From: Spartobacteria bacterium
Lineage (GTDB): Bacteria; Verrucomicrobiota; Verrucomicrobiia; Chthoniobacterales; UBA10450
NCBI GenBank assembly: GCA_003167555.1
Contig: PMSN01000022.1
Location: 1-64,000, forward strand
Length of the DNA: 64,000 nt
Reading direction: 5' to 3'
Below are positions 1 through 64,000 of the stretch, piece by piece. The notes below the pieces were generated by a model that saw only the letters and a program-made list of their open reading frames with translations, made no database searches and was not told the origin of the DNA. Numbering within the stretch: the stretch's first letter is position 1; each line of letters begins with the position of its first letter. The translations under genes were made by a program, and so were the position numbers.

Positions 1-41
1 CTTGACTCCCTACATAGGGGTTAGATGACGCGGAGTGAAAA

Positions 42-242
42 TCAGCGTGACTGTGCATGGCGAAGGTGCTCGATGATGGCTCGATTGTAAACGGTGGCAT
101 ACTTAATCGCAGCTTCCGCCTGTGGGTCTGTGCAGCCCATCGGAAGCGAGTAATCGCGTGGCACTCTCCGCACGAGCGCAACGTCGCGACGCTCCAGCCC
201 GCGCTCAGATGCGGCTTCAGTGCCGGCGAAGTAGATCCTCAT
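42..242 (-). CDS. Small hypothetical protein or remnant
   Basis: A 66-residue reading frame with an ATG start and codon use like that of the surrounding genes. I recognise no family. It contains DYSLPMGCTDPQAEAA and ends in a basic segment (RAIIEHLRHAQSR). It has no signal peptide or membrane span. It may be the 3' part of a decayed gene, because no good ribosome binding site precedes it. From 243 to 481 I see no further gene. The frame on the other strand over the same bases looks like a shadow. Confidence 0.3.
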   Translation of the reverse strand: MRIYFAGTEAASERGLERRDVALVRRVPRDYSLPMGCTDPQAEAAIKYATVYNRAIIEHLRHAQSR

Positions 243-481
243 GTGCCCGGAAGCGATATTGGCTTTGCGTCGCGAATAGCCGCGCTGCGAGAAAGGTCAC
301 GCGAAGACGCCACCGACGTAAGACTGCTGAAGCAAAGAATGGCGAATGCGACACAGGCTGTGATCGTGGATGTCATCTAACCAGGATTAGACGCAAGTTC
401 GCAATTAAAGGCGAACATTTCCTTCGCTTGCTCAGCAAAGCAATCATAAGCCAGCAGTCAGCTCCGGTATGTTATCGTTTT

Positions 482-2080
482 CTAGAACTTTTCACTCTTC
501 GACCGCAGCTCGGATTTTTGCTGCCAGTAACGTGCTCGCTCTAGGTTTCGAACGTCGGGATCGTTTGAGTAAACTTTGATTAGTTCGGGAAGGGCTTTCT
601 CGGAGCCGTTCCTGGCGGCGTATTCAAGAAAAAAAAGACCACGGCTTTTGTCTCCCCCGCGCAGAAATTGGTCGACATAGCGGTCATAACCCCAATCTGC
701 ATCTGATTTGAGATTCATTTTGCGTGTCTGGGCGATGCTCTTTAGCTGCTCTCGAAGGGTCAGCGCCTTCCGGAAATTGAACAAATCCGAATCCGTGCTG
801 TATAAGGTCATGAGATTCCTGAGGGCGATATCTGAGTTGTTTTTCGCGGCGAGCTTTAGATACTGGACTTCCATCTTTTTATCACTTCGGTAGATGCCAT
901 AATACATGCTGAGTCTGTCCGCTGCGTTCGGATCCCCATTTTTAGCTTTCTTTTTCAGGAGCTGCCTTTCATGCTGGGCAAGTCTAAGTGAATCTTTTAG
1001 CTGAACGACCTTCAGGTCAGGCTTCCTTTTCAATAAGTTCTTTGCTGCCTGCTCGATTTCTGTTGCTAACGCATTCCGTTCGTTCGCCGGAGCGTCACAG
1101 TATTTCACCAGCAACGTACCGAGAGTCTGGAAAGCGAGAACATCTCTGGCAGCGTTTACCGGAAGCTCTCCGCGTAGTCCTGATTGGTTAGACTCCGACA
1201 ATGCGAACTCCACAATGCCACCGTCAACTGGCGAATCGACTGGTGAGTCGTAGCTACGCGTGGCGAGCAACATTTGTTTCCACACTTCTTTAACTAGCAA
1301 GGCGACTGACGCCGGCAGTTCAGCGTCCGAGCGAATAGTCTGCACGGGCTCCCGTCCGGACCAAATGTTTGCAGATGCGCGAGTCACCGTGACGTTGTAC
1401 CGCGCTACATCATCAGCAGAAGCAGGTGGGTTTGAATAGACCGAAACGGCATATTCCGGCTGCCAGGCGGGGCGCACAATCATTCTGGCGGCATCAGCTG
1501 GCGTTATTAAGAGCTTCGACTGTAGGTCGGCCCGATATGCCGGCAGTTCCTTATCGTTTGCTGGCACTAAATGAGCAACCATATCGGAATGGCCTACTAC
1601 CACGATAGGTGTTTCAGCAGGCGACCGTTTATTACGGCTGCACAGGTGGGGCGTAGTCTCGAAGATCAAACGCCGATCCGGGAGGCCGGCTATTTCTTTG
1701 GGATTACCGAATTCCTCGTAGTTGATGAAGCCCCTTAGGGTGCTGTGTGGAGGAATTTGGGTCGTGCACTCACCGTTTTCGCAATAGCCAAAATCCCAAT
1801 CGCGAGCAGGAAAACTCCGTTGAAGAGATTCAACTTTGACGTCCTGACTGCCCCAATCGACATGACCGGATTCGTCCGGCCAGCCGCCGTGACTTATGCA
1901 AATTGGTCTATCATCATGCGAGAGTATGACCAAGTCGAAACGCAAATTTGCCGGATTGTCCTGGATTATGAACTGATATCGCGGTGGCGGGTGACCAACG
2001 TCGATCGGAAATGGCTCTTTGGCAGCACAAGGCGAGCTCATAAGCGACGTGGAAATCATCAAGACGTAAATTCGTTTCAT
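482..2080 (-). CDS. Exported Sel1-like-repeat protein, candidate immunity partner of RHS
   Basis: A protein of about 532 residues. The start is the ATG at 2080, whose ATGA overlaps the TGA of the upstream RHS gene, so translation is probably coupled. It begins MKRIYVLMISTSLMSSPCAA, a Sec signal peptide, which predicts an envelope or periplasmic location. The last ~190 residues contain helical repeats of Sel1/TPR type (for example GDPNAADRLSMYYG and RGLFFLEYAARNGSEKALP). The middle part is unrecognised. Family knowledge: Sel1-repeat exported proteins serve as immunity proteins for some type VI lipase effectors. An immunity role here is inferred from position directly after an RHS protein with a toxin-like tip. 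It could instead be a structural partner. Confidence 0.75.
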   Translation of the reverse strand: MKRIYVLMISTSLMSSPCAAKEPFPIDVGHPPPRYQFIIQDNPANLRFDLVILSHDDRPICISHGGWPDESGHVDWGSQDVKVESLQRSFPARDWDFGYCENGECTTQIPPHSTLRGFINYEEFGNPKEIAGLPDRRLIFETTPHLCSRNKRSPAETPIVVVGHSDMVAHLVPANDKELPAYRADLQSKLLITPADAARMIVRPAWQPEYAVSVYSNPPASADDVARYNVTVTRASANIWSGREPVQTIRSDAELPASVALLVKEVWKQMLLATRSYDSPVDSPVDGGIVEFALSESNQSGLRGELPVNAARDVLAFQTLGTLLVKYCDAPANERNALATEIEQAAKNLLKRKPDLKVVQLKDSLRLAQHERQLLKKKAKNGDPNAADRLSMYYGIYRSDKKMEVQYLKLAAKNNSDIALRNLMTLYSTDSDLFNFRKALTLREQLKSIAQTRKMNLKSDADWGYDRYVDQFLRGGDKSRGLFFLEYAARNGSEKALPELIKVYSNDPDVRNLERARYWQQKSELRSKSEKF

Positions 2081-5000
2081 GGAAACACAAGACTCGTGAC
2101 GGTATCGGCATTTGTAAGGGCAGCCGCAGAATTGTGAGACGGTAACCATCGAAACAGATCTTGCTCCCAGGAGTCGCCGTGTTGATATGCGCCGAGACGT
2201 TGAATCTTGAAATCAACTAGTCCCATATTGTGACCACTTTCGTGCACTGCAGCATTCGCGGTTAAAGGACCTCCAAACGCTTGATTGTCTACGTTGATAT
2301 AAATTGATTTGTTATCAGAGGGATAGACAAAACCTCCGAGCCTGGAAGATTGTCCAAGGCTCGCCGCGTTGGCGAAATAGCCGCCTTTCCCATTGTCACG
2401 TAGTGCCCCCAGAATACCGCGGAGGGTTTCAGCAATTCTCTGCATGTTCGCGGGCGTTGCGGAACCAGGTCCAAATGTTTTCTCGAATGCCTTTGGATTC
2501 ATGTTCGCAAGCGTTTTTTCGATTGCCTTTGCCCCAGTCTCCTGGGCGCCCTCGAACTTTTTCCATTGATCATCGCTGAATCCTGCACCACGACCGTATG
2601 TCCCGCTCGGGTCCAGGTGATTCACCGGATCGTTGTGGCAGTAACGATAGAAATTGTAGTCGCCGGCCGCGAACTGCTTCGGGTCGGGCTGGAGGAAACG
2701 GCCTAATTCAGGCTGGTACATCCGGGCGCGAAAATCGAACAATCGTAGGTCACTTAGCCACTCGCGTCCAGTAAAAAGAAATCGGTTTCCAAAAGGCGAC
2801 CCTGCCTGGCCATTTACCGTCGTGGCCACGCCTGCGGAGTCGTAGAAATATGGTTCACCAAAGGCATCATACTCGTATTGCTCCAGAATGCTGCCGAGAT
2901 TGTCAGTGAGCAACGTGCAATGACCGCGAGCGTCGTAATGGTGGAAAGCCTGATCCCCTGTGAACGTGTTATAGCTCCAGACGATCTCGTCCACGCGGTT
3001 GCCATGCACATAGACCCGCGCCGGACCCCACGCGTTCATCCCTTCCTGAAGCAGATTCCAGCCGTCGTACTGGAAGTAGGTTGCCGGGTTCGAATAGATA
3101 TCACCGGAATCGCTCACCCAGCGCTTCACGCATCTCCCAAGTGGGTCGTAGCCAAACCAGGTGAACGCACCCGCTGGCATATTAGGGCTCCAGATCGCGA
3201 TCGGCTGATTCAGCGCGTTGTAGCTCGCGGTGACCCACCCTTCCGCCATCGTCACGCCGTTCCCAGGCCAACTCCATCCGGGGTAATTGTCGTCGTGATA
3301 AATGATTGATGGCGTCCAGCTTGAATACTGGTTCAATCCGTTGTCGCGCCGGTAAAAGCTGGTCAGCCCTCGGCTGGCGACATAGTTGTTTTGGGTCCGG
3401 TTGCCCAGAGCATCGTAGCCGAACCCATCGTAACGGGAGTTGCCCCCTCCCGAGACAGACGGGTTTGTCGCGCCATACCACGCTTCCACCAGTTGTCCTT
3501 CTTCATCATAACGGAACCGGTCGCCGCGTCCATCCTCCATCGGGTTCGCGCCGGGATTGTAGCTCTTTTGGAAAGCCGTGATTCGGTCCCGGTCATCCCG
3601 CCAATACTGCCGCGCGGAGTAGTCATGGTTTGCAGGGAAGTTGTAGTGATCGATGGCGTTGATAAATCCTCGCTCGTCATAGCCGATCGCGCTCCGCACG
3701 CCGTTACCGTAATCCACCTGGCCTACCTTGCCATCGGAAAGGTAACTGTAATGGGCGAGCTGCATCCACCAATTGTTGTTATCGTCATCCCAGCCCGTAG
3801 CCGCCAGTTGCCCGCGCGCGGTGTAATCGTGCCGGACGAACGCGCCACCGGGATAATGCAGGTGCGCGACGCTTCCATCCGGATAGCGATAATAATTGGT
3901 CTGAGTGCGTCCGCCGCTCCCCGCGATCTCGTCTCCTTCCCAGATCACCTGGCCCGCGTCGTCGTAGCCGTAGTCGATGCTCGACCATTTGTTAGTAATG
4001 CTCGCGAGCCGATTCGCATCGTCCCAACTGCGTGAGATGCAGGGAGTCGCGGCCGTATCAGTGCCAGGATTACATCCGCCGCTTTGGTCATCCCAAGCAT
4101 GGGATAGCGCTCGCCCGCGCGCGTCGTAAACAATCGTCTTCGTCTGGTTCTTGCGCGTCTTCCAGGTCTTGAGCTGGCCAAACTCGTAGCTGCTATCCTC
4201 GTGGCTTCCGTCGGGGAACGAAGTTTGCCGCAGCCGTCCCATCCCGTCATTCAAAAAAGTGGTCGGTTGATCCTCGGTGCCGCCGCCGTCCCGGAGGCGA
4301 TACGTGGTCACGCTCAAGAGCTTCTTCATTGGTCCCCAGATATAGCTCAGGTTCGTCGTGTTATTGCGTTCGTCAATAAACGTCCACGCCTGTCCAAACG
4401 GATCATAATCATTCCAATGTTGCGTCTTACCATCCGGGAAGGTGACCTGGGTCTTGTTGCCGGTGGTGTCGTAGAGAATCGTCGTGGTGGGATTAACTGA
4501 TTGGTCGGCTCGCTTGGTCTCGATGGTGTCTTTGAGCCGATTGCGCAGATCGTAGGTGTAGGTGGTCAGGCGGCCTTGCGGGTCGGTGTAAGTCTGCTTC
4601 TGCCCGTTCTCGTCATAGGTCCAGGAATGGTTCTCTCCGTCCGGCACACTCCAATACCAGTTACCGATAGTGCCGGCCGGCTGGATCCAGCCGGTTGACT
4701 CGGTGGCAATGCGATTCTGGAGGTCATGCGTCCGCGCCGTCATCCTGCGATCGCCCGCCGCGTTGAAGGCGGGCTCGATCTGAATGCGCCACTCATTTTT
4801 CGTGTGGGCGTAGGCGTCACGCTGGCCCACGCCGCCTTCGATCCAGCGATCGTAAAACCAATCCCAGGTGCGATCTGGAACAATTGCGTCGAGGTTGCCG
4901 CTCCAGTCCCGCGCGTTCAACGGCTCCGTGTATCGAATACAGCGGCGGTAGTCATCATAGGTATAAAAGCTGGTGTGGCCCATCTCATCGATGATCGAAG

Positions 5001-7092
5001 TGCAGTCGCCATTAGAATCGTATCCGTAGGTGACGGTCGGATCGGAGTTCCCGCCCGTGGGCGGATAATGGACCTTGGTGATCTGGAAACGGCCGTTGTA
5101 TTCCATCATGGCGCTGTAGGCCGCGCCATTAACAGCCGCGCGCGGATTCAGCTCGGTGGCGACCAGGCCGGTCCATTCGGGATGATTGCTCGAGTCATAG
5201 TAGGTGTAGGTGGTGGCAGCACTCTCGCCGTCCACGGAATTCCATTCCTTCTGGAGCACCCCGGCGCTGTCATAACAATAATGTTGCACCGCTCCGCTGG
5301 GAAGCGTGTGACTGGTGACCTGGTTCAATACATTATAGGTGAAATATTCGAAGCTGTTATCCGGGTGGCTGATCTGCTTGACGCGCCGGAGCGAGTCGCG
5401 GGTGTAATAGGTGGTCTGATTGCCTTCGTCGGTCTTGCTGAAGAGCCAGTGATGATAGGGATTAGGCACGCGGGTGAAATCCTGAGCGTCGGAGTTGCCC
5501 GGGTTAACGCGGTCGTACTTGTAGCTGCTGCCATCCAGCGCTCCGACATGCTGAACTTCGTTCGGGAAACCGCTCCCATCCGTGTGGACGGTTTCGGTCA
5601 GGATGCCGCGTGCATCCCAGATCTGGCGCGGCTCGCCCGTGAGGTAGTTTTGACGCTCGAAGGGCAGGCCCGGCGCAAGCGGGTCACCAGTAGTGAAATC
5701 GGTCAGCTTGGCCAGTTGATAACCCATGCAATGGTAAATGCCCTGGGCTCCCGCGGAGCGGCCATAGAAAAACTTACGGAATCCGCCGAGCCCATTGGAC
5801 TCACTCCGGGTGCCATCGAAACAGCCAAGACCGAAAGTGGACACGGGGATGGGAACGTTGGGATTGTTAGTGAAGCCTCGCCAGCTTTTCTCGGCGGCAA
5901 TGCTCGTGGGGCTGGCATAAAAATAATCGAGCGGGGCGTCCTGGTAAGGCTCGAAACCGGGCGCGGGTTTTTGGGTGGGGAGGCAACCGCTCCCGCGATA
6001 GCTATAGCGAATTTGTCTCATCGGCCCGGCAAAGCGCGGGTCATCGGCGGTGACAAGGAGCGGGCCGGCATCGAAGAAACCGGTGGGTGGGTTGGAGCTC
6101 TCGTAAGTATACCTGGCCGCGAGCGACTGACCGGGGAGTGGATCGCTTTGATAGCAGGCCTTGGTGAGCGTGAGCCAATTACCCAGCCACGTGTAGCGAT
6201 ACTCCACTGCCTGCATGCCGCCGCTTCCGGCGTTTTCGACTCGCCCAATGACTTTTTGCATACACGTGTTCTGCTGGCCGGGAGGCGAGTAACAGTCCCA
6301 TCGGATAGTCAAGCGCCGGCCACCGTCTTGTTCAACCCAGTCGAGGTTACCATCCGTGTTGTAATCAAGCGTGGTGACGAGCCCATGCGGGTCAAGAACC
6401 TGGGTGGCTTGATAGCCCAAACCGCTATCAACGAAATGGACCGTTCCGCCATCGGCACGATGGAGCCAGAACTCCGAGCCGTCCTGCGCCATGCCGTCCA
6501 GATAATCATGAATCTCGCCCGAAGGAGTCCAGTTTGCCTCAGCGGCGCTATACGGCGGACCCATATGAGAATCGCACGACGGCAGGGAAGCGGTGCAGTT
6601 GACGACGCGGGTAATTGTGTACTTGCTGGCGTGCCCGTCTGGAAAAGTGATCGTAATCATCATTGTATGAATTTCCTGGAGCGGGTACCCCGGGGCCTGA
6701 TCCACTTCCTGGCTGTATTCGTCATAGACGGCGCTCCAACTCCAGGAATGCGACCACCCGGGCGACCCAAAATCACTGGGCTGCTCCGGCACCGGCTCCG
6801 GATGGAGATAGACGTCCCCCTCGATGCGATCATTCCGGAGAGAATTAAAATAGCGGGTAAAATCGAGCCCATAAACCCCTACGGCACCGGGAAAATGCAG
6901 ATCGGGGATGATGCGAGTGGCGTTGCCGCTCTGGGCACTATAGCTCCCTCCGGTTTCGATTTGGGCCTTGAGCGCGCCGGTATTCGCGGTGGGATTTTCA
7001 TCCGGGCTGGCGGCGGGCGTCTGCGAGCGCACGGCGCTAGTTCCTAGCACTAGCAAGAAGACCAGCAGAGCGAGAGTAGATCGATTTCTCAT
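2077..7092 (-). CDS. Exported RHS/YD-repeat protein with C-terminal metallopeptidase tip
   Basis: A 1671-residue RHS protein. Residues 1-24 (MRNRSTLALLVFLLVLGTSA and on) form a Sec signal peptide. An N-terminal region with SPGWSHSWSW precedes many YD repeats, such as TYDENGQKQTYTDPQGRLTT. The RHS-associated core includes GREWLSDLRLFDFRARMY, LGRFLQPDP and a closing NDPVNHLDPSGT near residue 1498. After the core comes a variable tip of ~173 residues with HESGHNMGLVD (H1617, E1618, H1621, D1627), a HExxHxxGxxD zinc-peptidase signature. In polymorphic toxins the segment after the core is the toxin, enclosed in the RHS shell. Both ends overlap neighbouring genes by ATGA. The secretion route is not evident: there is no PAAR or VgrG-type domain. 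Confidence 0.93.
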   Translation of the reverse strand: MRNRSTLALLVFLLVLGTSAVRSQTPAASPDENPTANTGALKAQIETGGSYSAQSGNATRIIPDLHFPGAVGVYGLDFTRYFNSLRNDRIEGDVYLHPEPVPEQPSDFGSPGWSHSWSWSAVYDEYSQEVDQAPGYPLQEIHTMMITITFPDGHASKYTITRVVNCTASLPSCDSHMGPPYSAAEANWTPSGEIHDYLDGMAQDGSEFWLHRADGGTVHFVDSGLGYQATQVLDPHGLVTTLDYNTDGNLDWVEQDGGRRLTIRWDCYSPPGQQNTCMQKVIGRVENAGSGGMQAVEYRYTWLGNWLTLTKACYQSDPLPGQSLAARYTYESSNPPTGFFDAGPLLVTADDPRFAGPMRQIRYSYRGSGCLPTQKPAPGFEPYQDAPLDYFYASPTSIAAEKSWRGFTNNPNVPIPVSTFGLGCFDGTRSESNGLGGFRKFFYGRSAGAQGIYHCMGYQLAKLTDFTTGDPLAPGLPFERQNYLTGEPRQIWDARGILTETVHTDGSGFPNEVQHVGALDGSSYKYDRVNPGNSDAQDFTRVPNPYHHWLFSKTDEGNQTTYYTRDSLRRVKQISHPDNSFEYFTYNVLNQVTSHTLPSGAVQHYCYDSAGVLQKEWNSVDGESAATTYTYYDSSNHPEWTGLVATELNPRAAVNGAAYSAMMEYNGRFQITKVHYPPTGGNSDPTVTYGYDSNGDCTSIIDEMGHTSFYTYDDYRRCIRYTEPLNARDWSGNLDAIVPDRTWDWFYDRWIEGGVGQRDAYAHTKNEWRIQIEPAFNAAGDRRMTARTHDLQNRIATESTGWIQPAGTIGNWYWSVPDGENHSWTYDENGQKQTYTDPQGRLTTYTYDLRNRLKDTIETKRADQSVNPTTTILYDTTGNKTQVTFPDGKTQHWNDYDPFGQAWTFIDERNNTTNLSYIWGPMKKLLSVTTYRLRDGGGTEDQPTTFLNDGMGRLRQTSFPDGSHEDSSYEFGQLKTWKTRKNQTKTIVYDARGRALSHAWDDQSGGCNPGTDTAATPCISRSWDDANRLASITNKWSSIDYGYDDAGQVIWEGDEIAGSGGRTQTNYYRYPDGSVAHLHYPGGAFVRHDYTARGQLAATGWDDDNNNWWMQLAHYSYLSDGKVGQVDYGNGVRSAIGYDERGFINAIDHYNFPANHDYSARQYWRDDRDRITAFQKSYNPGANPMEDGRGDRFRYDEEGQLVEAWYGATNPSVSGGGNSRYDGFGYDALGNRTQNNYVASRGLTSFYRRDNGLNQYSSWTPSIIYHDDNYPGWSWPGNGVTMAEGWVTASYNALNQPIAIWSPNMPAGAFTWFGYDPLGRCVKRWVSDSGDIYSNPATYFQYDGWNLLQEGMNAWGPARVYVHGNRVDEIVWSYNTFTGDQAFHHYDARGHCTLLTDNLGSILEQYEYDAFGEPYFYDSAGVATTVNGQAGSPFGNRFLFTGREWLSDLRLFDFRARMYQPELGRFLQPDPKQFAAGDYNFYRYCHNDPVNHLDPSGTYGRGAGFSDDQWKKFEGAQETGAKAIEKTLANMNPKAFEKTFGPGSATPANMQRIAETLRGILGALRDNGKGGYFANAASLGQSSRLGGFVYPSDNKSIYINVDNQAFGGPLTANAAVHESGHNMGLVDFKIQRLGAYQHGDSWEQDLFRWLPSHNSAAALTNADTVTSLVFP

Positions 7093-8012
7093 CGTCCGCC
7101 CTTCCTCGCCGTTTCCCTCGCCGCGACAACTTCTGGCGTGGTCCGCGCCAAGGGCAGTGTGATCCTAGCGCCGGCGTAATAAACCGTAATGTCACTCTGA
7201 CGGAAGCTCCCGGCGAGTGAGACCGACACGACACATTCCCCGGTCGCTCCGATCACAAGCGCGGTCTCGGGCGGGTCGATAGTTACACCTGGGCCTGGCT
7301 TCACAATCACGCTCTTGCCGGCAGCGACCGGCTGAAATTGCAGCCGCACCTGCGCGGGTTCGGTTCCGGTAAGGTAGGCTATCTCGAAGCGGTGGCCTTG
7401 CCGGGCCGGCCTCTGCGGAATTGTCGAGTCCTGGTTCCAGACTTCGACATTCCAAGTCTGCCACTGCGCGGGACCGGATGCTGCCGAAACAGGAGCAATC
7501 TCGGGAGCGGGCGGCGGTGAGATCGGCGGGGCCGGATTAGGCGCTGGTGGTACCGGAGGCGCTGGTGGCGGAGAGGGGAGAGCAGGCGGTCGCGGCGGCG
7601 AAGGCGCTACCGAAACCGAAGGCGAGGGCGACGCCGAAGGGAAAGGTGATGTCGAGGGCGAAGGAGCGGTGGAGGGCGTCGGTGAAGGAAAATCTTGAGG
7701 AGTAGATGTTGGTGAAGGCGTTGGCGAAGGTGAGCCAGGAGGAGTAGGAGACTCAGACGGAGATGCTGAAGGTGTCGGCGTCATTGAGGGAGAGGGCAGG
7801 ACCGTGGCCGATGGTAGCGGAGAAGGACTAGGCGTGTCGGCTGGTGGGGCAATCGGAGCCGGAAGCACCAAGATAGGGGTGTGACCGGCCGGCAAGCCTG
7901 GCGGCGCTGAAACGGATCGTGACGGCGAAGCGGAAGGCACCGGGGGCGGGAGCGCCTCAGCACTGAACAGGCTGATCGCGAAAACCAATCCCAGGGGAAG
8001 GGGGGATTTCAC
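7089..8012 (-). CDS. Exported Pro/Ser-rich protein with C-terminal beta domain
   Basis: A 307-residue protein, first gene of the RHS operon; its TGA overlaps the RHS ATG. The start MKSPLPLGLVFAISLFSAEA is a signal peptide. Residues ~24-165 are almost entirely Pro, Ser, Ala and Thr (SPSPSxxP-like repeats), a probable extended stalk or cell-wall spacer. The DNA beneath shows repeated gaaggcg/ggagaagg words. The last ~140 residues are ordinary sequence (WQTWNVEVWNQDSTIPQR, VIVKPGPGVTIDPPETALVI) that looks like a beta-sandwich. I recognise no family. Its place at the head of the operon suggests a surface adaptor or chaperone for the RHS protein, which is inference only. Confidence 0.7.
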   Translation of the reverse strand: MKSPLPLGLVFAISLFSAEALPPPVPSASPSRSVSAPPGLPAGHTPILVLPAPIAPPADTPSPSPLPSATVLPSPSMTPTPSASPSESPTPPGSPSPTPSPTSTPQDFPSPTPSTAPSPSTSPFPSASPSPSVSVAPSPPRPPALPSPPPAPPVPPAPNPAPPISPPPAPEIAPVSAASGPAQWQTWNVEVWNQDSTIPQRPARQGHRFEIAYLTGTEPAQVRLQFQPVAAGKSVIVKPGPGVTIDPPETALVIGATGECVVSVSLAGSFRQSDITVYYAGARITLPLARTTPEVVAARETARKGGR

Positions 8013-8159
8013 ACTACGGATTCAAGCCAACGTCGCGGCGTCCTGGCAAGACTTTATTTTATTTTCTTTGCGTGAGCTCTTCCGGCACGACACGGGCGAT
8101 TCGATTGCCGGTTGCCAATCAACCTCGCACGATTAAGGTGCTGCGGTTTTTATTCTATC

Positions 8160-9113
8160 GTGAATATCGCGCACCGTTTTTCCATCGCTCTTTGTCTCCT
8201 CGGCCTCGCTCTGCCGGCTGGCCGCGTCCTGCACGCCGCGAAAGCTTACGCGATCGTCGATTCGCAAACTGGTTACGTCATCGAGCAGCAGGGAATGAAG
8301 GACAAACGCCAGATCGGCAGCCTCACCAAGGTCGCGGCGGCGATGGTGGTGCTCGATTGGGCTGAAAAAAAATCGGGCGACCTGAACCAAATGGCGACAA
8401 TCCCGCCGGAAGCATTTGTCGGCACCGGCGAGAACCTCATCGGCTTTCAACCGGGCGACCGGATCACGCTCCGCGATCTTCTCTACGCGGCGCTCGTCCA
8501 ATCGGACAACATCGCCGCCTACGCACTCGCGGACCACGTTGGCCGCGAGCTGCAATCCATCGTTTCCGCGGCGCCTTCCGCGAACGCGTCGCCGGTCGGC
8601 ATTTTCGTCGGCCAGATGAATGCGCTGGCCAAGACACTCCGGATGGATCGCACGCGTTTCCTGAATCCGCACGGCATCGATACCATCGAGCGCTCACTCC
8701 CGTACTCGACGGTGGCCGACCTCGCGCGCCTGACACGTTATGCCGTGAACAAAGCCGGCTTCCGTTTCTACGTTTCGCAAAAAGAGCGCCAGATTTCTTT
8801 TATCCGCGGCAGCAAGAAGATGGGATACATGCTCCGAAACACGAATGAACTGCTCGGCAAGGACGGCGTCGACGGCGTGAAAACCGGCAAGACTGCGCGT
8901 GCGGGCGATTGTCTCATTCTCTCCGCCCAGCGTGAATCGCAGGTCATCAAGGAAGGCCCGAGGACGTCGGTGATTCCGCGCCATCTCGTCATCGTTATTC
9001 TTGGCAGCACCGATCGCTTCGGCGAAGGCGCGCAACTTCTCGCGCGCGGCTGGCAGCTTTACGATCAATGGGCCGCGGGCGGGCGCATGCTCGATCCGAA
9101 CAAAACTCTTTGA
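8160..9113 (+). CDS. D-alanyl-D-alanine carboxypeptidase (peptidase S11)
   Basis: A penicillin-binding-protein-type serine carboxypeptidase that trims the terminal D-Ala of peptidoglycan stem peptides in the periplasm. All three active-site motifs are visible: SLTK (SxxK) after KDKRQIG, SDN (SxN) in LVQSDNIAAYAL, and KTG in GVKTGKTARAGD. The GTG at 8160 gives a clean signal peptide (VNIAHRFSIALCLLGLALPA). A longer TTG start at 8112 is possible. The ~150 bp before it separates it from the divergent RHS operon and should hold both promoters. It lacks the long C-terminal amphipathic anchor of classic PBP5, so it may be soluble or use another anchor. Confidence 0.9.
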   Translation: MNIAHRFSIALCLLGLALPAGRVLHAAKAYAIVDSQTGYVIEQQGMKDKRQIGSLTKVAAAMVVLDWAEKKSGDLNQMATIPPEAFVGTGENLIGFQPGDRITLRDLLYAALVQSDNIAAYALADHVGRELQSIVSAAPSANASPVGIFVGQMNALAKTLRMDRTRFLNPHGIDTIERSLPYSTVADLARLTRYAVNKAGFRFYVSQKERQISFIRGSKKMGYMLRNTNELLGKDGVDGVKTGKTARAGDCLILSAQRESQVIKEGPRTSVIPRHLVIVILGSTDRFGEGAQLLARGWQLYDQWAAGGRMLDPNKTL

Positions 9114-9129
9114 TCCCGCGCCGGCTGCA

Positions 9130-10209
9130 ATGACCAAGCCTCGTATCGGCGTTCTGACGAGCGGCGGCGATTGTCCCGGCTTGAACGCCGTCCTGCGCGG
9201 CGTCGTCCTCGCCGCGGAAAAGTTGGGCTGGGAGGTTCTCGGATTTCTCGACGGCTTCGAAGGTTTGTTGCCGCCGGGAAATTATATGATCCTCGATCGC
9301 AAGCGCGCGGCCGGCATCATGCCGCGCGGCGGTACCATCATCGGCACGACCAATCGCGGGCATTTCGTCGCCAAAGTCGGAGCGGGCGATCGCGTGGAAG
9401 TCGCGGAGAATGTGATCGCCGATGCGCGCAATGTTTTGAAAGAGCTGCGCGTCGACGGCCTCATCATTGTCGGCGGCGACGGATCGATGAGCACGGCGCT
9501 TCAACTTCAGGAGGCTGGGATCAATTGCATCGGCGTTCCGAAAACGATCGACAACGATTTGGAAGCCACCGCGATGACCTTCGGTTTTGATTCCGCGGTC
9601 GCCACGGTCATGGACGCGCTCGACCGGCTGCACACGACGGCGACCAGTCACAAGCGCGTGATGGTGCTCGAAGTAATGGGACGCCACGCGGGCTGGATCG
9701 CTTTGCACGGCGGTATCGCCGGCGGCGCGCACGTCATTTTGATTCCCGAAATCCCATTCGATTACGAAAAGATCGCCGCAGCCATTCAGGCCCGCGCGAA
9801 TCGCGGCAATTTCTCGGCGATCGTCGTCGTGGCGGAAGGAGCGCGCCCGCGCGATGGGCAGGTGGTGATGCATTCGAGTGTGGAAGGCGAGGATAAATTC
9901 GGTGGGGTCGGTCTCGTGGTGGCGCGGGAGATCGCCGCGCGGACGGGAAAGGAAACGCGCTGCACAGTCCTGGGGCATCTCCAACGCGGCGGTGCGCCGA
10001 CCACGCTCGACCGCATTCTCGGCATGCGCTTCGGCGTGAAGGCCGTGAAGTTAATTCACGAGAGGAAATTCGGTTCGATGGTGAGTTACCAAAACTATCA
10101 GGTGCGCCACGTGCCGATCGCCGATGCGGTCAATCGCCTCCGCCTCGTTCCGCCCGACGGCGAGTTGGTCCAGACCGCGCGCGATGTCGATATTTCGTTC
10201 GGCGATTAG
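9130..10209 (+). CDS. pfkA: 6-phosphofructokinase
   Basis: A glycolytic enzyme phosphorylating fructose 6-phosphate, 359 residues. Visible signatures are [12 protein letters not shown] at the nucleotide site, [12 protein letters not shown], and the substrate/catalytic loop [20 protein letters not shown] followed by [10 protein letters not shown]. The ATG at 9130 begins at the conserved [14 protein letters not shown]. The donor-site pair is mixed: GGDG (the Gly typical of ATP enzymes) together with PKTIDND (the Lys typical of PPi enzymes). This combination is known in the group III ATP-dependent PFKs of actinobacteria. ATP is therefore the likelier donor, but PPi use cannot be excluded. It ends one base before argG. 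Confidence 0.95.
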
Positions 10210-10210
10210 A

Positions 10211-11440
10211 ATGAAAATCGTTCTCGCATACTCCGGCGGACTCGACACGTCGATCATCCTTCGCTGGTTGAAGGAAAATTATCAGGCGGAGATCGTCGCT
10301 TTCTGTGCGGACATCGGGCAGGAGGAGGAACTCGAGGGGCTCGAAGCCAAAGCGCTCAGCACCGGCGCATCGAAATGCGTCATCGAAGATCTGCGCGAAG
10401 AGTTCGCGCGCGATTTCATTTTCCCGATGATACAGGCCGGCGCGATTTACGAAGCGCAATATTTTCTCGGCACGAGCATCGCCCGTCCGCTCATTGCGAA
10501 ACGAATGATCGAAATCGCGCGCGCCGAGAGTGCCGATGCGATCGCGCACGGCGCGACCGGGAAGGGGAACGATCAGGTCCGCTTCGAGCTGACCGCGGCC
10601 GCGCTCGCGCCGGAATTGCGCGTGATCGCGCCCTGGCGCGAGGAACGGTTTCGCAAAAAATTTCCGGGCCGCGCTGAGATGATTGCTTACGCCGCGGCGA
10701 ATGCGATCCCAGTCGAAGCAAGTGCCGTGAAACCGTACTCGATGGACCGAAATCTTCTCCACATCAGCTTCGAAAGCGGAATGCTCGAAGATCCGTGGTT
10801 CGACGCGAGCTCGGAAGCGGCGCGCGGAATGTACAAGCTCAGTGTCTCGCCGGAAGATGCGCCCGACGAACCCGAGCACATCGAGCTGGAATTTCGCGGC
10901 GGCATCTGTTGCGCGGTTAACGGGAGGGCGCTGTCGCCTCTCGGTGTCATGCAGATGTTGAACAAGATTGGCGGCAAACACGGCATCGGCCGGGTTGACA
11001 TGGTGGAGAACCGTTTCGTCGGCATGAAAGGTCGCGGAGTTTATGAAACCCCGGGCGGCGCCATCGTCCATTTCGCGCATCGCCAGATGGAATCGCTCAC
11101 GATGGATCGCGAAGTCATGCATCTGCGCGACAGCCTCATCCCGCGCTACAGCACGCTGGTCTACAACGGCTTTTGGTTCGCGCCCGAGCGCGAAGCGTTG
11201 CAAGCGCTCGTGGCCGAAACGCAACGCGATGTCACCGGCGTCGTCCGCCTGAAACTCTACAAGGGCAACATCATCGTGGCTGGAAGAAAAAGTCCGAAGA
11301 GTCTGTACGATCCGCACATCGCGACCATGGAAGGAAGCGGCGGCGCCGCTTACGACCAGGGTGACGCCACCGGATTCATTCGCCTGAACGCGCTCCGGCT
11401 GAAAGTGCGCGCGGCCGTGGCGGGCGATCGCGAAACATGA
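10211..11440 (+). CDS. argG: Argininosuccinate synthase
   Basis: ATP-dependent joining of citrulline and aspartate in arginine biosynthesis; cytosolic. It is 409 residues, the normal family length. The N-terminus [14 protein letters not shown] carries the SGGLDTS pyrophosphatase P-loop. [16 protein letters not shown] and [13 protein letters not shown] are the citrulline/aspartate-binding segments, and [20 protein letters not shown] is the typical C-terminal oligomerisation region. The ATG lies one base after the pfkA stop, so the two genes are probably co-transcribed. Confidence 0.97.
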
Positions 11441-11442
11441 TG

Positions 11443-11519
11443 CTGTAGCCGCCGCCCTGTGGGCGGCGTGAGTGGTGGCGTCGGCATGTCCCGACGCTTC
11501 GCACAGCGAAGCGTCTACA
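11443..11519. repeat. Palindromic intergenic repeat
   Basis: Two hairpins in tandem: gccgccctgtgggcggc and gacgcttcgcacagcgaagcgtc. Together with the flanking gtag/ctac they form one long imperfect inverted repeat after argG. It belongs to the same type as the elements at 14803, 17022, 19355, 20731, 21399 and 24478: a gtag-like outer end and GC-rich arms of the form xxGCGNNxx. In this position it could also end transcription, although there is no T-tract. Confidence 0.7.
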
Positions 11520-11595
11520 GAAAAAGCAGTTGGCGCGCGGGCAACTCACCGTAAGTTGCGCACCGCCCCGCGACCCGAAGATTTTCTCCTTCTTT

Positions 11596-13119
11596 ATGAT
11601 TACCGTAATGCGCAAACATCACCGGTGGCTCATGATCGTCATCGCGATCCTCGCCCTTCCGTTCGTTTTCTACTTCAACAAAACCGACCTGAGCGCGGCC
11701 CGCACCACCGATATCGGACGCATTTACGATCGGCCGGTCACGCGCGTGGAATTTCAGCGCAGTGTGCGTCTCTCGAATCTGGCCAGCCGTCTCGGCATGA
11801 GCATCGTGCAAGACCTGACCATGGGCGCGAAAACCGAATCCGATTATTACGTCGAGTTCACTTTGAACCGGTTGATCCTTCAGCACGAAGCGGAGCGCTT
11901 CGGCATCCGTCCGACGCAGACCGAGATCGTCGAGTTCGTCAAAACGCTCCCGTCTTTTCGCGGCGCCTCCGGATTTGATCTGGGCAAATACACCGAGTTC
12001 ACCCAGACGACGCTCCCATCCCTTGGGTTCAACGAGGGCCAGATCGAGGAGCTTGTGTCGGATCAATTGGCGCTGAACCGCATGAAGGAACTTCTCGGCA
12101 CGGGCACGCAGATGGCGGAATCGGAAAGCAAGGAATCCTACGAGCAAATCTACGGGAAACTGGACGTAGCGGTCGTTCGCCTGCGCTCGGAGGATTTCCA
12201 GAAGGACGTGAAAATTTCGGATGAGGACATCGCGAAGTATTATGAGGCGCACAAAGCGCAGCTGAAGAGTGACGAAAAACGAAAAGTCGAATTCGTCACT
12301 TTCGGGCTGACCGAGCCGGACAAGAAACTGGCCGGCAAGGAGCGGGTCGATGTTCTGCAAAAGCTGGCCAATTACGCAAACGATTTTACCCAGGCGCTCC
12401 TCGAGAAGGACCCGAACTTCGGCGAGCTGGCGATCAAGTTCCACGGAGCCGTTTCCGCCACCGGCGAATTTACCGCCACGACGCCGGACCCGCAGCTCGC
12501 TTCCAATCCACAGTTGTCGCAATACGCTTTCCAGTTGACTCAACAGGAACCTTTCAGCGACGCGATTCAAACACCCGACGCCTTCTGCGTCTTGCATTTG
12601 CTTGCGGTCACCGAAGCCAAGCCGCTTACTCTCGATGAGGCGAAACCGAAGATCATCGAAGCCCTCAAGGCCGAGCGCGTCCGGCAATTGGTGGCCAGCA
12701 AAGGCGCGGACGTGGCGCGGCAAATTCGCGAAGCGCTCAAGGCGGGCACGCCGCTCGACAAAGTAGTCGAAGCCAGCGGGCTGAAATTGGAACGAGTACC
12801 GCCTTTTTCCCTGACCGAAAATCCGATCCAGAAAATCGAGAAAGACAAACCGCCGAAGCCGGTCGACGCGCCTGATCTCCCGATGATCAAGAACGCCGTC
12901 GGCGAATTGAACCCGGGCGACACGACGGATTTCGTGCCGACGGGAACGGGCGGTCTGGTCGCCGTGCTGGAAAAGCGCGAACCAATCGAGCCCGCCACCT
13001 ACGCGGAGGCGAGAGGCCTATTCGAATCGCAGTATCTTCAGCAGAAACGCGCGATGGTTTTCTATGATTGGTTGCAGGACCGCCGCCACGCTGCCGGCGT
13101 CCAGGAATCGACCGGCTAG
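11596..13119 (+). CDS. SurA/PpiD-like periplasmic peptidyl-prolyl isomerase
   Basis: A membrane-anchored foldase for exported or outer-membrane proteins, about 507 residues. An N-terminal signal-anchor (HHRWLMIVIAILALPFVFYF) is followed by a SurA_N-type helical region (DIGRIYDRPVTRVEFQRSVR onward). A parvulin-like segment lies around residues 215-350, with ISDEDIAKYYEAHKAQLK leading into it and DAFCVLHLLAVTEAKPLTLD near its end. A C-terminal helical part completes the chaperone cradle. The ATG at 11596 precedes the signal-anchor; 11608 is an alternative. The TPR gene follows 21 bp later and may be co-transcribed. Isomerase activity is not certain, because the parvulin core is weakly conserved. 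Confidence 0.85.
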   Translation: MITVMRKHHRWLMIVIAILALPFVFYFNKTDLSAARTTDIGRIYDRPVTRVEFQRSVRLSNLASRLGMSIVQDLTMGAKTESDYYVEFTLNRLILQHEAERFGIRPTQTEIVEFVKTLPSFRGASGFDLGKYTEFTQTTLPSLGFNEGQIEELVSDQLALNRMKELLGTGTQMAESESKESYEQIYGKLDVAVVRLRSEDFQKDVKISDEDIAKYYEAHKAQLKSDEKRKVEFVTFGLTEPDKKLAGKERVDVLQKLANYANDFTQALLEKDPNFGELAIKFHGAVSATGEFTATTPDPQLASNPQLSQYAFQLTQQEPFSDAIQTPDAFCVLHLLAVTEAKPLTLDEAKPKIIEALKAERVRQLVASKGADVARQIREALKAGTPLDKVVEASGLKLERVPPFSLTENPIQKIEKDKPPKPVDAPDLPMIKNAVGELNPGDTTDFVPTGTGGLVAVLEKREPIEPATYAEARGLFESQYLQQKRAMVFYDWLQDRRHAAGVQESTG

Positions 13120-13140
13120 AGGCGGTCGCAAAAAACCGCG

Positions 13141-13467
13141 ATGCCAACGCTCGACGAAATTTTCGACGACGCGAACGGCGATCTGGCGATTGGCGAATTG
13201 GAAAGCGCCGTCGAAAAATATCGCCGTTGCGTCGAACTCGATCCGGCGTTCTTCGACGGCTGGCACGCGCTCGGCATGGCCCTGATGAAAATCGGGCGTT
13301 TCCTCGAAGCGATCGAAGCGGGCAAGAAGGCCACCGAGCTGCGGCCTAACGACCAGATCGGCTGGACGAGCCTGTCGCTTTTCTACAATCGCAACGGCGA
13401 GATCAAGGAAGCCGAAGCCGCCGGCACGAAAGCGAAGATCCTCTCGTGGGGCGGCAAGATCGCGTAA
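13141..13467 (+). CDS. Small TPR-repeat protein
   Basis: A 108-residue protein made of about three tetratricopeptide repeats, for example AVEKYRRCVELDPAFFDGWH and LGMALMKIGRFLEAIEAGKK. There is no signal peptide, so it is probably a cytosolic protein-protein adaptor. It begins 21 bp after the SurA-like gene in the same direction. A partner cannot be told from the sequence. Confidence 0.85.
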   Translation: MPTLDEIFDDANGDLAIGELESAVEKYRRCVELDPAFFDGWHALGMALMKIGRFLEAIEAGKKATELRPNDQIGWTSLSLFYNRNGEIKEAEAAGTKAKILSWGGKIA

Positions 13468-13692
13468 TAATGACGCTTCGCTGCGCACTGTTGTCATCCT
13501 GAGCCGCGCAGACGGCGAAGGACCTCACAACTGCAAATTGCAGCTGCGAATAGAATGCGCACGTGATCCGACATTGAAGCGTGACATTAGGCGATAGCGT
13601 GAGGGCGCCTGAGGTCAGCGCTCCTCCCAAGGTCGCGATCCCGGTCTGCGCGGCTCGGGATGACATGCGATTGCCGGCTCGGCCTAAACGAC
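13468..13692. other. Intergenic space with a dispersed-repeat fragment
   Basis: There is no credible gene between the convergent TPR and M29 genes. Near 13490 the sequence gttgtcatcctgagc followed by gaaggacctc matches the pattern of the dispersed repeat found at 21666 (gtcatcccgagcgaagtcg and on). The rest, around 13600-13680, has the short inverted words ggtcgcgatcccggtctgcg and cggctcgggatgac but no clear terminator. Confidence 0.5.
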
Positions 13693-14787
13693 TCAAATCC
13701 CGATTTCGAGCTCCGGCAGATACGAGCCGTCGACGAAAAGCGGCTCGGCCTTGCCGTGCGAATCCAGCAGCGCCAGGCGCTTGATTTGGATCGGACAATT
13801 GCGGGCGTAAACAAAATCTTCGTGCCAGATATTGCCCGCCTCTCGAAACGACTCCGGACCGGTCACCCCGCCCAGATGTTCGCTCCGTCCCAGCGCGATG
13901 TGCGGACCGGCCTTTTCATCTTCGAGCACATTTCCCCAGACCCGCGCCATCGGATTACAGCCAAGGCCGAGTTCCGCCACATTGCAGCGGGCCGGATCGA
14001 GAAAGAGAAAATCCCGGAACACGTGCGCGGCCGCACTGCCGCCGATAACTTCCTCTACTCGATTTTTTTCCACCCGGAGCCGCACGATTTCGTTCTCGTA
14101 CCAAACCGGCAGAACACCGCTCGTTAGGCTGGGAACATCGCGCTCTCCTTCGTATGCGGCGGTGTAGGCTTCGCCGCTCGGAAGGTTGATCAATCGCGGC
14201 GGCGGCAGATCGCGCGGGAGCCTTCCATCATCCATCTCCGCCTCGCGAAATCTAAAATCCAAATGGAATCGGTCGCCGGACGAGAATTCGATCGCGGCGG
14301 ATTGCGCTCGAGCAAGTCGCGCGCGCAATCTCTCGCAGGAACGCGCCACGTGCGCGTAATCGGCGGCGAGCGCAGTCGCTTCCATTTCCGGCGCCACCCG
14401 CGGCATCGATGCGGCCCGCAATTGCGGGAAGCGTTTGGTCCAGCTGATGAGCGGAGCGGACGCCGAAAATTCGGTGAGCGCGAGAAGCAGCGTCGCGCGC
14501 CCCGCAATTTCTTCGAGTGCGATGGAAGATTCCTCCTGTGCGCCGCGCGTCGGAAGTGGCCCGTTGTTCATTCCCGTCGCTTCGAAGCTGATCGGCGGCA
14601 ACACCGCAAAATTTCGTTCGCGTCCGAGCTCCGAAAGCGCCGCATGCCAGCGCGCCGCCATTGCCCGGCGCTGCCTCCACGCGTCGGTGTCGGCGATCGC
14701 ACCGTGCGGCAAATCGAAAAAAACCGCGGCCGTTTCCCCGGGCTGCGGATCGAAAACGTCGATGAAGAGTTTTCGCAGATTTAACAT
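13693..14787 (-). CDS. M29-family aminopeptidase
   Basis: A cobalt/zinc-dependent aminopeptidase of the aminopeptidase T/AmpS family, 364 residues. Family-type metal-site segments in the C-terminal half are AELGLGCNPMARVWGNVLEDEK, GPHIALGRSEHLGG and NIWHEDFVYA, which supply the Glu, His and Asp ligands. The N-terminal half (FDVFDPQPGETAAVFFDLPH) is the usual alpha/beta domain. There is no signal peptide, so it likely removes N-terminal residues from peptides in the cytosol. It faces the TPR gene convergently and is separated from the M13 gene upstream by a palindromic repeat. Confidence 0.88.
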   Translation of the reverse strand: MLNLRKLFIDVFDPQPGETAAVFFDLPHGAIADTDAWRQRRAMAARWHAALSELGRERNFAVLPPISFEATGMNNGPLPTRGAQEESSIALEEIAGRATLLLALTEFSASAPLISWTKRFPQLRAASMPRVAPEMEATALAADYAHVARSCERLRARLARAQSAAIEFSSGDRFHLDFRFREAEMDDGRLPRDLPPPRLINLPSGEAYTAAYEGERDVPSLTSGVLPVWYENEIVRLRVEKNRVEEVIGGSAAAHVFRDFLFLDPARCNVAELGLGCNPMARVWGNVLEDEKAGPHIALGRSEHLGGVTGPESFREAGNIWHEDFVYARNCPIQIKRLALLDSHGKAEPLFVDGSYLPELEIGI

Positions 14788-14802
14788 GGCAACACTAGAC
14801 TA

Positions 14803-14882
14803 GGTGGATCGCGCGCTCCGTCGCGCGATGCCAAAGCGACGCGCCTTCATTCTAGCATCGCGCGCGGAGCGCACGATCCACC
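14803..14882. repeat. Palindromic repeat with ~27-bp arms
   Basis: An almost perfect long inverted repeat: the left arm begins ggtggatcgcgcgctccg and the right arm ends cggagcgcacgatccacc, with a spacer of about 25 bp. Each arm also contains the self-complementary word tcgcgcga. It lies between two minus-strand peptidase genes and would form a strong hairpin in RNA or single-stranded DNA. Confidence 0.8.
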
Positions 14883-14895
14883 ATTCACTGAGAGC

Positions 14896-16998
14896 TTACC
14901 AAATATTCACGCGCTGATCCACCGGCCGGATCATCGGACAATTGTCCGGCAGATCGAACGCCTTCTGGAATTCCACGAAGTTCGAAAGCGGCCCGATCGT
15001 CCGGAAGCGGCCCGGCGAATGCGGATCGGTGTTGAGCCGCAATTTCAAATCCTCATCGCGCTGGTTGTTCCGCCAGATCTGCGCGAAAGAGAGAAAGAAT
15101 CGCTGCTCCGGCGTGAAGCCGTCGGTCTTCTCCGGCGTGCCGCCTTTTTTTGCGAGCGCTTTTTGCAGCGCCATGTAGGCAATCTTGACGCCGCCGATGT
15201 CGGCGATGTTTTCGCCTTGGGTCAACTCGCCGTTGATGTGCAATCCCGGCAGCGGCTCATAGCCCGAATACTGCGCCACGATCGCTTTCGAGCGTTCGAT
15301 ATACGCCTTCGCCGATTCTGGCGACCACCAATCGCGCAGATTTCCGACCGCGTCGTACTGCCGGCCCCGATCGTCGAAGCCGTGCGTCATCTCGTGCCCG
15401 ATGACCGCGCCTATGCCGCCGTAATTCACCGCATCGTCCGCTTTCGGATCGAAGAACGGCGGCTGGAGAATTCCCGCCGGGAACACGATCTCGTTTCGGT
15501 TCGGATTGTAGTACGCATTCACCGTCGGCGGCGTCATGCCCCATTCGCTGCGATCGACCGGCTTGCCAATTTTCGTCAGTTGCCGGTTTCGCTCGAACGT
15601 TTCACCGCGCAAGACATTCAACGCATAAGGACCGCGATCGATCTTGAGCAGCGCGTAGTCGCGCCACTTATCCGGGTAACCGATCTTGACCGTGAACGCG
15701 GCGAGCTTCTTCAACGCCTCCTGTTTCGTCGCGTCGTCCATCCACTCCAGCGTCTTGATGCGATCGGCCAGCGCTTCCTTGAGATTGTTGACCATCTCGA
15801 GCGCGCGCGCCTTCGCCTCCGGCGGAAAATAATCGGCCACATAAAGTTTACCGAGACTTTCGCCCAGCTCCTCGTCTGTCTTCGCCACCACGCGCTTCCA
15901 GCGCGGCTTCAATTGCTGCGCGCCCGTGAGCGTCTTGCTGAAGAAATTGAAATCTTCCTCGACGAAATCCTTCGAGAGATTTCCCGCCATTCCGTGCAGA
16001 AGATGCCAGCGCAGATAAATCTTCCAGTCATCGAGCGAGACGGTCTTGAAAACGTCGTTCGCGGCTTTGAAAAAATCCGGCTGGCCGACATTGATGTCGC
16101 CCGGCTCGGTCAGTTTGATCTCTTTGAAATAATCCGCCCAATTCAAATCCGGCGTGAGCGCTTGCAGCTCCGCCTGCTTCATCTTGTTATAATTTTTTTG
16201 CGGATCGCGCAGTGCCACCCGCGTGCGAGCGGGCTTGGCCAGCAACGTTTCCACGGCCATGACTTTTGCCGCGCGCTCCGCGGCCAGCTGGGCCGAGTCG
16301 CCGAGGAGCGTGAACATTTTCGTCATGTGCTCGACGTATTGGTCGCGGATTTTTTTCGAACCCGCGTCTTCCTTTGTGTAATAATCGCGGTCGGGCAAAG
16401 CGAGCCCGCCCTGGAAAGCTTGCGCGATCACCATCGTGCTGTTCTTCGCGTCCTGGTTCGAGCTGAAACGGAAGAACGCGGTCATGCCGATGGCGTGCAG
16501 ATGCGCGATCTCTTTCAAGACGTCGCCGCGATCCTTCAGCGCGTCGATCCGTTTGAATTCATCGGCGAGCGGCGTCACGCGCGCGCCGTCCACCGCTTTT
16601 TCATTCATCCCGCTCGCGTAAAAGTCGCCAACCTTTTGCAGATCGACCTCGGCTGCTTTCTCGGGATTTGATTTCCCGGCCACTTTCGGCGCGACCGCCG
16701 CCGTCTTCTCCACGATCTCGTGCAACGCGTCGTTATTTTGTTCGGCCAGCATATTGAAGCTGCCCCAACGCGAGAACTCTGGCGGGATCGGGTTGTGCTT
16801 TATCCAGCCGCCGTTGGCATAAAGATAGAAATCGTCCTGCGGCTTGATGGACGTATCCATATTTTTCGGATCGAGCGGCGGCGAGATTTGAGCGGCGGCC
16901 GGTTTTTCTTCAGACGATTTGGTCGGCGGAGATGTCTGCGCGTGCGCGCTGAGCGCGCAAACAAAAGTCGCTCCGGTAAACAATAGGATTTTAGTCAT
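14896..16998 (-). CDS. M13-family zinc metallopeptidase (neprilysin-like)
   Basis: An exported peptidase, 700 residues, typical for bacterial PepO/neprilysin homologues. A signal peptide (MTKILLFTGATFVCALSAHA) is followed by MDTSIKPQDDFYLYANGGW, the family's N-terminal start. The zinc site is VIGHEMTHGFDD (HExxH), with the third ligand Glu in GENIADIGG. NAYYNPNRNEIVFPAGILQP is the conserved NAYY substrate-binding segment. It probably digests peptides in the periplasm. It is the downstream member of a tandem pair with the gene at 17091, which it resembles along its whole length. Confidence 0.95.
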   Translation of the reverse strand: MTKILLFTGATFVCALSAHAQTSPPTKSSEEKPAAAQISPPLDPKNMDTSIKPQDDFYLYANGGWIKHNPIPPEFSRWGSFNMLAEQNNDALHEIVEKTAAVAPKVAGKSNPEKAAEVDLQKVGDFYASGMNEKAVDGARVTPLADEFKRIDALKDRGDVLKEIAHLHAIGMTAFFRFSSNQDAKNSTMVIAQAFQGGLALPDRDYYTKEDAGSKKIRDQYVEHMTKMFTLLGDSAQLAAERAAKVMAVETLLAKPARTRVALRDPQKNYNKMKQAELQALTPDLNWADYFKEIKLTEPGDINVGQPDFFKAANDVFKTVSLDDWKIYLRWHLLHGMAGNLSKDFVEEDFNFFSKTLTGAQQLKPRWKRVVAKTDEELGESLGKLYVADYFPPEAKARALEMVNNLKEALADRIKTLEWMDDATKQEALKKLAAFTVKIGYPDKWRDYALLKIDRGPYALNVLRGETFERNRQLTKIGKPVDRSEWGMTPPTVNAYYNPNRNEIVFPAGILQPPFFDPKADDAVNYGGIGAVIGHEMTHGFDDRGRQYDAVGNLRDWWSPESAKAYIERSKAIVAQYSGYEPLPGLHINGELTQGENIADIGGVKIAYMALQKALAKKGGTPEKTDGFTPEQRFFLSFAQIWRNNQRDEDLKLRLNTDPHSPGRFRTIGPLSNFVEFQKAFDLPDNCPMIRPVDQRVNIW

Positions 16999-17021
16999 AG
17001 GTTCGTTTCTACCTTCGGTTT

Positions 17022-17081
17022 GGTAGGGCGAGACTCCGTCGAGCCGGCTTGTTCGATGGCTCCGCAGAGCGTCGCCCTACC
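17022..17081. repeat. Palindromic intergenic repeat
   Basis: The left end ggtagggcgagactccg and right end gcgtcgccctacc are inverted copies enclosing a short loop. The same left end recurs at 20731. It lies between the two M13 genes and overlaps neither. Confidence 0.75.
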
Positions 17082-17090
17082 GAGGAAAAA

Positions 17091-19307
17091 TCACCAAACA
17101 TTCACTCGCTGATCCGGCGGCCGGACCATCGGACAATTGTCCGGCAGATCGAAAGCCTTCTGGAATTCCACCAGATTCGAGAGCGGTCCGATCGTGCGGA
17201 AACGCCCCGGCGAATGCGGGTTCGTATTGATCTGCAATTTCAAATCTTCGTCCCGCTGATTGTTCCGCCAGATTTGGGCGAACCCGAGAAAGAAGCGCTG
17301 CTCGGGGGTGAAGCCGTCGATCTTCGGTTGCGGACCTTTTTTCGCGAGCGCTTTTTGCAGCGCCATGTAGGCAATCTTCACGCCGCCGATGTCGGCAATG
17401 TTTTCGCCTTGGGTCAGCTCGCCGTTGATATGGAGGCCGGGCAACGGTTCGTAACCAGCATATTGCGCCACGATCGCTTTCGAGCGCTCGGTGTAAGCCT
17501 TCGCCGATTCCGGCGTCCACCAATCGCGCAGGTTCCCCATTGCATCGTATTGCCTGCCCTGATCGTCGAAGCCGTGGGTCATTTCATGTCCGATCACGGC
17601 GCCCATTCCACCGTAGTTCACCGCATCGTCCGCTTTCGGATCGAAGAACGGCGGTTGCATGATGCCGGCCGGGAACACGATCTCGTTCAGGTTCGGATTG
17701 TAGTAAGCATTCACCGTGGGTGGCGTCATGCCCCATTCGCTGCGGTCGACCGGCTTGCCGATTTTTTTCATCTGCCGATCGATCTCGAACATGTCGCCGC
17801 GCATGACGTTCTGCGCATAGGAGCTCCGATCGACTTTGAGCAGCGAGTAATCACGCCATTTATCGGGATAACCGATCTTGACCGTGAAGGCCGCGAGTTT
17901 CTTGAGCGCTTCCTGCTTGGTCGGCTCGTCCATCCATTCGAGCGTCTTGATCCGATCGGCGAGAGCTTCCTTGATGTTGTTCACCATTTCGAGCGCGCGT
18001 GCCTTCGCTTCCGGCGGGAAATGCTCCGCCACATACAGCTTGCCGAGGCTCTCGCCCAACTCCTCGTCTGTCTTGGCCACGACCCGTTTCCAGCGCGGCT
18101 TGATCTGCTTCGTCCCGCGCAGAGTTGCATCGAAGAAGTGGAAGTTCTCGTTCACGAAATCATTCGAGAGCGAGCCCGCCATTCCATGGAGCAGATGCCA
18201 GCGGAGGTAAGTCTTCCAATCGTCGATCGAAACCGTCTTGAAGAGGGCGTTGGCCGCTTTGAAGAAATCCGGCTGCCCGACGTTGATGTCGCCCGGCGCC
18301 GCGAGTTTGATCTCTTTAAGGTAATCCGCCCAGTTGAAGTCCGGCATGAGCGTTTGCAGCTCGGCCGGCTTCATCTTGTTGTAATTCTTCTGCGGATCGC
18401 GCAGCTCGACCCGCGTCCGCGCCGGCTTCGCCAGTGAAGTCTCGAGCGCCATGATTTTCTTCGCGTGCTCGGATGCTTGCGCCGCCGGCTCGCCCGCGAG
18501 CGTCAACATCGTCGTCACATGCTCGACGTACTGGTCCCGAAGTTTCTTCGAAGCGTCGTCGTCCTTCGTGTAGTAATCGCGGTCCGGCATTCCCAGGCCG
18601 CCCTGATAGGCCTGGGCGATCACCATCGCGCTGTTCTTGTCGTCCTGGCCGGAGAGGAAAATGAAAAACGCGTACACGCCCATCGTATGCAAATGGGCGA
18701 TTTCCTTCAGCACATCCTTGCTGTTTTTCATCGCGTCGATCCGCTTGAACTCATCCTGAAGCGGCTTGGCCTTGGCTTCGTCCACCGCTTTTTCATTCAT
18801 CCCGCTCGCATAGAAATCTCCGACCTTCTGCACGTCCGCCGCGGCCGCCTTTTCTATTGGCGATTTCTTGGCCGTCGCTGGCGCAACTACGGCCGCCTTG
18901 TCCGCGATCTCGTGCAACGCGTCGTTATTCCGCTCGGCCAGCTGGGTGAAAGAAGCCCAACGCGAAAACTCCGGAGGCACTGGGTTGTCCTTGATCCAGG
19001 TCCCGTTCGCGTAAAGGTAAAAATCGTCTGCCGGTTTGATCGACGTATCCATGTTCTTGAGATCGAGCGGCGGCGGGTTCTTATCGACCTGCGGTTTCGC
19101 GGCCGCGTCCGCCGAGGTGTTTGCGGCGGCCGGACTCTGGGCCACGGCGGGTGGGGGACTCTGCTCGGTCGGCGGCTTCGCCGGATCGCGCACCGTCGGT
19201 GGCCTAGCGGCGTCGGTAGCCGCGGGTGATTTGTTCGGGTCGGTTTGCGCAAACACACTTCCGGCCGCCATCAAGCCGGTAAAGAGAAGACAGATAGGCT
19301 TAAGCAT
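17091..19307 (-). CDS. M13-family zinc metallopeptidase (neprilysin-like), paralogue
   Basis: A second exported M13 peptidase, 738 residues. I start it at the ATG at 19307 because this gives a signal peptide (MLKPICLLFTGLMAAGSVFA); the frame is open further upstream, but that part overlaps the divergent amidase gene. A Pro/Ala-rich spacer of ~65 residues follows, longer than in the neighbour, then MDTSIKPADDFYLYANGTW. The zinc site is VIGHEMTHGFDD and GENIADIGG. Long identical stretches with the 14896 gene show a tandem duplication. The differing N-terminal spacer suggests a different distance from the membrane or different processing. Confidence 0.95.
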   Translation of the reverse strand: MLKPICLLFTGLMAAGSVFAQTDPNKSPAATDAARPPTVRDPAKPPTEQSPPPAVAQSPAAANTSADAAAKPQVDKNPPPLDLKNMDTSIKPADDFYLYANGTWIKDNPVPPEFSRWASFTQLAERNNDALHEIADKAAVVAPATAKKSPIEKAAAADVQKVGDFYASGMNEKAVDEAKAKPLQDEFKRIDAMKNSKDVLKEIAHLHTMGVYAFFIFLSGQDDKNSAMVIAQAYQGGLGMPDRDYYTKDDDASKKLRDQYVEHVTTMLTLAGEPAAQASEHAKKIMALETSLAKPARTRVELRDPQKNYNKMKPAELQTLMPDFNWADYLKEIKLAAPGDINVGQPDFFKAANALFKTVSIDDWKTYLRWHLLHGMAGSLSNDFVNENFHFFDATLRGTKQIKPRWKRVVAKTDEELGESLGKLYVAEHFPPEAKARALEMVNNIKEALADRIKTLEWMDEPTKQEALKKLAAFTVKIGYPDKWRDYSLLKVDRSSYAQNVMRGDMFEIDRQMKKIGKPVDRSEWGMTPPTVNAYYNPNLNEIVFPAGIMQPPFFDPKADDAVNYGGMGAVIGHEMTHGFDDQGRQYDAMGNLRDWWTPESAKAYTERSKAIVAQYAGYEPLPGLHINGELTQGENIADIGGVKIAYMALQKALAKKGPQPKIDGFTPEQRFFLGFAQIWRNNQRDEDLKLQINTNPHSPGRFRTIGPLSNLVEFQKAFDLPDNCPMVRPPDQRVNVW

Positions 19308-19354
19308 CGGAGAAGGAACGGTGAAACGTTGCCCTTGTCCAATAGGGAAACCCA

Positions 19355-19427
19355 GGTAGGGACGGCGCGCTGCGCCGTCCGAACGCTCAACCACATTCTG
19401 CGGACGCCGCAGCGCGGCGTCCCTGCC
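19355..19427. repeat. Palindromic intergenic repeat
   Basis: The left end ggtagggacggcgcgctgcgc and the right end gcagcgcggcgtccctgcc form an imperfect inverted repeat around a ~25-bp spacer. It sits in the short divergent space between an M13 gene and the amidase gene, so it may affect promoters of either. Confidence 0.75.
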
Positions 19428-19475
19428 TGCACGAACGAAGTAGCCTTCTGGCATTTTTCCTGCATGTTCTAGCGT

Positions 19476-20684
19476 ATGATCGCCCTGCGATTTCGCCCCC
19501 TTGGCATCGCCGGCGCTTTGTTGCTTGCACTCGCTTGCACTGCCCTCGCGAAATCCAGGGTCCCCAAGCCGACCGCTCCCAAATCCGCCGCGGCGCCCGC
19601 CGTCAAGCCTGCCCCGACTCCGAGCGCGGATTGGCAGGTCGTCAAAATCGGCCAACGCGATTACTTGAGCGCCGATGACATCGGAAAATTCTACGGCCTG
19701 CTCGGCAACCTCGATTCCACCGGCAAGACCATCGTTCTCAATAACGGTCGCAACCAGCTTCAGCTCACGCTCGACAGCCGCGAAGCCATCGTGAATGGCG
19801 TCCGCAACTGGCTTTGCTTCCCCGTCATCGAAAAGGACGGAAAGCTTTTGGTTTCGCGGATCGATCTCGCGAAGACGATCGAGCCGCAGCTCCGTCCGCA
19901 GATGATCCAGCACAAAGGCGCGGTGCAAACCATCGTGCTCGATCCCGGCCATGGCGGTTTCGACAAAGGCGCACGGAGCAGCTTCGGCAGCGAAAACGAA
20001 TACGCGCTCGATGTCGCGCGCCAGTTGCGCCCGCTCCTGCAAGCGAAAGGTTTTCGTGTGATCATGACGCGCGAGAACGATGTCTTCATTCCGCTCGAAA
20101 TCCGCGCCCGCATCGCGAACGCGACGCGCGATTCCATCTTCGTCAGCATTCATTTTAACGCCACCGACACGAACCGTGAGGCGACCGGCTTCGAAATTTT
20201 TTCGCTCACGCCACGCGGCGCTCCTTCCACCGCCGACGACGCGCTCGCGCTTAGCTTTGTCAACATGCAGGCCGGCAGCCCGGTCGACGCGCAAAGCTTC
20301 GAGCTTTCCACCGCCGTCTATCATTCCATGCTCGGCCACATCCCGGAATTCGATCGCGGGATAAAGCGCGCGCGTTTCGCCGTCCTACGTCACACGCAAA
20401 TTCCCGCCATCCTGGTCGAGGGCGGGTTCCTCACCGAAACTGGCGACAGCAAACGGATCGCCGATCCCGCCTGGCGCAAGAAACTCGCCGAATCGATCTG
20501 CGCGGGAATCGAGAATTACCGGAACCTCGCGGAGAAGAAACAGCGCCCGTTGCTCGTCGCCGAATATCGCGCCCAGTCCGCCGGCGAAATCACCGTCCTT
20601 GATCTCGCGCAACCCCCGAGCCGTCTCGAGCCCACTCCTTCAGCAGCGCTCGCCCCTGTCTCGAATCCCAACCGCGAACCGTAA
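19476..20684 (+). CDS. N-acetylmuramoyl-L-alanine amidase (Amidase_3)
   Basis: A cell-wall hydrolase cleaving the amide bond between N-acetylmuramic acid and the peptide stem, for cell separation or remodelling; exported. It is 402 residues. A signal peptide (GIAGALLLALACTALA) precedes a small N-terminal domain with DWQVVKIGQRDYLSADDIGK. The catalytic domain follows: TIVLDPGHGGFDKGA (zinc His), SENEYALDVARQLRPLLQ (zinc Glu), VSIHFNA (zinc His) and AILVEGGFLTE (catalytic Glu). A Pro-rich tail ends the protein. It is divergent from the M13 gene. Confidence 0.95.
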   Translation: MIALRFRPLGIAGALLLALACTALAKSRVPKPTAPKSAAAPAVKPAPTPSADWQVVKIGQRDYLSADDIGKFYGLLGNLDSTGKTIVLNNGRNQLQLTLDSREAIVNGVRNWLCFPVIEKDGKLLVSRIDLAKTIEPQLRPQMIQHKGAVQTIVLDPGHGGFDKGARSSFGSENEYALDVARQLRPLLQAKGFRVIMTRENDVFIPLEIRARIANATRDSIFVSIHFNATDTNREATGFEIFSLTPRGAPSTADDALALSFVNMQAGSPVDAQSFELSTAVYHSMLGHIPEFDRGIKRARFAVLRHTQIPAILVEGGFLTETGDSKRIADPAWRKKLAESICAGIENYRNLAEKKQRPLLVAEYRAQSAGEITVLDLAQPPSRLEPTPSAALAPVSNPNREP

Positions 20685-20689
20685 TTTTC

Positions 20690-20817
20690 GGGCGAGGATC
20701 GAGGATCGAGGATTGAGAATAGAGGATAGCTGGTAGGGCGAGACTCCGTCGATTGTAGGGCGTTTCTGTGAAACGCCGAACGTACGAAATCGGCGTCCGC
20801 CGCGGCGGACGCCCTGC
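20690..20817. repeat. GAGGATN microsatellite plus palindromic repeat
   Basis: From 20690 there are tandem 7-base units (gaggatcgaggatcgaggat, then variants gagaata and gaggata). They are directly followed from 20731 by palindromic sequence of the ggtagggcgagactccg family and a second hairpin (gtccgccgcggcggac). The same 7-base unit recurs near 59243, 60346 and 61617. It fills the space after the amidase gene. Confidence 0.7.
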
Positions 20818-20927
20818 AATTATTGACTTCCCGCACCTCTTGGGGTCATCCTGCGCTCGCTCGCACTTTGCGGAGCCGGTCCAAAATCCCAAACGACCGA
20901 AAAACCCATCAACCGAAAGGAATCCAA

Positions 20928-21365
20928 ATGAAGAAATACATCACCTATGCAATGACCATCTTGTTTGCCACGATCGCTGTTTCGATCGCCGCGCCGGACA
21001 AGGACGCGATGATGGCAAACGAGAAAGCGGCCTGGCAGGCCTTCAAAGACAAGAAGGCAGACGATTTCAAAAAGGTCGTGGCGGCGGACTTCCGCGGCGC
21101 TTATGCCGAAGGCATCTCCACGATGCAGACGGAATTGGATGACATGAAAAAGTGGGACATGAAATCGTTTACCATCAGCGATTTCAACGTCGTGTCGGGT
21201 GGAGCGGACACGATGGTGACCACTTACACTGTGAAGATTGAGGGCACGTATGATGGCAAGGACGCTTCCGGCACCTATAACGCGGGCTCGGTCTGGAAAG
21301 GAAAAAACGGTGCCTGGATGGCCATTTTCCATACCAACGTAAAACAAGAGGCAGCCGCCAAGTAA
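20928..21365 (+). CDS. Small exported SnoaL/DUF4440-like protein
   Basis: A 145-residue exported protein. The ATG at 20928 has a good ribosome site (gaaagg) and starts a signal peptide (MKKYITYAMTILFATIAVSI). The mature part (NEKAAWQAFKDKKADDFKKV, TYTVKIEGTYDGKDASGTYN, SVWKGKNGAWMAIFH) has the helix-then-sheet order of the NTF2-like/DUF4440 fold, a cone-shaped binding domain. The ligand is unknown. It is flanked by palindromic repeats on both sides. Confidence 0.8.
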   Translation: MKKYITYAMTILFATIAVSIAAPDKDAMMANEKAAWQAFKDKKADDFKKVVAADFRGAYAEGISTMQTELDDMKKWDMKSFTISDFNVVSGGADTMVTTYTVKIEGTYDGKDASGTYNAGSVWKGKNGAWMAIFHTNVKQEAAAK

Positions 21366-21398
21366 TTTCGCCTTAGCAAGTTCGCAAGATCGACATCG

Positions 21399-21454
21399 TG
21401 GTAGGCACGCCGCGCTGCGGCGTCCCCGGACATCGCAGCGCGATGTCCCTACCA
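21399..21454. repeat. Palindromic intergenic repeat
   Basis: The left end tggtaggcacgccgcgctgc and the right end cagcgcgatgtccctacca give an inverted repeat with two internal GC-rich hairpins. It lies just upstream of the TPP riboswitch and is of the same type as the elements at 17022 and 19355. Confidence 0.75.
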
Positions 21455-21500
21455 TTGCATTGACTTAGATCGCGCGGGTCGTAATTTCGAAATTGTAGTG

Positions 21501-21576
21501 CGGGGGAGCCGAATGGCTGAGACGTCAGTGAGACGAACCCCTTGAACCTGATGCGGGTAATGCCGACGAAGGGAGC
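21501..21576 (+). promoter_or_regulatory. TPP riboswitch (THI element)
   Basis: The conserved thiamine pyrophosphate aptamer words are in order: gggg near 21502, ggctgaga (the CUGAGA core at 21517), acccc-ttgaacctgat, gggtaatgcc and gaaggga. It lies ~150 bp upstream of thiC on the same strand. By family knowledge, bound TPP represses the downstream gene. The hairpin plus T-run that follows at 21592 indicates control by transcription termination. Confidence 0.95.
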
Positions 21577-21591
21577 GAGGAGGGATTTTTC

Positions 21592-21623
21592 AGCCATGCG
21601 TTTTTCCCGCGCATGGCTTTTTT
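21592..21623 (+). terminator. Rho-independent terminator (riboswitch expression platform)
   Basis: A perfect 9-bp stem (agccatgcg / cgcatggct) around a 9-base loop, followed by a run of six T. It lies directly after the TPP aptamer and before thiC, so it is the likely off-state attenuator. Confidence 0.88.
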
Positions 21624-21658
21624 GTTTTGAGACAGCATTTACAGGATTAACGAGATGA

Positions 21659-23987
<2,329 letters not shown>

Positions 23988-24005
23988 CGGAGCTAAACTA
24001 TCAAC

Positions 24006-24254
24006 ATGACGCGCGAGGAACTACTGGAACGGATCTGGATCGACCCGAAGCGCTGCTTTGGCAAACCGTGCATCCGTGGTCATCGCATCTGGGTTTCGCT
24101 GATCCTTGATTTGCTCGCCTCTGGCTCGACTACATCTGAAATTCTGGAGAGCTATCCAGATTTGACTGAAGCTGATATCCAAGCTTGCATCGCTTACGGC
24201 GCGGAAATGGCGCGGGAGCGTTACGTTGACGTGCCGCTGGAGCCCGCGGTTTGA
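24006..24254 (+). CDS. DUF433 protein, probable antitoxin
   Basis: An 82-residue DUF433 protein (IWIDPKRCFGKPCIRGHRIW, LDLLASGSTTSEILESYPDL, ADIQACIAYGAE). In many bacteria DUF433 genes precede DUF5615 PIN-like genes and act as the DNA-binding antitoxin. Here the TGA overlaps the TTG start of such a partner (TTGA), the expected arrangement, but that partner is broken (see 24251). The antitoxin itself appears intact. Confidence 0.85.
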   Translation: MTREELLERIWIDPKRCFGKPCIRGHRIWVSLILDLLASGSTTSEILESYPDLTEADIQACIAYGAEMARERYVDVPLEPAV

Positions 24255-24478
24255 AGCTGAAGCTCGACGAGAACCTCGGTCGGCGTGGCCAGGAGATTCT
24301 CGCTCTTGCCGGGCATGATGTTTCGACCGTAGCGCAACAGCACCTTCAAGGCATCGTCGATGCGGAGCTGATCGAACGTTGTCGAACGGAAGCGCGCTGC
24401 CTTGTCACGCTCGACTTGGGGTCGATCTACACACGCGCTTCGGCAAAGTTCAGGAAGTCCCTGCGTAAAGACATCGCT
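24251..24478 (+). pseudogene. Truncated DUF5615 PIN-like toxin
   Basis: The reading frame begins MKLKLDENLGRRGQEILALA, with GHDVSTVAQQ and CLVTLDLGS, the N-terminal half of a DUF5615/Mut7-C-type PIN-like nuclease. The usual second half is missing: after LDLGS the sequence loses similarity, then runs into a palindromic repeat at 24478 and continues open into the next, unrelated exported protein. The toxin is therefore probably dead, or a fusion artefact, while its antitoxin remains. Confidence 0.7.
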
Positions 24479-24535
24479 GTAGCCGCTTCGCTATGCGAAG
24501 CGTCCCTTCCTGGAGGGATGCGCTCTGTCGCGTCC
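24478..24535. repeat. Palindromic repeat joining two reading frames
   Basis: A gtagc-type palindromic element (gtagccgcttcgctatgcga, then cttcctggagggatgcgctc) similar to the one at 11443. It has landed at the end of the toxin fragment. Read in frame it encodes AVAASLCEASLPGGMRSVAS, so the frame stays open from the toxin into the gene at 24545. Confidence 0.65.
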
Positions 24536-24544
24536 CAAAAACAA

Positions 24545-25108
24545 ATGACACGCTTCCTGCTTCCGATCCTCGCCTGCGCCATCCTCTTCCTATTCCCGCA
24601 GCCGGCGTCATCATCCAAGCCGCACGCGACCCTGGATGATCTGAAAAAGCTGGACATCATCTGCTTCGTTCCCTCCTGGCTGCCGAAAGGTTTCCGCTTA
24701 AAGAAAGTCGAGATCACCTACGACGAGATTCAGGAGTACGAAGATAAGAATCATCCATTGCCGCTTTACTCCATGCAATACGGGAACGAGCGCGAGGGAA
24801 AATTTTGGATCGCTTCGGCGCGCGAAGGCATCGGCGACCGCAACATCATGGTGGAAGAGGACACCGAGGAGACGGAAATCCAATCACCGCTCGGCCGGAT
24901 GTATCTGATCTACCGGCCGCAGGGAAAAACCGGCCGCAAGATCGAGATCGATTCGAACTGGCAAAGCGACGTGAACATGCTCGCCGAGAAAGCGAAAGAC
25001 CAGCTTGCGCATCCGGTGCTTGGCCGATACCACGGCTTCTCCGCCTCCGGCATTACCGTCGCCGAATTCGAAAAGATCGTTCAATCGCTGCGCGCGATTC
25101 GGCGTTAA
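24545..25108 (+). CDS. Exported protein of unknown function
   Basis: A 187-residue protein. The ATG at 24545 begins a signal peptide (MTRFLLPILACAILFLFPQP). The frame is open upstream through the repeat, but that part belongs to the toxin fragment. The mature part includes CFVPSWLPKGFRLKKVEITY and YSMQYGNEREGKFWIASARE, a pattern like DUF4367/outer-membrane lipoprotein-sorting-type domains, though I am not sure. The C-terminal ~23 codons (GRYHGFSASGITVAEFEKI) are repeated at 27281, where a second, 5'-truncated copy of the gene ends. Confidence 0.75.
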   Translation: MTRFLLPILACAILFLFPQPASSSKPHATLDDLKKLDIICFVPSWLPKGFRLKKVEITYDEIQEYEDKNHPLPLYSMQYGNEREGKFWIASAREGIGDRNIMVEEDTEETEIQSPLGRMYLIYRPQGKTGRKIEIDSNWQSDVNMLAEKAKDQLAHPVLGRYHGFSASGITVAEFEKIVQSLRAIRR

Positions 25109-25301
25109 GGGCGGCTTCCTATCGCGGCGACGCCGCTGTCGGTCGCTGCTCCGGTTCCCGAAATCCGCAATCGGTTGAGCTGCCGCCAAAACGCCGAAAA
25201 ACAAAAGGCGAGCATCCACTTCCAAAATTAACTGGACTCGCGGAACCAACCGAGTTGTGTCAATACTTCGGTCTAACCCCTTTAGAGTATTCAGCAAGGG
25301 A

Positions 25302-25640
25302 ATGAGCATCAAACTCAAGCGCGTGTATGAAAGACCGGAACCGGCTGATGGCACGCGCATCCTTGTGGATAGGCTGTGGCCTCGCGGTTTGAGCAAGGCC
25401 AAGGCGAAGCTGGATCTTTGGCTGAAAGAAATCGCGCCCAGTACCGAGCTTCGAAAATGGTTCGGGCATGACCCAAATAAGTGGCGCGGTTTCCGCCAAC
25501 GCTACGAGAGCGAGCTGAAGCGTCACGGCGAACAGATCGCGCTCATCAAGAGCAAAGCTCGCTCGGGCATAGTAACCCTTCTCTACGCCGCGCGTGACCA
25601 GGAACACAACGAGGCAGTTGTGCTGAAGGAACTGCTTTAA
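25302..25640 (+). CDS. DUF488 family protein (YeaO-like)
   Basis: A 112-residue cytosolic protein of the DUF488/YeaO family: [57 protein letters not shown] and [16 protein letters not shown]. The biochemical role of the family is not established. The ATG at 25302 has a purine-rich ribosome site (aaggga). It lies 11 bp before the copper-oxidase gene, which has its own strong ribosome site, so the two are likely co-transcribed. Confidence 0.88.
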
Positions 25641-25651
25641 AGGAGCTAACC

Positions 25652-27229
25652 ATGCAAGCCACGGCGAATCAGATCAACGCAAGATCAAGCGAAAGCGCAG
25701 CAGCGCGGTTGATCGTCGCAGCGGCTGCAGTCCGCGCCGCTTTCGGCATTCTCATGGCGATCGACGCCTGGCTCAAATGGCAGCCGGCGTTCGCGGCGCA
25801 TTACGTGGGCTATCTCCAGAATGCGAGCAACGCGCAACCGCATTACCTGCAACCTTGGTTTCACTTGTGGCTGCGATTGGTTGTAGCGCACACCGGATTT
25901 CTTGTCACCGCCACACGCCTCATCGAAACGGCGGTCGCGACCGGACTGCTGCTTGGGTTGGGGCGCCGCATCACCTACATGGCCGGCGCGCTCTTTAGCC
26001 TCCTGATTTGGTCCACTGCGGGAGGGTTCGGCGGGCCTTATACATCCGGCGCAACGAACGTCGGCCCCGCGCTGGTCTATGCGCTTATCTTCATCGCCGC
26101 GGCGTTGTTCGAGCATCTTCTCGGCAGTAACCCTTACAGCCTCGATTACTACATCGAGCGTTGTTATCCCAAGTGGGCGTCTCTGGTGGAATGGGCGCCC
26201 ACACGCACTCCCCAGCCGCGCCCAGCGCTGGATTGGGATTATCAGCTCGGCGCCATCGGCGCGATCTTTGTTGTTCTCGTCTTTGCGCTCTGCACGCTCG
26301 GCAGCGCCATGATGGGCTCGCCCCCAACTCCGCAGAATGCCGCCGCCGCCGTCGCACCGTTGAGCATCGCGTCGCGTGCGCCGCTAGCGAACGTATCGCC
26401 GCCGGTGTTGCCACCGCTCATCAACAACGGCAACACCGCCGCAGTCACTATGACCGCGAGTGATGCGACCATCCAGATCGCGAGCGGCGTGCAATATCAG
26501 GCATGGACGTTTAATGGCACCGTGCCCGGCCCGATTCTTCACGTTCGACAGGGACAAACCCTCAACGTGACGCTCGTTAATAACGGCACGATGCAACACT
26601 CGATCGATTTCCACGCCGCCCAGGTCGCGCCCGATGTCGCTTACCGTTCGATCAATCCAGGCGAAAAACTCGAATTTTCGTTTGTCGCTGCCACTCCGGG
26701 AGCATTCATCTATCACTGTGGGACGCCGCCGGTCCTGCAACACATGGCAAATGGAATGTATGGCGCCATCATTGTCGATCCGGCCGAGCCACTGCCGCCG
26801 GCCGACGTCAGTTACGTCCTTGTCGAAAGCGAGTGGTACACCGCACAAGCGGAAGGCACGCTCATGACCGGGGATTACAACAAAATGCTCAGTGTGACCC
26901 CCGACGAGGTTGTCTTTAACGGCATCGCCTTTCAGTACACCGATCACCCGCTCACTGCGAAGGTGGGACAACGCGTTCGGCTCTACGTCATCGACGCGGG
27001 TCCGAATCTCGGCAGCGCTTTCCACATCATCGGCGGAATGTTTGCAGCCGTTTACCCCGACGCCGATCCGAAGCATGCGCTCAGCGGAGTGTCCACTTAT
27101 CCAATAGCGCCGGGCCAGGGCGTCATTTTCGACGCGATCATATCTCAACCAGGAAAGTATCCGATCGTCGATCACAGCATGCGCAATATGGAGATCGGAG
27201 CTACCGGCCAGCTGCGCGTGACGCCGTAA
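25652..27229 (+). CDS. DoxX-like membrane domain fused to CuNIR-type multicopper oxidase
   Basis: A 525-residue protein in two parts. Residues ~15-222 form several membrane spans with DoxX/TQO-like character (LLLGLGRRITYMAGALFSLL). Residues ~262-525 form a two-cupredoxin domain resembling copper nitrite reductase. By comparison with NirK: type 1 Cu ligands H316, C356, H364, M369 (MQHSIDFHAA, YHCGTPP, QHMANGM); type 2 Cu ligands H321, H355, H508; catalytic Asp and His equivalents D319 and H458 (AFHIIGG). Nitrite reduction to NO is plausible but unproven; another oxidase reaction is possible. The start has a strong ribosome site (aaaggag). It sits with DUF488 between direct repeats. Confidence 0.85.
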   Translation: MQATANQINARSSESAAARLIVAAAAVRAAFGILMAIDAWLKWQPAFAAHYVGYLQNASNAQPHYLQPWFHLWLRLVVAHTGFLVTATRLIETAVATGLLLGLGRRITYMAGALFSLLIWSTAGGFGGPYTSGATNVGPALVYALIFIAAALFEHLLGSNPYSLDYYIERCYPKWASLVEWAPTRTPQPRPALDWDYQLGAIGAIFVVLVFALCTLGSAMMGSPPTPQNAAAAVAPLSIASRAPLANVSPPVLPPLINNGNTAAVTMTASDATIQIASGVQYQAWTFNGTVPGPILHVRQGQTLNVTLVNNGTMQHSIDFHAAQVAPDVAYRSINPGEKLEFSFVAATPGAFIYHCGTPPVLQHMANGMYGAIIVDPAEPLPPADVSYVLVESEWYTAQAEGTLMTGDYNKMLSVTPDEVVFNGIAFQYTDHPLTAKVGQRVRLYVIDAGPNLGSAFHIIGGMFAAVYPDADPKHALSGVSTYPIAPGQGVIFDAIISQPGKYPIVDHSMRNMEIGATGQLRVTP

Positions 27230-27230
27230 A

Positions 27231-27368
27231 CTGAAGCAAGACGCCGAAAATGCGAAGGACCCGAAAGGCCATCCGATCCTTGGCCGATACCACGGCTTCT
27301 CCGCCTCCGGCATTACCGTCGCCGAATTCGAGAAGATCATTCAGTCGCTCCATCCAATTCATCCCTAG
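27231..27368 (+). pseudogene. 3'-terminal remnant of a copy of the 24545 gene
   Basis: In frame this reads KQDAENAKDPKGHPILGRYH, then GFSASGITVAEFEKIIQSLH and a stop at 27366. It matches the C-terminus of the exported protein at 24545-25108. The stretch 27281-27349 is nearly identical to 25021-25089 (three differences in 69 bases by my count). The 5' part of this copy is absent, replaced by the end of the copper-oxidase gene. Confidence 0.85.
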
Positions 27369-27413
27369 GAAAAGTCTGGCAGATTCGCGTATGCGTCTGC
27401 TAAGACTCGATTG

Positions 27414-28040
27414 ATGCGTTTGGTTCCCCTTGTCATAGCCATCCTGATCCCGCCCATCGCGGCATTCGCCACCGAGATCCGCGAGTTCGACCTGAAAACG
27501 ACCGCGCAGCTTGGCCGAGAGTTGAACCGCGTAAGTCAGCTACAGGACCGAGGAGCGACGAATGCTGTGCGGAAGCGCGCGAAACAGACGGCGATTGACG
27601 CGCTAAAAAACCGGCTCTTCAAAATCCACTATGACTATCTCGTGCTGGACGATCCGGACGGCAGCGGCTTCCTCGTTTACGCATTGCCCACAAAACCGGG
27701 CGAGATCGTGATGGGCGGCCAGTTTCGCGTCACGGTTTCAGCCGATGGCGGCAAAGCCGAACGAGTCGACGCATTGTCGCGTTCTCTTTTGTTTTCTCCA
27801 AGACCGCCGAAGGGAATGGAAGGGCAAAAGCCTCTGACGGTTTCGATGTCTCAAATCGTCAGCAACAAACCGTTGGAAACCTGTGTCTACACCAGCTTGC
27901 ACGACAAAGTTATTGTGTCGGTCGGAATGGTAAATGATAACGCGAAGGTCTGGGCGTTTGTGGGCGACAAAATCTTCGAGATGACGCCGCAAATGATGAG
28001 GCAAATGGAAGAAGACTCGAAGAAAGAGACGAAGAGATGA
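27414..28040 (+). CDS. Exported protein of unknown function (tandem paralogue 1)
   Basis: A 208-residue exported protein with signal peptide (MRLVPLVIAILIPPIAAFA) and a mature start EIREFDLKTTAQLGRELNRV. Further segments are DYLVLDDPDGSGFLVYAL and QFRVTVSADGGKAERVDALS. It is clearly homologous along its length to the next gene, with which it overlaps by ATGA (28037-28040). I recognise no family. The repeated DDPDG and VTVSADG segments suggest a beta-rich fold. The pair probably arose by tandem duplication and is translated as a unit. Confidence 0.8.
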   Translation: MRLVPLVIAILIPPIAAFATEIREFDLKTTAQLGRELNRVSQLQDRGATNAVRKRAKQTAIDALKNRLFKIHYDYLVLDDPDGSGFLVYALPTKPGEIVMGGQFRVTVSADGGKAERVDALSRSLLFSPRPPKGMEGQKPLTVSMSQIVSNKPLETCVYTSLHDKVIVSVGMVNDNAKVWAFVGDKIFEMTPQMMRQMEEDSKKETKR

Positions 28041-28672
28041 TCTCCCGGATAGCAAGCCTTCTTTTTCTGTTGTTGATCAGCTCGACACTGGCGGCCGGCG
28101 AAATCCGTGAGTTTAGCGTTCCGACCTTGGAGCGTCTCGGGAACGAATTGATCCGCGAGAGCCAACGTCCCGACCGAGGAGCGACCGATCCAGTCCGGAA
28201 GCGTGCCAAGGAAACCGCGATCAGCGCCTTGCAAGGCAAGTTGTTCAACCTTCGCTACGATTACGTTGTGCTGAACGACCCCGATGGCAAACGCCTGCTG
28301 GTTTACGCACTCGGCTCCACGAAGAAGTCTTATGAAGTCGTTCTTGCCGGCCATTTCCGCGTCACCGTTTCTCCTGACGGAACGAAGGTGGAGCGAGTTG
28401 ATCCTCTCTCGAAAAGCGTGCTCGTTAGCAGCGATCGCGAATCCGGGTTGCCCGCTGGGTATCGCGGGGTCGCGTTGTACTTCAATCAGATCGTGAGCAA
28501 CAAACCGGTCGAGACATTCATCTACACCGCGCATCTCGCGAAAAAGAGCATTTATGTCGGCACACCCGATGGAAAGGTGTGGGTGATTAAGAACGGCCGG
28601 ATGAGAGTCGACACCTCCAAACCTAGCAACAAGAGCGAAGCCGGCGCCGTTCACAAAGCGTTTGGTCGCTGA
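28037..28672 (+). CDS. Exported protein of unknown function (tandem paralogue 2)
   Basis: A 211-residue protein with signal peptide (MISRIASLLFLLLISSTLAA) and mature start GEIREFSVPTLERLGNELIR. It shares GATxxVRKRAK, DYVVLNDPDGKRLLVYAL and FRVTVSPDGTKVERVDPLSK with the preceding gene and keeps the same order of segments. Its ATG overlaps the TGA of the first copy. Function unknown; an envelope location is predicted from the signal peptide. Confidence 0.8.
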   Translation: MISRIASLLFLLLISSTLAAGEIREFSVPTLERLGNELIRESQRPDRGATDPVRKRAKETAISALQGKLFNLRYDYVVLNDPDGKRLLVYALGSTKKSYEVVLAGHFRVTVSPDGTKVERVDPLSKSVLVSSDRESGLPAGYRGVALYFNQIVSNKPVETFIYTAHLAKKSIYVGTPDGKVWVIKNGRMRVDTSKPSNKSEAGAVHKAFGR

Positions 28673-28703
28673 TTTTGTTCAGCGGAATGCTCGTAGCGCG
28701 AGG

Positions 28704-29579
28704 TCATCGGCCCGCAGCCTTTTCGCATCGCTCGACCAGCCGGGGCGCTTCCATCCGCTTCGCCCACGCGGCGAACGCCGGCGTCGCACCGCGCCAGCGC
28801 AGCGTCTCGACTTTCTTAAAGAGCGGCGCGTCGGTGCGCAGCGTCGCGAGCTTCTTGAAGAGCAGCGCGAGATCGCACTGTTTGCCGAGAACGTCCGGCG
28901 GGAAGTTTTCGATCGGACCGTGGCGGTTCAAAAGGTGGGCGGCGGTCTTGGCCCCGATTCCCGGGATGCCGGGGTAGCCGTCGGCCGCATCGCCCACGAG
29001 CGCGAGCACGTCCGGGATGAGCGGCGGATCGACGCCGAATTTTTCGCGGATCGCGGCGGCATCGCGAATGATTTTGCGCCGGCCGTCGATCTGCACCACG
29101 CGCGTATCCCGCACGCATTGCGCCAGATCCTTGTCGGGCGTCCAGATGGCGACTTTCTCCACCTTCTTGTCCTTCGACGCGATATGCGCGGCCGAAGCGA
29201 GCGCATCATCGGCTTCGAGCTCGATCATCGGCCACACGACAACGCCCATCGCCGCGAGCGCCTCCTCGAGCGGACGGAACTGCGCGAGCAGCGCGCGCTC
29301 GATGCCGGCCCCGGTCTTGTAGCCTGCCCAAAGCCGATTGCGAAACGACTCGATCACGTGGTCGGTGGCGACGCCGAGGTACGTGTCGCGGTTCTCGATC
29401 ATCTGGAGCACCGTTTGGAGCACGCCGACAACGGCGCCGTAAGGACGGTCTACGCCTTTGTTAAACCGGCGCAGGCCGTAGAAATGACGGAAGAGCTCGT
29501 AAGTGCCGTCGACGAGGTGAACGATCCGCGTAAAAGGCTTCGCCTGACGTGGCTGATTGGTGGGCCGTTGGAACATCAT
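28704..29579 (-). CDS. 5'-3' exonuclease (PolA N-terminal/FEN-like)
   Basis: A stand-alone 5' nuclease of the flap-endonuclease family, 291 residues. IVHLVDGTYELFRHFYG opens the nuclease fold, IELEADDALASAAHIASKDK and WTPDKDLAQCV carry the metal-binding acidic residues, and LVGDAADGYPGIPGIGAKTAAH is the H3TH DNA-binding motif. It likely removes RNA primers or flaps. The first ~20 residues (MMFQRPTNQPRQAKPFTR) lie partly in a hairpin repeat (29526-29552), so the natural start may have been displaced; no closer ATG exists before IVHLVDG. A long open frame on the plus strand here is a shadow. Confidence 0.9.
   Translation of the reverse strand: MMFQRPTNQPRQAKPFTRIVHLVDGTYELFRHFYGLRRFNKGVDRPYGAVVGVLQTVLQMIENRDTYLGVATDHVIESFRNRLWAGYKTGAGIERALLAQFRPLEEALAAMGVVVWPMIELEADDALASAAHIASKDKKVEKVAIWTPDKDLAQCVRDTRVVQIDGRRKIIRDAAAIREKFGVDPPLIPDVLALVGDAADGYPGIPGIGAKTAAHLLNRHGPIENFPPDVLGKQCDLALLFKKLATLRTDAPLFKKVETLRWRGATPAFAAWAKRMEAPRLVERCEKAAGR
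29526..29552. repeat. 27-bp hairpin repeat (ccgcgt...acgcgg family), in a coding start
   Basis: The sequence begins ccgcgtaaaaggcttcgcct and ends gacgtgg. Outer arms ccgcgt/acgtgg (one mismatch) and inner arms aggc/gcct form a hairpin. It is a copy of the repeats at 30774, 30885 and 30921, in the opposite orientation to them, and here encodes PRQAKPFTR near the N-terminus of the exonuclease. Confidence 0.75.
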
Positions 29580-29639
29580 GATTCGTCGCGCGAGGTTCGG
29601 AAGTTTACGCCAAGACCTGATTGTGAGATAATCTCCTCT

Positions 29640-29834
29640 GTGAGCACCCGCGAGTTAATCGAGAAAGAGATCGCCACCTTGCCTGAAAGTTTGCAGCGCA
29701 AGGTTTATGATTTCGCGCTGCGTCTAAAGAAGAGCCGAGGCGATGAATCGTTCAACGGTGCAGGATTGAGCGAATCTGTCCTTGCCCGTGATTGGAACTC
29801 CCCAGAAGAGGATGCCGCGTGGGCAAACCTGTAG
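29640..29834 (+). CDS. Small antitoxin-like protein (DUF2281 type)
   Basis: A 64-residue protein starting at a GTG (STRELIEKEIATLPESLQRK, VYDFALRLKKSRG, then an acidic ARDWNSPEEDAAWANL). The helical EIATLPESLQ-VYDFALRLK pattern is that of DUF2281-type antitoxins. It overlaps the start of a MazF/PemK toxin gene by 16 bases, the usual arrangement. No ATG is available nearby, so the start is approximate. Confidence 0.75.
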   Translation: MSTRELIEKEIATLPESLQRKVYDFALRLKKSRGDESFNGAGLSESVLARDWNSPEEDAAWANL

Positions 29835-30148
29835 TTGGCGAAGTCGTCGTCATTCCGTTCCCACAAACGGACTTGAAGGCGGGAAAACGCAGGCCCGCTT
29901 TAGTGCTTGTCGATCTTCCGGGCGACGATGTGATTCTTTGCCAGATCACGAGCCGCGCGAGATCGGATGAATCATCAGTCGCATTGGACGCTGCCGATTT
30001 CGAGCGTGGAAAGCTCAATCAGCCAAGTTTTACTCGTCCGCAGCGGCTCTTTACCGTCGAGCAACACGTCATTCTTTATACGGCTGGGAAAATACGAGCG
30101 ACGAAACTGACTGAGGTCTTGACCAAAGCGCGTGCGCTTTTCAAGTAA
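29819..30148 (+). CDS. MazF/PemK-family endoribonuclease toxin
   Basis: A 109-residue toxin that would cleave RNA. GEVVVIPFPQTDLKAGKRRP is the MazF-type beta-hairpin with the K-R-P segment, PALVLVDLPGDDVILCQITS continues the SH3-like barrel, and FTVEQHVILYTAGKI is the conserved C-terminal part. The GTG at 29819 is chosen because it starts just before the first strand; an ATG upstream at 29792 lies inside the antitoxin gene. It forms a pair with the preceding small gene. Confidence 0.88.
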   Translation: MGKPVVGEVVVIPFPQTDLKAGKRRPALVLVDLPGDDVILCQITSRARSDESSVALDAADFERGKLNQPSFTRPQRLFTVEQHVILYTAGKIRATKLTEVLTKARALFK

Positions 30149-30178
30149 GGTCACCCGCTGAACACGGCTTCGACGCGG

Positions 30179-30439
30179 TCAGCGCAACAATTTCTCGGGG
30201 AAGTGCGCGTTCTGTTCACGTTGCAGAATACGACGCTGACGCCAGCGCAACATCGGGCCCGGATTCGTCGGATCCCAGCCTTTCGGATTCGGCAGGACCG
30301 CTGCCAGCATGGCCGACTGCTCCCGTGTAAGACCGCGCGCGCTGACGCCGAAATAATGCTGCGACGCTGCTTCGACCCCGTAGATCCCGCGCCCCATCTC
30401 GATCACGTTTGCGTAGAGCTCGAGGATGCGCCGCTTCGG
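30179..30439 (-). pseudogene. C-terminal fragment of monofunctional transglycosylase MtgA
   Basis: The frame encodes [40 protein letters not shown] and [20 protein letters not shown], the last ~85 residues of a glycosyltransferase-51 peptidoglycan polymerase. The middle of the domain, including the catalytic Glu region and the TITQQ-type segment, is absent. On its 5' side the homology ends exactly at a hairpin repeat (30440-30483), followed by a GIY-YIG gene. The remaining fragment cannot be active. Confidence 0.85.
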
Positions 30440-30483
30440 CCGCGTAAAAACGCCCACGGCGTCTACGCCGCTGTGCGACGCGG
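30440..30483. repeat. Long hairpin repeat at the right border of the GIY-YIG insertion
   Basis: The outer arms ccgcgt and acgcgg match those of the 27-bp repeats, but the interior is longer and holds a second hairpin (cggcgtctacgccg). It overlaps the last ~7 codons of the GIY-YIG gene and marks the point where mtgA homology starts on the other side. Confidence 0.7.
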
Positions 30484-30750
30484 TCGAGCAAGCGGTTCTC
30501 GCAAGAGATAGTGTCTGAGTTGTGCTCTGAGAAATCGTCTGCCTGATCCACTCTTAAGATACCTTTCGCGCCCTAAAGCGTCTTCCTGGTTCAAGTAAGC
30601 CTCGTAATAGACAAGCTTCCATGGGCCGCGGTGAGACGTAGCAAAGCTCTCGCCGTTTTGATGCTGCCTCAACCGCGCGCGCAGGTTGGTTGAGAAGCCA
30701 ATGTAGAAACCGGAGTCGCTCTCCGACCGCAACACGTACACATAGAACAC
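30463..30750 (-). CDS. Small GIY-YIG nuclease (YhbQ/UvrC-type), inserted in mtgA
   Basis: A 95-residue single-domain GIY-YIG protein. [20 protein letters not shown] contains the two GIY/YIG strands, [13 protein letters not shown] the catalytic Arg helix, and [17 protein letters not shown] the conserved Glu. Such free-standing domains are numerous in soil and candidate-phylum genomes and mostly uncharacterised. It is the only complete gene between the two mtgA fragments and is bracketed by hairpin repeats (30774-30800 before its start, 30440-30483 over its end). This suggests a mobile unit of about 360 bp. That it moves itself, or the repeats, is inference. Confidence 0.88.
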
Positions 30751-30773
30751 GCTCTGAGGGTAGAGTGATCAGA

Positions 30774-30800
30774 CCGCGTGAAGCGAAGCTTTTTACGCGG
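30774..30800. repeat. 27-bp hairpin repeat at the left border of the GIY-YIG insertion
   Basis: It begins ccgcgtgaagcgaagct and ends tttacgcgg, with outer arms ccgcgt/acgcgg and an inner pair agc/gct. It lies 23 bases upstream of the GIY-YIG start codon and exactly where the mtgA N-terminal frame (IPAMQVAVVRFR) stops looking like MtgA. Confidence 0.8.
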
Positions 30801-30973
30801 AATCGCACCACCGCCACCTGCATCGCCGGGATCAGGAGCAAAACCACCAGCGCGACCAGTATCCATTTCCACCGCCTCCGACGACCGCGTGAGGCCGCAC
30901 CTTTTACGCGGTTCCCGCGACCGCGTGAGGCGAAGCCTTTTACGCGGCGTTTCTTGGGATTCAGCCTGGGCAT
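30801..30973 (-). pseudogene. N-terminal fragment of mtgA
   Basis: From the ATG at 30973 the frame reads MPRLNPKKRR, a basic stretch, then WKWILVALVVLLLIPAMQVA and VVRF. This is a short cytoplasmic tail and a single membrane span ending in the Q-x-x-V-V-R-F segment common in MtgA. The basic stretch contains two tandem hairpin repeats encoding RVKGFASRG and RVKGAASRG. After VRFR the frame enters another repeat (RVKSFASRG) and then non-homologous sequence. Together with 30179-30439 it shows an mtgA gene with its catalytic centre lost. Confidence 0.7.
30885..30947. repeat. Two tandem 27-bp hairpin repeats inside the mtgA remnant
   Basis: Copies at 30885-30911 and 30921-30947, both starting ccgcgtgaggc and ending cttttacgcgg, nine bases apart. 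Each forms a hairpin with ccgcgt/acgcgg arms. On the minus strand they code in frame for RVKGAASRG and RVKGFASRG. Confidence 0.82.
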
Positions 30974-31273
30974 CTTCGCCAAGAGACTGCGGGCGCGACC
31001 CGAGCGCAACCCATTGTCATGAAGCGCGGGGACCAGGAAAGCCCAGATCACTGTATCCACCGCGCTCAGTCGAGGTCGATTTGATCAAGCACCGGCAGCC
31101 ATAACGGCTGCAGTCTTTCCTCGACGTTTCTGCAATCCGGTCTTCGACATTCGCGACTCTTTCTTCACTTTCTCTTGCCAACGTTCGTCCGCTCCCGTTA
31201 AGGATTCACGTCTCCCAGATGAAACCCTCTACCTTGCTGAGATTCTCCGATTGATCTCCGGCGTCTTACCGTA

Positions 31274-32566
31274 ATGTCTGACCTAGTCTTCAGTACGTAC
31301 AACGATTTGTATGCAGCGCGCTCTATCGGCCGCTTGCTTGTCGAGCCGACAGTTCATTTTGTTCGTGTAATGCGCCTTTTTCCCCCCGAAGGCAGACTTG
31401 CATTGTTGAAAGACGCCTACGCATTCTCTAAGCAATTCTATCAAACAGATTTTTCTTTAGAGCAGTTTGTTGCATTCGCATTATTTGCCTGGGATCCACA
31501 TTGGCCGGTCGAAAATGCGATCAGCGCAGAAACGCCAAGTGAGGTACAATTAGACAGGCTTACCCGAGAACAAAAGTACCTGGTTCGCATCGCAGCGTCA
31601 GCACAAAGCGAAGGTCTTGTCGCGGAAGTCTTAACACGGACGTCGGCTAATGACGCCAGATCAACAGAATCCGAGGTACTTCGAGTCATTGCCGAATCGC
31701 TCGGCGGGCGGATTGAGGATGCGGCTCTCGCTGCCGCGGTCGCTCAATGCCTACTTTTTAACCGCAGATTGATTCGAAGCTACCAGGATGAAACGGCGGA
31801 ACTAGTCGGATTTGCAGCGTCCATACCGGAGGATGAGTTCGACACGCACGGCACCTACAAACGGGCCCCGCTCGATAGCCTGTTTCACGACGAATTGCCT
31901 GACCTGTCCGATATAGAATTCGATCGGGCCGAGTTCGAAAGCTTGACTCGTGACGTATCAAGCTTGGTTGAAGCGGAGTCCCTCCTGTTCGCCGGAGAAT
32001 TCAACCGGGAACTTTCAGATGATCTCGCACTCGGTGATAAGTTTGGATTCGTCGAATCGCCATCAGGCCTTTTTGTGCCTAGCCACGCCCGCAAAATGAT
32101 CTCGACACAATTTGCCGACCTAATCAATCGCGCGTCGGAAGACAAGGCTCACCTATTGACGCTCTCCCCGCGAGGGTTTGAAGAATTCATGGCTAGTCTG
32201 TTCCAGCGCTTGGGATATGATGTCGAACTGACGAAAAGTACGCGTGACGGCGGCGTCGATCTGATCTGTTTGCATTCCGTGCACGGTATCCCCTTTCGTC
32301 TGGCGGTCGAAGTCAAACGTTATAAAGAGGACCGGCCGATTACTGTGGAGATGGTTCGTTCCTTCGTAGGAGCGAACAAGCAATTCGAAGCCGACAAGCT
32401 CGTATACGTGACAACTTCGTCCTACACGGCGCCCGCGATGTCATTTGCCGACAATTATGCATCACAACTGTTGCACCTGAAAGATTATGAACAGATCAAA
32501 GAATGGTGTACGGAAGCCCAGACCCAGTCATGGCTTTTGTTGCCGAATAGTGGAACCCGACGATGA
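31274..32566 (+). CDS. Mrr-like restriction endonuclease
   Basis: A 430-residue protein. The N-terminal ~290 residues are a helical region I do not recognise. The C-terminal domain is a PD-(D/E)xK nuclease of the Mrr_cat type: LSPRGFEEFMASLFQRLGYD, STRDGGVDLI (catalytic Asp), LAVEVKRYKEDRPI (ExK), VRSFVGANKQFEADK and VTTSSYTAPA. Mrr-type enzymes cut modified or foreign DNA; no methylase lies beside it, in keeping with a modification-dependent role. The ATG follows ~210 bp of gene-free sequence (31061-31273) in which I see no clear signal. Confidence 0.85.
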   Translation: MSDLVFSTYNDLYAARSIGRLLVEPTVHFVRVMRLFPPEGRLALLKDAYAFSKQFYQTDFSLEQFVAFALFAWDPHWPVENAISAETPSEVQLDRLTREQKYLVRIAASAQSEGLVAEVLTRTSANDARSTESEVLRVIAESLGGRIEDAALAAAVAQCLLFNRRLIRSYQDETAELVGFAASIPEDEFDTHGTYKRAPLDSLFHDELPDLSDIEFDRAEFESLTRDVSSLVEAESLLFAGEFNRELSDDLALGDKFGFVESPSGLFVPSHARKMISTQFADLINRASEDKAHLLTLSPRGFEEFMASLFQRLGYDVELTKSTRDGGVDLICLHSVHGIPFRLAVEVKRYKEDRPITVEMVRSFVGANKQFEADKLVYVTTSSYTAPAMSFADNYASQLLHLKDYEQIKEWCTEAQTQSWLLLPNSGTRR

Positions 32567-32666
32567 TGTGGTGCTCTTTGTCGACGCCTATTTGCCGGCA
32601 CGAGGAGATTTCGAAACGTGAAGCGTTACGGAGGCCATGTCGGATCGGAAGGGGTCAGCAACTGTC

Positions 32667-33918
<1,252 letters not shown>

Positions 33919-33934
33919 CCAACACCAAACTTCC

Positions 33935-34231
33935 ATGCCTTCATACGCAGGGTTGTATCGAATAGAAGTAACGAACACCGGCGAGAGACAGGCTACAAAC
34001 GTTGAATTGATTATCCCCGACAAAGGGATTGCTACTGTTGAGACTGCAGGCGTCACGGCTGCCCCAATCAAACTGAACGGAACAGTCGCACTCGGGACAA
34101 TTCTTCCGCAAAGAACACTGACGGTTCGATTGTGGAGGTTGTACTCCCCCGCGGATCCTTGGGAGATCGAGCGGTGGCGACTTAGCTACGCTGAGGGAAT
34201 CGGTCAAATCACTATTGCCGACGGGCATTAA
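33935..34231 (+). CDS. Hypothetical beta-domain protein, possibly the frameshifted 3' half of the preceding gene
   Basis: A 98-residue frame: GLYRIEVTNTGERQATNVEL, IIPDKGIATVETAG, GTILPQRTLTVRLWRLYSPA. This is an immunoglobulin/CARDB-like beta pattern, with no signal peptide or span of its own. The frame is open upstream of the ATG over the end of the previous gene (SALGDQHQTSMPS), which fits either a +1 shift within one gene or simple overlap. Confidence 0.55.
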   Translation: MPSYAGLYRIEVTNTGERQATNVELIIPDKGIATVETAGVTAAPIKLNGTVALGTILPQRTLTVRLWRLYSPADPWEIERWRLSYAEGIGQITIADGH

Positions 34232-34315
34232 TTATCGATCCAACGGAAAGGGCGGCGCAGCGGGCCGAGAAGGGCAGAAATGGGTTTCCCGCTTTTCCCT
34301 ACCAGACTGCGTTCG

Positions 34316-34588
34316 TCAGTAACGAATGCCCGACACGGTCGCGAACTCGGTGCTGCGGCGGCCGAATTGGCTGGCGACGGCGGCTTTGGCTTGTTGGAAC
34401 TGCGATTTCAATCCGGTCTCAGGATGATCGTCGGGATCGGCGCGCGCGTCGATCTCGCCCTGGGCGTCGATCAGGGCGGCAGCGACCGCATCATTTTTAT
34501 CGGCAAGGGCTTTCATGGCGAGGACCAGGTTCGCGGGCTTTAGATCGGTGGCGGGGACTTGGGCCATGGCCAAAAAAAAGATTGCCAA
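34316..34588 (-). CDS. Small hypothetical protein
   Basis: A 90-residue frame: PATDLKPANLVLAMKALADK, AALIDAQGEIDARADPDD, QFQQAKAAVASQFGRRSTEF, ending ATVSGIRY. It is Ala-rich and helical. I recognise no family, but the residue composition is natural, unlike the opposite frame. The bases just upstream on the plus strand encode only a 13-residue stub (MAKKKIAKDLLNR). It stands alone between oppositely oriented genes. Confidence 0.4.
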   Translation of the reverse strand: MAIFFLAMAQVPATDLKPANLVLAMKALADKNDAVAAALIDAQGEIDARADPDDHPETGLKSQFQQAKAAVASQFGRRSTEFATVSGIRY

Positions 34589-34713
34589 GGACTTGCTGAA
34601 TCGCTAAAAACGCCCAACCCCAATACATCTCCCCGATGAAGCCCCTCGCCTCCGCGTCTCGCGCTCTACTTTGCACCCCCGCCCATCAGCCAACACATGA
34701 GATCCGTGTACGA

Positions 34714-35349
34714 ATGAAAAAACTAACATTGTTGAGTGAATTAATCGTAGTAGCCTTAACATCCACAGCTGCGTTCGCAGGGACGGACGCGCCTCCTGAC
34801 AGAATTGTCGAGTCGGCCCCCTTTAGTTTTTCTTCACCGAATATCGAGGTCTTTTTCTCCCCGGGTGATGCGTGTGTAGACGTTATGGTACGCGAAATTA
34901 GCAAAGCCAAATCGTCGATTTGTGTTTGGAGCGCACAACTGAATTTAGAGCGCGTCGCTGGAGCACTCGCAGTCGCGCGAAGCAGAAATGTAGATGTGAT
35001 AATTCTCCTCGACCAAGCCCAAGTGGAAGGGGGGAGCTCGGCTACAAGGACTTACCTGAGAAAAAACGATGTTCGAGTGCTCGTTGATAAGCAACGACCA
35101 GTAGACAGTAATGTTGTACTTATCGACAACGACGTTGTTCTTTCCGGAAGCGGTCCATTTTCAGTCCAAGCGACCCGCGTTGCAGGGAATTTGATCGTTA
35201 TTCGAAACAATCGAAAAATAGCCAACGCATACATCGAGCACTGGAATAGCAGAATGGAACAGGGACGGACCGCGGCCCTGTCGGTTCGGCACGCCCCGAT
35301 TCGCGCAGCGGCCCGGGCCACGCCGCGGCGGAAGATAGCCGCTAGATAA
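34714..35349 (+). CDS. Exported phospholipase-D-like protein with degenerate HKD site
   Basis: A 211-residue protein. The ATG at 34714 gives a signal peptide (MKKLTLLSELIVVALTSTAA). The mature part follows the single-HKD nuclease/PLD fold: IEVFFSPGDACVDVMVREIS, KSSICVWSAQLNLERVAGAL, VDVIILLDQAQVEGGSSATR. At the catalytic site, where HxKxxxID-GS is expected, it reads VDSNVVLIDNDVVLSGSGPF, so the His and Lys are missing and the protein is probably non-catalytic. Base composition is lower in GC than nearby housekeeping genes. The coiled-coil membrane gene follows 22 bp later, a likely operon. Confidence 0.75.
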   Translation: MKKLTLLSELIVVALTSTAAFAGTDAPPDRIVESAPFSFSSPNIEVFFSPGDACVDVMVREISKAKSSICVWSAQLNLERVAGALAVARSRNVDVIILLDQAQVEGGSSATRTYLRKNDVRVLVDKQRPVDSNVVLIDNDVVLSGSGPFSVQATRVAGNLIVIRNNRKIANAYIEHWNSRMEQGRTAALSVRHAPIRAAARATPRRKIAAR

Positions 35350-35371
35350 CGTGACGGACTTGAGATTTTTG

Positions 35372-36166
35372 ATGCCTACTATGTTTATATCCCGCCACCT
35401 CCCGTTACTAACTTCACTGGTCGCAGTGGCAATTATTTCAGCACCGGTTTGTTGGGCAGAGAACTCTTCAGTTCCCGCAAGCGACGGCGAAAAAGCGATG
35501 ACGTTTTTTGAGATGGCTGATCGAAAAGCCAAACTTGTCGGAGAAATAGCCGATCTAAGGCAGAGAATCGCCGAAAATAAGAAAAAGCTGCCGAACATTG
35601 AATCAGCTGAAGAGACGTTGGGGCAACGGAAGGACGAATTACAAAAGGTCGTCGACGAAATCGCGAAACTGGATCAGAAAGACCCCGCTACGACGCAAGC
35701 GCTCGAGAATTTGAATGCGAGGAGAGCGCGTGCGCAACAAGATATAAAAGTGGCGCAGAACGACTTGGAGGGTGAAAACAGTGCTTCGTTGAAAACGGCC
35801 ATAAAAGACGGTGAAGCCGCGCTGCAGCGAAAATTGACTGAGCAACAAGAGCTGGAGCGAAAGATCTTAGAAATGCGAACCCCCGCCCAAGAATTTAAAT
35901 CGCAGTTAAGCATGATCTTCGCCGCATTAATCGGGGCGGTCATCATCGGTTTTTTCATCATTGCGTATGTCGATGATAAGGTAAGGACAGCGATATTTTC
36001 GGGTCAGGCCGGAATCCAATTCCTTACCTTGTTCTCTCTTGTTATCGCAATCATCCTTTTCGGTATCACCGGGATCCTCGAAGGGAAGGAATTGGCCGCA
36101 TTGCTTGGAGGGTTGTCCGGGTATATTTTAGGTCGCTCTAACAACGACAAACCGGCATCTCCTTAG
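35372..36166 (+). CDS. Exported coiled-coil protein with C-terminal membrane spans
   Basis: About 264 residues. A signal peptide (LPLLTSLVAVAIISAPVCWA) is followed by a long charged coiled coil (KAKLVGEIADLRQRIAENKK through LTEQQELERKILEMRTPAQE). Two or three membrane spans follow (SMIFAALIGAVIIGFFIIAY, FLTLFSLVIAIILFGITGIL, AALLGGLSGYILGRSN). GTG at 35351 and ATG at 35381 are alternative starts. I recognise no family. The topology, periplasmic rods anchored at the C-terminus, suggests a scaffold. It is paired with the degenerate PLD protein. Confidence 0.7.
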   Translation: MPTMFISRHLPLLTSLVAVAIISAPVCWAENSSVPASDGEKAMTFFEMADRKAKLVGEIADLRQRIAENKKKLPNIESAEETLGQRKDELQKVVDEIAKLDQKDPATTQALENLNARRARAQQDIKVAQNDLEGENSASLKTAIKDGEAALQRKLTEQQELERKILEMRTPAQEFKSQLSMIFAALIGAVIIGFFIIAYVDDKVRTAIFSGQAGIQFLTLFSLVIAIILFGITGILEGKELAALLGGLSGYILGRSNNDKPASP

Positions 36167-36346
36167 CTTTGGAAGTCCTCTCGTCATTTCCCGTTCGAAT
36201 GTTTTCCTAGGGGGTCGCGTCTAAACATTTTGACATTTGGCTGGCGAACAGCCGCGCCGTGTCCTTTATATGCGCGCTTTGGCGCTTCCGCGTGTATCCG
36301 GACGTTGCAGTTGCCCCGGCAAAAGCCCTCATGGTAGACTTGCCCC

Positions 36347-36514
36347 ATGCCAGCATCCACCGTGACTGAGTATCTTGCCGCGCTCCCCGCGGATCGCCGT
36401 CGCGTGATGGATGTCCCAACTCCGATACCGATCGAGAAACCACGATTCAGCCCCTCAAACCCCTCAAATCACTGCATTGACCAATTGGTCACACTTTGCA
36501 AAGTGTGGACATGA
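36347..36514 (+). pseudogene. 5' fragment of a duplicated DUF1801 gene
   Basis: The first 17 codons (MPASTVTEYLAALPADR) and about 130 bp of upstream sequence are nearly identical to the start of the complete DUF1801 gene at 36676. After codon ~18 the similarity ends and the frame runs to a stop at 36512, across a copy of the ArsR operator. The pattern suggests that a DUF1801-ArsR unit was duplicated in tandem and the first copy lost its interior. Confidence 0.8.
36491..36506. promoter_or_regulatory. ArsR-type palindromic operator, copy 1
   Basis: A perfect 16-bp palindrome, acactttgcaaagtgt, in front of a vestigial start (atgactcccgct) that matches the first codons of the regulator at 37317. 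The surrounding ~50 bp (ttgaccaattggtc and on) repeats the leader at 37282. Confidence 0.7.
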
Positions 36515-36675
36515 CTCCCGCTATGTCGCCTTCCAGGGCGCTGAGCGGGAGGTCGCATCTAGGGCATTTTGACATTCGGTCGGCGAATAGCCGCGTCGTG
36601 TCTTTGATATGCGCGCTTCCGCGTATCCGGACGTTGCCGTTGCCCCGGCGAAAGCCGTCATGGTAGACTTGCCCC

Positions 36676-37218
36676 ATGCCAGCATCCACCGTGACTGAGT
36701 ATCTTGCCGCGCTCCCCGCGGATCGCCGTGACGCTTTGAACGAAGTTCGCCGGGGAATCAACCGGGCCCTGCCACCGGGATACAAGGAAGGCATCCAGTT
36801 CGGCATGATCAGCTGGTTCGTTCCGCTATCCACGTACCCCGCCGGCTATGGCGGCAACCCAAAGGAACCCCTGACACTCATCGCCGTGGCGTCACAGAAA
36901 TCGTACATGGCGTTGCACATGATATGTTTCTACGGGCAGCCAGCGTTGCGGGAGCGGTTCACCGCCCAATACGGAAAGAGCGGCAAGAAACTGGACATGG
37001 GCCAGGGCTGTCTCCGTTTCAAGACGTTGCCGGAGCTCGCGCTGGATGTGGTCGAGAGCACCGTGGCCCGGCTCCCGGTCGAGGACTACACCGCAGGCTA
37101 TCAGGCCATGCGTGACGCCATGGGCAAGGGAAAAGGCAAAGCCAAACCCGCCGCCAAGACGGGCGCACCCGCCAAGAAGGCCCCGGCGCGACGAACATCT
37201 GCAACACGGAGCAAGTAG
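36676..37218 (+). CDS. DUF1801 family protein
   Basis: A 180-residue cytosolic protein of the DUF1801 (YdhG-like) family: VTEYLAALPADRRDALNEVR, LPPGYKEGIQFGMISWFVPL, LTLIAVASQKSYMALHMICF, RFTAQYGKSGKKLDMGQGCL. The biochemical role of the family is unsettled. The tail of ~40 residues is Lys/Ala/Pro-rich (KGKAKPAAKTGAPAKKAPAR), histone-H1-like, and could bind nucleic acid. It lies upstream of the ArsR-like gene in the same direction; both are partly duplicated upstream. Confidence 0.88.
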   Translation: MPASTVTEYLAALPADRRDALNEVRRGINRALPPGYKEGIQFGMISWFVPLSTYPAGYGGNPKEPLTLIAVASQKSYMALHMICFYGQPALRERFTAQYGKSGKKLDMGQGCLRFKTLPELALDVVESTVARLPVEDYTAGYQAMRDAMGKGKGKAKPAAKTGAPAKKAPARRTSATRSK

Positions 37219-37296
37219 CGTCCGTCATGCCGGCCAGGATCGGACGGGTCCACTCGGCGCCTTGAACCCTCAAACCGCAGCGTTGACCAGTTGGTC

Positions 37297-37312
37297 ATAC
37301 TTTGCAAAGTGT
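37297..37312. promoter_or_regulatory. ArsR-type palindromic operator, copy 2
   Basis: atactttgcaaagtgt (one mismatch from a perfect palindrome) ends four bases before the ATG of the ArsR-like regulator, where it would overlap the ribosome site or early transcript. This is a typical autoregulatory position. Confidence 0.75.
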
Positions 37313-37316
37313 GGAC

Positions 37317-37886
37317 ATGACTCCCGCCAGATCGCCTTCTACTCAGCCGACGCTTTGGCGCACCTGCCGCGTTGTGGCCAACCGCAAACGCCTGCAAACA
37401 CTCGCTCTTTTGATTCGGGAGCCGAACCAGACCGTGTCCGCTGTCGCCGAGCGCATGAACTTGTCGATGCCGGCTGCCAGTCAATACTTGCGCGCTTTGG
37501 AAGCGCGCGGGTTGCTCACTTGCCGGCGCGTTGGCCGCAGCGTGGAATACCGGGCCTCGGCGAACACAAGCGAAGGTGCTGCCGGGGAAATTATCAACGC
37601 ACTGCGCCTGGTCTTCCGGCGGAGAGCGCAGCCGATCGAAGCGATCTTCAAATTGGCCACGGGATTCACGCATCCGCGAAGAATCGAGGTGTTTCGCGCC
37701 CTGACAAACGGCGCGGATTCGTTTGCCAAACTACAAGCGGCAACTCATATCCCAGCGCGAGCGCTCTCCCGGCATCTCGCGAAACTGGGGGCAAGAGGCT
37801 TTGCGAAGAATGAGATGGCGCAATACGTGGCCACGACCCAATCGCATCCATTTGCTCGTGTCTTAGCGGGTCTAGCAGGCCGCTAG
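37317..37886 (+). CDS. ArsR-family regulator with two winged-helix domains
   Basis: A 189-residue transcription factor. The first winged helix lies at ~residues 20-75 (KRLQTLALLIREPNQTVSAV, AERMNLSMPAASQYLRALEA, RGLLTCRRVGRSVEYRA). The second lies at ~110-170 (PRRIEVFRALTNGADSFAKL, HIPARALSRHLAKLGARGF). Two DNA-binding domains in one chain is unusual for ArsR, which normally has one and dimerises. No metal-binding Cys cluster is visible. The 16-bp palindrome just before the start and a third copy just after the stop suggest autoregulation and possibly DNA looping. Confidence 0.82.
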   Translation: MTPARSPSTQPTLWRTCRVVANRKRLQTLALLIREPNQTVSAVAERMNLSMPAASQYLRALEARGLLTCRRVGRSVEYRASANTSEGAAGEIINALRLVFRRRAQPIEAIFKLATGFTHPRRIEVFRALTNGADSFAKLQAATHIPARALSRHLAKLGARGFAKNEMAQYVATTQSHPFARVLAGLAGR

Positions 37887-37895
37887 ATCACGGCC

Positions 37896-37911
37896 ATACT
37901 TTGCAAAGTGT
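37896..37911. promoter_or_regulatory. ArsR-type palindromic operator, copy 3
   Basis: atactttgcaaagtgt is repeated ten bases after the stop of the ArsR-like gene. No gene starts here on the plus strand, and the esterase gene to the right points toward it, so this copy may serve looping or be a duplication scar. Confidence 0.65.
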
Positions 37912-37980
37912 GCTTAAATTCAATTCGGGTCTTAAGGGTCTCGAGCGATCGTTTGGCAGCGCTGAACCCGACCCTTTCCG

Positions 37981-38712
37981 CTAGAAATGCGCGCCCACGT
38001 ACTCCCACATCTGGTGATGCCAGTAGGGCCATTCGTGGCCGCCTTTTGGGCCCCAGTCGTCCAGATGATGGGCGATCCCTCGGCTCTTGAGCACCTCAGA
38101 CATTCGGTAGGTCGGTCCGCTGTTTTCCCACGGACCACAGCCGGTCGCGAGGTGGATGTCGCAGCTCTCGTACTGGTGGAGAAACCAGGGGTCGTTCTGG
38201 TTGGCCATATAATCGACCGGATTATTGAAGTAGAAGTTGTCGTCGTACATCCCGTCCATGGAGTCGCGCATGTCGTAGATGCCTGAGAGCGCGTAACAGC
38301 GCTTCACGTGGTCGGGATGTTTGAAGAGGGTGTTGGCGGCGTGGTAAGCACCGAGCGATGCGCCGAGCGTGGCGATCGGGATGCCGGGCGTTTGGCACAC
38401 GGAGTCGATGAAGGGGAAGACTTCGTTCGCCACATAGGCGTCGTATTGCGCCTGCATCCAGCTGCGATGGAAGGGGTGCGCTCCCTTGTTGGAGAACGAA
38501 TCGCTCTGCACGCCGTTGATGGAAAAGAATCGGATGCGCCCTTGCTCGATGTAGGGGCCGAGCGTTCGGACCATGCCCTGACCTTCCTGCTCATGCTCGT
38601 CGCCCATGCTGGTGGGGAAGGCGAGAATCGGCATGCCGTAATGCCCGTAAACGTTGACGCCCATGTCGCGGCTGAGACGGTGTGAATACCAACTGTGATG
38701 ATCGCGGTGCAT
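37981..38712 (-). CDS. Putative esterase (alpha/beta hydrolase, esterase D-like)
   Basis: A 243-residue cytosolic hydrolase. The nucleophile elbow is IATLGASLGAYHAANTLFKH (GxSxG). NVYGHYGMPILAFPTSMGDE resembles the N-terminal part of the esterase-D family, and GPKGGHEWPYWHHQMWEYVG holds the probable catalytic His. The substrate is unknown. There is no signal peptide. It converges on the ArsR gene. The start MHRDHHSWYSHRL is the first ATG of the frame. Confidence 0.82.
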   Translation of the reverse strand: MHRDHHSWYSHRLSRDMGVNVYGHYGMPILAFPTSMGDEHEQEGQGMVRTLGPYIEQGRIRFFSINGVQSDSFSNKGAHPFHRSWMQAQYDAYVANEVFPFIDSVCQTPGIPIATLGASLGAYHAANTLFKHPDHVKRCYALSGIYDMRDSMDGMYDDNFYFNNPVDYMANQNDPWFLHQYESCDIHLATGCGPWENSGPTYRMSEVLKSRGIAHHLDDWGPKGGHEWPYWHHQMWEYVGAHF

Positions 38713-38769
38713 GGCTTGCTAGAATACGTGCTCGACGGTCAGGCTCAAGCCCGGTGTCATGATCGCGAG

Positions 38770-38829
38770 GTATTCGACGGAACGCCCGTGGTCGACATCA
38801 AGTCAGCGTCGACGCGTGCCGACGGATAA
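38770..38829 (+). pseudogene. Orphan copy of the trmO 3' end
   Basis: About 58 bases (attcgacggaacgcccgtgg, continuing to gccgacggataa) match the last 58 bases of the complete TrmO gene at 43095-43152 with about four differences. In frame they encode FDGTPVVDIKSASTRADG and a stop. The rest of the gene is absent: upstream the sequence turns into unrelated DNA after the esterase start. Confidence 0.85.
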
Positions 38830-38877
38830 GGAATGAGCGAAGGAATGGCGAACTGACGAGTGAGGAGACTCCAAAAG

Positions 38878-39180
38878 TCAGACGCCAGGTCCGAGTTTCG
38901 GCTCGCGCCGGGCCGAATGCCAGAAACGAAGGATCTGGACGGCCCTCGTCCTGTCGTCTACTCGATAGAAAATCTTGAATGGTGGCAGCGTCAGCTTGCG
39001 AACATCGGCAAGCATTTGATAGCGGCTGCCTTTAAACGGCGTCTTTGCAAGACTCAGGGCCGCATCAAGCAGATTTTCGCCAAGCGCCTTCGCCGCCGCG
39101 GGATTGTCTTGTGCGACGTAGGAAACGATCTCGGCGAGGTCCGCTATGGCCGGGCCTGTGATTTGGACTCGGAAATCCAT
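38878..39180 (-). CDS. ParE/RelE-family toxin
   Basis: A 100-residue protein: MDFRVQITGPAIADLAEIVS, YVAQDNPAAAKALGENLLDA, PFKGSRYQMLADVRKLTLPP, FKIFYRVDDRTRAVQILRFW. The order helix-hairpin-four-strand sheet, with ADVRKL, is the ParE/RelE fold. The target, gyrase or ribosome-bound mRNA, cannot be told. It overlaps the 3' end of the upstream antitoxin gene by 37 bases. Confidence 0.9.
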   Translation of the reverse strand: MDFRVQITGPAIADLAEIVSYVAQDNPAAAKALGENLLDAALSLAKTPFKGSRYQMLADVRKLTLPPFKIFYRVDDRTRAVQILRFWHSARREPKLGPGV

Positions 39181-39386
39181 TGGGGGATGAGCGCGCGAAT
39201 TTCGTCGATGGATTTGGCTTCTGCCGGGTGAGTGTCCGCGTAAGCGATGGCTTCCTTCAAAGACGCCAGCAATGCTGGGTCGTTGTCATCGTCAGCGAGT
39301 CGAAAATCGACGCCGAGCTTCAGAATGCGCAATTCCTCACGGGTCAGTTTGTCCATCGCGCCGAGGATCTCCTGGACCGTACTCAT
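39144..39386 (-). CDS. Antitoxin of the ParE/RelE pair
   Basis: An 80-residue protein: MSTVQEILGAMDKLTREELR, ILKLGVDFRLADDDNDPALL, then SIDEIRALIPQWISESKS. The acidic helical composition and the position directly before the toxin support an addiction-module antitoxin (putative addiction module component type). The ATG at 39384-39386 is preferred; the frame is open for a further 180 codons upstream but overlaps the divergent helicase start. Confidence 0.82.
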   Translation of the reverse strand: MSTVQEILGAMDKLTREELRILKLGVDFRLADDDNDPALLASLKEAIAYADTHPAEAKSIDEIRALIPQWISESKSQARP

Positions 39387-39545
39387 GACGTTGAACAGTA
39401 CAAGAAAAACGGCGGCCGTCGAAGATTTGTTCCCAGGGGCAACGGAAGTGACAAGTGACGAACCTTCGGCTGATCGTCGCTTCTTCCTCGCGTGACACCC
39501 GCGCGCAATTTTGCAAACGCACCGAATGGGCGACGTTGCTCGCCC

Positions 39546-42500
39546 GTGAGCGCTATCCCGATTACCGAGAAGCTCCTCCTCAATGCAGGAGGATGGCAGT
39601 CGATGAAGCCTGCGCGCGAGCTGCTCAAGGGCGGCCGCGTCTCCGAGGCTAAATACGAGCCGCCGTTGCTGAGCGGTTACGTGCGCGAAGGCGCTAAGAA
39701 TTACCGCTCCGGCCTGCGAATCAAAAGCGCGCTCGACGTGGAGAATCTGTGCAGCTGCTGGGAGTCTCGCTCGGCGGGGAAAATCTGTGCGCACTCGGTT
39801 GCGGTGGGCCTGGGCTATCTGAATCCGCCGGCGGCCGCGGCGGCGGCACCAGTCGAGCCGGCGGTTCCCGAAGCTCCGGCAGGTCCGCGGTTCGTCGCCA
39901 TCGAGACAGCTGACGCAGCTCCCACGACACTGCATGTGATCATGCCGCCCAACTTTGCCGGTGCCTGGCAGAAAGGGCAGATCATGATCGTCGTCGAGGC
40001 CGAAGTTTCTCGAAACCGCACGCTCGTCTCCGCACTCCCGAAGAAGACCACGTTTGCAGCCGACGACGCCGATCTCATGTTGATCGAAGGCTTGCGCGCG
40101 GTCCCGGCGATCTTCGAGAGCGGCATGGCGACCTTGTCACGCGACGGATTCCTGCGGCTGCTTCCCGCGTTGCAGGATCATCCACGCGTTACATTCGGCA
40201 AGGCGACTCGGGCGACGATCTCTTCGACCGCGCTGCGTCCCGAGCTTCTGGTCGAGTCGCGCCGCGACGGGGGAATCGCGGTGAGACCGAACCTTCCGCC
40301 GAGCCGCAGCAGGAAGATCGATCACGAGCACGAGCACGAGAACGAGGAGAGCGCACTGTTCCTCTGGAACGCGACTGACGCGTGGCTGCTGCAGAACAAC
40401 GAGTTCGCCCGCTACGGCCAGGCGTTGCCGGCCGGCTCGACGCACTTGATTGAGCGGCCTTTGCTGCTCGAGGGCGACCGCGCGTTGCACTTCCTCGCGT
40501 TCGATCTGCCGCGGCTGCGCGATGCATTCGACGTGCGTGCGGGCGAAGGCGTTCGCCTGCCGGAAATCGCAACTGCGCTGCCAGCCTTTGAGCTGCGGCT
40601 GGCGGGCACGCTCAACAGCGTCACCGGTGAGCTGATGTGCACCTATGGCGATCGCGCGCCGATCAAAGCCCTGGCCAACGCTCAGGATCAGTTCGTCTTC
40701 CGCGATCCACGAAATGCTGATCGAGTGCTGATGCGGAATCTCGAGGCAGAGAATGCGGCGGTCGCGCGGCTCGAGCAGATGGGCTTCGCCCGAACAGACG
40801 CCGGCGGCTTCGTGCTGCACGGCCAGCTCAATGTCGTCCGGTTCTTCGCGAGCGATTATCCGAGACTGCAGCGCGACTGGAAAGTTATCCTCACCGCGCA
40901 GGTCGAGAAGTGGACCGGCGAGATCGAGCGGGTCACGCCGAAGCTCGAGATTGTCGGCTCGGGTCAGGATTGGTTCGAGGTGCGGTACTCGCTCACCACC
41001 CCCGGCGGGGAGGTGTTTTCGAACGCCGACATCCAGCGGCTGCTTCGCTCCGGCCAGTCACAGACGCGATTAAAGAATGGCCACCTCGCTGTGATCGACA
41101 CCGCGGGCCTGGAGGATTTCGAGCAGGTCATCCGCGACTGCGATCCGGCGCAGACCCAACCCGGGCTTTACCGGATCAACCGCGCCCACGCCGCGTATGT
41201 CGAAGAGACCGCGCGCGAGCTTGGCTCCGCCGTCGCCGATCGTCGCGAAGCACTGAAGAAGTTCATCACTGGCCGTGACGCGTCGCCGGATGCGAAGATG
41301 AAACTCGGAACGCTCGCGGAGATATTGCGAGAGTATCAACTCGCTGGTTTTGCATGGCTCACGCGCCTCGCGGCGAACAATCTGGGCGGCATCCTGGCCG
41401 ACGAGATGGGTCTTGGTAAGACGGTGCAGACGCTCGCGTTTCTCCGCGCCCACCAAGGCAATGGCCCTGCCCTCGTCGTCTGCCCGACATCGCTGGTGAC
41501 AAACTGGGAGAATGAAGCGCGGAAGTTTACTCCCGAACTCAAGACGCTCGTGCTCGAAGGCGCCGATCGCGCCGCTCGTTTCGAGTCGATCGCCGACGTC
41601 GACATGGTCATCACAAGCTACGCCCTGCTGCGACGCGACATCGACACACTGCGCAACTTCAACTTCTCAACCGCCGTGCTCGACGAAGCGCAGCACATCA
41701 AAAACCCGGAGACGCAAAACGCGCAGGCCGCCTACGCCCTCCGTGCGACCCATCGCTTCGTGCTGACCGGCACCCCGATGGAAAATTCGGTGCGCGATCT
41801 CTGGTCGATCATGAACTTCGCGCTGCCCGGCTATCTCGGGAATCGCAACGACTTCCGTGAGCGCTACGAACTACCGATCGCGCGCGGCGCCGCGCCCGAG
41901 GTGCAACGCCGGCTCTCGCGCCGGCTCCAGCCGTTCCTGCTCCGCCGGCGGAAACGCGACGTCGCGAAAGATCTGCCCGAGAAAATCGAGCAGGTGGTGC
42001 CGTGCAGCCTAACGAGCCATCAACGCGCCGCCTACGACGCGCTGCTGCGCGAGATCCAGCAAGGTCTCGGCGGCCCCGGCAAGAATGTGAACGCCGGTGC
42101 CCAACGAATGAAGATGCTTACTGGTCTGCTCCGTTTGCGCCAGGTCTGCTGCGATCTGCGCCTCGTCGGCATCGATAAGGAAGAGACCTCCGCCAAGCTG
42201 GACCTCCTCGACGAGCTCCTCGAGGAAGCGATCGACGGCGAACACCGCGTCCTCGTCTTCAGCCAGTTCGTCTCGATGCTGCACCTCATTCGCGAACGCC
42301 TGGAGAAGCTCGAGATTCCATTCTGCTATCTCGACGGCTCAACCAAACAGCGTCAGGAAATCGTGGATCGCTTCCAGAGCGATGCCGCGATTCCAGTCTT
42401 CCTGATCAGCCTGAAAGCCGGCGGCGTCGGCCTGAATCTCTCCGCTGCCGACACCGTCATTCATTTCGATCCGTGGTGGAATCCCGCGGTCGAGGCGCAA

Positions 42501-42695
42501 GCCACCGACCGCGCCCATCGCATCGGGCAAACCCGTGTCGTGACCGCCTACAAGCTGATCACCCGCGACACCGTCGAAGAAAAAATCCTGCGACTGCAGG
42601 AGAAAAAACGCGCGGCGATCGACGCCGCCATCGACAGCGAGGAACCGCTCATGACCGGCCTCACCACCGAAGAACTCGAAGAGCTGCTCGCATAA
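39546..42695 (+). CDS. SWIM zinc-finger SNF2-family helicase
   Basis: A Swi2/Snf2 ATPase of about 1049 residues. The N-terminal SWIM finger is CSCWESRSAGKICAHSV (CxCx9-12CxH). A long middle region leads to the motor: LGGILADEMGLGKTVQTLAF (motif I), VCPTSLVTNWENEARKF, DEAQHIKNPETQNAQAAYAL (DEAQ box), VLTGTPMENSVRDLWSIMNF, and the helicase-C domain with GGVGLNLSAADTVIHFDPWW and ATDRAHRIGQTRVVTAYKLI. It probably remodels protein-DNA complexes, often with RNA polymerase or in defence. The GTG at 39546 starts the conserved ITEKLLLNAGGW region; an earlier GTG at 39492 is possible. Confidence 0.95.
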   Translation: MSAIPITEKLLLNAGGWQSMKPARELLKGGRVSEAKYEPPLLSGYVREGAKNYRSGLRIKSALDVENLCSCWESRSAGKICAHSVAVGLGYLNPPAAAAAAPVEPAVPEAPAGPRFVAIETADAAPTTLHVIMPPNFAGAWQKGQIMIVVEAEVSRNRTLVSALPKKTTFAADDADLMLIEGLRAVPAIFESGMATLSRDGFLRLLPALQDHPRVTFGKATRATISSTALRPELLVESRRDGGIAVRPNLPPSRSRKIDHEHEHENEESALFLWNATDAWLLQNNEFARYGQALPAGSTHLIERPLLLEGDRALHFLAFDLPRLRDAFDVRAGEGVRLPEIATALPAFELRLAGTLNSVTGELMCTYGDRAPIKALANAQDQFVFRDPRNADRVLMRNLEAENAAVARLEQMGFARTDAGGFVLHGQLNVVRFFASDYPRLQRDWKVILTAQVEKWTGEIERVTPKLEIVGSGQDWFEVRYSLTTPGGEVFSNADIQRLLRSGQSQTRLKNGHLAVIDTAGLEDFEQVIRDCDPAQTQPGLYRINRAHAAYVEETARELGSAVADRREALKKFITGRDASPDAKMKLGTLAEILREYQLAGFAWLTRLAANNLGGILADEMGLGKTVQTLAFLRAHQGNGPALVVCPTSLVTNWENEARKFTPELKTLVLEGADRAARFESIADVDMVITSYALLRRDIDTLRNFNFSTAVLDEAQHIKNPETQNAQAAYALRATHRFVLTGTPMENSVRDLWSIMNFALPGYLGNRNDFRERYELPIARGAAPEVQRRLSRRLQPFLLRRRKRDVAKDLPEKIEQVVPCSLTSHQRAAYDALLREIQQGLGGPGKNVNAGAQRMKMLTGLLRLRQVCCDLRLVGIDKEETSAKLDLLDELLEEAIDGEHRVLVFSQFVSMLHLIRERLEKLEIPFCYLDGSTKQRQEIVDRFQSDAAIPVFLISLKAGGVGLNLSAADTVIHFDPWWNPAVEAQATDRAHRIGQTRVVTAYKLITRDTVEEKILRLQEKKRAAIDAAIDSEEPLMTGLTTEELEELLA

Positions 42696-42744
42696 GCTGA
42701 ATGGAGCAGTTGCGTCACAGGAAACGTGAACAACGTTGGACAAG

Positions 42745-43152
42745 ATGAGCTCTTACACACTGGAGCCGATTGGCTTCATTCGTTCGACTGTGAAGCGGAG
42801 GGAAGAAGCGCCGCGGCAGGGACCGGAAGGTGCGCCGGACGCATGGCTCGAAATCGAGCCGCAATTTGCCGAGGCGTTGTTGGGAATGGAGGTCGGTCAC
42901 GAGCTGATCGTCATCACGTGGTTACACGAGGCCAGGCGCGACGTTCTAAAGGGGCATCCGCGTAGCGATGAGAGCCGCCCGCTCACCGGCGTGTTTTACA
43001 CGCGCTCACCTGCGCGACCGAACCCGCTCGGGCTGCATCCCGTGACGGTGCGTGAGATTGACGGAACCCGCGTGAAGATCGGGCCAATCGAGGCATTCGA
43101 CGGCACGCCGGTGGTCGACATCAAGTCAGCGTCGACCCGTGCCGACGGATGA
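42745..43152 (+). CDS. trmO: TrmO (TsaA-like) tRNA methyltransferase
   Basis: A SAM-dependent enzyme of the UPF0066 fold which, in characterised members, N6-methylates t6A37 in tRNA(Thr). It is 135 residues: YTLEPIGFIRSTVKRREEAP, GMEVGHELIVITWLHEARRD, GVFYTRSPARPNPLGLHPV (the family's R-S-P-x-R-P-N-P-I/L-G signature), EAFDGTPVVDIKSAS. It is shorter than E. coli TrmO because it lacks the C-terminal extension. A 58-base copy of its 3' end lies 4.3 kb upstream at 38770. Confidence 0.92.
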   Translation: MSSYTLEPIGFIRSTVKRREEAPRQGPEGAPDAWLEIEPQFAEALLGMEVGHELIVITWLHEARRDVLKGHPRSDESRPLTGVFYTRSPARPNPLGLHPVTVREIDGTRVKIGPIEAFDGTPVVDIKSASTRADG

Positions 43153-43281
43153 TGGTCGTAGGGGGCCGACGGTGCACAATCAAGGGAGAAATCACTGTCG
43201 TCCGCAGTGCGAGAGAAATTGTAGGGCAACCGCTCCAGTTGCCGAGATCAAGACATCAGGCGATGGAACTAGCGATCGAAA

Positions 43282-44061
43282 TCACGGGGAGGGACTGGGC
43301 GTAATCGTTATTGTTTCATTGGCGGATTTTCTCGGAGTCGGTTTTTCTCTTGTGGCTCCTTCCAACCGACGGTGGTACGCTTTGATCTGCTCCCACTCTT
43401 CCTTCGTCGGACCGAGTCGCTCTAAGTAGTAAGCCTGCGAAATTATATCGTAGATGAGTGCGTCCTTGGGCAGGTTTTGGCGCTTCTTCCACTCCGGGTT
43501 GCTGTGGTCCTCGCCGAAGTCCATAAAATTGAACTGAAGCCAGTGCCACACGCGCATATAATCCGCCTTGATGACGGGTCGGTTCTCGCGCTCATCGGTC
43601 ACCACGCCGTATACACGCACCAGCACGAGAGGAATAATATCCTTCGGAAGCTCTGTTAGGTTCGCCTCGAAGTCCCCGGCGCCATAGATCTGGACGGTTT
43701 GACGGTTGCAGTCCGTTTGGCCATCGTCATAGGTATTCTGAATTAGCAGGGTCGCACCTTTGCCGTTAGGAAGTCGCTTGATGTCGCGGACGATTCCCCA
43801 CCAACTAACGAATTGATCCCGGTGTCCGGCCAATTGGAACGTGGATGGGTACTTCTCGTCGGGTGTTGTCTGAAGCGTCCTTCGATCCTTCTCGCTGAGT
43901 CGGTTGAACCAGGCTTCCTCCAGTTCGGTCGGTGAATAGTCGCAGGTTCCTCCGTAGCTCTCCGGGTGACTCGGGAATTCGAATTCGAACACGGTTCCGT
44001 CGACAGAAGCCGCGGTTACGAGGAGAACGAGATTGACGACAGGCAAGATCCGGAGCGTCAC
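43282..44061 (-). CDS. Exported protein of unknown function
   Basis: A 259-residue protein with a signal peptide (MTLRILPVVNLVLLVTAASV). The mature part includes FPSHPESYGGTCDYSPTELE, QTDCNRQTVQIYGAGDFEAN, VLVRVYGVVTDERENRPVIK and MRVWHWLQFNFMDFGEDHS. I recognise no family. The central VRVYGVV strand resembles OB-fold-type exported domains, but weakly. It is followed 59 bp upstream by YjbQ in the same direction. Confidence 0.75.
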   Translation of the reverse strand: MTLRILPVVNLVLLVTAASVDGTVFEFEFPSHPESYGGTCDYSPTELEEAWFNRLSEKDRRTLQTTPDEKYPSTFQLAGHRDQFVSWWGIVRDIKRLPNGKGATLLIQNTYDDGQTDCNRQTVQIYGAGDFEANLTELPKDIIPLVLVRVYGVVTDERENRPVIKADYMRVWHWLQFNFMDFGEDHSNPEWKKRQNLPKDALIYDIISQAYYLERLGPTKEEWEQIKAYHRRLEGATREKPTPRKSANETITITPSPSP

Positions 44062-44120
44062 CTGGCTATCCTGCGCGACTCAAAGGGTGCTGTCGATCGA
44101 GAACTGGGACTGAGACTCTT

Positions 44121-44540
44121 CTATTCGCCGATAATCTTCACTAGCGCGCGTTTTTTGCGGCCTCCGTCGAATTCGCCGTAGAAAATTTGTTCCCACGGCC
44201 CGAAGTCCAGTTTGCCTTTGGTGATCGCGACGACGACTTCGCGGCCCATGATCTGACGCTTGAGGTGGGCGTCGGCATTGTCTTCGCCAGTGCGATTGTG
44301 GCGATAAGCAGTGGTCGGCTCGTGCGGCGCGAGTTTTTCCAGCCAGAGCTCGTAATCGTGGTGGAGCCCGCTCTCGTCGTCGTTGATGAAGACTGACGCC
44401 GTGATGTGCATGGCGTTGACGAGACATAGCCCTTCGCGCACGCCGCTTTGGCTAACGAGCTCTTCGATCTTCGGCGTGATGTTGATGAACCCGCGCCGGC
44501 CCGGAACTTCAAACCAGAGATACTCGGTGAGCGATTTCAC
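44121..44540 (-). CDS. YjbQ/UPF0047 family protein
   Basis: A 139-residue protein of the YjbQ family: [78 protein letters not shown]. The [14 protein letters not shown] segment is the metal/phosphate site. Some members have secondary thiamine-phosphate synthase activity in E. coli genetics, but the true role is unsettled. No thi gene lies next to it here. Confidence 0.93.
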
Positions 44541-44762
44541 AGACTAACCATGTCACCGAAAACGGAAGCGGGCGAATGGGCTGGCCCGTCCGGAGCTGGG
44601 CTTAGGACTGAAACCTGAGGGCCGACGCTTATCCGCAGCAAACATTACCCTACCTCGAGCTGCCGTTCGGTCTTGGTTGCGAGCGAAGTTGTCGTCCGCG
44701 CGGGTTACGAATTGAGCCGCCCGCAACGAGGCTTCGGGGTGCAAATACTTTCGGCCTCGAAT

Positions 44763-44880
44763 GCTATAGGTGATTCACGTATAGCAGCGCAGCGCCGGCC
44801 ATGAGTTTTCAGATACGCAACAAAATCGTTCGCCGGTAACGGCGGTCAGCCGCTTTCTCGATGAATCGCTTTGGCGAAGT
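44763..44880 (+). pseudogene. Decayed operator plus start of an XRE gene, copy 2
   Basis: A palindrome at 44763-44785 (gctataggtga / tcacgtatagc) is followed by ggccatgagttttcagatac, coding MSFQIRNKIVRR and then a stop. It aligns with the promoter and first codons of the intact XRE gene (54268-54400, MSFQTRRKSVRR). Similarity fades after about 115 bp. Confidence 0.75.
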
Positions 44881-44954
44881 CTGTCTGGGCTACTGAATGC
44901 AAGACGGTTGAGCCGCGTCGGTTGATTAGGCTCGAATAAGTTGGGGTTTTGATT

Positions 44955-45060
44955 GCCATACGTGAATCACGTATAGCATCGTGACGCCGCCTATCAGTTC
45001 AAACGCGTCGCACAATTGTTCGCCGGAAAGGGTGTTCAGTCGCGCGTTCGGTTTATCCCG
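44955..45060 (+). pseudogene. Decayed operator plus start of an XRE gene, copy 3
   Basis: A palindrome at 44955-44977 (gccatacgtga / tcacgtatagc) is followed by tatcagttcaaacgcgtcgc, aligned with catgagttttcaaacgcgtc of the intact copy. The start codon is lost (ATG to ATC). It lies 192 bp after copy 2 in the same direction, so the two look like a tandem array of dead copies. Confidence 0.72.
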
Positions 45061-45145
45061 ATGCGATTCTCATTCGCCTGCGCGGCAGCGGAATCTCTTG
45101 CGCGTTCGAGTTGGCGGGGCGATTCTGGCGACTCGGTTTTCCACC

Positions 45146-45826
45146 ATGCGAATCCTGATCGTCGAAGACGACGCGCGCGGCCGCCAGTTTCTGGTGAAGG
45201 GCTTGCGCGAGAGCGGCTATGTCGCGGAAGCGGCCCCCAATGGCGAGGAAGGGCTCTTCATGGCGGAGGAACGGAAATACGATTTGATCGTGCTCGACGT
45301 GATGCTGCCCGTTTTCGACGGCTGGCGGGTGCTGGAACGTTTGCGCAAGCGCGGACTGGTGACGCCGGTGCTTTTTCTCACCGCGCGTGACGCGGTTTCC
45401 GACCGGGTGAAAGGACTCGATCTCGGCGCTGACGATTACCTGGTGAAGCCGTTTGCGTGGACTGAATTCATCGCGCGCGTGCGCGCGTTGCTCCGGCGCG
45501 GACCGGCGCATCAAGCGGAGATTCTGAAGATCGCGGACCTCGAGCTCGACATTCCGCGAATGCATGCTCGCCGCGGCAAAACCAGCATCGAGTTAACGGC
45601 GAAGGAATTTCAGCTGCTGTGTCTTTTTGCGCGCCGCAGCGGGGAAGTGCTGTCGCGGACAGTTATCGCGGAGCTGGTGTGGGACATGAATTTTTCGACC
45701 GACTCAAACGCCCTGGATGTCGCGATCGGCCGGCTGCGCCGTAAGATCGACGAACCTTTTCCGACCAAACTCATCCACACGCAGCGCGGTCTCGGCTACG
45801 TTATGGAGGAACGTAATGGCGAGTGA
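45146..45826 (+). CDS. OmpR/CusR-type response regulator
   Basis: A 226-residue regulator. The receiver domain has MRILIVEDDARGRQFLVKGL, the phosphoryl-acceptor Asp in LIVLDVMLPVFDGW, and LVKPFAWTEF. The C-terminal OmpR-type winged helix has ELTAKEFQLLCLFARRSGEV and TNALDVAIGRLRRKID-like sequence (SNALDVAIGRLRRKID). Sequence style is that of heavy-metal (Cus/Cop) regulators. The ATG at 45146 begins the receiver exactly; the frame is open upstream but non-homologous. It overlaps the kinase gene by 11 bases. Confidence 0.95.
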   Translation: MRILIVEDDARGRQFLVKGLRESGYVAEAAPNGEEGLFMAEERKYDLIVLDVMLPVFDGWRVLERLRKRGLVTPVLFLTARDAVSDRVKGLDLGADDYLVKPFAWTEFIARVRALLRRGPAHQAEILKIADLELDIPRMHARRGKTSIELTAKEFQLLCLFARRSGEVLSRTVIAELVWDMNFSTDSNALDVAIGRLRRKIDEPFPTKLIHTQRGLGYVMEERNGE

Positions 45827-47237
45827 ACGTCGCGCCGGCGCCCGTTCACTTACGCTCCGACTGGTCCTCGGATACACACTCGTGGCAGCACTGGTGCTCA
45901 GCGCGTCGGCGCTGTTTCTTTACCGCGGGCTGGCGCAGGGTTTTGTAGTGGAAGATACCGAGCTGCTCTCCGATCAGGTGGAGGAGGTGCGCGGGCTGAT
46001 GGCGAAGGGCGATTTGGAGCAAGCGCGTCGGTTTATTCTCGCGGCGGCGGGCGAGCGCGATCTGGAAAAATATTACGGGCGATTGCTGGACGAGCAGGGC
46101 AGGGTGGTGGTGGAAACACCCGGCATGGCACGCGTGGCGCCGGCGCCTTCGGATTTCCCGAATTCGGTTTCGCCGGCCGCGACTTTGCGCCGCGTCACCC
46201 TTTGGCGGGGCACCGAAGAACGGCTTGCGCTGCTCGCGAGCGCAAAGGTCGCGCGTTCCGTCGATCAACCGCCGTGGGCTTTCCAGATCGCGCTCGATGC
46301 CGAGCACGTCGATACGTGGCTGGGAAAATATCGCAGCCGGCTTTTCTGGATGGTCGGCGCGGGAACAATCTGCACGGCACTCCTGGGCTACGTGATCGTC
46401 TTCCGCGGGCTCAAGCCGTTGCGCGAAATCACCGACGAGGTGAAAGGAATCAGCGCTTACGAAATGAGCGGAGATCTCGACGCGCGACGATGGCCCGCGG
46501 AGATGGCCGTGCTGGCAAAAGAATTTAGCGCGATGCTCGAACGTTTACGCGCGTCGTTCGAGCAAATGTCGCGCTTCTCCGCTGACGTCGCGCACGAGTT
46601 CCGGACTCCGCTCAACAATCTCATGGGCGGCACGAGTCTCACCCTCTCGCGTCCGCGCACGGCCGAGGATTACCGTTCCGCGCTCGAAGGAAATCTTGAG
46701 CAGTTCGAGCGGCTGCGACGAATGGTGGAAAGCCTGCTCTTTATCGCGCGTGCCGAAAATGCCGAGGCAGTGGTGAACAAGCGTCCGTGCGATGCCGGCA
46801 TGGTGGCGCGCGATGTCTGCGACTTTTTCTCAGCGCTGGCTGAGGAAAGACAGATCACGCTTTCGTGCGAAGGCGATGGCATCGCTCATGCCGATGAGGT
46901 GCTGCTGAGGCTCGCGCTGACGAATCTTGTGTCCAACGCGCTGCGGCACACGCCGCAAGGCGGCAGCGTTTCGCTTTCGATCGGCAAGCAGCCGGTGAAT
47001 GGTGCATGCGAGATCAGAGTCGCGGACACCGGCGCTGGTATCTCGCCTGATCACCACGCGAGATTGTTTGATCGTTTCTATCGCGTGGACGCAGCGCGCG
47101 CGGAAGAGCAGGGCGGTTCCGGGCTCGGGCTCGCGATCGTGAAGACGGTGATGAACCTACACGGCGGCACGGTCACTGTTGAGAGCGCGCCGGGCGCAGG
47201 TGCGATCTTCCGCGCGGTTTTCCCGGGCGCGGTTTAG
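45816..47237 (+). CDS. CusS-type sensor histidine kinase
   Basis: A 473-residue membrane kinase. There are spans at ~residues 15-37 (LVLGYTLVAALVLSASALFL) and ~180-200 (LFWMVGAGTICTALLGYVIV), with a periplasmic sensor domain between. Then come HAMP, the H-box FSADVAHEFRTPLNNLMGGT, the N-box NLVSNALRHTPQGGSVSLSI, DTGAGISPDHHARLFDRFYR, and the G2 box GGSGLGLAIVKTVMNLHGGT. Family members sense copper or silver. No metal exporter lies nearby; the next genes are the type III PKS set, so they are candidate targets. Confidence 0.94.
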   Translation: MASERRAGARSLTLRLVLGYTLVAALVLSASALFLYRGLAQGFVVEDTELLSDQVEEVRGLMAKGDLEQARRFILAAAGERDLEKYYGRLLDEQGRVVVETPGMARVAPAPSDFPNSVSPAATLRRVTLWRGTEERLALLASAKVARSVDQPPWAFQIALDAEHVDTWLGKYRSRLFWMVGAGTICTALLGYVIVFRGLKPLREITDEVKGISAYEMSGDLDARRWPAEMAVLAKEFSAMLERLRASFEQMSRFSADVAHEFRTPLNNLMGGTSLTLSRPRTAEDYRSALEGNLEQFERLRRMVESLLFIARAENAEAVVNKRPCDAGMVARDVCDFFSALAEERQITLSCEGDGIAHADEVLLRLALTNLVSNALRHTPQGGSVSLSIGKQPVNGACEIRVADTGAGISPDHHARLFDRFYRVDAARAEEQGGSGLGLAIVKTVMNLHGGTVTVESAPGAGAIFRAVFPGAV

Positions 47238-47350
47238 ATAACAAAAACGATAATCAGCGGTCAGACTCCGGTTAAGGGCGTGCGCGAGGTTGCGACGCTC
47301 CATGTCCACCATCGGATCAACCCAGGAAGCTCTGCGCGTCGGAGGTAGAC

Positions 47351-47458
47351 ATGAGACGTCTGTGCAACTCTGGCGCGCCATGCGAGCGCCGCACCAAGCG
47401 ACAGCCTCTGCGCGTCTCAAACAGGGAAGCGCGACGCCGCGACGGGTGTTGTTCCTGA
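47351..47458 (+). CDS. Possible 35-residue Cys-containing small ORF
   Basis: ATG at 47351, five bases after a strong ribosome site (ggaggt at 47341), encodes MRRLCNSGAPCERRTKRQPL and a further Arg-rich tail ending RRRDGCCS, stopping at 47456. It overlaps the start of the radical SAM gene in another frame. It may be a leader peptide for translational coupling, or a sign that the radical SAM gene truly starts here and a base is missing. It is also conceivable that it is a small peptide substrate. Weak evidence. Confidence 0.25.
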   Translation: MRRLCNSGAPCERRTKRQPLRVSNREARRRDGCCS

Positions 47459-48861
47459 ATGCGAACGAAACGATGCGTCCCTATCGTGTCGCGCCGCTCG
47501 GCCTGGCATTTGTCGCGAGCGCGGTGCGCGCAGCGGGACACAAAGTGCGCTTCTGCGATTATCCGCAATCGCGCTCCAAGCGCCGCCGCTTTTGTCGGAT
47601 GGTGGCGGAATGGCCGGCGGATTATCTTGCGGTCGGAATTCGCAATCTCGACAACAGCGATTTCCACGGCTTCGAAAGTTACCTTGCAGCACCCAGGTCG
47701 TTAGTCGCGGAAGCGCGGCGCGCGCGGCCTGCGTTGCGTGTGATCGTGGGCGGCCCCGCGGCGACAGTTGATCCCGATCTCGTCTTGCGGGAAGTGCTCC
47801 CCGATCACGTCGTTCTCGGCGAAGGCGAAGAAAGTCTACCGGAGGTGATCGCACGGATCGAGGCGGGCGAGTCGCTGCCGCCAATTCTGAAAGCGAACGG
47901 TGTCGCGCGGGTTCCATTTCGTGTCGCGAATACTTCCGGGCTGGAGGCGCCGCGCCTTTACGAATGGCTGCCAAATCTCGCGCCGTATCTGCGCGGGGAC
48001 GCCGGTTACCCGCTCCAGACCAAACGCGGCTGCCCGCTAAAATGCACTTATTGCACTTACGGACGCATCGAGGGGAAGCGGTATCGGTTTCTCGATCCCC
48101 GCGCCGTTGCCGATGAAGTCGAAGGAGCGATGGCGCACGGGATAAAAGATTTCGAATTCGTCGACAGCACCTTCAACCTGCCGCTGCGTCATGCGCTCGA
48201 GGTCTTGACGGAACTGCGCGCGCGCGGGCTTTTTGCGAATTACGTCGGCACGGGGATCAACCCCTCGAAGCTCTCCGACGAGCTCTTCGCCGCGATGCGC
48301 GACATCGGATTTGGCAGCGTCATCCTCACGGCGGAGAGCGCGTCCGACACCATGCTGGCCAGCTACAAGAAGGATTATCGACGCGACCGGCTCTTCGTCG
48401 CGGCGGACTTGCTCGAAAAGCACGGCATGAAAGCGCTGTGGGTATTCCTGCTCGGCGGCCCGGGCGAGACCCCGCAGACGGTAGCGGAAACGCTCGAGTT
48501 TATCGAGAGGCGCATTCGCTCGCCGCATGCGGTTTATATTACCAGCGGCATCCGCGTTTATCCGGGGAGTCCGATTTCTGACGATGTGGACGCGGGCCTT
48601 TTCGCGAAAGAAGATTTGCGCACGCTTGATCGCTCGAGCGGTCTGCAATTCTTTTATTCGAGCGCGACACCGCCCGTCTGGCTGGAGGCCCGACTGCGCG
48701 CGTTTCAGCGGAAACATCCGCACGTGATCCTTTCGTGCGAAGGCCACAGCATCGTCACGCAACTCGCTTTGCGCGTGATGACCTGGCTGCCCTTCCGCAA
48801 ACCTTATTGGCAATACATCCCCGCGCTTAATCGCGCGCGCCGCTTCTTTCTTCCAGCATGA
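47380..48861 (+). CDS. B12-binding-domain radical SAM protein
   Basis: About 493 residues from the ATG at 47380; the start is uncertain (the frame opens at 47290). The N-terminal Rossmann-like B12-binding-type domain has RRVLFLNANETMRPYRVAPL, VIVGGPAATVDPDLVLREVL and VVLGEGEESLPEVI. The radical SAM domain has TKRGCPLKCTYCTYGRIEGK (CxxxCxxC cluster) and VFLLGGPGETPQTVAETLEF. The domain order is that of cobalamin-dependent methylases and related enzymes. The B12 His motif (DxHxxG) is not visible, so cobalamin may not be bound. Its stop overlaps the YceI-like gene by ATGA. Confidence 0.9.
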   Translation: MRAPHQATASARLKQGSATPRRVLFLNANETMRPYRVAPLGLAFVASAVRAAGHKVRFCDYPQSRSKRRRFCRMVAEWPADYLAVGIRNLDNSDFHGFESYLAAPRSLVAEARRARPALRVIVGGPAATVDPDLVLREVLPDHVVLGEGEESLPEVIARIEAGESLPPILKANGVARVPFRVANTSGLEAPRLYEWLPNLAPYLRGDAGYPLQTKRGCPLKCTYCTYGRIEGKRYRFLDPRAVADEVEGAMAHGIKDFEFVDSTFNLPLRHALEVLTELRARGLFANYVGTGINPSKLSDELFAAMRDIGFGSVILTAESASDTMLASYKKDYRRDRLFVAADLLEKHGMKALWVFLLGGPGETPQTVAETLEFIERRIRSPHAVYITSGIRVYPGSPISDDVDAGLFAKEDLRTLDRSSGLQFFYSSATPPVWLEARLRAFQRKHPHVILSCEGHSIVTQLALRVMTWLPFRKPYWQYIPALNRARRFFLPA

Positions 48862-49445
48862 CCTCCATGAATGCTCGTCTCTTCTCTCTCCTGCTTTTGC
48901 TCGGTCTCGCTTTCGTAGCGCAAACCAGCGCGGATGAAGTCTGGCTCGGCACTTCCGATGTTACCTTCAAGGGCTATTCCTTTCTCCATGATTTCACCGG
49001 CACAGTAAATCGCGTGCCGCTCAAGGTGCTCGTGTCGCAAGGTGCAAACGGCAGGATCGTGAGCGCGACCTCGGCCGTGGAAGTGAAGCAAATGAACACG
49101 CGAGAGGAGGCGCGCGATCGCGGCATGCGGCAGATGTTCGACGAGGCTCAGTATCACTTGATCAAGGTCGAGGTTGTCAACGCCGATGAAAGAGAACTCA
49201 AACCGCACGGTGCGCAGCCAGGCACGCTGCCGGTGACGCTCACGATCGCAGGACGGCGTGGCACTGCGAACGGCGCGGTCAGGAACATCTCCGAATCGCG
49301 CGACGCGGTCTCATTCGACCTCGCGTTTCCGGTCTCACTGAAAATGTTCAACCTCAATCCACCGGCTGCGCTCGGTGGAATCATAAAGGTGAAAGACACC
49401 GTCGATGTCACCGTGCATGTGACGTTGCAACGAAGGACGCAATGA
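48858..49445 (+). CDS. Exported YceI-like lipid-binding protein
   Basis: A 195-residue protein with a signal peptide (LFSLLLLLGLAFVAQTSA). Mature start is DEVWLGTSDVTFKGYSFLHD, then FTGTVNRVPLKVLVSQG, and C-terminal LNPPAALGGIIKVKDTVDVT. The DVTFKGYSFLHDFTG and GIIKVKDTVDV patterns fit the YceI beta-barrel, which binds polyisoprenoid-type lipids in the periplasm. It is coupled by ATGA at both ends (48858-48861 and 49442-49445), so it belongs to the polyketide set; it may carry a lipidic product or precursor. Confidence 0.85.
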   Translation: MTSMNARLFSLLLLLGLAFVAQTSADEVWLGTSDVTFKGYSFLHDFTGTVNRVPLKVLVSQGANGRIVSATSAVEVKQMNTREEARDRGMRQMFDEAQYHLIKVEVVNADERELKPHGAQPGTLPVTLTIAGRRGTANGAVRNISESRDAVSFDLAFPVSLKMFNLNPPAALGGIIKVKDTVDVTVHVTLQRRTQ

Positions 49446-50611
49446 GAACCGACGTTTTGATTCTCGGCGGCGGGCCCGCGGGCGGAATGACCGCACTGCT
49501 CTGCGCGCGCGCTGGTTTGGCGGTGGTGTTGTGCGAAGCGCATGCGACGCTGCCGGAGCGCGTTTGCGGCATGTACCTTTGCCCGGCAGGTGTGGCTTTG
49601 CTCGAGCGACACCGCCTGCGCGAACGTACCGGCCCCGGCGCTCGGCTTCTTCGCGGGATGGTGATGGTCGCGCCGAATTTTCAACGTCTGGTGACACAGT
49701 TTCCTCCAGGCGACAATGTTCCCGATTACGGTCTGTCGCTGCCGCGACCAGAGTTGGATAATGCGCTGCTCGGGATAGCGCGCGAAGCGGGCGCCGTCAT
49801 TCGGATGGGTATGCGTCCGGCGAAACTTATGCGCACGACTGGCGGCTGGCGCGCAACGTTACCCAACGGCGAAGTTATCGAGGCCAAACTCCTCGTCGGC
49901 GCCGATGGGAGGAAATCGGCGACCGCGCGCCTGCTCGGGTTGACTTTGCCGGTACGACGCTCGCGCATCGCCATTCACATCGATCGCCCCGCGCGGATAC
50001 GCACTTCGCCGCTCGGCGAGATGCACATCTTCGACGATGGCGTTTACGTTGGCGTAAATCCGATTGCGCCCGACACGGTGAACTTCTCAATTGTGAGCGA
50101 TCCGGAGGCGCTCCACGGCGTCACCGCGGTGAATCTCATCAACGATCGCATCGCGCGCAGTCCGGGGTTGTGCGAGCTGATCGCTTCTCTTCCCGCCGAC
50201 GCGAAACCGGGCGTGACCTTCCCGACAAACGCGCGTGTGCGGGCGGCGGCCACTCACGACGCCGCCTTGGTGGGCGACGCTTCGGGTTACATCGATCCGC
50301 TCACCGGCGAAGGAATTTACGGCGCGCTCTGGACGGCGGACGAATTGGTTCGCGCCGTCACGACGGATTGGAATGACCTTCCCGCCGCCCTTGCCCGTTA
50401 CGCGAGGATCCGTGCGCAACGGCATCGGGCGAAGTCGGTGCTCTGCGAAGTTTTTCAGAGCATGATCCGGCGGCCACGACTCGCGAATTCTGTCGGCTGG
50501 CTATTGGCGCGGCGGCAAGGCGTTGCCAATTCGTTCATTGGAATCATCGGGAACAGCTATCCGCCAAGCCGCGGATTTCTGCGCATGGCCCAGCAAGCTT
50601 TCACGCTCTAA
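49442..50611 (+). CDS. FAD-dependent oxidoreductase (geranylgeranyl-reductase/monooxygenase-like)
   Basis: A 389-residue flavoprotein. MRTDVLILGGGPAGGMTALL is the GxGxxG ADP-binding motif, KLLVGADGRKSATARLLGL the DG-type motif, and AALVGDASGYIDPLTGEGIY the GD motif of class A flavin enzymes. CEAHATLPERVCGMYLCPAG resembles geranylgeranyl-reductase-type N-termini. It likely reduces or hydroxylates the polyketide or its starter. It is translationally coupled to the YceI-like gene and ends 5 bp before the PKS gene. Confidence 0.93.
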   Translation: MRTDVLILGGGPAGGMTALLCARAGLAVVLCEAHATLPERVCGMYLCPAGVALLERHRLRERTGPGARLLRGMVMVAPNFQRLVTQFPPGDNVPDYGLSLPRPELDNALLGIAREAGAVIRMGMRPAKLMRTTGGWRATLPNGEVIEAKLLVGADGRKSATARLLGLTLPVRRSRIAIHIDRPARIRTSPLGEMHIFDDGVYVGVNPIAPDTVNFSIVSDPEALHGVTAVNLINDRIARSPGLCELIASLPADAKPGVTFPTNARVRAAATHDAALVGDASGYIDPLTGEGIYGALWTADELVRAVTTDWNDLPAALARYARIRAQRHRAKSVLCEVFQSMIRRPRLANSVGWLLARRQGVANSFIGIIGNSYPPSRGFLRMAQQAFTL

Positions 50612-50616
50612 CTTTC

Positions 50617-51723
50617 ATGGCTGCTTACCTAAATCACATCGCGTGCGCCGTGCCGCCTCACGAACGGCAGCGCGTTTTCATCGAGTCGCTCCCGCTCTGG
50701 GCCGGAAGTTCAGACGTCGTGGCCAAGCTCAAGGAAATCGTCGCCAACTCGCACATTGACCAGCGCTTCACGGTCCTTCCGGCGCCGTTCGACACACCCT
50801 CAGAGCGGGGTTACTACCGCGTGGGCGCATTCCCCAGCACGGGCGAGCGGATGAAAACGTATCAACGCGAAGCGCCTCGTCTCGCAGTTACGACGCTTGA
50901 CCTGCTGCGCCGCGACGCTGGTTCGCTCACAGGCGTGACGCATCTTATCGTGACGAGTTGCACCGGATTTTACGCGCCGGGATTGGACGTCGACATCGTG
51001 CGCGAGTGCGGCCTTTCGTCCAAGGTGCAGCGAACGCTCATCGGCTTTATGGGATGTCACGCTGCGCTCGTTGGCATGCGCAGCGCGAAGCAGATCATCG
51101 AATCCGATCCGGAAGCCATGGTGCTAATGGTGAATCTCGAATTGTGCAGCCTGCATCTGCAGCAAACCGATCGAATGGATCGCCTCGTTTCGTTCCTTCT
51201 CTTTTCCGACGGTTGCGCCGCGTCGCTCATCACGGCGCGGCCGGAGGGTCTGCGGCTCGACTCTAGCACGAGCCATCTCAGCCTCGCCGACTCTGAGCGC
51301 ATGGCATGGCATATCGAAGACAGCGGCTTTGCCATGACGCTCGATGCGCGTCTCCCGGCGCGCATCCGGCAATGGTTTCGCAGCAGCGAGGAGTTATCGC
51401 AGCCTGGAGGAGCCAAGCTATGGGCCATTCATCCGGGTGGCCGGCTAATTCTGGATAGCGTGCAAAGTGTCTGCGGCTTAAGCGATGAACAGATGAGTTT
51501 TTCGCGCGATGTCCTGCGCCGCTACGGCAACATGTCCTCCGCGAGCGTGATGTTTGTTCTCCGCGAGTTGATGCGGGCCAACGCCGAGGCGGCGGGACAT
51601 TTGCCGGGACGCGCGATCGCCTTCGGTCCGGGACTAACGGTCGAAACGATGGACTTCACCGCAGTCCGCGCTCGTCCGCAGCCGAGCCACCTAGCCTCCG
51701 CCAGCGAGCTAATTTCGGTCTAA
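50617..51723 (+). CDS. Type III polyketide synthase (chalcone/stilbene synthase family)
   Basis: A 368-residue ketosynthase condensing malonyl units on an acyl-CoA starter. The catalytic triad is visible: C147 in TLIGFMGCHAALVGMRSA, H272 in LWAIHPGGRLILDSV, N305 in RRYGNMSSASVMFVLREL. SFLLFSDGCAASLI and GRAIAFGPGLTVETM are family segments. Bacterial members make alkylresorcinols, alkylpyrones or tetrahydroxynaphthalene; the product here cannot be read from sequence. It starts 5 bp after the oxidoreductase gene. A methyltransferase often accompanies it; here a radical SAM protein may take that place. Confidence 0.96.
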   Translation: MAAYLNHIACAVPPHERQRVFIESLPLWAGSSDVVAKLKEIVANSHIDQRFTVLPAPFDTPSERGYYRVGAFPSTGERMKTYQREAPRLAVTTLDLLRRDAGSLTGVTHLIVTSCTGFYAPGLDVDIVRECGLSSKVQRTLIGFMGCHAALVGMRSAKQIIESDPEAMVLMVNLELCSLHLQQTDRMDRLVSFLLFSDGCAASLITARPEGLRLDSSTSHLSLADSERMAWHIEDSGFAMTLDARLPARIRQWFRSSEELSQPGGAKLWAIHPGGRLILDSVQSVCGLSDEQMSFSRDVLRRYGNMSSASVMFVLRELMRANAEAAGHLPGRAIAFGPGLTVETMDFTAVRARPQPSHLASASELISV

Positions 51724-51764
51724 CTTCGAAACTAAGTAACAGCTAACCAACCTCTTTGCTCATA

Positions 51765-53210
51765 ATGAACCATACGACTTCTATCCCGGGCAGTTATCAT
51801 TTATCAACGGATCAGCAATACGCTGCGTATGTGAATCCGCAGTGGGTTCGCCTTCTTTCCGCTCTGGGATTGAATAAGGTATTCAATCGAAGTTTCGGCG
51901 CGGAGCTATTTGCCGATAACGGCGATGTCTACCTCGATTTTCTTTCCGGTTACGGCGTCTATAACGTTGGTCATCACCATCCGTTTGTTACGCAGGAGTT
52001 GATCGCCGAGTTACAAAGCCAGCGTCCGTCGATGTTGCAAAGCCATGTGCCGACACTCGCCGCGCAACTCGCGGAAAAGCTTTGTCAGTTAGCCGGCGGT
52101 AAAATGGAGAAGGTCTACTTTGGTAGTTCTGGTTCCGAAGGTGTCGAAGCGGCGATCAAGTTCTCGCGAGCCTTCACCAAGCGTGACTGGATTCTTTATG
52201 CCGAAGGCGGCTTCCATGGCCTGACCTGCGGCGCACTTTCCCTCATGAGCAATCTTTGGTGGCGCGAAGGCTTTGGTCCGATGCTGCGAGAAACACAGGC
52301 TGTTCCTTTCGGCGACGTAAAAGCATTGCGGCAGGCGCTCCAGACAGAGAAGTATGCCGCCTATCTGGTCGAACCCATCCAAGGTGAGAATGGAGTCAAA
52401 GTGCCGACACGCGAGTACCTTCACGAAGCGCAACGGCTTTGCGAAAAACACGGAACGCTGCTGGTCATCGACGAAGTCCAGACAGGGATTCACCGGACCG
52501 GCCCGTTCATTGCCTCACACTATTTTGGCATAAGTCCCGACATGGTTATCCTGGCTAAGGCTCTAAGCGGCGGGCAAGTTCCTGTCGGGGCGTTGCTTAT
52601 GCGCAGCGATGTTTGTCGCTCGGTCTACTCGTCCATCGACAAAGCGTGTGTGCACGCTTCTACCTTCAGCGAAAACGCGCTCGCGATGCGGGCGGGGCTG
52701 GCAACTCTGCAGATTGCAGAAAAGGAAAAGCTCGGCGAACGGAGCACAAATCTCGGCAATTTTCTCCGGTCGGAGCTAATGAATCGACTTAGCCGCTTCG
52801 AAATGATCAAGGAGATCCGCGGCGTAGGACTGTTCAATGCGATCGAGTTCCAGGCGCCAAGGTCCATCGGCCTGAAGCTGCTCTATGCCGGATTCACCAA
52901 GGCGCATCCGGGATTGTTCGGACAGATGATCGTCAAGACGCTTTTCGAAGAAGAAAAGATTTTGTCACAAATGGCCGGTAATAACTTCATGGCCATCAAA
53001 TCGCTTCCACCATTAGTTATAACCGAAGAACAGATCGTCCGGTATGTCTCCGCGTGGGAGCATGTCTGCGAGTTGGCCAGTCGGACCAGCTTCTGGATGC
53101 AAGGTTTGAGGATCGCGGCCAAGGCGTTGGCCCCCGATCGTGCGTGTCCTAACGCCGTACCAAAAGCTGGTGCGGAAGTTCTACAGGAGAGGGCCTTGGC
53201 GGAAGTTTGA
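51765..53210 (+). CDS. Class III PLP-dependent aminotransferase
   Basis: A 481-residue fold-type I aminotransferase of the ornithine/4-aminobutyrate group: DVYLDFLSGYGVYNVGHHHP, VYFGSSGSEGVEAAIKFSRA, YLVEPIQGENGVKVP, LLVIDEVQTGIHRTGPF, and the PLP-Lys in VILAKALSGGQVPVGALL. KACVHASTFSENALAMRAGL is the substrate-side Thr segment. It lies 41 bp after the PKS gene in the same direction and probably belongs to the cluster, adding or removing an amino group on a starter or product. It is followed by decayed sequence. The ATG at 51765 is chosen over a TTG at 51756. Confidence 0.92.
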   Translation: MNHTTSIPGSYHLSTDQQYAAYVNPQWVRLLSALGLNKVFNRSFGAELFADNGDVYLDFLSGYGVYNVGHHHPFVTQELIAELQSQRPSMLQSHVPTLAAQLAEKLCQLAGGKMEKVYFGSSGSEGVEAAIKFSRAFTKRDWILYAEGGFHGLTCGALSLMSNLWWREGFGPMLRETQAVPFGDVKALRQALQTEKYAAYLVEPIQGENGVKVPTREYLHEAQRLCEKHGTLLVIDEVQTGIHRTGPFIASHYFGISPDMVILAKALSGGQVPVGALLMRSDVCRSVYSSIDKACVHASTFSENALAMRAGLATLQIAEKEKLGERSTNLGNFLRSELMNRLSRFEMIKEIRGVGLFNAIEFQAPRSIGLKLLYAGFTKAHPGLFGQMIVKTLFEEEKILSQMAGNNFMAIKSLPPLVITEEQIVRYVSAWEHVCELASRTSFWMQGLRIAAKALAPDRACPNAVPKAGAEVLQERALAEV

Positions 53211-53278
53211 GGAGAAAAAGACTGCCTGCTTTCGATGTCGGGCGAAAGCGTGATCGCCCCTAAGCGCATCCGGGTATT

Positions 53279-53602
53279 ATGGCGGCGCGGTCGGGTTACT
53301 CCGGCGTCTACGATGCGCTGTCCCATGCCTTCCGCGTCTCGACTTTCCGGCCGCCCAACCTGACCTGGACGCCGTATGCCTCAGCGCCGGCGACTTTAGT
53401 CAACGGCGACAAGCTAGGCGCCTGCGTGAGCGCAACCGGGGTCGTGACGATCTACAAGAACAACGTGTCTGTCGCCACAGTAACGCTAAGCGCGGCGGAC
53501 AAAGCGTTCTTCAACTCCCGGGGCGGGAAGGTTGGATTGTGGACGCTCCTGGCCGACGAGGCGTCCTTCGACGACTTCGGCGGTGGCACAGTCACACCGT
53601 AA
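53279..53602 (+). pseudogene. 3' fragment of a large extracellular beta-domain protein
   Basis: A 107-residue frame (FRVSTFRPPNLTWTPYASAP, ATLVNGDKLGACVSATGVVT, YKNNVSVATVTLSAADKAFF, SRGGKVGLWTLLADEASFDD, FGGGTVTP). It looks like the C-terminal repeat domain of large secreted or lectin-like proteins (LamG/DUF-type modules ending FDDFGGGT). It lacks a signal peptide and any preceding domain, so it is probably what is left of a longer gene. From 53603 to 53681 nothing is seen. Confidence 0.55.
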
Positions 53603-53681
53603 TCAAGCGTCGTCGTACTGGCGCAAGTCAATCGCCCTTATCGCAACGGCACGGTTTGGAACATGAAGCTCATGGCTTACT

Positions 53682-54197
53682 CTAAAGAATCTTCGCGACT
53701 TTTTCGATCGTGTTCCAATTGCGCGTGGTTACTGCCACACCCAGGCGCTTCTCGATCTGGCCGAGGTAGCTGATCGCCTTCATCTCCCGACGATACAGAC
53801 CCAGGACGAATCGGTCCTGGATCGCAATGATCTTCAGCAGCCAGTCATCGTCCGAGGGGAGACTGAGAGGAAGAGGAGGCGGCGCGTGAAGTCGTTTGGC
53901 TAACACGCTCACGAACCGGGTTATGTCAGGGCCGGAAGGTTGGTGTGCGAATGGATCCTTTGATGCGAGCTTGCTGATGTCGCGCGCGGGACAAATCATG
54001 ATCTCGCATTTGAATGGCAGCTTCCGAGCGATCGCCGCGCGCAGAGCCGGCTCGCTCACGTCTGCACCGACAACAAACGTGCCGACGGCGCCAATGTTGA
54101 CGATGTCGAACCTGGCCAGCTGCTTCGCGATGAGTGCCGGTTGGCATCGGTTGGTTCCACCGACGTTCACCGCACGAAGAAATACCACCCAGCGCAT
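53682..54197 (-). CDS. DUF1697 family protein
   Basis: A 171-residue cytosolic protein of DUF1697: MRWVVFLRAVNVGGTNRCQP, FDIVNIGAVGTFVVGADVSE, PALRAAIARKLPFKCEIMIC, and C-terminal TTRNWNTIEKVAKIL, the family's T-x-R-N-W-N-T signature. The biochemical function of the family is unknown. It stands alone, convergent with the preceding fragment. Confidence 0.92.
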   Translation of the reverse strand: MRWVVFLRAVNVGGTNRCQPALIAKQLARFDIVNIGAVGTFVVGADVSEPALRAAIARKLPFKCEIMICPARDISKLASKDPFAHQPSGPDITRFVSVLAKRLHAPPPLPLSLPSDDDWLLKIIAIQDRFVLGLYRREMKAISYLGQIEKRLGVAVTTRNWNTIEKVAKIL

Positions 54198-54267
54198 CCG
54201 AGGGAATGCTATTCAGGACGCCCTTTCGGTAACAGATCTTTTCCTGGGTTTAGACCTGGCCTTGATT

Positions 54268-54290
54268 GCTATACGTGATTCACGTATAGC
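54268..54290. promoter_or_regulatory. Palindromic operator of the XRE regulator
   Basis: A 23-bp perfect palindrome with a single central base: arms gctatacgtga and tcacgtatagc. It ends 20 bp before the ATG of the XRE gene, suitable for autoregulation. Two further copies occur at 44763 and 44955, each followed by a ruined copy of the same gene start. Confidence 0.82.
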
Positions 54291-54310
54291 CGTTCGTCTG
54301 GGATTCGGCC

Positions 54311-54544
54311 ATGAGTTTTCAAACGCGTCGCAAAAGCGTTCGTCGCAAACTGCGTTCTGCCGCTGCTTCGATGAAGAGCTTGAGTGAACGACTTTGCGAT
54401 TGGCGCGAGAGAAATGATCTTTCGCAAAGCGAAGCCGCGCTAAAGTTGCGAGTTTCCAAGCGCACTCTGCAAGAATGGGAACACGGTCGCGCTGAGCCCC
54501 GCCATTTGGCGAGGGACGCGATCACGGCGGTTATCGGTCGGTAG
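54311..54544 (+). CDS. Small XRE-family HTH regulator
   Basis: A 77-residue DNA-binding protein. A basic N-terminus (MSFQTRRKSVRRKLRSAAAS) precedes an XRE helix-turn-helix: LSERLCDWRERNDLSQSEAA, LKLRVSKRTLQEWEHGRAEP. It has no partner domain. The operator just upstream suggests autorepression. Two vestigial copies of its operator and first codons lie 9.3-9.5 kb upstream, so the gene seems to spread or be duplicated with its control region. It may be the antitoxin half of a HigBA-like pair, but no toxin gene is next to it. Confidence 0.85.
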   Translation: MSFQTRRKSVRRKLRSAAASMKSLSERLCDWRERNDLSQSEAALKLRVSKRTLQEWEHGRAEPRHLARDAITAVIGR

Positions 54545-54845
54545 CGTCCTCACGGTTGTTCGAGCGGATCCATTCTTTGAGCAAGCGCCGTCATTGGTTT
54601 GGAAACGGAAGTGCGATATCTCTGAGCAAGATTCTTCAGGTGAGATTGACTCGCATCTCCAGATCACTCGGTCGCATCACCATGCGACCAGTGCAGTCTA
54701 CCCGCCGGCGTCCCCGCATGGCGTGTTCGTCTGGATAAGTCGCGGACTGGCGTGGATGCCAAACAAAGTAGGAAGTAAAAAAGCTAAAGTGGAAAGTGGA
54801 GATGGCGCGACGCGGGAGTGATCGACAGCTCTGCGCCGAGCTGTT
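54545..54845. other. Intergenic space, nothing recognised
   Basis: About 300 bp between the XRE gene and an exported-protein gene. I see no credible gene, repeat family member or terminator. A purine-rich stretch (aagtaggaagtaaaaaagct) occurs near 54767. Confidence 0.5.
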
Positions 54846-55526
54846 ATGGGCTGTCGCATGCGAGGATTTTATTTGCTCGTTCTGGTCTGCCTGTCGCCAT
54901 GCGTTCTTCGCGCTCAGGATTCAGAAGCGCAGCCCAAACCAATTCTCTCCCCGGACAAGAATTGGGAATACCGCGTCGTCGATGCTGACACGGCGGTGCT
55001 CGTGAGAGCTGGCGACGATAAGCCCGCAGTTACACTTAGCGGCCCTGATGATGACGGTACTCCACTAAAAACGAAAACTGGTACGCTGGTGTGGGCGCGG
55101 GATTCAAGACGGTTCGCGTTCAACTACAGATCGGGCGGGAAATACTACACTTTTGATTTGTACGAGCTTGCAGGCACGACCTGGAAGAAGCTGCCGGACG
55201 TCTCAGACAACGATGCGCCTGTCGAGAAGCTGATCGATCGGTCGAAACGACAACAGCTCAAGCGTCTGGGGGCGAAAAAGGATGCCAATCCGAATTCGGT
55301 GATGGAGACGTGGCGAGTGCGCCGCTGGCTGAATAACGATACCTTCCAGGCCTACGCAGGTTCCGCAGCACGCGTCGTGATTAATGAGAGTTCCGACGAC
55401 GCCGAGTATTTCGGAGCTGCCGTCCTGTTCACCGGAAAATGCGATAACCGCGGAGGCTGGAAAATCGTTGATAGCCGATTGCTCTCGGACGCCGAGGACG
55501 AGAAGATTAGCAAAGAAGATGAGTGA
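54846..55526 (+). CDS. Exported protein of unknown function
   Basis: A 226-residue protein with a signal peptide (MRGFYLLVLVCLSPCVLRAQ). Mature segments ILSPDKNWEYRVVDADTAVL, GTLVWARDSRRFAFNYRSGG and KYYTFDLYELAGTTWKKLPD resemble the blades of a WD40/TolB-like propeller, two or three at most. The C-terminal part (AVLFTGKCDNRGGWKIVDSR) fits a final strand. I recognise no named family. ATGs at 54846 and 54858 are both possible. Its end overlaps the open frame of the next gene by a few bases. Confidence 0.75.
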   Translation: MGCRMRGFYLLVLVCLSPCVLRAQDSEAQPKPILSPDKNWEYRVVDADTAVLVRAGDDKPAVTLSGPDDDGTPLKTKTGTLVWARDSRRFAFNYRSGGKYYTFDLYELAGTTWKKLPDVSDNDAPVEKLIDRSKRQQLKRLGAKKDANPNSVMETWRVRRWLNNDTFQAYAGSAARVVINESSDDAEYFGAAVLFTGKCDNRGGWKIVDSRLLSDAEDEKISKEDE

Positions 55527-55594
55527 CGCCAACTGGTGACCTTGGAGCGCGCGCTACTCTTGGTAACCGGTCTCTTTGTTTGTGCGTCTGTGAT

Positions 55595-56599
55595 ATGATG
55601 AAGCAGCGATTCTACATTTCGGTGGAGCTTTTCCTTTTTGTTCTTCTGGTCTTCTCCGGCGCGCGCGCCGCGCTGGCGAAAGGATATGATCCGCTGGTTG
55701 TCGATCCAAACTTTCAGGCGCAGGTGCGCGACTTGACGGTGCATGATGCTTCGCGCAACCGGGATATTCCGGTCCGCCTTTATCTGCCGGCTAACGAACA
55801 GCCCGCGCCGATCGTTTTGTTCAGTCACGGACTGGGCGGCTCGCGCGCGGGGAGTGAATTTCTGGGCGAACACTGGGCAGCGCGTGGCTACATCGCGGTG
55901 TTTGTGCAGCATCCCGGAAGCGATGAAGCGGTCTGGAAGGACGCAGCGCCGGAGGAACGCATGGCAGCGCTGCGGACGGCGGCGTCACTGGAGAATTTTC
56001 TTTTGCGCGTGCGAGATGTCCTCGCGGTGCTCGATCAACTCGACATTTGGAACAAGAGCGGACCGCTGGCCGGCCGCATGGATTTAACAAAGATCGGGAT
56101 GTCTGGTCATTCCTTCGGCGCGGTGACGACCGAGGCAGTGAGCGGCGAGACGTTCGCGATGAGCGGCACGAGATTAGCGGACCCAAGAATTCGGGCCGCG
56201 GTCATCTTCAGTCCGAGCACTCCGGTATCGACTACCGCGGAACGAGCGTTCGGCGCGGTGAAGATCCCATGGCTGTTAATGACAGGAACAAAGGATAGCG
56301 CTCCGATTGGACCGGCTGATATGAAATCGCGGCTGGCGGTTTACGCCGCGCTGCACGGCGCGCCGAAGTATCAGGTGGTGCTGAATAACGCCGAGCACTC
56401 GGCATTTACCGATCGCGCGTTGCCCGGCGACCACGAACCGCGTAATCCGAATCATCATCGCGTGATCCTCGCGCTCTCGACTGCATTTTGGGACGCGTAT
56501 TTGCAAGGTAACAAGGATGCGCTCACGTGGTTGAACGGCGCCGGTCCACGGTCGGTCATGGAACCAGCAGACGATTGGAAAGCTTCACCGGAAAAGTGA
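55595..56599 (+). CDS. Exported alpha/beta hydrolase (dienelactone/chlorophyllase-like)
   Basis: A 334-residue hydrolase with an N-terminal signal peptide (ISVELFLFVLLVFSGARAAL). PIVLFSHGLGGSRAGSEFLG gives the oxyanion region, IGMSGHSFGAVTTEAVSGE the nucleophile elbow (GHSFG), and VVLNNAEHSAFTDR the catalytic His; the Asp is likely in LMTGTKDSAPIG. Related proteins include PAF-acetylhydrolase-like and dienelactone-hydrolase-like enzymes. The substrate is unknown. ATGATG at 55595 gives two adjacent starts. Confidence 0.88.
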   Translation: MMKQRFYISVELFLFVLLVFSGARAALAKGYDPLVVDPNFQAQVRDLTVHDASRNRDIPVRLYLPANEQPAPIVLFSHGLGGSRAGSEFLGEHWAARGYIAVFVQHPGSDEAVWKDAAPEERMAALRTAASLENFLLRVRDVLAVLDQLDIWNKSGPLAGRMDLTKIGMSGHSFGAVTTEAVSGETFAMSGTRLADPRIRAAVIFSPSTPVSTTAERAFGAVKIPWLLMTGTKDSAPIGPADMKSRLAVYAALHGAPKYQVVLNNAEHSAFTDRALPGDHEPRNPNHHRVILALSTAFWDAYLQGNKDALTWLNGAGPRSVMEPADDWKASPEK

Positions 56600-56643
56600 C
56601 GGTCCGAGCTCGCCGTGCGACGCGGCGTGAGCGCTCGACTGAT

Positions 56644-57153
56644 TTAGATCCGGCGTTGTGCGCGCGATTCGCGGATGAGGCGCTCGATACGTTTGCGGCG
56701 CGTTTCCGGCCGCTTTGCGCTGATAACCCGCCATGCCGCCACGTGGCGATAACCGGGAGGTTGTGCTTGAAAGAAATCCCACGCGGCGCGTTCGCGGCGA
56801 AATTCGCGCTCGTCGGCGTCGCTTAGTTTCGCGGACTCGCGGTTCTCGAAGGAATACTTGCGGGAGTTGCTCTCCTGGCGTCGCGCGAAGGCTGCGATTC
56901 CGGCGGACTGCATTCGACCTTCGCCGGTCAGGACGGCGACACGGGCAATGTTGACCGCGCTCCATATGCTCTTCGCACGCCGTGGCGTGAAGCGAATCTC
57001 ATAGCTTTCGTCATCGACCTTCTTGCGAATGCCGTCGATCCAGCCGAAGCAGAGCGCTTCATCCACCGATTCGGGCCAGATGATGCTTGGCCGGCCGGAA
57101 TCTTTGCGATAGTAGCCGACCCACAATTCCGTAGTGCGGGCGTGATTCTTCAC
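56644..57153 (-). CDS. YdeI/OmpD-associated family protein, start uncertain
   Basis: 169 residues from the GTG at 57153: HARTTELWVGYYRKDSGRPS, WPESVDEALCFGWIDGIRKK, IRFTPRRAKSIWSAVNIARV. This is the YdeI (bacteriocin-protection) family pattern. Conserved N-terminal sequence continues upstream in frame (LKESDKPVFFSTAVGFRQWL), but no ATG, GTG or TTG precedes it before the in-frame stop of the S9 peptidase gene at 57217. A CTG at 57213 would restore the family's normal N-terminus. Either a CTG start or coupling by stop-codon readthrough is possible. Confidence 0.82.
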   Translation of the reverse strand: MKNHARTTELWVGYYRKDSGRPSIIWPESVDEALCFGWIDGIRKKVDDESYEIRFTPRRAKSIWSAVNIARVAVLTGEGRMQSAGIAAFARRQESNSRKYSFENRESAKLSDADEREFRRERAAWDFFQAQPPGYRHVAAWRVISAKRPETRRKRIERLIRESRAQRRI

Positions 57154-57216
57154 GAGCCATTGGCGGAAACCGACGGCAGTCGAAAAGAAAACGGGCTTGT
57201 CGGATTCCTTCAGTAG

Positions 57217-59169
57217 CTACTGCAAATATTTGTCGAACCAGGCGACTGTTTGGTCGAGCCGACCGGCCTGGTTCTCGGGCTTGACGAACATGTGGCCCTC
57301 GCCGGGGTAGACGATGAGCTGGGTCGGGACACCCAGGGTCCGTAACGCGTGCCAAAATTCGTAGGACTGCGGGGCGGGACATTCGGCGTCGTGCTCGCCG
57401 ACGATAATAAGTGTCGGGGTCTTCACTTTCTTGATGAAGTGAATGGGTGAGCTTTTTTCGTAAACGCCCGGGTCATCGTAAACCGATGCGCCGAAAAACG
57501 GGATCATCCACTGATCGATCAGGTTCTGGCCATAATAGCTTTGCCAATTGGCAATGCCGGCTCCCGCGACGGCGCCACGGAAACGGTTGGTTTGCGTGAC
57601 GGTCCACATGGTCATGAACCCGCCATAACTCCAGCCGGTCACACCGAGGCGCGCAGGGTCGATCGGATATTTGGCGATGGCGGCGTCGACTCCGGCGAGA
57701 GTGTCTCGAAGATCGCCGCCGCCGAAATCTTTCACATTCGCGCGGGTAAAATCTTCTCCCTGGCCATAGCTACCGCGCGGGTTTGGCAGAAGGACATAGT
57801 AACCGCGTGAGGAGAGGGCCGCGATGATCGCGCGCGACATTCCGAAACCAGCCGGCCATTCCGGCGTCGTTATGCTGGAAGGTCCGCCATGGATCAATAC
57901 GACCATCGGATATTTTTTGCCGGACTCCACTTTCGCGGGCGGGAGAAGCCATCCCTGAATGTTGAACCCGTCGTTTGTCCACTCGAGGTTCTCGGCCTTA
58001 CCCCAGGCCGGCGATTGACTCACATTGTTATTCGTGAGCTTTTGCCATTCACCTATCTTGCCAAACCAAATCTCGGGCGGCGTTTCGAAATTGCTCCGGA
58101 CGACGGCCGCGTATGGTCCGTCTTTCCAGACCGCAAGATTGGGAAAGTTTCCAAAGGCGTGGATGCCTTCCGCGCCTTTCCAGATTGTTCGCGTGGAGTT
58201 ATCAGCGAGCGTCAATTCGGAGATGGCGCTTCCGCCGCCGACATATTCCGTGAAGAGAATGCTGTCCTGGACGTGCCAGAAAAGCGAACTGACCGAGCTC
58301 TTGCGACCTTTCGTGCGATTCACGAGATCGTGGCCATTAGCGGAGACAGTAAAGAGGTCGCCGCCATGAGCGCCTTCGTCGCTCATCAAGCCTTCGATGA
58401 AGGCGATGGTCTTGCCATCCGGCGACCATCGTGGCACCGCGAGTTGCAGAGAAGGCTTGTAGATGGAGGTGGCGTTACCTTTCGCAATGTCGATCGTATG
58501 AATCTGTGCGATCCACCAATTGTTATCGCCCGGTCCTGGAGCCGCCGTGGCGACAAACATCTGGTCGTCCGGAGACCAATCGAAATCGTAGATGTGAAGA
58601 TCCGGTGGTGAAACCTGACGGAGCGCGTGGGTGGCAACGTCGAGAATAGCGATCCGTTGGTTATGAATGGCGGTGTCGACGACGCCCGTGGTGGTGGGCG
58701 CGGCCACGAGAGGGCCGCCACCCCCCGCGCCCTCGATATAAAGGAAGGCGATCTGCTTGCCATCATGCGACCAACGCGGGCGGGCCGCGTATCCTTTTAG
58801 ATCAGTGAGTTTTTGATCGTGAAAGCCTGCGGCAGTTACCGTCCAGAGTTGCTTTTGCTCCTTCTCGCCGGGCGTCGAAAAGAGAGCGAGCGTTTTGGAA
58901 TCCGGTGACCAGGCTGGATCCGAGTCGGTCCATTCCTGACCTTTCCCGAGCTTAACCGTGACCGCGGCGACCGCGTCTCCATATGTTTCGCGGATGGTGA
59001 TTTGCTTTGTTTTAAAGGCCGCGAAGGACTGGACCCAGGCGACACTGGCGCCATCGGGCGACAGCGCAATATCGCCGCACAGAACGGTATTACCCAGATC
59101 CCGAGTCAGCTCCATGGTCTGAGCTGTTAAAAGGGCCGGAAAGAGAAAGGCCAGAAAAAAATGCTTCAT
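57217..59169 (-). CDS. S9-family prolyl oligopeptidase, exported
   Basis: A 650-residue exported serine peptidase. A signal peptide (MKHFFLAFLFPALLTAQ) is followed by a beta-propeller (LSPDGASVAWVQSFAAFKTK, DSDPAWSPDSKTLALFSTPG, and others). The C-terminal catalytic domain has GVTGWSYGGFMTMWTV (Ser), LIIVGEHDAECPAPQSYEFW (Asp) and VYPGEGHMFVKPENQ (His). It resembles acylaminoacyl-/dipeptidyl-peptidase IV-like S9C enzymes that clear peptides in the periplasm. Its stop is directly followed, in frame, by the YdeI-like reading frame. Confidence 0.95.
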   Translation of the reverse strand: MKHFFLAFLFPALLTAQTMELTRDLGNTVLCGDIALSPDGASVAWVQSFAAFKTKQITIRETYGDAVAAVTVKLGKGQEWTDSDPAWSPDSKTLALFSTPGEKEQKQLWTVTAAGFHDQKLTDLKGYAARPRWSHDGKQIAFLYIEGAGGGGPLVAAPTTTGVVDTAIHNQRIAILDVATHALRQVSPPDLHIYDFDWSPDDQMFVATAAPGPGDNNWWIAQIHTIDIAKGNATSIYKPSLQLAVPRWSPDGKTIAFIEGLMSDEGAHGGDLFTVSANGHDLVNRTKGRKSSVSSLFWHVQDSILFTEYVGGGSAISELTLADNSTRTIWKGAEGIHAFGNFPNLAVWKDGPYAAVVRSNFETPPEIWFGKIGEWQKLTNNNVSQSPAWGKAENLEWTNDGFNIQGWLLPPAKVESGKKYPMVVLIHGGPSSITTPEWPAGFGMSRAIIAALSSRGYYVLLPNPRGSYGQGEDFTRANVKDFGGGDLRDTLAGVDAAIAKYPIDPARLGVTGWSYGGFMTMWTVTQTNRFRGAVAGAGIANWQSYYGQNLIDQWMIPFFGASVYDDPGVYEKSSPIHFIKKVKTPTLIIVGEHDAECPAPQSYEFWHALRTLGVPTQLIVYPGEGHMFVKPENQAGRLDQTVAWFDKYLQ

Positions 59170-59278
59170 CGGGCAATCCTGACAAAGACCCGACAGGGCA
59201 GCAAGGCCGGGACGAACGTAGGAAGGAGAGAAGGAAGCGGGAAGATTGAGGATAGAGAATGGTGGAAGCAGACGATGA

Positions 59279-59752
59279 TCAGCGCGTGACGAAGAACCAG
59301 GCCAGACCGATGGCGATCAAGTCTTCGGGTAGGGCGATGAAGATGTCTTTGACGTTCAAGCCGGCGACCAGGCGTTTCCGAATTTCATAACCGGCGAAGG
59401 CCCCGATCACTGCGCCGATCGCGCCAAGCGCCGCGCCGATGGGCAACGATTGATTCGCGGATGCGCACAGGCAGGCGCCACACAAGCTTCCCGTGATGAT
59501 GCGCGCGGCCAAGGGCGCGGGCGCGGTGCGCTTCGGTGTTTTGGGTAAGAGGTCTGCGACCAGCTCGAAGATCGCCAGGGCTAGAAACAGGATGACTGCC
59601 CACGTAGAGGCCATGAACGCAAGGGGCGAATCTTGCAATGTCAGCCAACCTGAGTGCGCCGCCCAGGCCACAGCCGCGGGCGCGGTGAGCGAACGCAAGC
59701 CAGCGACGACTCCGATTCCAAACGCCAAGGCCAGGATGTAATTCATGTTCAA
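59279..59752 (-). CDS. DUF4126 family membrane protein
   Basis: A 157-residue inner-membrane protein with about four spans: ILALAFGIGVVAGLRSLTAP, FMASTWAVILFLALAIFELV, AARIITGSLCGACLCASANQ, IGAALGAIGAVIGAFAGYEI. GVVAGLRSLTAPA is the DUF4126 start and DLLPKTPKRTAP the loop. The function of the family is unknown. ATG at 59752 or 59746. Upstream to 59170 lies repeat-like sequence with a GAGGAT unit. Confidence 0.85.
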   Translation of the reverse strand: MNMNYILALAFGIGVVAGLRSLTAPAAVAWAAHSGWLTLQDSPLAFMASTWAVILFLALAIFELVADLLPKTPKRTAPAPLAARIITGSLCGACLCASANQSLPIGAALGAIGAVIGAFAGYEIRKRLVAGLNVKDIFIALPEDLIAIGLAWFFVTR

Positions 59753-59784
59753 GAAATGGAGCAGTCAGGTTGTGACAAACGCGA

Positions 59785-60279
59785 CTAGGTTGACTGAATC
59801 TCTTCGAACTCGCCGCGCTCGCGGTTTTTGCGGACCCGGTCCCACGGAAAACATTTACCGTTCATGGCGAGGTAAACACCTGGGGGCAGCACCTGCACGA
59901 ATGATAACGCGCTGCCGAGATTGAAGAGACCGTCGGAGCTGCCAAAGGCGTAAGGAATCATCGCGCCGGTGAGCACCACGGTTTTCCCGGAGACAGCGCG
60001 CGCCACCGCGGCGGCGGTTTCCGTCATCGTGTCGGTGCCGTGGGTGATGACGATGCGGTCCTCCTCCGACTGAAGGCAGTTCTGCACGATGAGAGCGCGA
60101 TCGGCGTCGGTCATATCGAGGCTGTCGATCATCATCACGGTGCGGATGGTGACCTCGACCCGCGAACGTCCCAGCCGGAGCATCTCGACGATGTGGGTGT
60201 CCTTAAAAAAGAGCTGCCCGGTGCGTTCGTTGTATTCCTTATCGAAGGTGCCGCCGGTGACGAGGATTCGGATGGCCAT
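59785..60279 (-). CDS. Single-domain asparaginase-like protein
   Basis: A 164-residue protein matching only the N-terminal domain of L-asparaginase: IRILVTGGTFDKEYNERTGQ (the TGGTxD site with the first catalytic Thr), IVITHGTDTMTETAAAVARA (the second Thr-Asp site), KTVVLTGAMIPYAFGSSDGL. The C-terminal domain of normal ~330-residue enzymes is missing. Such short versions are a recognised subfamily; activity is uncertain, though both Thr sites are kept. The tail (KCFPWDRVRKNRERGEFEEI) is typical of the subfamily. No frameshift is evident. Confidence 0.9.
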   Translation of the reverse strand: MAIRILVTGGTFDKEYNERTGQLFFKDTHIVEMLRLGRSRVEVTIRTVMMIDSLDMTDADRALIVQNCLQSEEDRIVITHGTDTMTETAAAVARAVSGKTVVLTGAMIPYAFGSSDGLFNLGSALSFVQVLPPGVYLAMNGKCFPWDRVRKNRERGEFEEIQST

Positions 60280-60345
60280 GGGATTGGGTGGTGCGAGCGA
60301 AGGTAGCGTTCGGGAGCCGTTGCCGCAATCCTAGCGGAGAGACAT

Positions 60346-60384
60346 GAGGATGGAGGATGGAGAATGGAGGATCGAGGATAGAGA
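60346..60384. repeat. GAGGATN microsatellite
   Basis: Tandem 7-base units gaggatggaggatggagaat and then ggaggatcgaggatagaga, before the sigma-factor gene. The same unit occurs at 20690, around 59243 and around 61617, always between genes. Confidence 0.75.
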
Positions 60385-60425
60385 TTTGTAAGAAATGCGT
60401 GCGCTTCGGACACTAATGGGGGCAA

Positions 60426-60938
60426 ATGGAAGCCGGCCTCATGGAAGTAAGCGAACAGAGTCGGATTTTCGACGACTGGGTGAGCCAGCACAAGGGTCTG
60501 CTCTTTAAAGTCGTTCATGCTTACGGGTTCACGTCGCACGATCGCGAGGATTTGTTTCAGGAGATCGCGACGCAGGTGTGGAATTCTATCCCGCGTTTCC
60601 GCGGTGAGTCGGCGGTCACTACCTGGCTTTATCGCGTCGCGCTCAACTCAGCATTGGCGTGGTCGCGCAAGGAGCGACGGCATCGGGACAAGATGCAAGC
60701 GCTGGAGAGCGATGAGCCCGCGCTGAGGGAGACTCCGCAGGTCAAGGACCGCCGGCTCGGATGGCTTTACGAGCAGATCGCGCAACTAGACCACGTCGAC
60801 CGTTCGCTGACGCTGCTCTTCCTCGATGGATTCAGCTATCGCGAAATGGCGGAGACGCTCGGCATTTCCGAGAGCTATGTGGGAGTAAAAATCAATCGCA
60901 TTAAGACCTATCTAAAAAACCTAACGAAAGAGGAATAA
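60426..60938 (+). CDS. ECF-type RNA polymerase sigma factor
   Basis: A 170-residue sigma factor. Region 2 has FKVVHAYGFTSHDREDLFQE and VWNSIPRFRGESAVTTWLYR, region 4 has LLFLDGFSYREMAETLGISE and SYVGVKINRIKTYLKNLTKE. It directs RNA polymerase to a stress- or envelope-related regulon. ATG at 60426, or the ATG at 60441. It is followed 4 bp later by a membrane protein that is probably its regulator. Confidence 0.93.
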   Translation: MEAGLMEVSEQSRIFDDWVSQHKGLLFKVVHAYGFTSHDREDLFQEIATQVWNSIPRFRGESAVTTWLYRVALNSALAWSRKERRHRDKMQALESDEPALRETPQVKDRRLGWLYEQIAQLDHVDRSLTLLFLDGFSYREMAETLGISESYVGVKINRIKTYLKNLTKEE

Positions 60939-60942
60939 ACGT

Positions 60943-61605
60943 ATGGAATTGGATGAACTAAAAATGATCTGGGATTCGCAGAATGAAGAGCCGCTTTACG
61001 TAATGAACGAAGCGGCGTTACACAGGGTCATCCAGCGCAGAAATGCGGAATGGAGTCGCAGTCTCTCCTGCTGCTTTGCGAATGAAATCTGGATCGGTCT
61101 GGTGTGCGCTGGGTTGATGTTTGTTTGCGCAGGAGTGCTCGGCTTCGGCGACCCCGCCTGGCTCGCCACCCACCCCTGGATGAAAGTCGCCGCGTCGCGC
61201 TGGGATATCGTGGCTCTCGTCGCGGCGGGGGGAGTCTGGCTTTACTACACGGCTTATATGTTTACCGCGCGAAAGCGGCAGCAGCAGCGCGTGGAGCTAT
61301 TCGATTCCTCGCTCCGCGGCGACGTCGATCGCGCGCTCTACCAAACCGATTTCCAGATTACGCTGGCCAAAGACATTGTCTCGTGGGGATTGGTCCCGGT
61401 GTGGATCGCGAGCACGCTCTGGGTCGGGACGCTGTTTCACTTGGAGGCAGCGCCTGCGTGGGCCTATGTATTCATGGGAGCGATCGTGATCGGTTTACTC
61501 GTGATCGTGGTGTCAGGCAAACGAGAGTCGATCACAAACCGCTTTCAACCGCGCCGGCGCGAACTGGAATCGCTCCGTGCCAAGCTCGGCGATCCGCAAC
61601 GCTAG
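60943..61605 (+). CDS. Membrane protein, candidate anti-sigma partner
   Basis: A 220-residue protein starting MELDELKMIWDSQNEEPLYV, a short cytosolic helix, then about four membrane spans (IWIGLVCAGLMFVCAGVLGF, WDIVALVAAGGVWLYYTAYM, DIVSWGLVPVWIASTLWVGT, YVFMGAIVIGLLVIVVSGKR). The spacing to the sigma gene (4 bp) and the N-terminal cytosolic helix argue for an anti-sigma-like role. It has no zinc-binding HxxxCxxC motif, so this is inference. Confidence 0.75.
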   Translation: MELDELKMIWDSQNEEPLYVMNEAALHRVIQRRNAEWSRSLSCCFANEIWIGLVCAGLMFVCAGVLGFGDPAWLATHPWMKVAASRWDIVALVAAGGVWLYYTAYMFTARKRQQQRVELFDSSLRGDVDRALYQTDFQITLAKDIVSWGLVPVWIASTLWVGTLFHLEAAPAWAYVFMGAIVIGLLVIVVSGKRESITNRFQPRRRELESLRAKLGDPQR

Positions 61606-61716
61606 AAGTACTCAGCGAGAGTGGAGGATCGAGGATGGCGAATGGCGGCGTCAGGCGTGGCGACATTTGAGAGAAAGACAAATTGCGCGACCGCGCTATA
61701 ATGCCAATTCGCCATC

Positions 61717-62904
61717 ATGAATAAGGCTCTCCAACTCCGCCTCGCTAAACGCATGGCGCGTCTCGGCACCGAGACCGCGTTCGAAGTCCTCGTGAAAGCG
61801 CGAGCATTGGAGGCAAAGGGCCGCGACATCGTCCATCTCGAGATCGGCGAGCCGGATTTCGACACGCCGGGCAACATCATCGGGGCGGCGACCGATGCCT
61901 TGCACAAGGGCTTTACCCACTACGGACCTTCGGCCGGCTTGCCGCAGTTGCGCGAGACCATCGCGCAGTACGTGAGTGAGACGCGCCGGGTAAACGCGAC
62001 CCCCGAAGAAGTGGTCGTTGTCCCCGGCGGTAAGCCGATCATCTTTTTCACGATCCTTGCGCTGGTTGAAGAAGGGGATGAGGTCATCTACCCCAATCCC
62101 GGATTCCCGATCTACGAATCAATGATCAACTACATCGGCGCGAAAGCGGTGCCGATCCAATTGCGCGAGGAGATGGATTTCCGGCTCGACGTCGACGAAC
62201 TCGCCGCGCTGATCAACGGCCGCACGAAGCTCATCATCCTGAATTCACCGCAGAATCCGACCGGCGGAATGCTGACGAAGGAGGACATCGACGGCATCGC
62301 TCGTGCGATCGGCGACCGCAACATCATGGTGCTGACGGACGAGATCTACAGCCGCCTCATTTTCGAGGGCGAGCATCATTCCATCATGTCGGTGGCCGGC
62401 ATGAAGGAGCGCTGCATTTTGCTCGACGGTTTCTCCAAGACTTACGCCATGACCGGCTGGCGGATGGGCTACGGCGTGATGCGCGCCGATTTGGCGACGC
62501 ACGTCGCCCGGTTGATGACCAACTCCAATTCGTGCACGGCCAGCTTCACGCAAGTCGCCGGCATCGAGGCGATCCGCGGGCCGCAGGCGTCGGTCGATGC
62601 GATGTGCGCCGAGTTCAAGAAACGGCGCGACGTTATGGTCGCCGGCCTCAACAAGATCAAAGGTTTTTCCTGCCGCTTGCCGAAGGGCGCGTTCTACGTT
62701 TTCCCCAACATCAAGCAAACCGGATGGCCATCGAAGAAACTCGCCGACGCGCTGCTCGACGATGCCGGCGTCGCCGCGCTGTCCGGGACCGCTTTCGGTG
62801 ACTTCGGCGAGGGTTATTTGCGCTTCAGCGTCGCCAACTCGATCGAGAACATCGAGAAGGCACTCGATCGCGTCGGTACCTGGGTGGACAAGCATCTTCA
62901 ATAG
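61717..62904 (+). CDS. Class I PLP-dependent aminotransferase
   Basis: A 395-residue aminotransferase of the aspartate-aminotransferase superfamily: DIVHLEIGEPDFDTPGNIIG, VVPGGKPIIFFTILALVEEG, LILNSPQNPTGGMLTKEDID, VLTDEIYSRLIFEGEHHS, LLDGFSKTYAMTGWRMGYGV (PLP-Lys), and DFGEGYLRFSVANSIENIEK (carboxylate-binding Arg). It transfers the amino group between an amino acid and a keto acid; substrate not fixed. The next gene, a 2-hydroxyacid dehydrogenase, follows 70 bp later. Confidence 0.95.
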   Translation: MNKALQLRLAKRMARLGTETAFEVLVKARALEAKGRDIVHLEIGEPDFDTPGNIIGAATDALHKGFTHYGPSAGLPQLRETIAQYVSETRRVNATPEEVVVVPGGKPIIFFTILALVEEGDEVIYPNPGFPIYESMINYIGAKAVPIQLREEMDFRLDVDELAALINGRTKLIILNSPQNPTGGMLTKEDIDGIARAIGDRNIMVLTDEIYSRLIFEGEHHSIMSVAGMKERCILLDGFSKTYAMTGWRMGYGVMRADLATHVARLMTNSNSCTASFTQVAGIEAIRGPQASVDAMCAEFKKRRDVMVAGLNKIKGFSCRLPKGAFYVFPNIKQTGWPSKKLADALLDDAGVAALSGTAFGDFGEGYLRFSVANSIENIEKALDRVGTWVDKHLQ

Positions 62905-62974
62905 ACAGGATTCACAGGATTTTGTGGATTGTTCATAACGGGTCTCGTAAGAATCGGGCAAATCCTGTCTGGGA

Positions 62975-64000
62975 ATGAAACGAATCTTTGCCACCTCCCG
63001 CATCGGCGATCCGGCCGAGAACCGCCTGCGCGAGCACGGCTACGAGCTCGAGGTCTTCCAAGGCCCCGAGGCGCCGCCGAAGACTCTTATCATCGAGAAA
63101 GTGAAGAGCGGCATCGACGCGTTGATCACTACGCTCCGCGATCCGATCGACGCCGAGATCTTCGAAGTCGGGAAGGGTTCGCTCAAGGTCGTGGCGCAGA
63201 TCGCGGTGGGTTTCGACAACATCAACCGCGCCGACGCCAACAAGTACAAAATCCCATTCACGAATACCGCCGACGTGCTTACTGAAGCGACCGCCGAGTT
63301 CGGTTTTTTCATGCTCGGCATGTTGGCGCGCAAAATGTATTCGAGTGAGCGCCTGGTCCGGGACGGGAAGTGGCCGTCGTGGCATCCGTTCCTGCCGTTC
63401 CTTGGCGATGAGGTCACGGGCAAGACCATCGCCATCATCGGCACCGGACGCATCGGCCTGGCGATGATCAAGAAGTGCTCGGGTTTCGATATGAACATCC
63501 TCTGCTACGACCCGGCGTATCAGAACCACAATTACATCGCGTCCATCCAGGCAGTGATGGACCTGCGCCACGCCACCGGAGTTCAGAAAGAAAGGACCTG
63601 GATCAAGTACGTGGAACTCGAGGAGGCGATGCGCGGCGCCGATTACGTGAGCATCCACGTGCCGCTGTTGCTCGATATCGAAACTGACAAGCCGACCTAC
63701 CACTTTATCAACGAGAAGATGCTCAAGCTGATGAAGCCGACGGCGTACCTGGTAAATACCTCGCGTGGTCCGGTCGTGGACGAGAAGGCACTCGCCAAAG
63801 CATTGAAAGACAAGGTCATCGCCGGGGCGGCGCTAGACGTCTTTGAGAAAGAGCCTCTGCCGGCGGATTCGCCGCTCCTCGATCCCGAAATCGCCGACCG
63901 CACCCGGCTGTTCCATCACTTCGCCAGTGGCGGGCAGATCACGCGGCTCTCGGTCGATCCCGACAAAGGCATGGCCGGGCGCACGGCCCAGGCAGTGATC
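62975..64000 (+). CDS. D-isomer-specific 2-hydroxyacid dehydrogenase (3' end outside window)
   Basis: The ATG at 62975 begins MKRIFATSRIGDPAENRLRE; the frame stays open to the window end (342 codons). The substrate domain has VVAQIAVGFDNINRADANKY and TNTADVLTEATAEFGFFMLG. The NAD domain has GKTIAIIGTGRIGLAMIKKC (GxGxxG), AYLVNTSRGPVVDEKALAKA (catalytic Arg nearby) and AGAALDVFEKEPLPADSPL (Glu); the His follows in RTRLFHHFASGG. It resembles glyoxylate/hydroxypyruvate reductases, but with an insert around 63530-63620 (HNYIASIQAVMDLRHATGVQ). It is probably in one operon with the aminotransferase. Confidence 0.93.
   Translation, partial: MKRIFATSRIGDPAENRLREHGYELEVFQGPEAPPKTLIIEKVKSGIDALITTLRDPIDAEIFEVGKGSLKVVAQIAVGFDNINRADANKYKIPFTNTADVLTEATAEFGFFMLGMLARKMYSSERLVRDGKWPSWHPFLPFLGDEVTGKTIAIIGTGRIGLAMIKKCSGFDMNILCYDPAYQNHNYIASIQAVMDLRHATGVQKERTWIKYVELEEAMRGADYVSIHVPLLLDIETDKPTYHFINEKMLKLMKPTAYLVNTSRGPVVDEKALAKALKDKVIAGAALDVFEKEPLPADSPLLDPEIADRTRLFHHFASGGQITRLSVDPDKGMAGRTAQAVI

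Follow-up and report, generated by a model that had tools for sequence, protein, structure and literature searches.

Short palindromes, often arranged as inverted pairs, characterize the REP/REPIN sequences, which exceed about 100 copies per genome and are associated with a RAYT enzyme (TnpA_REP, an HUH Y1 transposase) whose low-copy gene is flanked by the same palindromes. Rickettsia palindromic elements are also short palindromes and are inserted in frame inside genes, and they are not known to encode an enzyme. The GIY-YIG fold is a classic fold of homing nucleases such as I-TevI, I-BmoI, and the Seg proteins, and is also found in the small UPF0213/COG2827 proteins, which are regarded as cellular proteins whose role is unknown. 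GIY-YIG proteins are also encoded by insertions in the rRNA genes of CPR bacteria; these insertions do not match group I or group II introns, and the authors of that report place them outside homing (PMC11270868, 2024).

Here we describe a segment within a 64,000-nucleotide stretch of contig PMSN01000022.1 from a Spartobacteria bacterium (hereafter the window; genome G000, 4.2 Mb). This segment of about 360 bp is probably a minimal, autonomous mobile element. A single GIY-YIG gene lies between a hairpin end and a second, inverted hairpin end, from which it takes its stop codon, and the nuclease would act on the ends of its own element.

Structure of the Element at the mtgA Locus

A first-pass annotation of the window had placed a 95-residue GIY-YIG gene between N- and C-terminal fragments of mtgA. 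Pfam matches (PF01541 for the nuclease, PF00912 for the mtgA remnant) and alignment with the intact mtgA of the sister genome G021 bear this out. The same alignment was used to set the junctions, which lie at 30440 and 30799 and give the element the length of about 360 bp originally proposed. Exactly 339 bp of mtgA are gone and a 360-bp segment stands in their place; the event was thus a replacement rather than a clean insertion, as had been suggested, with a loss of 113 codons instead of the roughly 130 first estimated. The mtgA gene is also intact in G022 and G055. The features of the locus are as follows.

30440–30799, reverse strand: whole class-A element, 360 bp, replacing 339 bp of mtgA (junctions from intact G021 mtgA)
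30774–30800, reverse strand: hairpin CCGCGTAAAAAGCTTCGCTTCACGCGG, left end (copy search, DNA fold)
30463–30750, reverse strand: GIY-YIG nuclease gene, 95 aa (Pfam PF01541, invariant columns, dN/dS about 0.1–0.2, AlphaFold)
30440–30470, reverse strand: degenerate hairpin, right end, inverted relative to the left end and containing the GIY-YIG stop codon (fold, junctions)
30885–30911, forward strand: solo hairpin in the mtgA N-terminal coding part (copy search)
30921–30947, forward strand: second solo hairpin in the mtgA N-terminal coding part (copy search)
29526–29552, reverse strand: solo hairpin in the exo N-terminus (copy search)
30800–30973, reverse strand: N-terminal mtgA remnant (aligned to intact MtgA of G021)
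30179–30439, reverse strand: C-terminal mtgA remnant (PF00912, from profile position 103)
28704–29579, reverse strand: exo (5'-3' exonuclease) gene with a solo hairpin; its G028 orthologue is hit by an element

Hairpins had been claimed at both borders. The left one has a well-formed DNA fold (z -2.8); at the right border (about 30440–30470) the outer arm is kept with one mismatch and the fold is weak (z -1.5). The further copies reported in the mtgA N-terminus and in exo were all recovered. By chance the window would be expected to hold no 27-bp hairpin (0 in 100 shuffles). Genome G000 has five copies of the class-A hairpin, and the only one outside the window (C26:124322) is located at the 3' end of an apparent tRNA gene.

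The gap between mtgA and exo also contains a MazF/PemK-type toxin gene (29792–30148; PF02452) preceded by a probable antitoxin gene (pair at 29640–30148), which was not seen in the corresponding G021 interval. A gene for an Mrr-type restriction endonuclease (31274–32566) adjoins the locus.

The GIY-YIG Protein

The PF01541 domain (E 2e-15) spans residues 1–70 of the 95-aa window protein. The sole other Pfam match is T5orf172, itself a GIY-YIG-like domain, and the Pfam search returned no NUMOD-type or other additional DNA-binding domain; an NCBIfam search gave no informative family. Catalytic residues in invariant family columns are retained (Y3, Y5, Y16, G18, R26, H30, and E62). The AlphaFold model (pLDDT 88.5) has UPF0213 and Slx1 as its closest folds, and 1zg2 and 1ywl are among the nearest structures. 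The dN/dS of the gene is 0.02–0.39, mostly around 0.1, which shows that it is under purifying selection. Searches of phage, plasmid, and viral-contig sequences did not recover this GIY-YIG clade.

Mobility of the Class-A Element

The comparison covered 83 genomes of the family, along with related GIY-YIG genes. The hairpin core is present in 41 of the 83, and a control pattern is almost absent. A check proposed at the outset was whether hairpin copy number follows the presence of the GIY-YIG clade, and it does: genomes with the clade gene average 1.64 copies compared to 0.57 for those without (p 0.0003). The clade gene and hairpin co-occur in 17 of 22 gene carriers; hairpins without the gene, whose abundance was named at the outset as counting against the link, are found in 24 of 61 gene-less genomes (Fisher p 0.003 for the difference). 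The latter could be remnants, or the genes could have been missed in incomplete bins. A clade gene is found within 1.5 kb of 24 of the 71 hairpins, compared to an expectation of about 0.02. The initial description, a REP-like element that encodes a GIY-YIG nuclease for itself, is supported by the borders and the copy-number trend. Class-A hairpins occur at one to five copies per genome and are therefore not high-copy in the manner of REPs.

The gene recurs as a unit with its left hairpin and the inverted right one at unrelated sites, including mtgA, the mtgA–exo gap, exo, integron integrase genes (intI), tRNA 3' ends, and two nearby positions in another gene. Even at the locus described here the position of the GIY-YIG gene varies, being inside mtgA in G000, in the mtgA–exo gap in G021, and inside exo in G028, where about 135 codons are missing. 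Genome G069 (L272), from a different genus than G000, has a GIY-YIG insertion in mtgA whose left site is the same and whose right junction differs slightly. The stop codon of the gene is furnished by the right hairpin in many class-A copies. The 27-bp hairpins also occur alone as in-frame insertions; exo of G021 contains one at a site that is empty in G000. Compensatory changes in the hairpin arms (20 cells) exceed the shuffled mean of 5.5 (maximum 15 in 1000 shuffles). Class-A hairpins were found as well in Opitutae, Rubritalea, and Akkermansiaceae.

These comparisons show that ends and gene travel jointly among unrelated sites and that ends also move alone, and mobility of the element is strongly supported. 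Against the mobile-element reading, class-A copies are few, and some genomes have hairpins but no gene. Class-A insertions, including the window copy, also usually delete part of their target, and such replacement is not predicted by simple transposition.

End Classes of Other Small GIY-YIG Elements

The same genomes contain further GIY-YIG clades whose ends differ from those of class A, being terminal inverted repeats that match perfectly, duplicated tRNA ends, or the GTCATCCTGAGCGAAG palindrome. When end class is mapped on a tree of 83 proteins (84 columns), it changes 9 times, which is the lowest number possible, compared to a shuffled mean of 53.6; about 16 of the end-class labels were set by hand from the flanks. 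Each GIY-YIG clade is thus shown to have its own end sequence. In class B the inverted repeats are TTCACCCCGTGAGATA...TATCTCACGGGGTRAA, full elements are mostly 273–288 bp long, and end-only copies measure 60–63 bp. Classes C and D have palindromes upstream of the gene. In class E the gene is directly behind tRNA-Pro, -Val, or -Lys (L131, L139, L143, L146, L153, L159, and others), and in most cases is accompanied by a GGTCGCCGCGGCGACC-like palindrome and then a 29–31-bp copy of the 3' end of that tRNA. The inverted repeats of class F are GTCATCCYGAGCGAAG, and its end-only copies of 76–165 bp (L254–L267) have ends that match a GIY-YIG element of the same genus. End-only short derivatives are known in two classes, B and F. 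As in insertion sequences with MITEs, these two classes have both inverted repeats at their termini and derivatives that are non-autonomous.

Class-F palindromes number 89, 128, and 60 in G000, G020, and G023, respectively, where the class-F gene is present, compared to only 6–10 in five genomes of the same genus. The gene is absent from three of these (G021, G024, and G026), and G025 has only a distant one. The fifth, G022, encodes a class-F relative with variant ends and has few palindromes, which confounds the genus test and makes the association of gene and palindrome imperfect.

Insertion Targets

Classes A and B were found in the intI genes of more than 30 genomes, many of which share ancestry, so that independent events are fewer than genomes. 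Hosts include L008, L067, L070, L084, L087, L102, L114, and many of L167–L215, and every insertion scored, as mapped on intact integron integrase, is in the sense orientation. Class B occupies four or more intI positions, one of them an identical codon in four genomes, and intact orthologues provide clean empty sites with no target duplication and a loss of at most about 1–2 nt. Class A in intI usually removes 108–227 integrase residues.

Among more distant relatives, inverted-repeat ends scored above the 99th percentile of shuffles at 38 of 76 loci. Many of the 38 are from Patescibacteria, with one or two each from Planctomycetes (including a Scalindua planctomycete) and Betaproteobacteria. 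In Patescibacteria, one element is inside 23S rRNA (L236) and three are at RNase P RNA (L217, L228, and L240). In Rfam searches, the ends and inserts matched nothing except RNAs of the host (tRNA, tmRNA, rRNA, and RNase P RNA) and a single sRNA below threshold, and there was no intron or ribozyme match in the family-class loci or distant relatives scanned. By inspection, the class-A hairpin lacks the attC cores GTTRRRY and RYYYAAC, and some Patescibacteria ends (CCCCGTTAGA..TCTAACGGGG) partly resemble them.

Proposed Mechanism and Alternative Explanations

We infer, from sequence comparisons, that the ends would be processed by the nuclease itself. It may recognize the palindromes at the ends of its own element, perhaps when these form single-stranded or extruded hairpins, and nick or cut both there and at the target, after which host repair would finish the insertion. 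Insertions are clean in class B, cost part of the target in class A, and duplicate a tRNA end in class E, and such varied outcomes suggest that insertion is completed by repair and not by a fixed strand-transfer reaction. A sense orientation downstream of host transcription would allow the promoter-poor GIY-YIG gene to be expressed, and the recurrent targets (intI, tRNA 3' ends, RNA stem-loops) may be conserved loci that are dispensable or tolerant. A point against this mechanism is that a 95-residue protein with no accessory DNA-binding domain would have to recognize and cleave DNA alone or with host factors.

The main rival is homing of an intron-less nuclease gene, in which empty alleles of intI, tRNA genes, or mtgA are cut, the gene is copied in by double-strand-break repair, and the palindromic ends are passengers or regulators. 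It would account for the fold of the enzyme, for the mtgA site common to G069 and G000, and for intI as a conserved, dispersed, and dispensable target. Homing may also contribute to the spread of these elements, because one intI site is common to four genomes. As the whole explanation it is unlikely: ends are conserved where sites share no homology, solo hairpins and end-only copies move in the absence of the gene, the ends differ from clade to clade, and the small protein has no NUMOD-type domain. The hairpin ends also recall IS200/IS605 and attC substrates, and with so many copies housed in intI genes, another recombinase (e.g., an HUH transposase or the integron integrase) could move the element in trans, leaving the GIY-YIG gene as cargo or repair helper. 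We consider this improbable, as end type tracks the GIY-YIG clade and the nuclease residues are intact and under selection.

An intron-like element removed from transcripts would explain the sense-only orientation of all scored intI insertions and the RNA-gene sites, among them 23S rRNA and RNase P RNA in Patescibacteria, and the inverted repeats do pair exactly at the borders. Such RNA-level removal is nevertheless very improbable, given inserts that match no Rfam intron or ribozyme, that at about 280–360 bp are shorter than the known self-splicing introns that carry a gene, and that in class A delete target codons, so that removal would leave the gene unrestored. The window by itself has one copy, in a pseudogene, and could be taken for a decaying locus in which unrelated hairpins and a resident GIY-YIG gene coincide. 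This is hardly credible for a pattern repeated in many genomes, and we rejected it on the clustering of hairpins near clade genes reported above (24 vs. about 0.02).

Beyond the window, we lean slightly toward a general form of the mobile-element reading, in which small GIY-YIG proteins are widespread transposase-like enzymes with clade-matched palindromic ends that move 280–360-bp elements and their short derivatives. They would then explain orphan palindromes such as GTCATCCTGAGCGAAG, and two classes would specialize on intI across phyla.

Comparison With Known Systems

This kind of tiny mobile element is apparently undescribed, a provisional assessment limited to the open-access literature. 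Searches of that literature found no GIY-YIG element with matched ends, PMC11270868 being the nearest report, and the term "inverted repeat" occurs nowhere in a 2006 survey of the superfamily (PMC1564403). If our reading is correct, some of the smallest autonomous mobile elements found are driven by a nuclease family known chiefly for roles in homing, restriction, and repair. Environmental genomes commonly contain palindromic repeats that lack an explanation, and these would gain a candidate enzyme. Integron integrases are frequently judged inactive (43–46%; PMC3108266), and GIY-YIG elements may account for part of this inactivation.

The elements resemble REP/RAYT systems in their short, often inverted palindromes and in the low-copy single-enzyme gene flanked by them. 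Class F, with 60–128 palindromes where its gene is present, comes near REP abundance and reaches about 90–130 in some genomes, while class A has at most five in G000 and its relatives. Unlike REP/RAYT, the partner enzyme is a GIY-YIG protein (PF01541) and not an HUH Y1 transposase, insertions are inside genes, and an end supplies the stop codon. The elements differ from insertion sequences in that GIY-YIG is their only enzyme, with no DDE, HUH, serine, or tyrosine transposase. Rickettsia palindromic elements share the in-frame short palindromes, but the elements described here encode an enzyme.

With GIY-YIG homing endonucleases they share the catalytic fold, its conserved residues, and recurrent insertion in conserved genes, and they differ in having no intron or NUMOD domain and in having conserved palindromic ends and end-only derivatives. 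The loci scanned have no Rfam intron fold, unlike group I and group II introns. UPF0213/COG2827 proteins are among the closest solved structures, yet here the gene forms the body of a mobile element. The CPR insertions (PMC11270868) are paralleled by L236, a GIY-YIG insertion in rRNA; that report covers rRNA sites only, and the words "inverted" and "hairpin" are absent from it, whereas the present analysis also describes targets in protein genes, the ends of the elements, their short derivatives, and empty sites.
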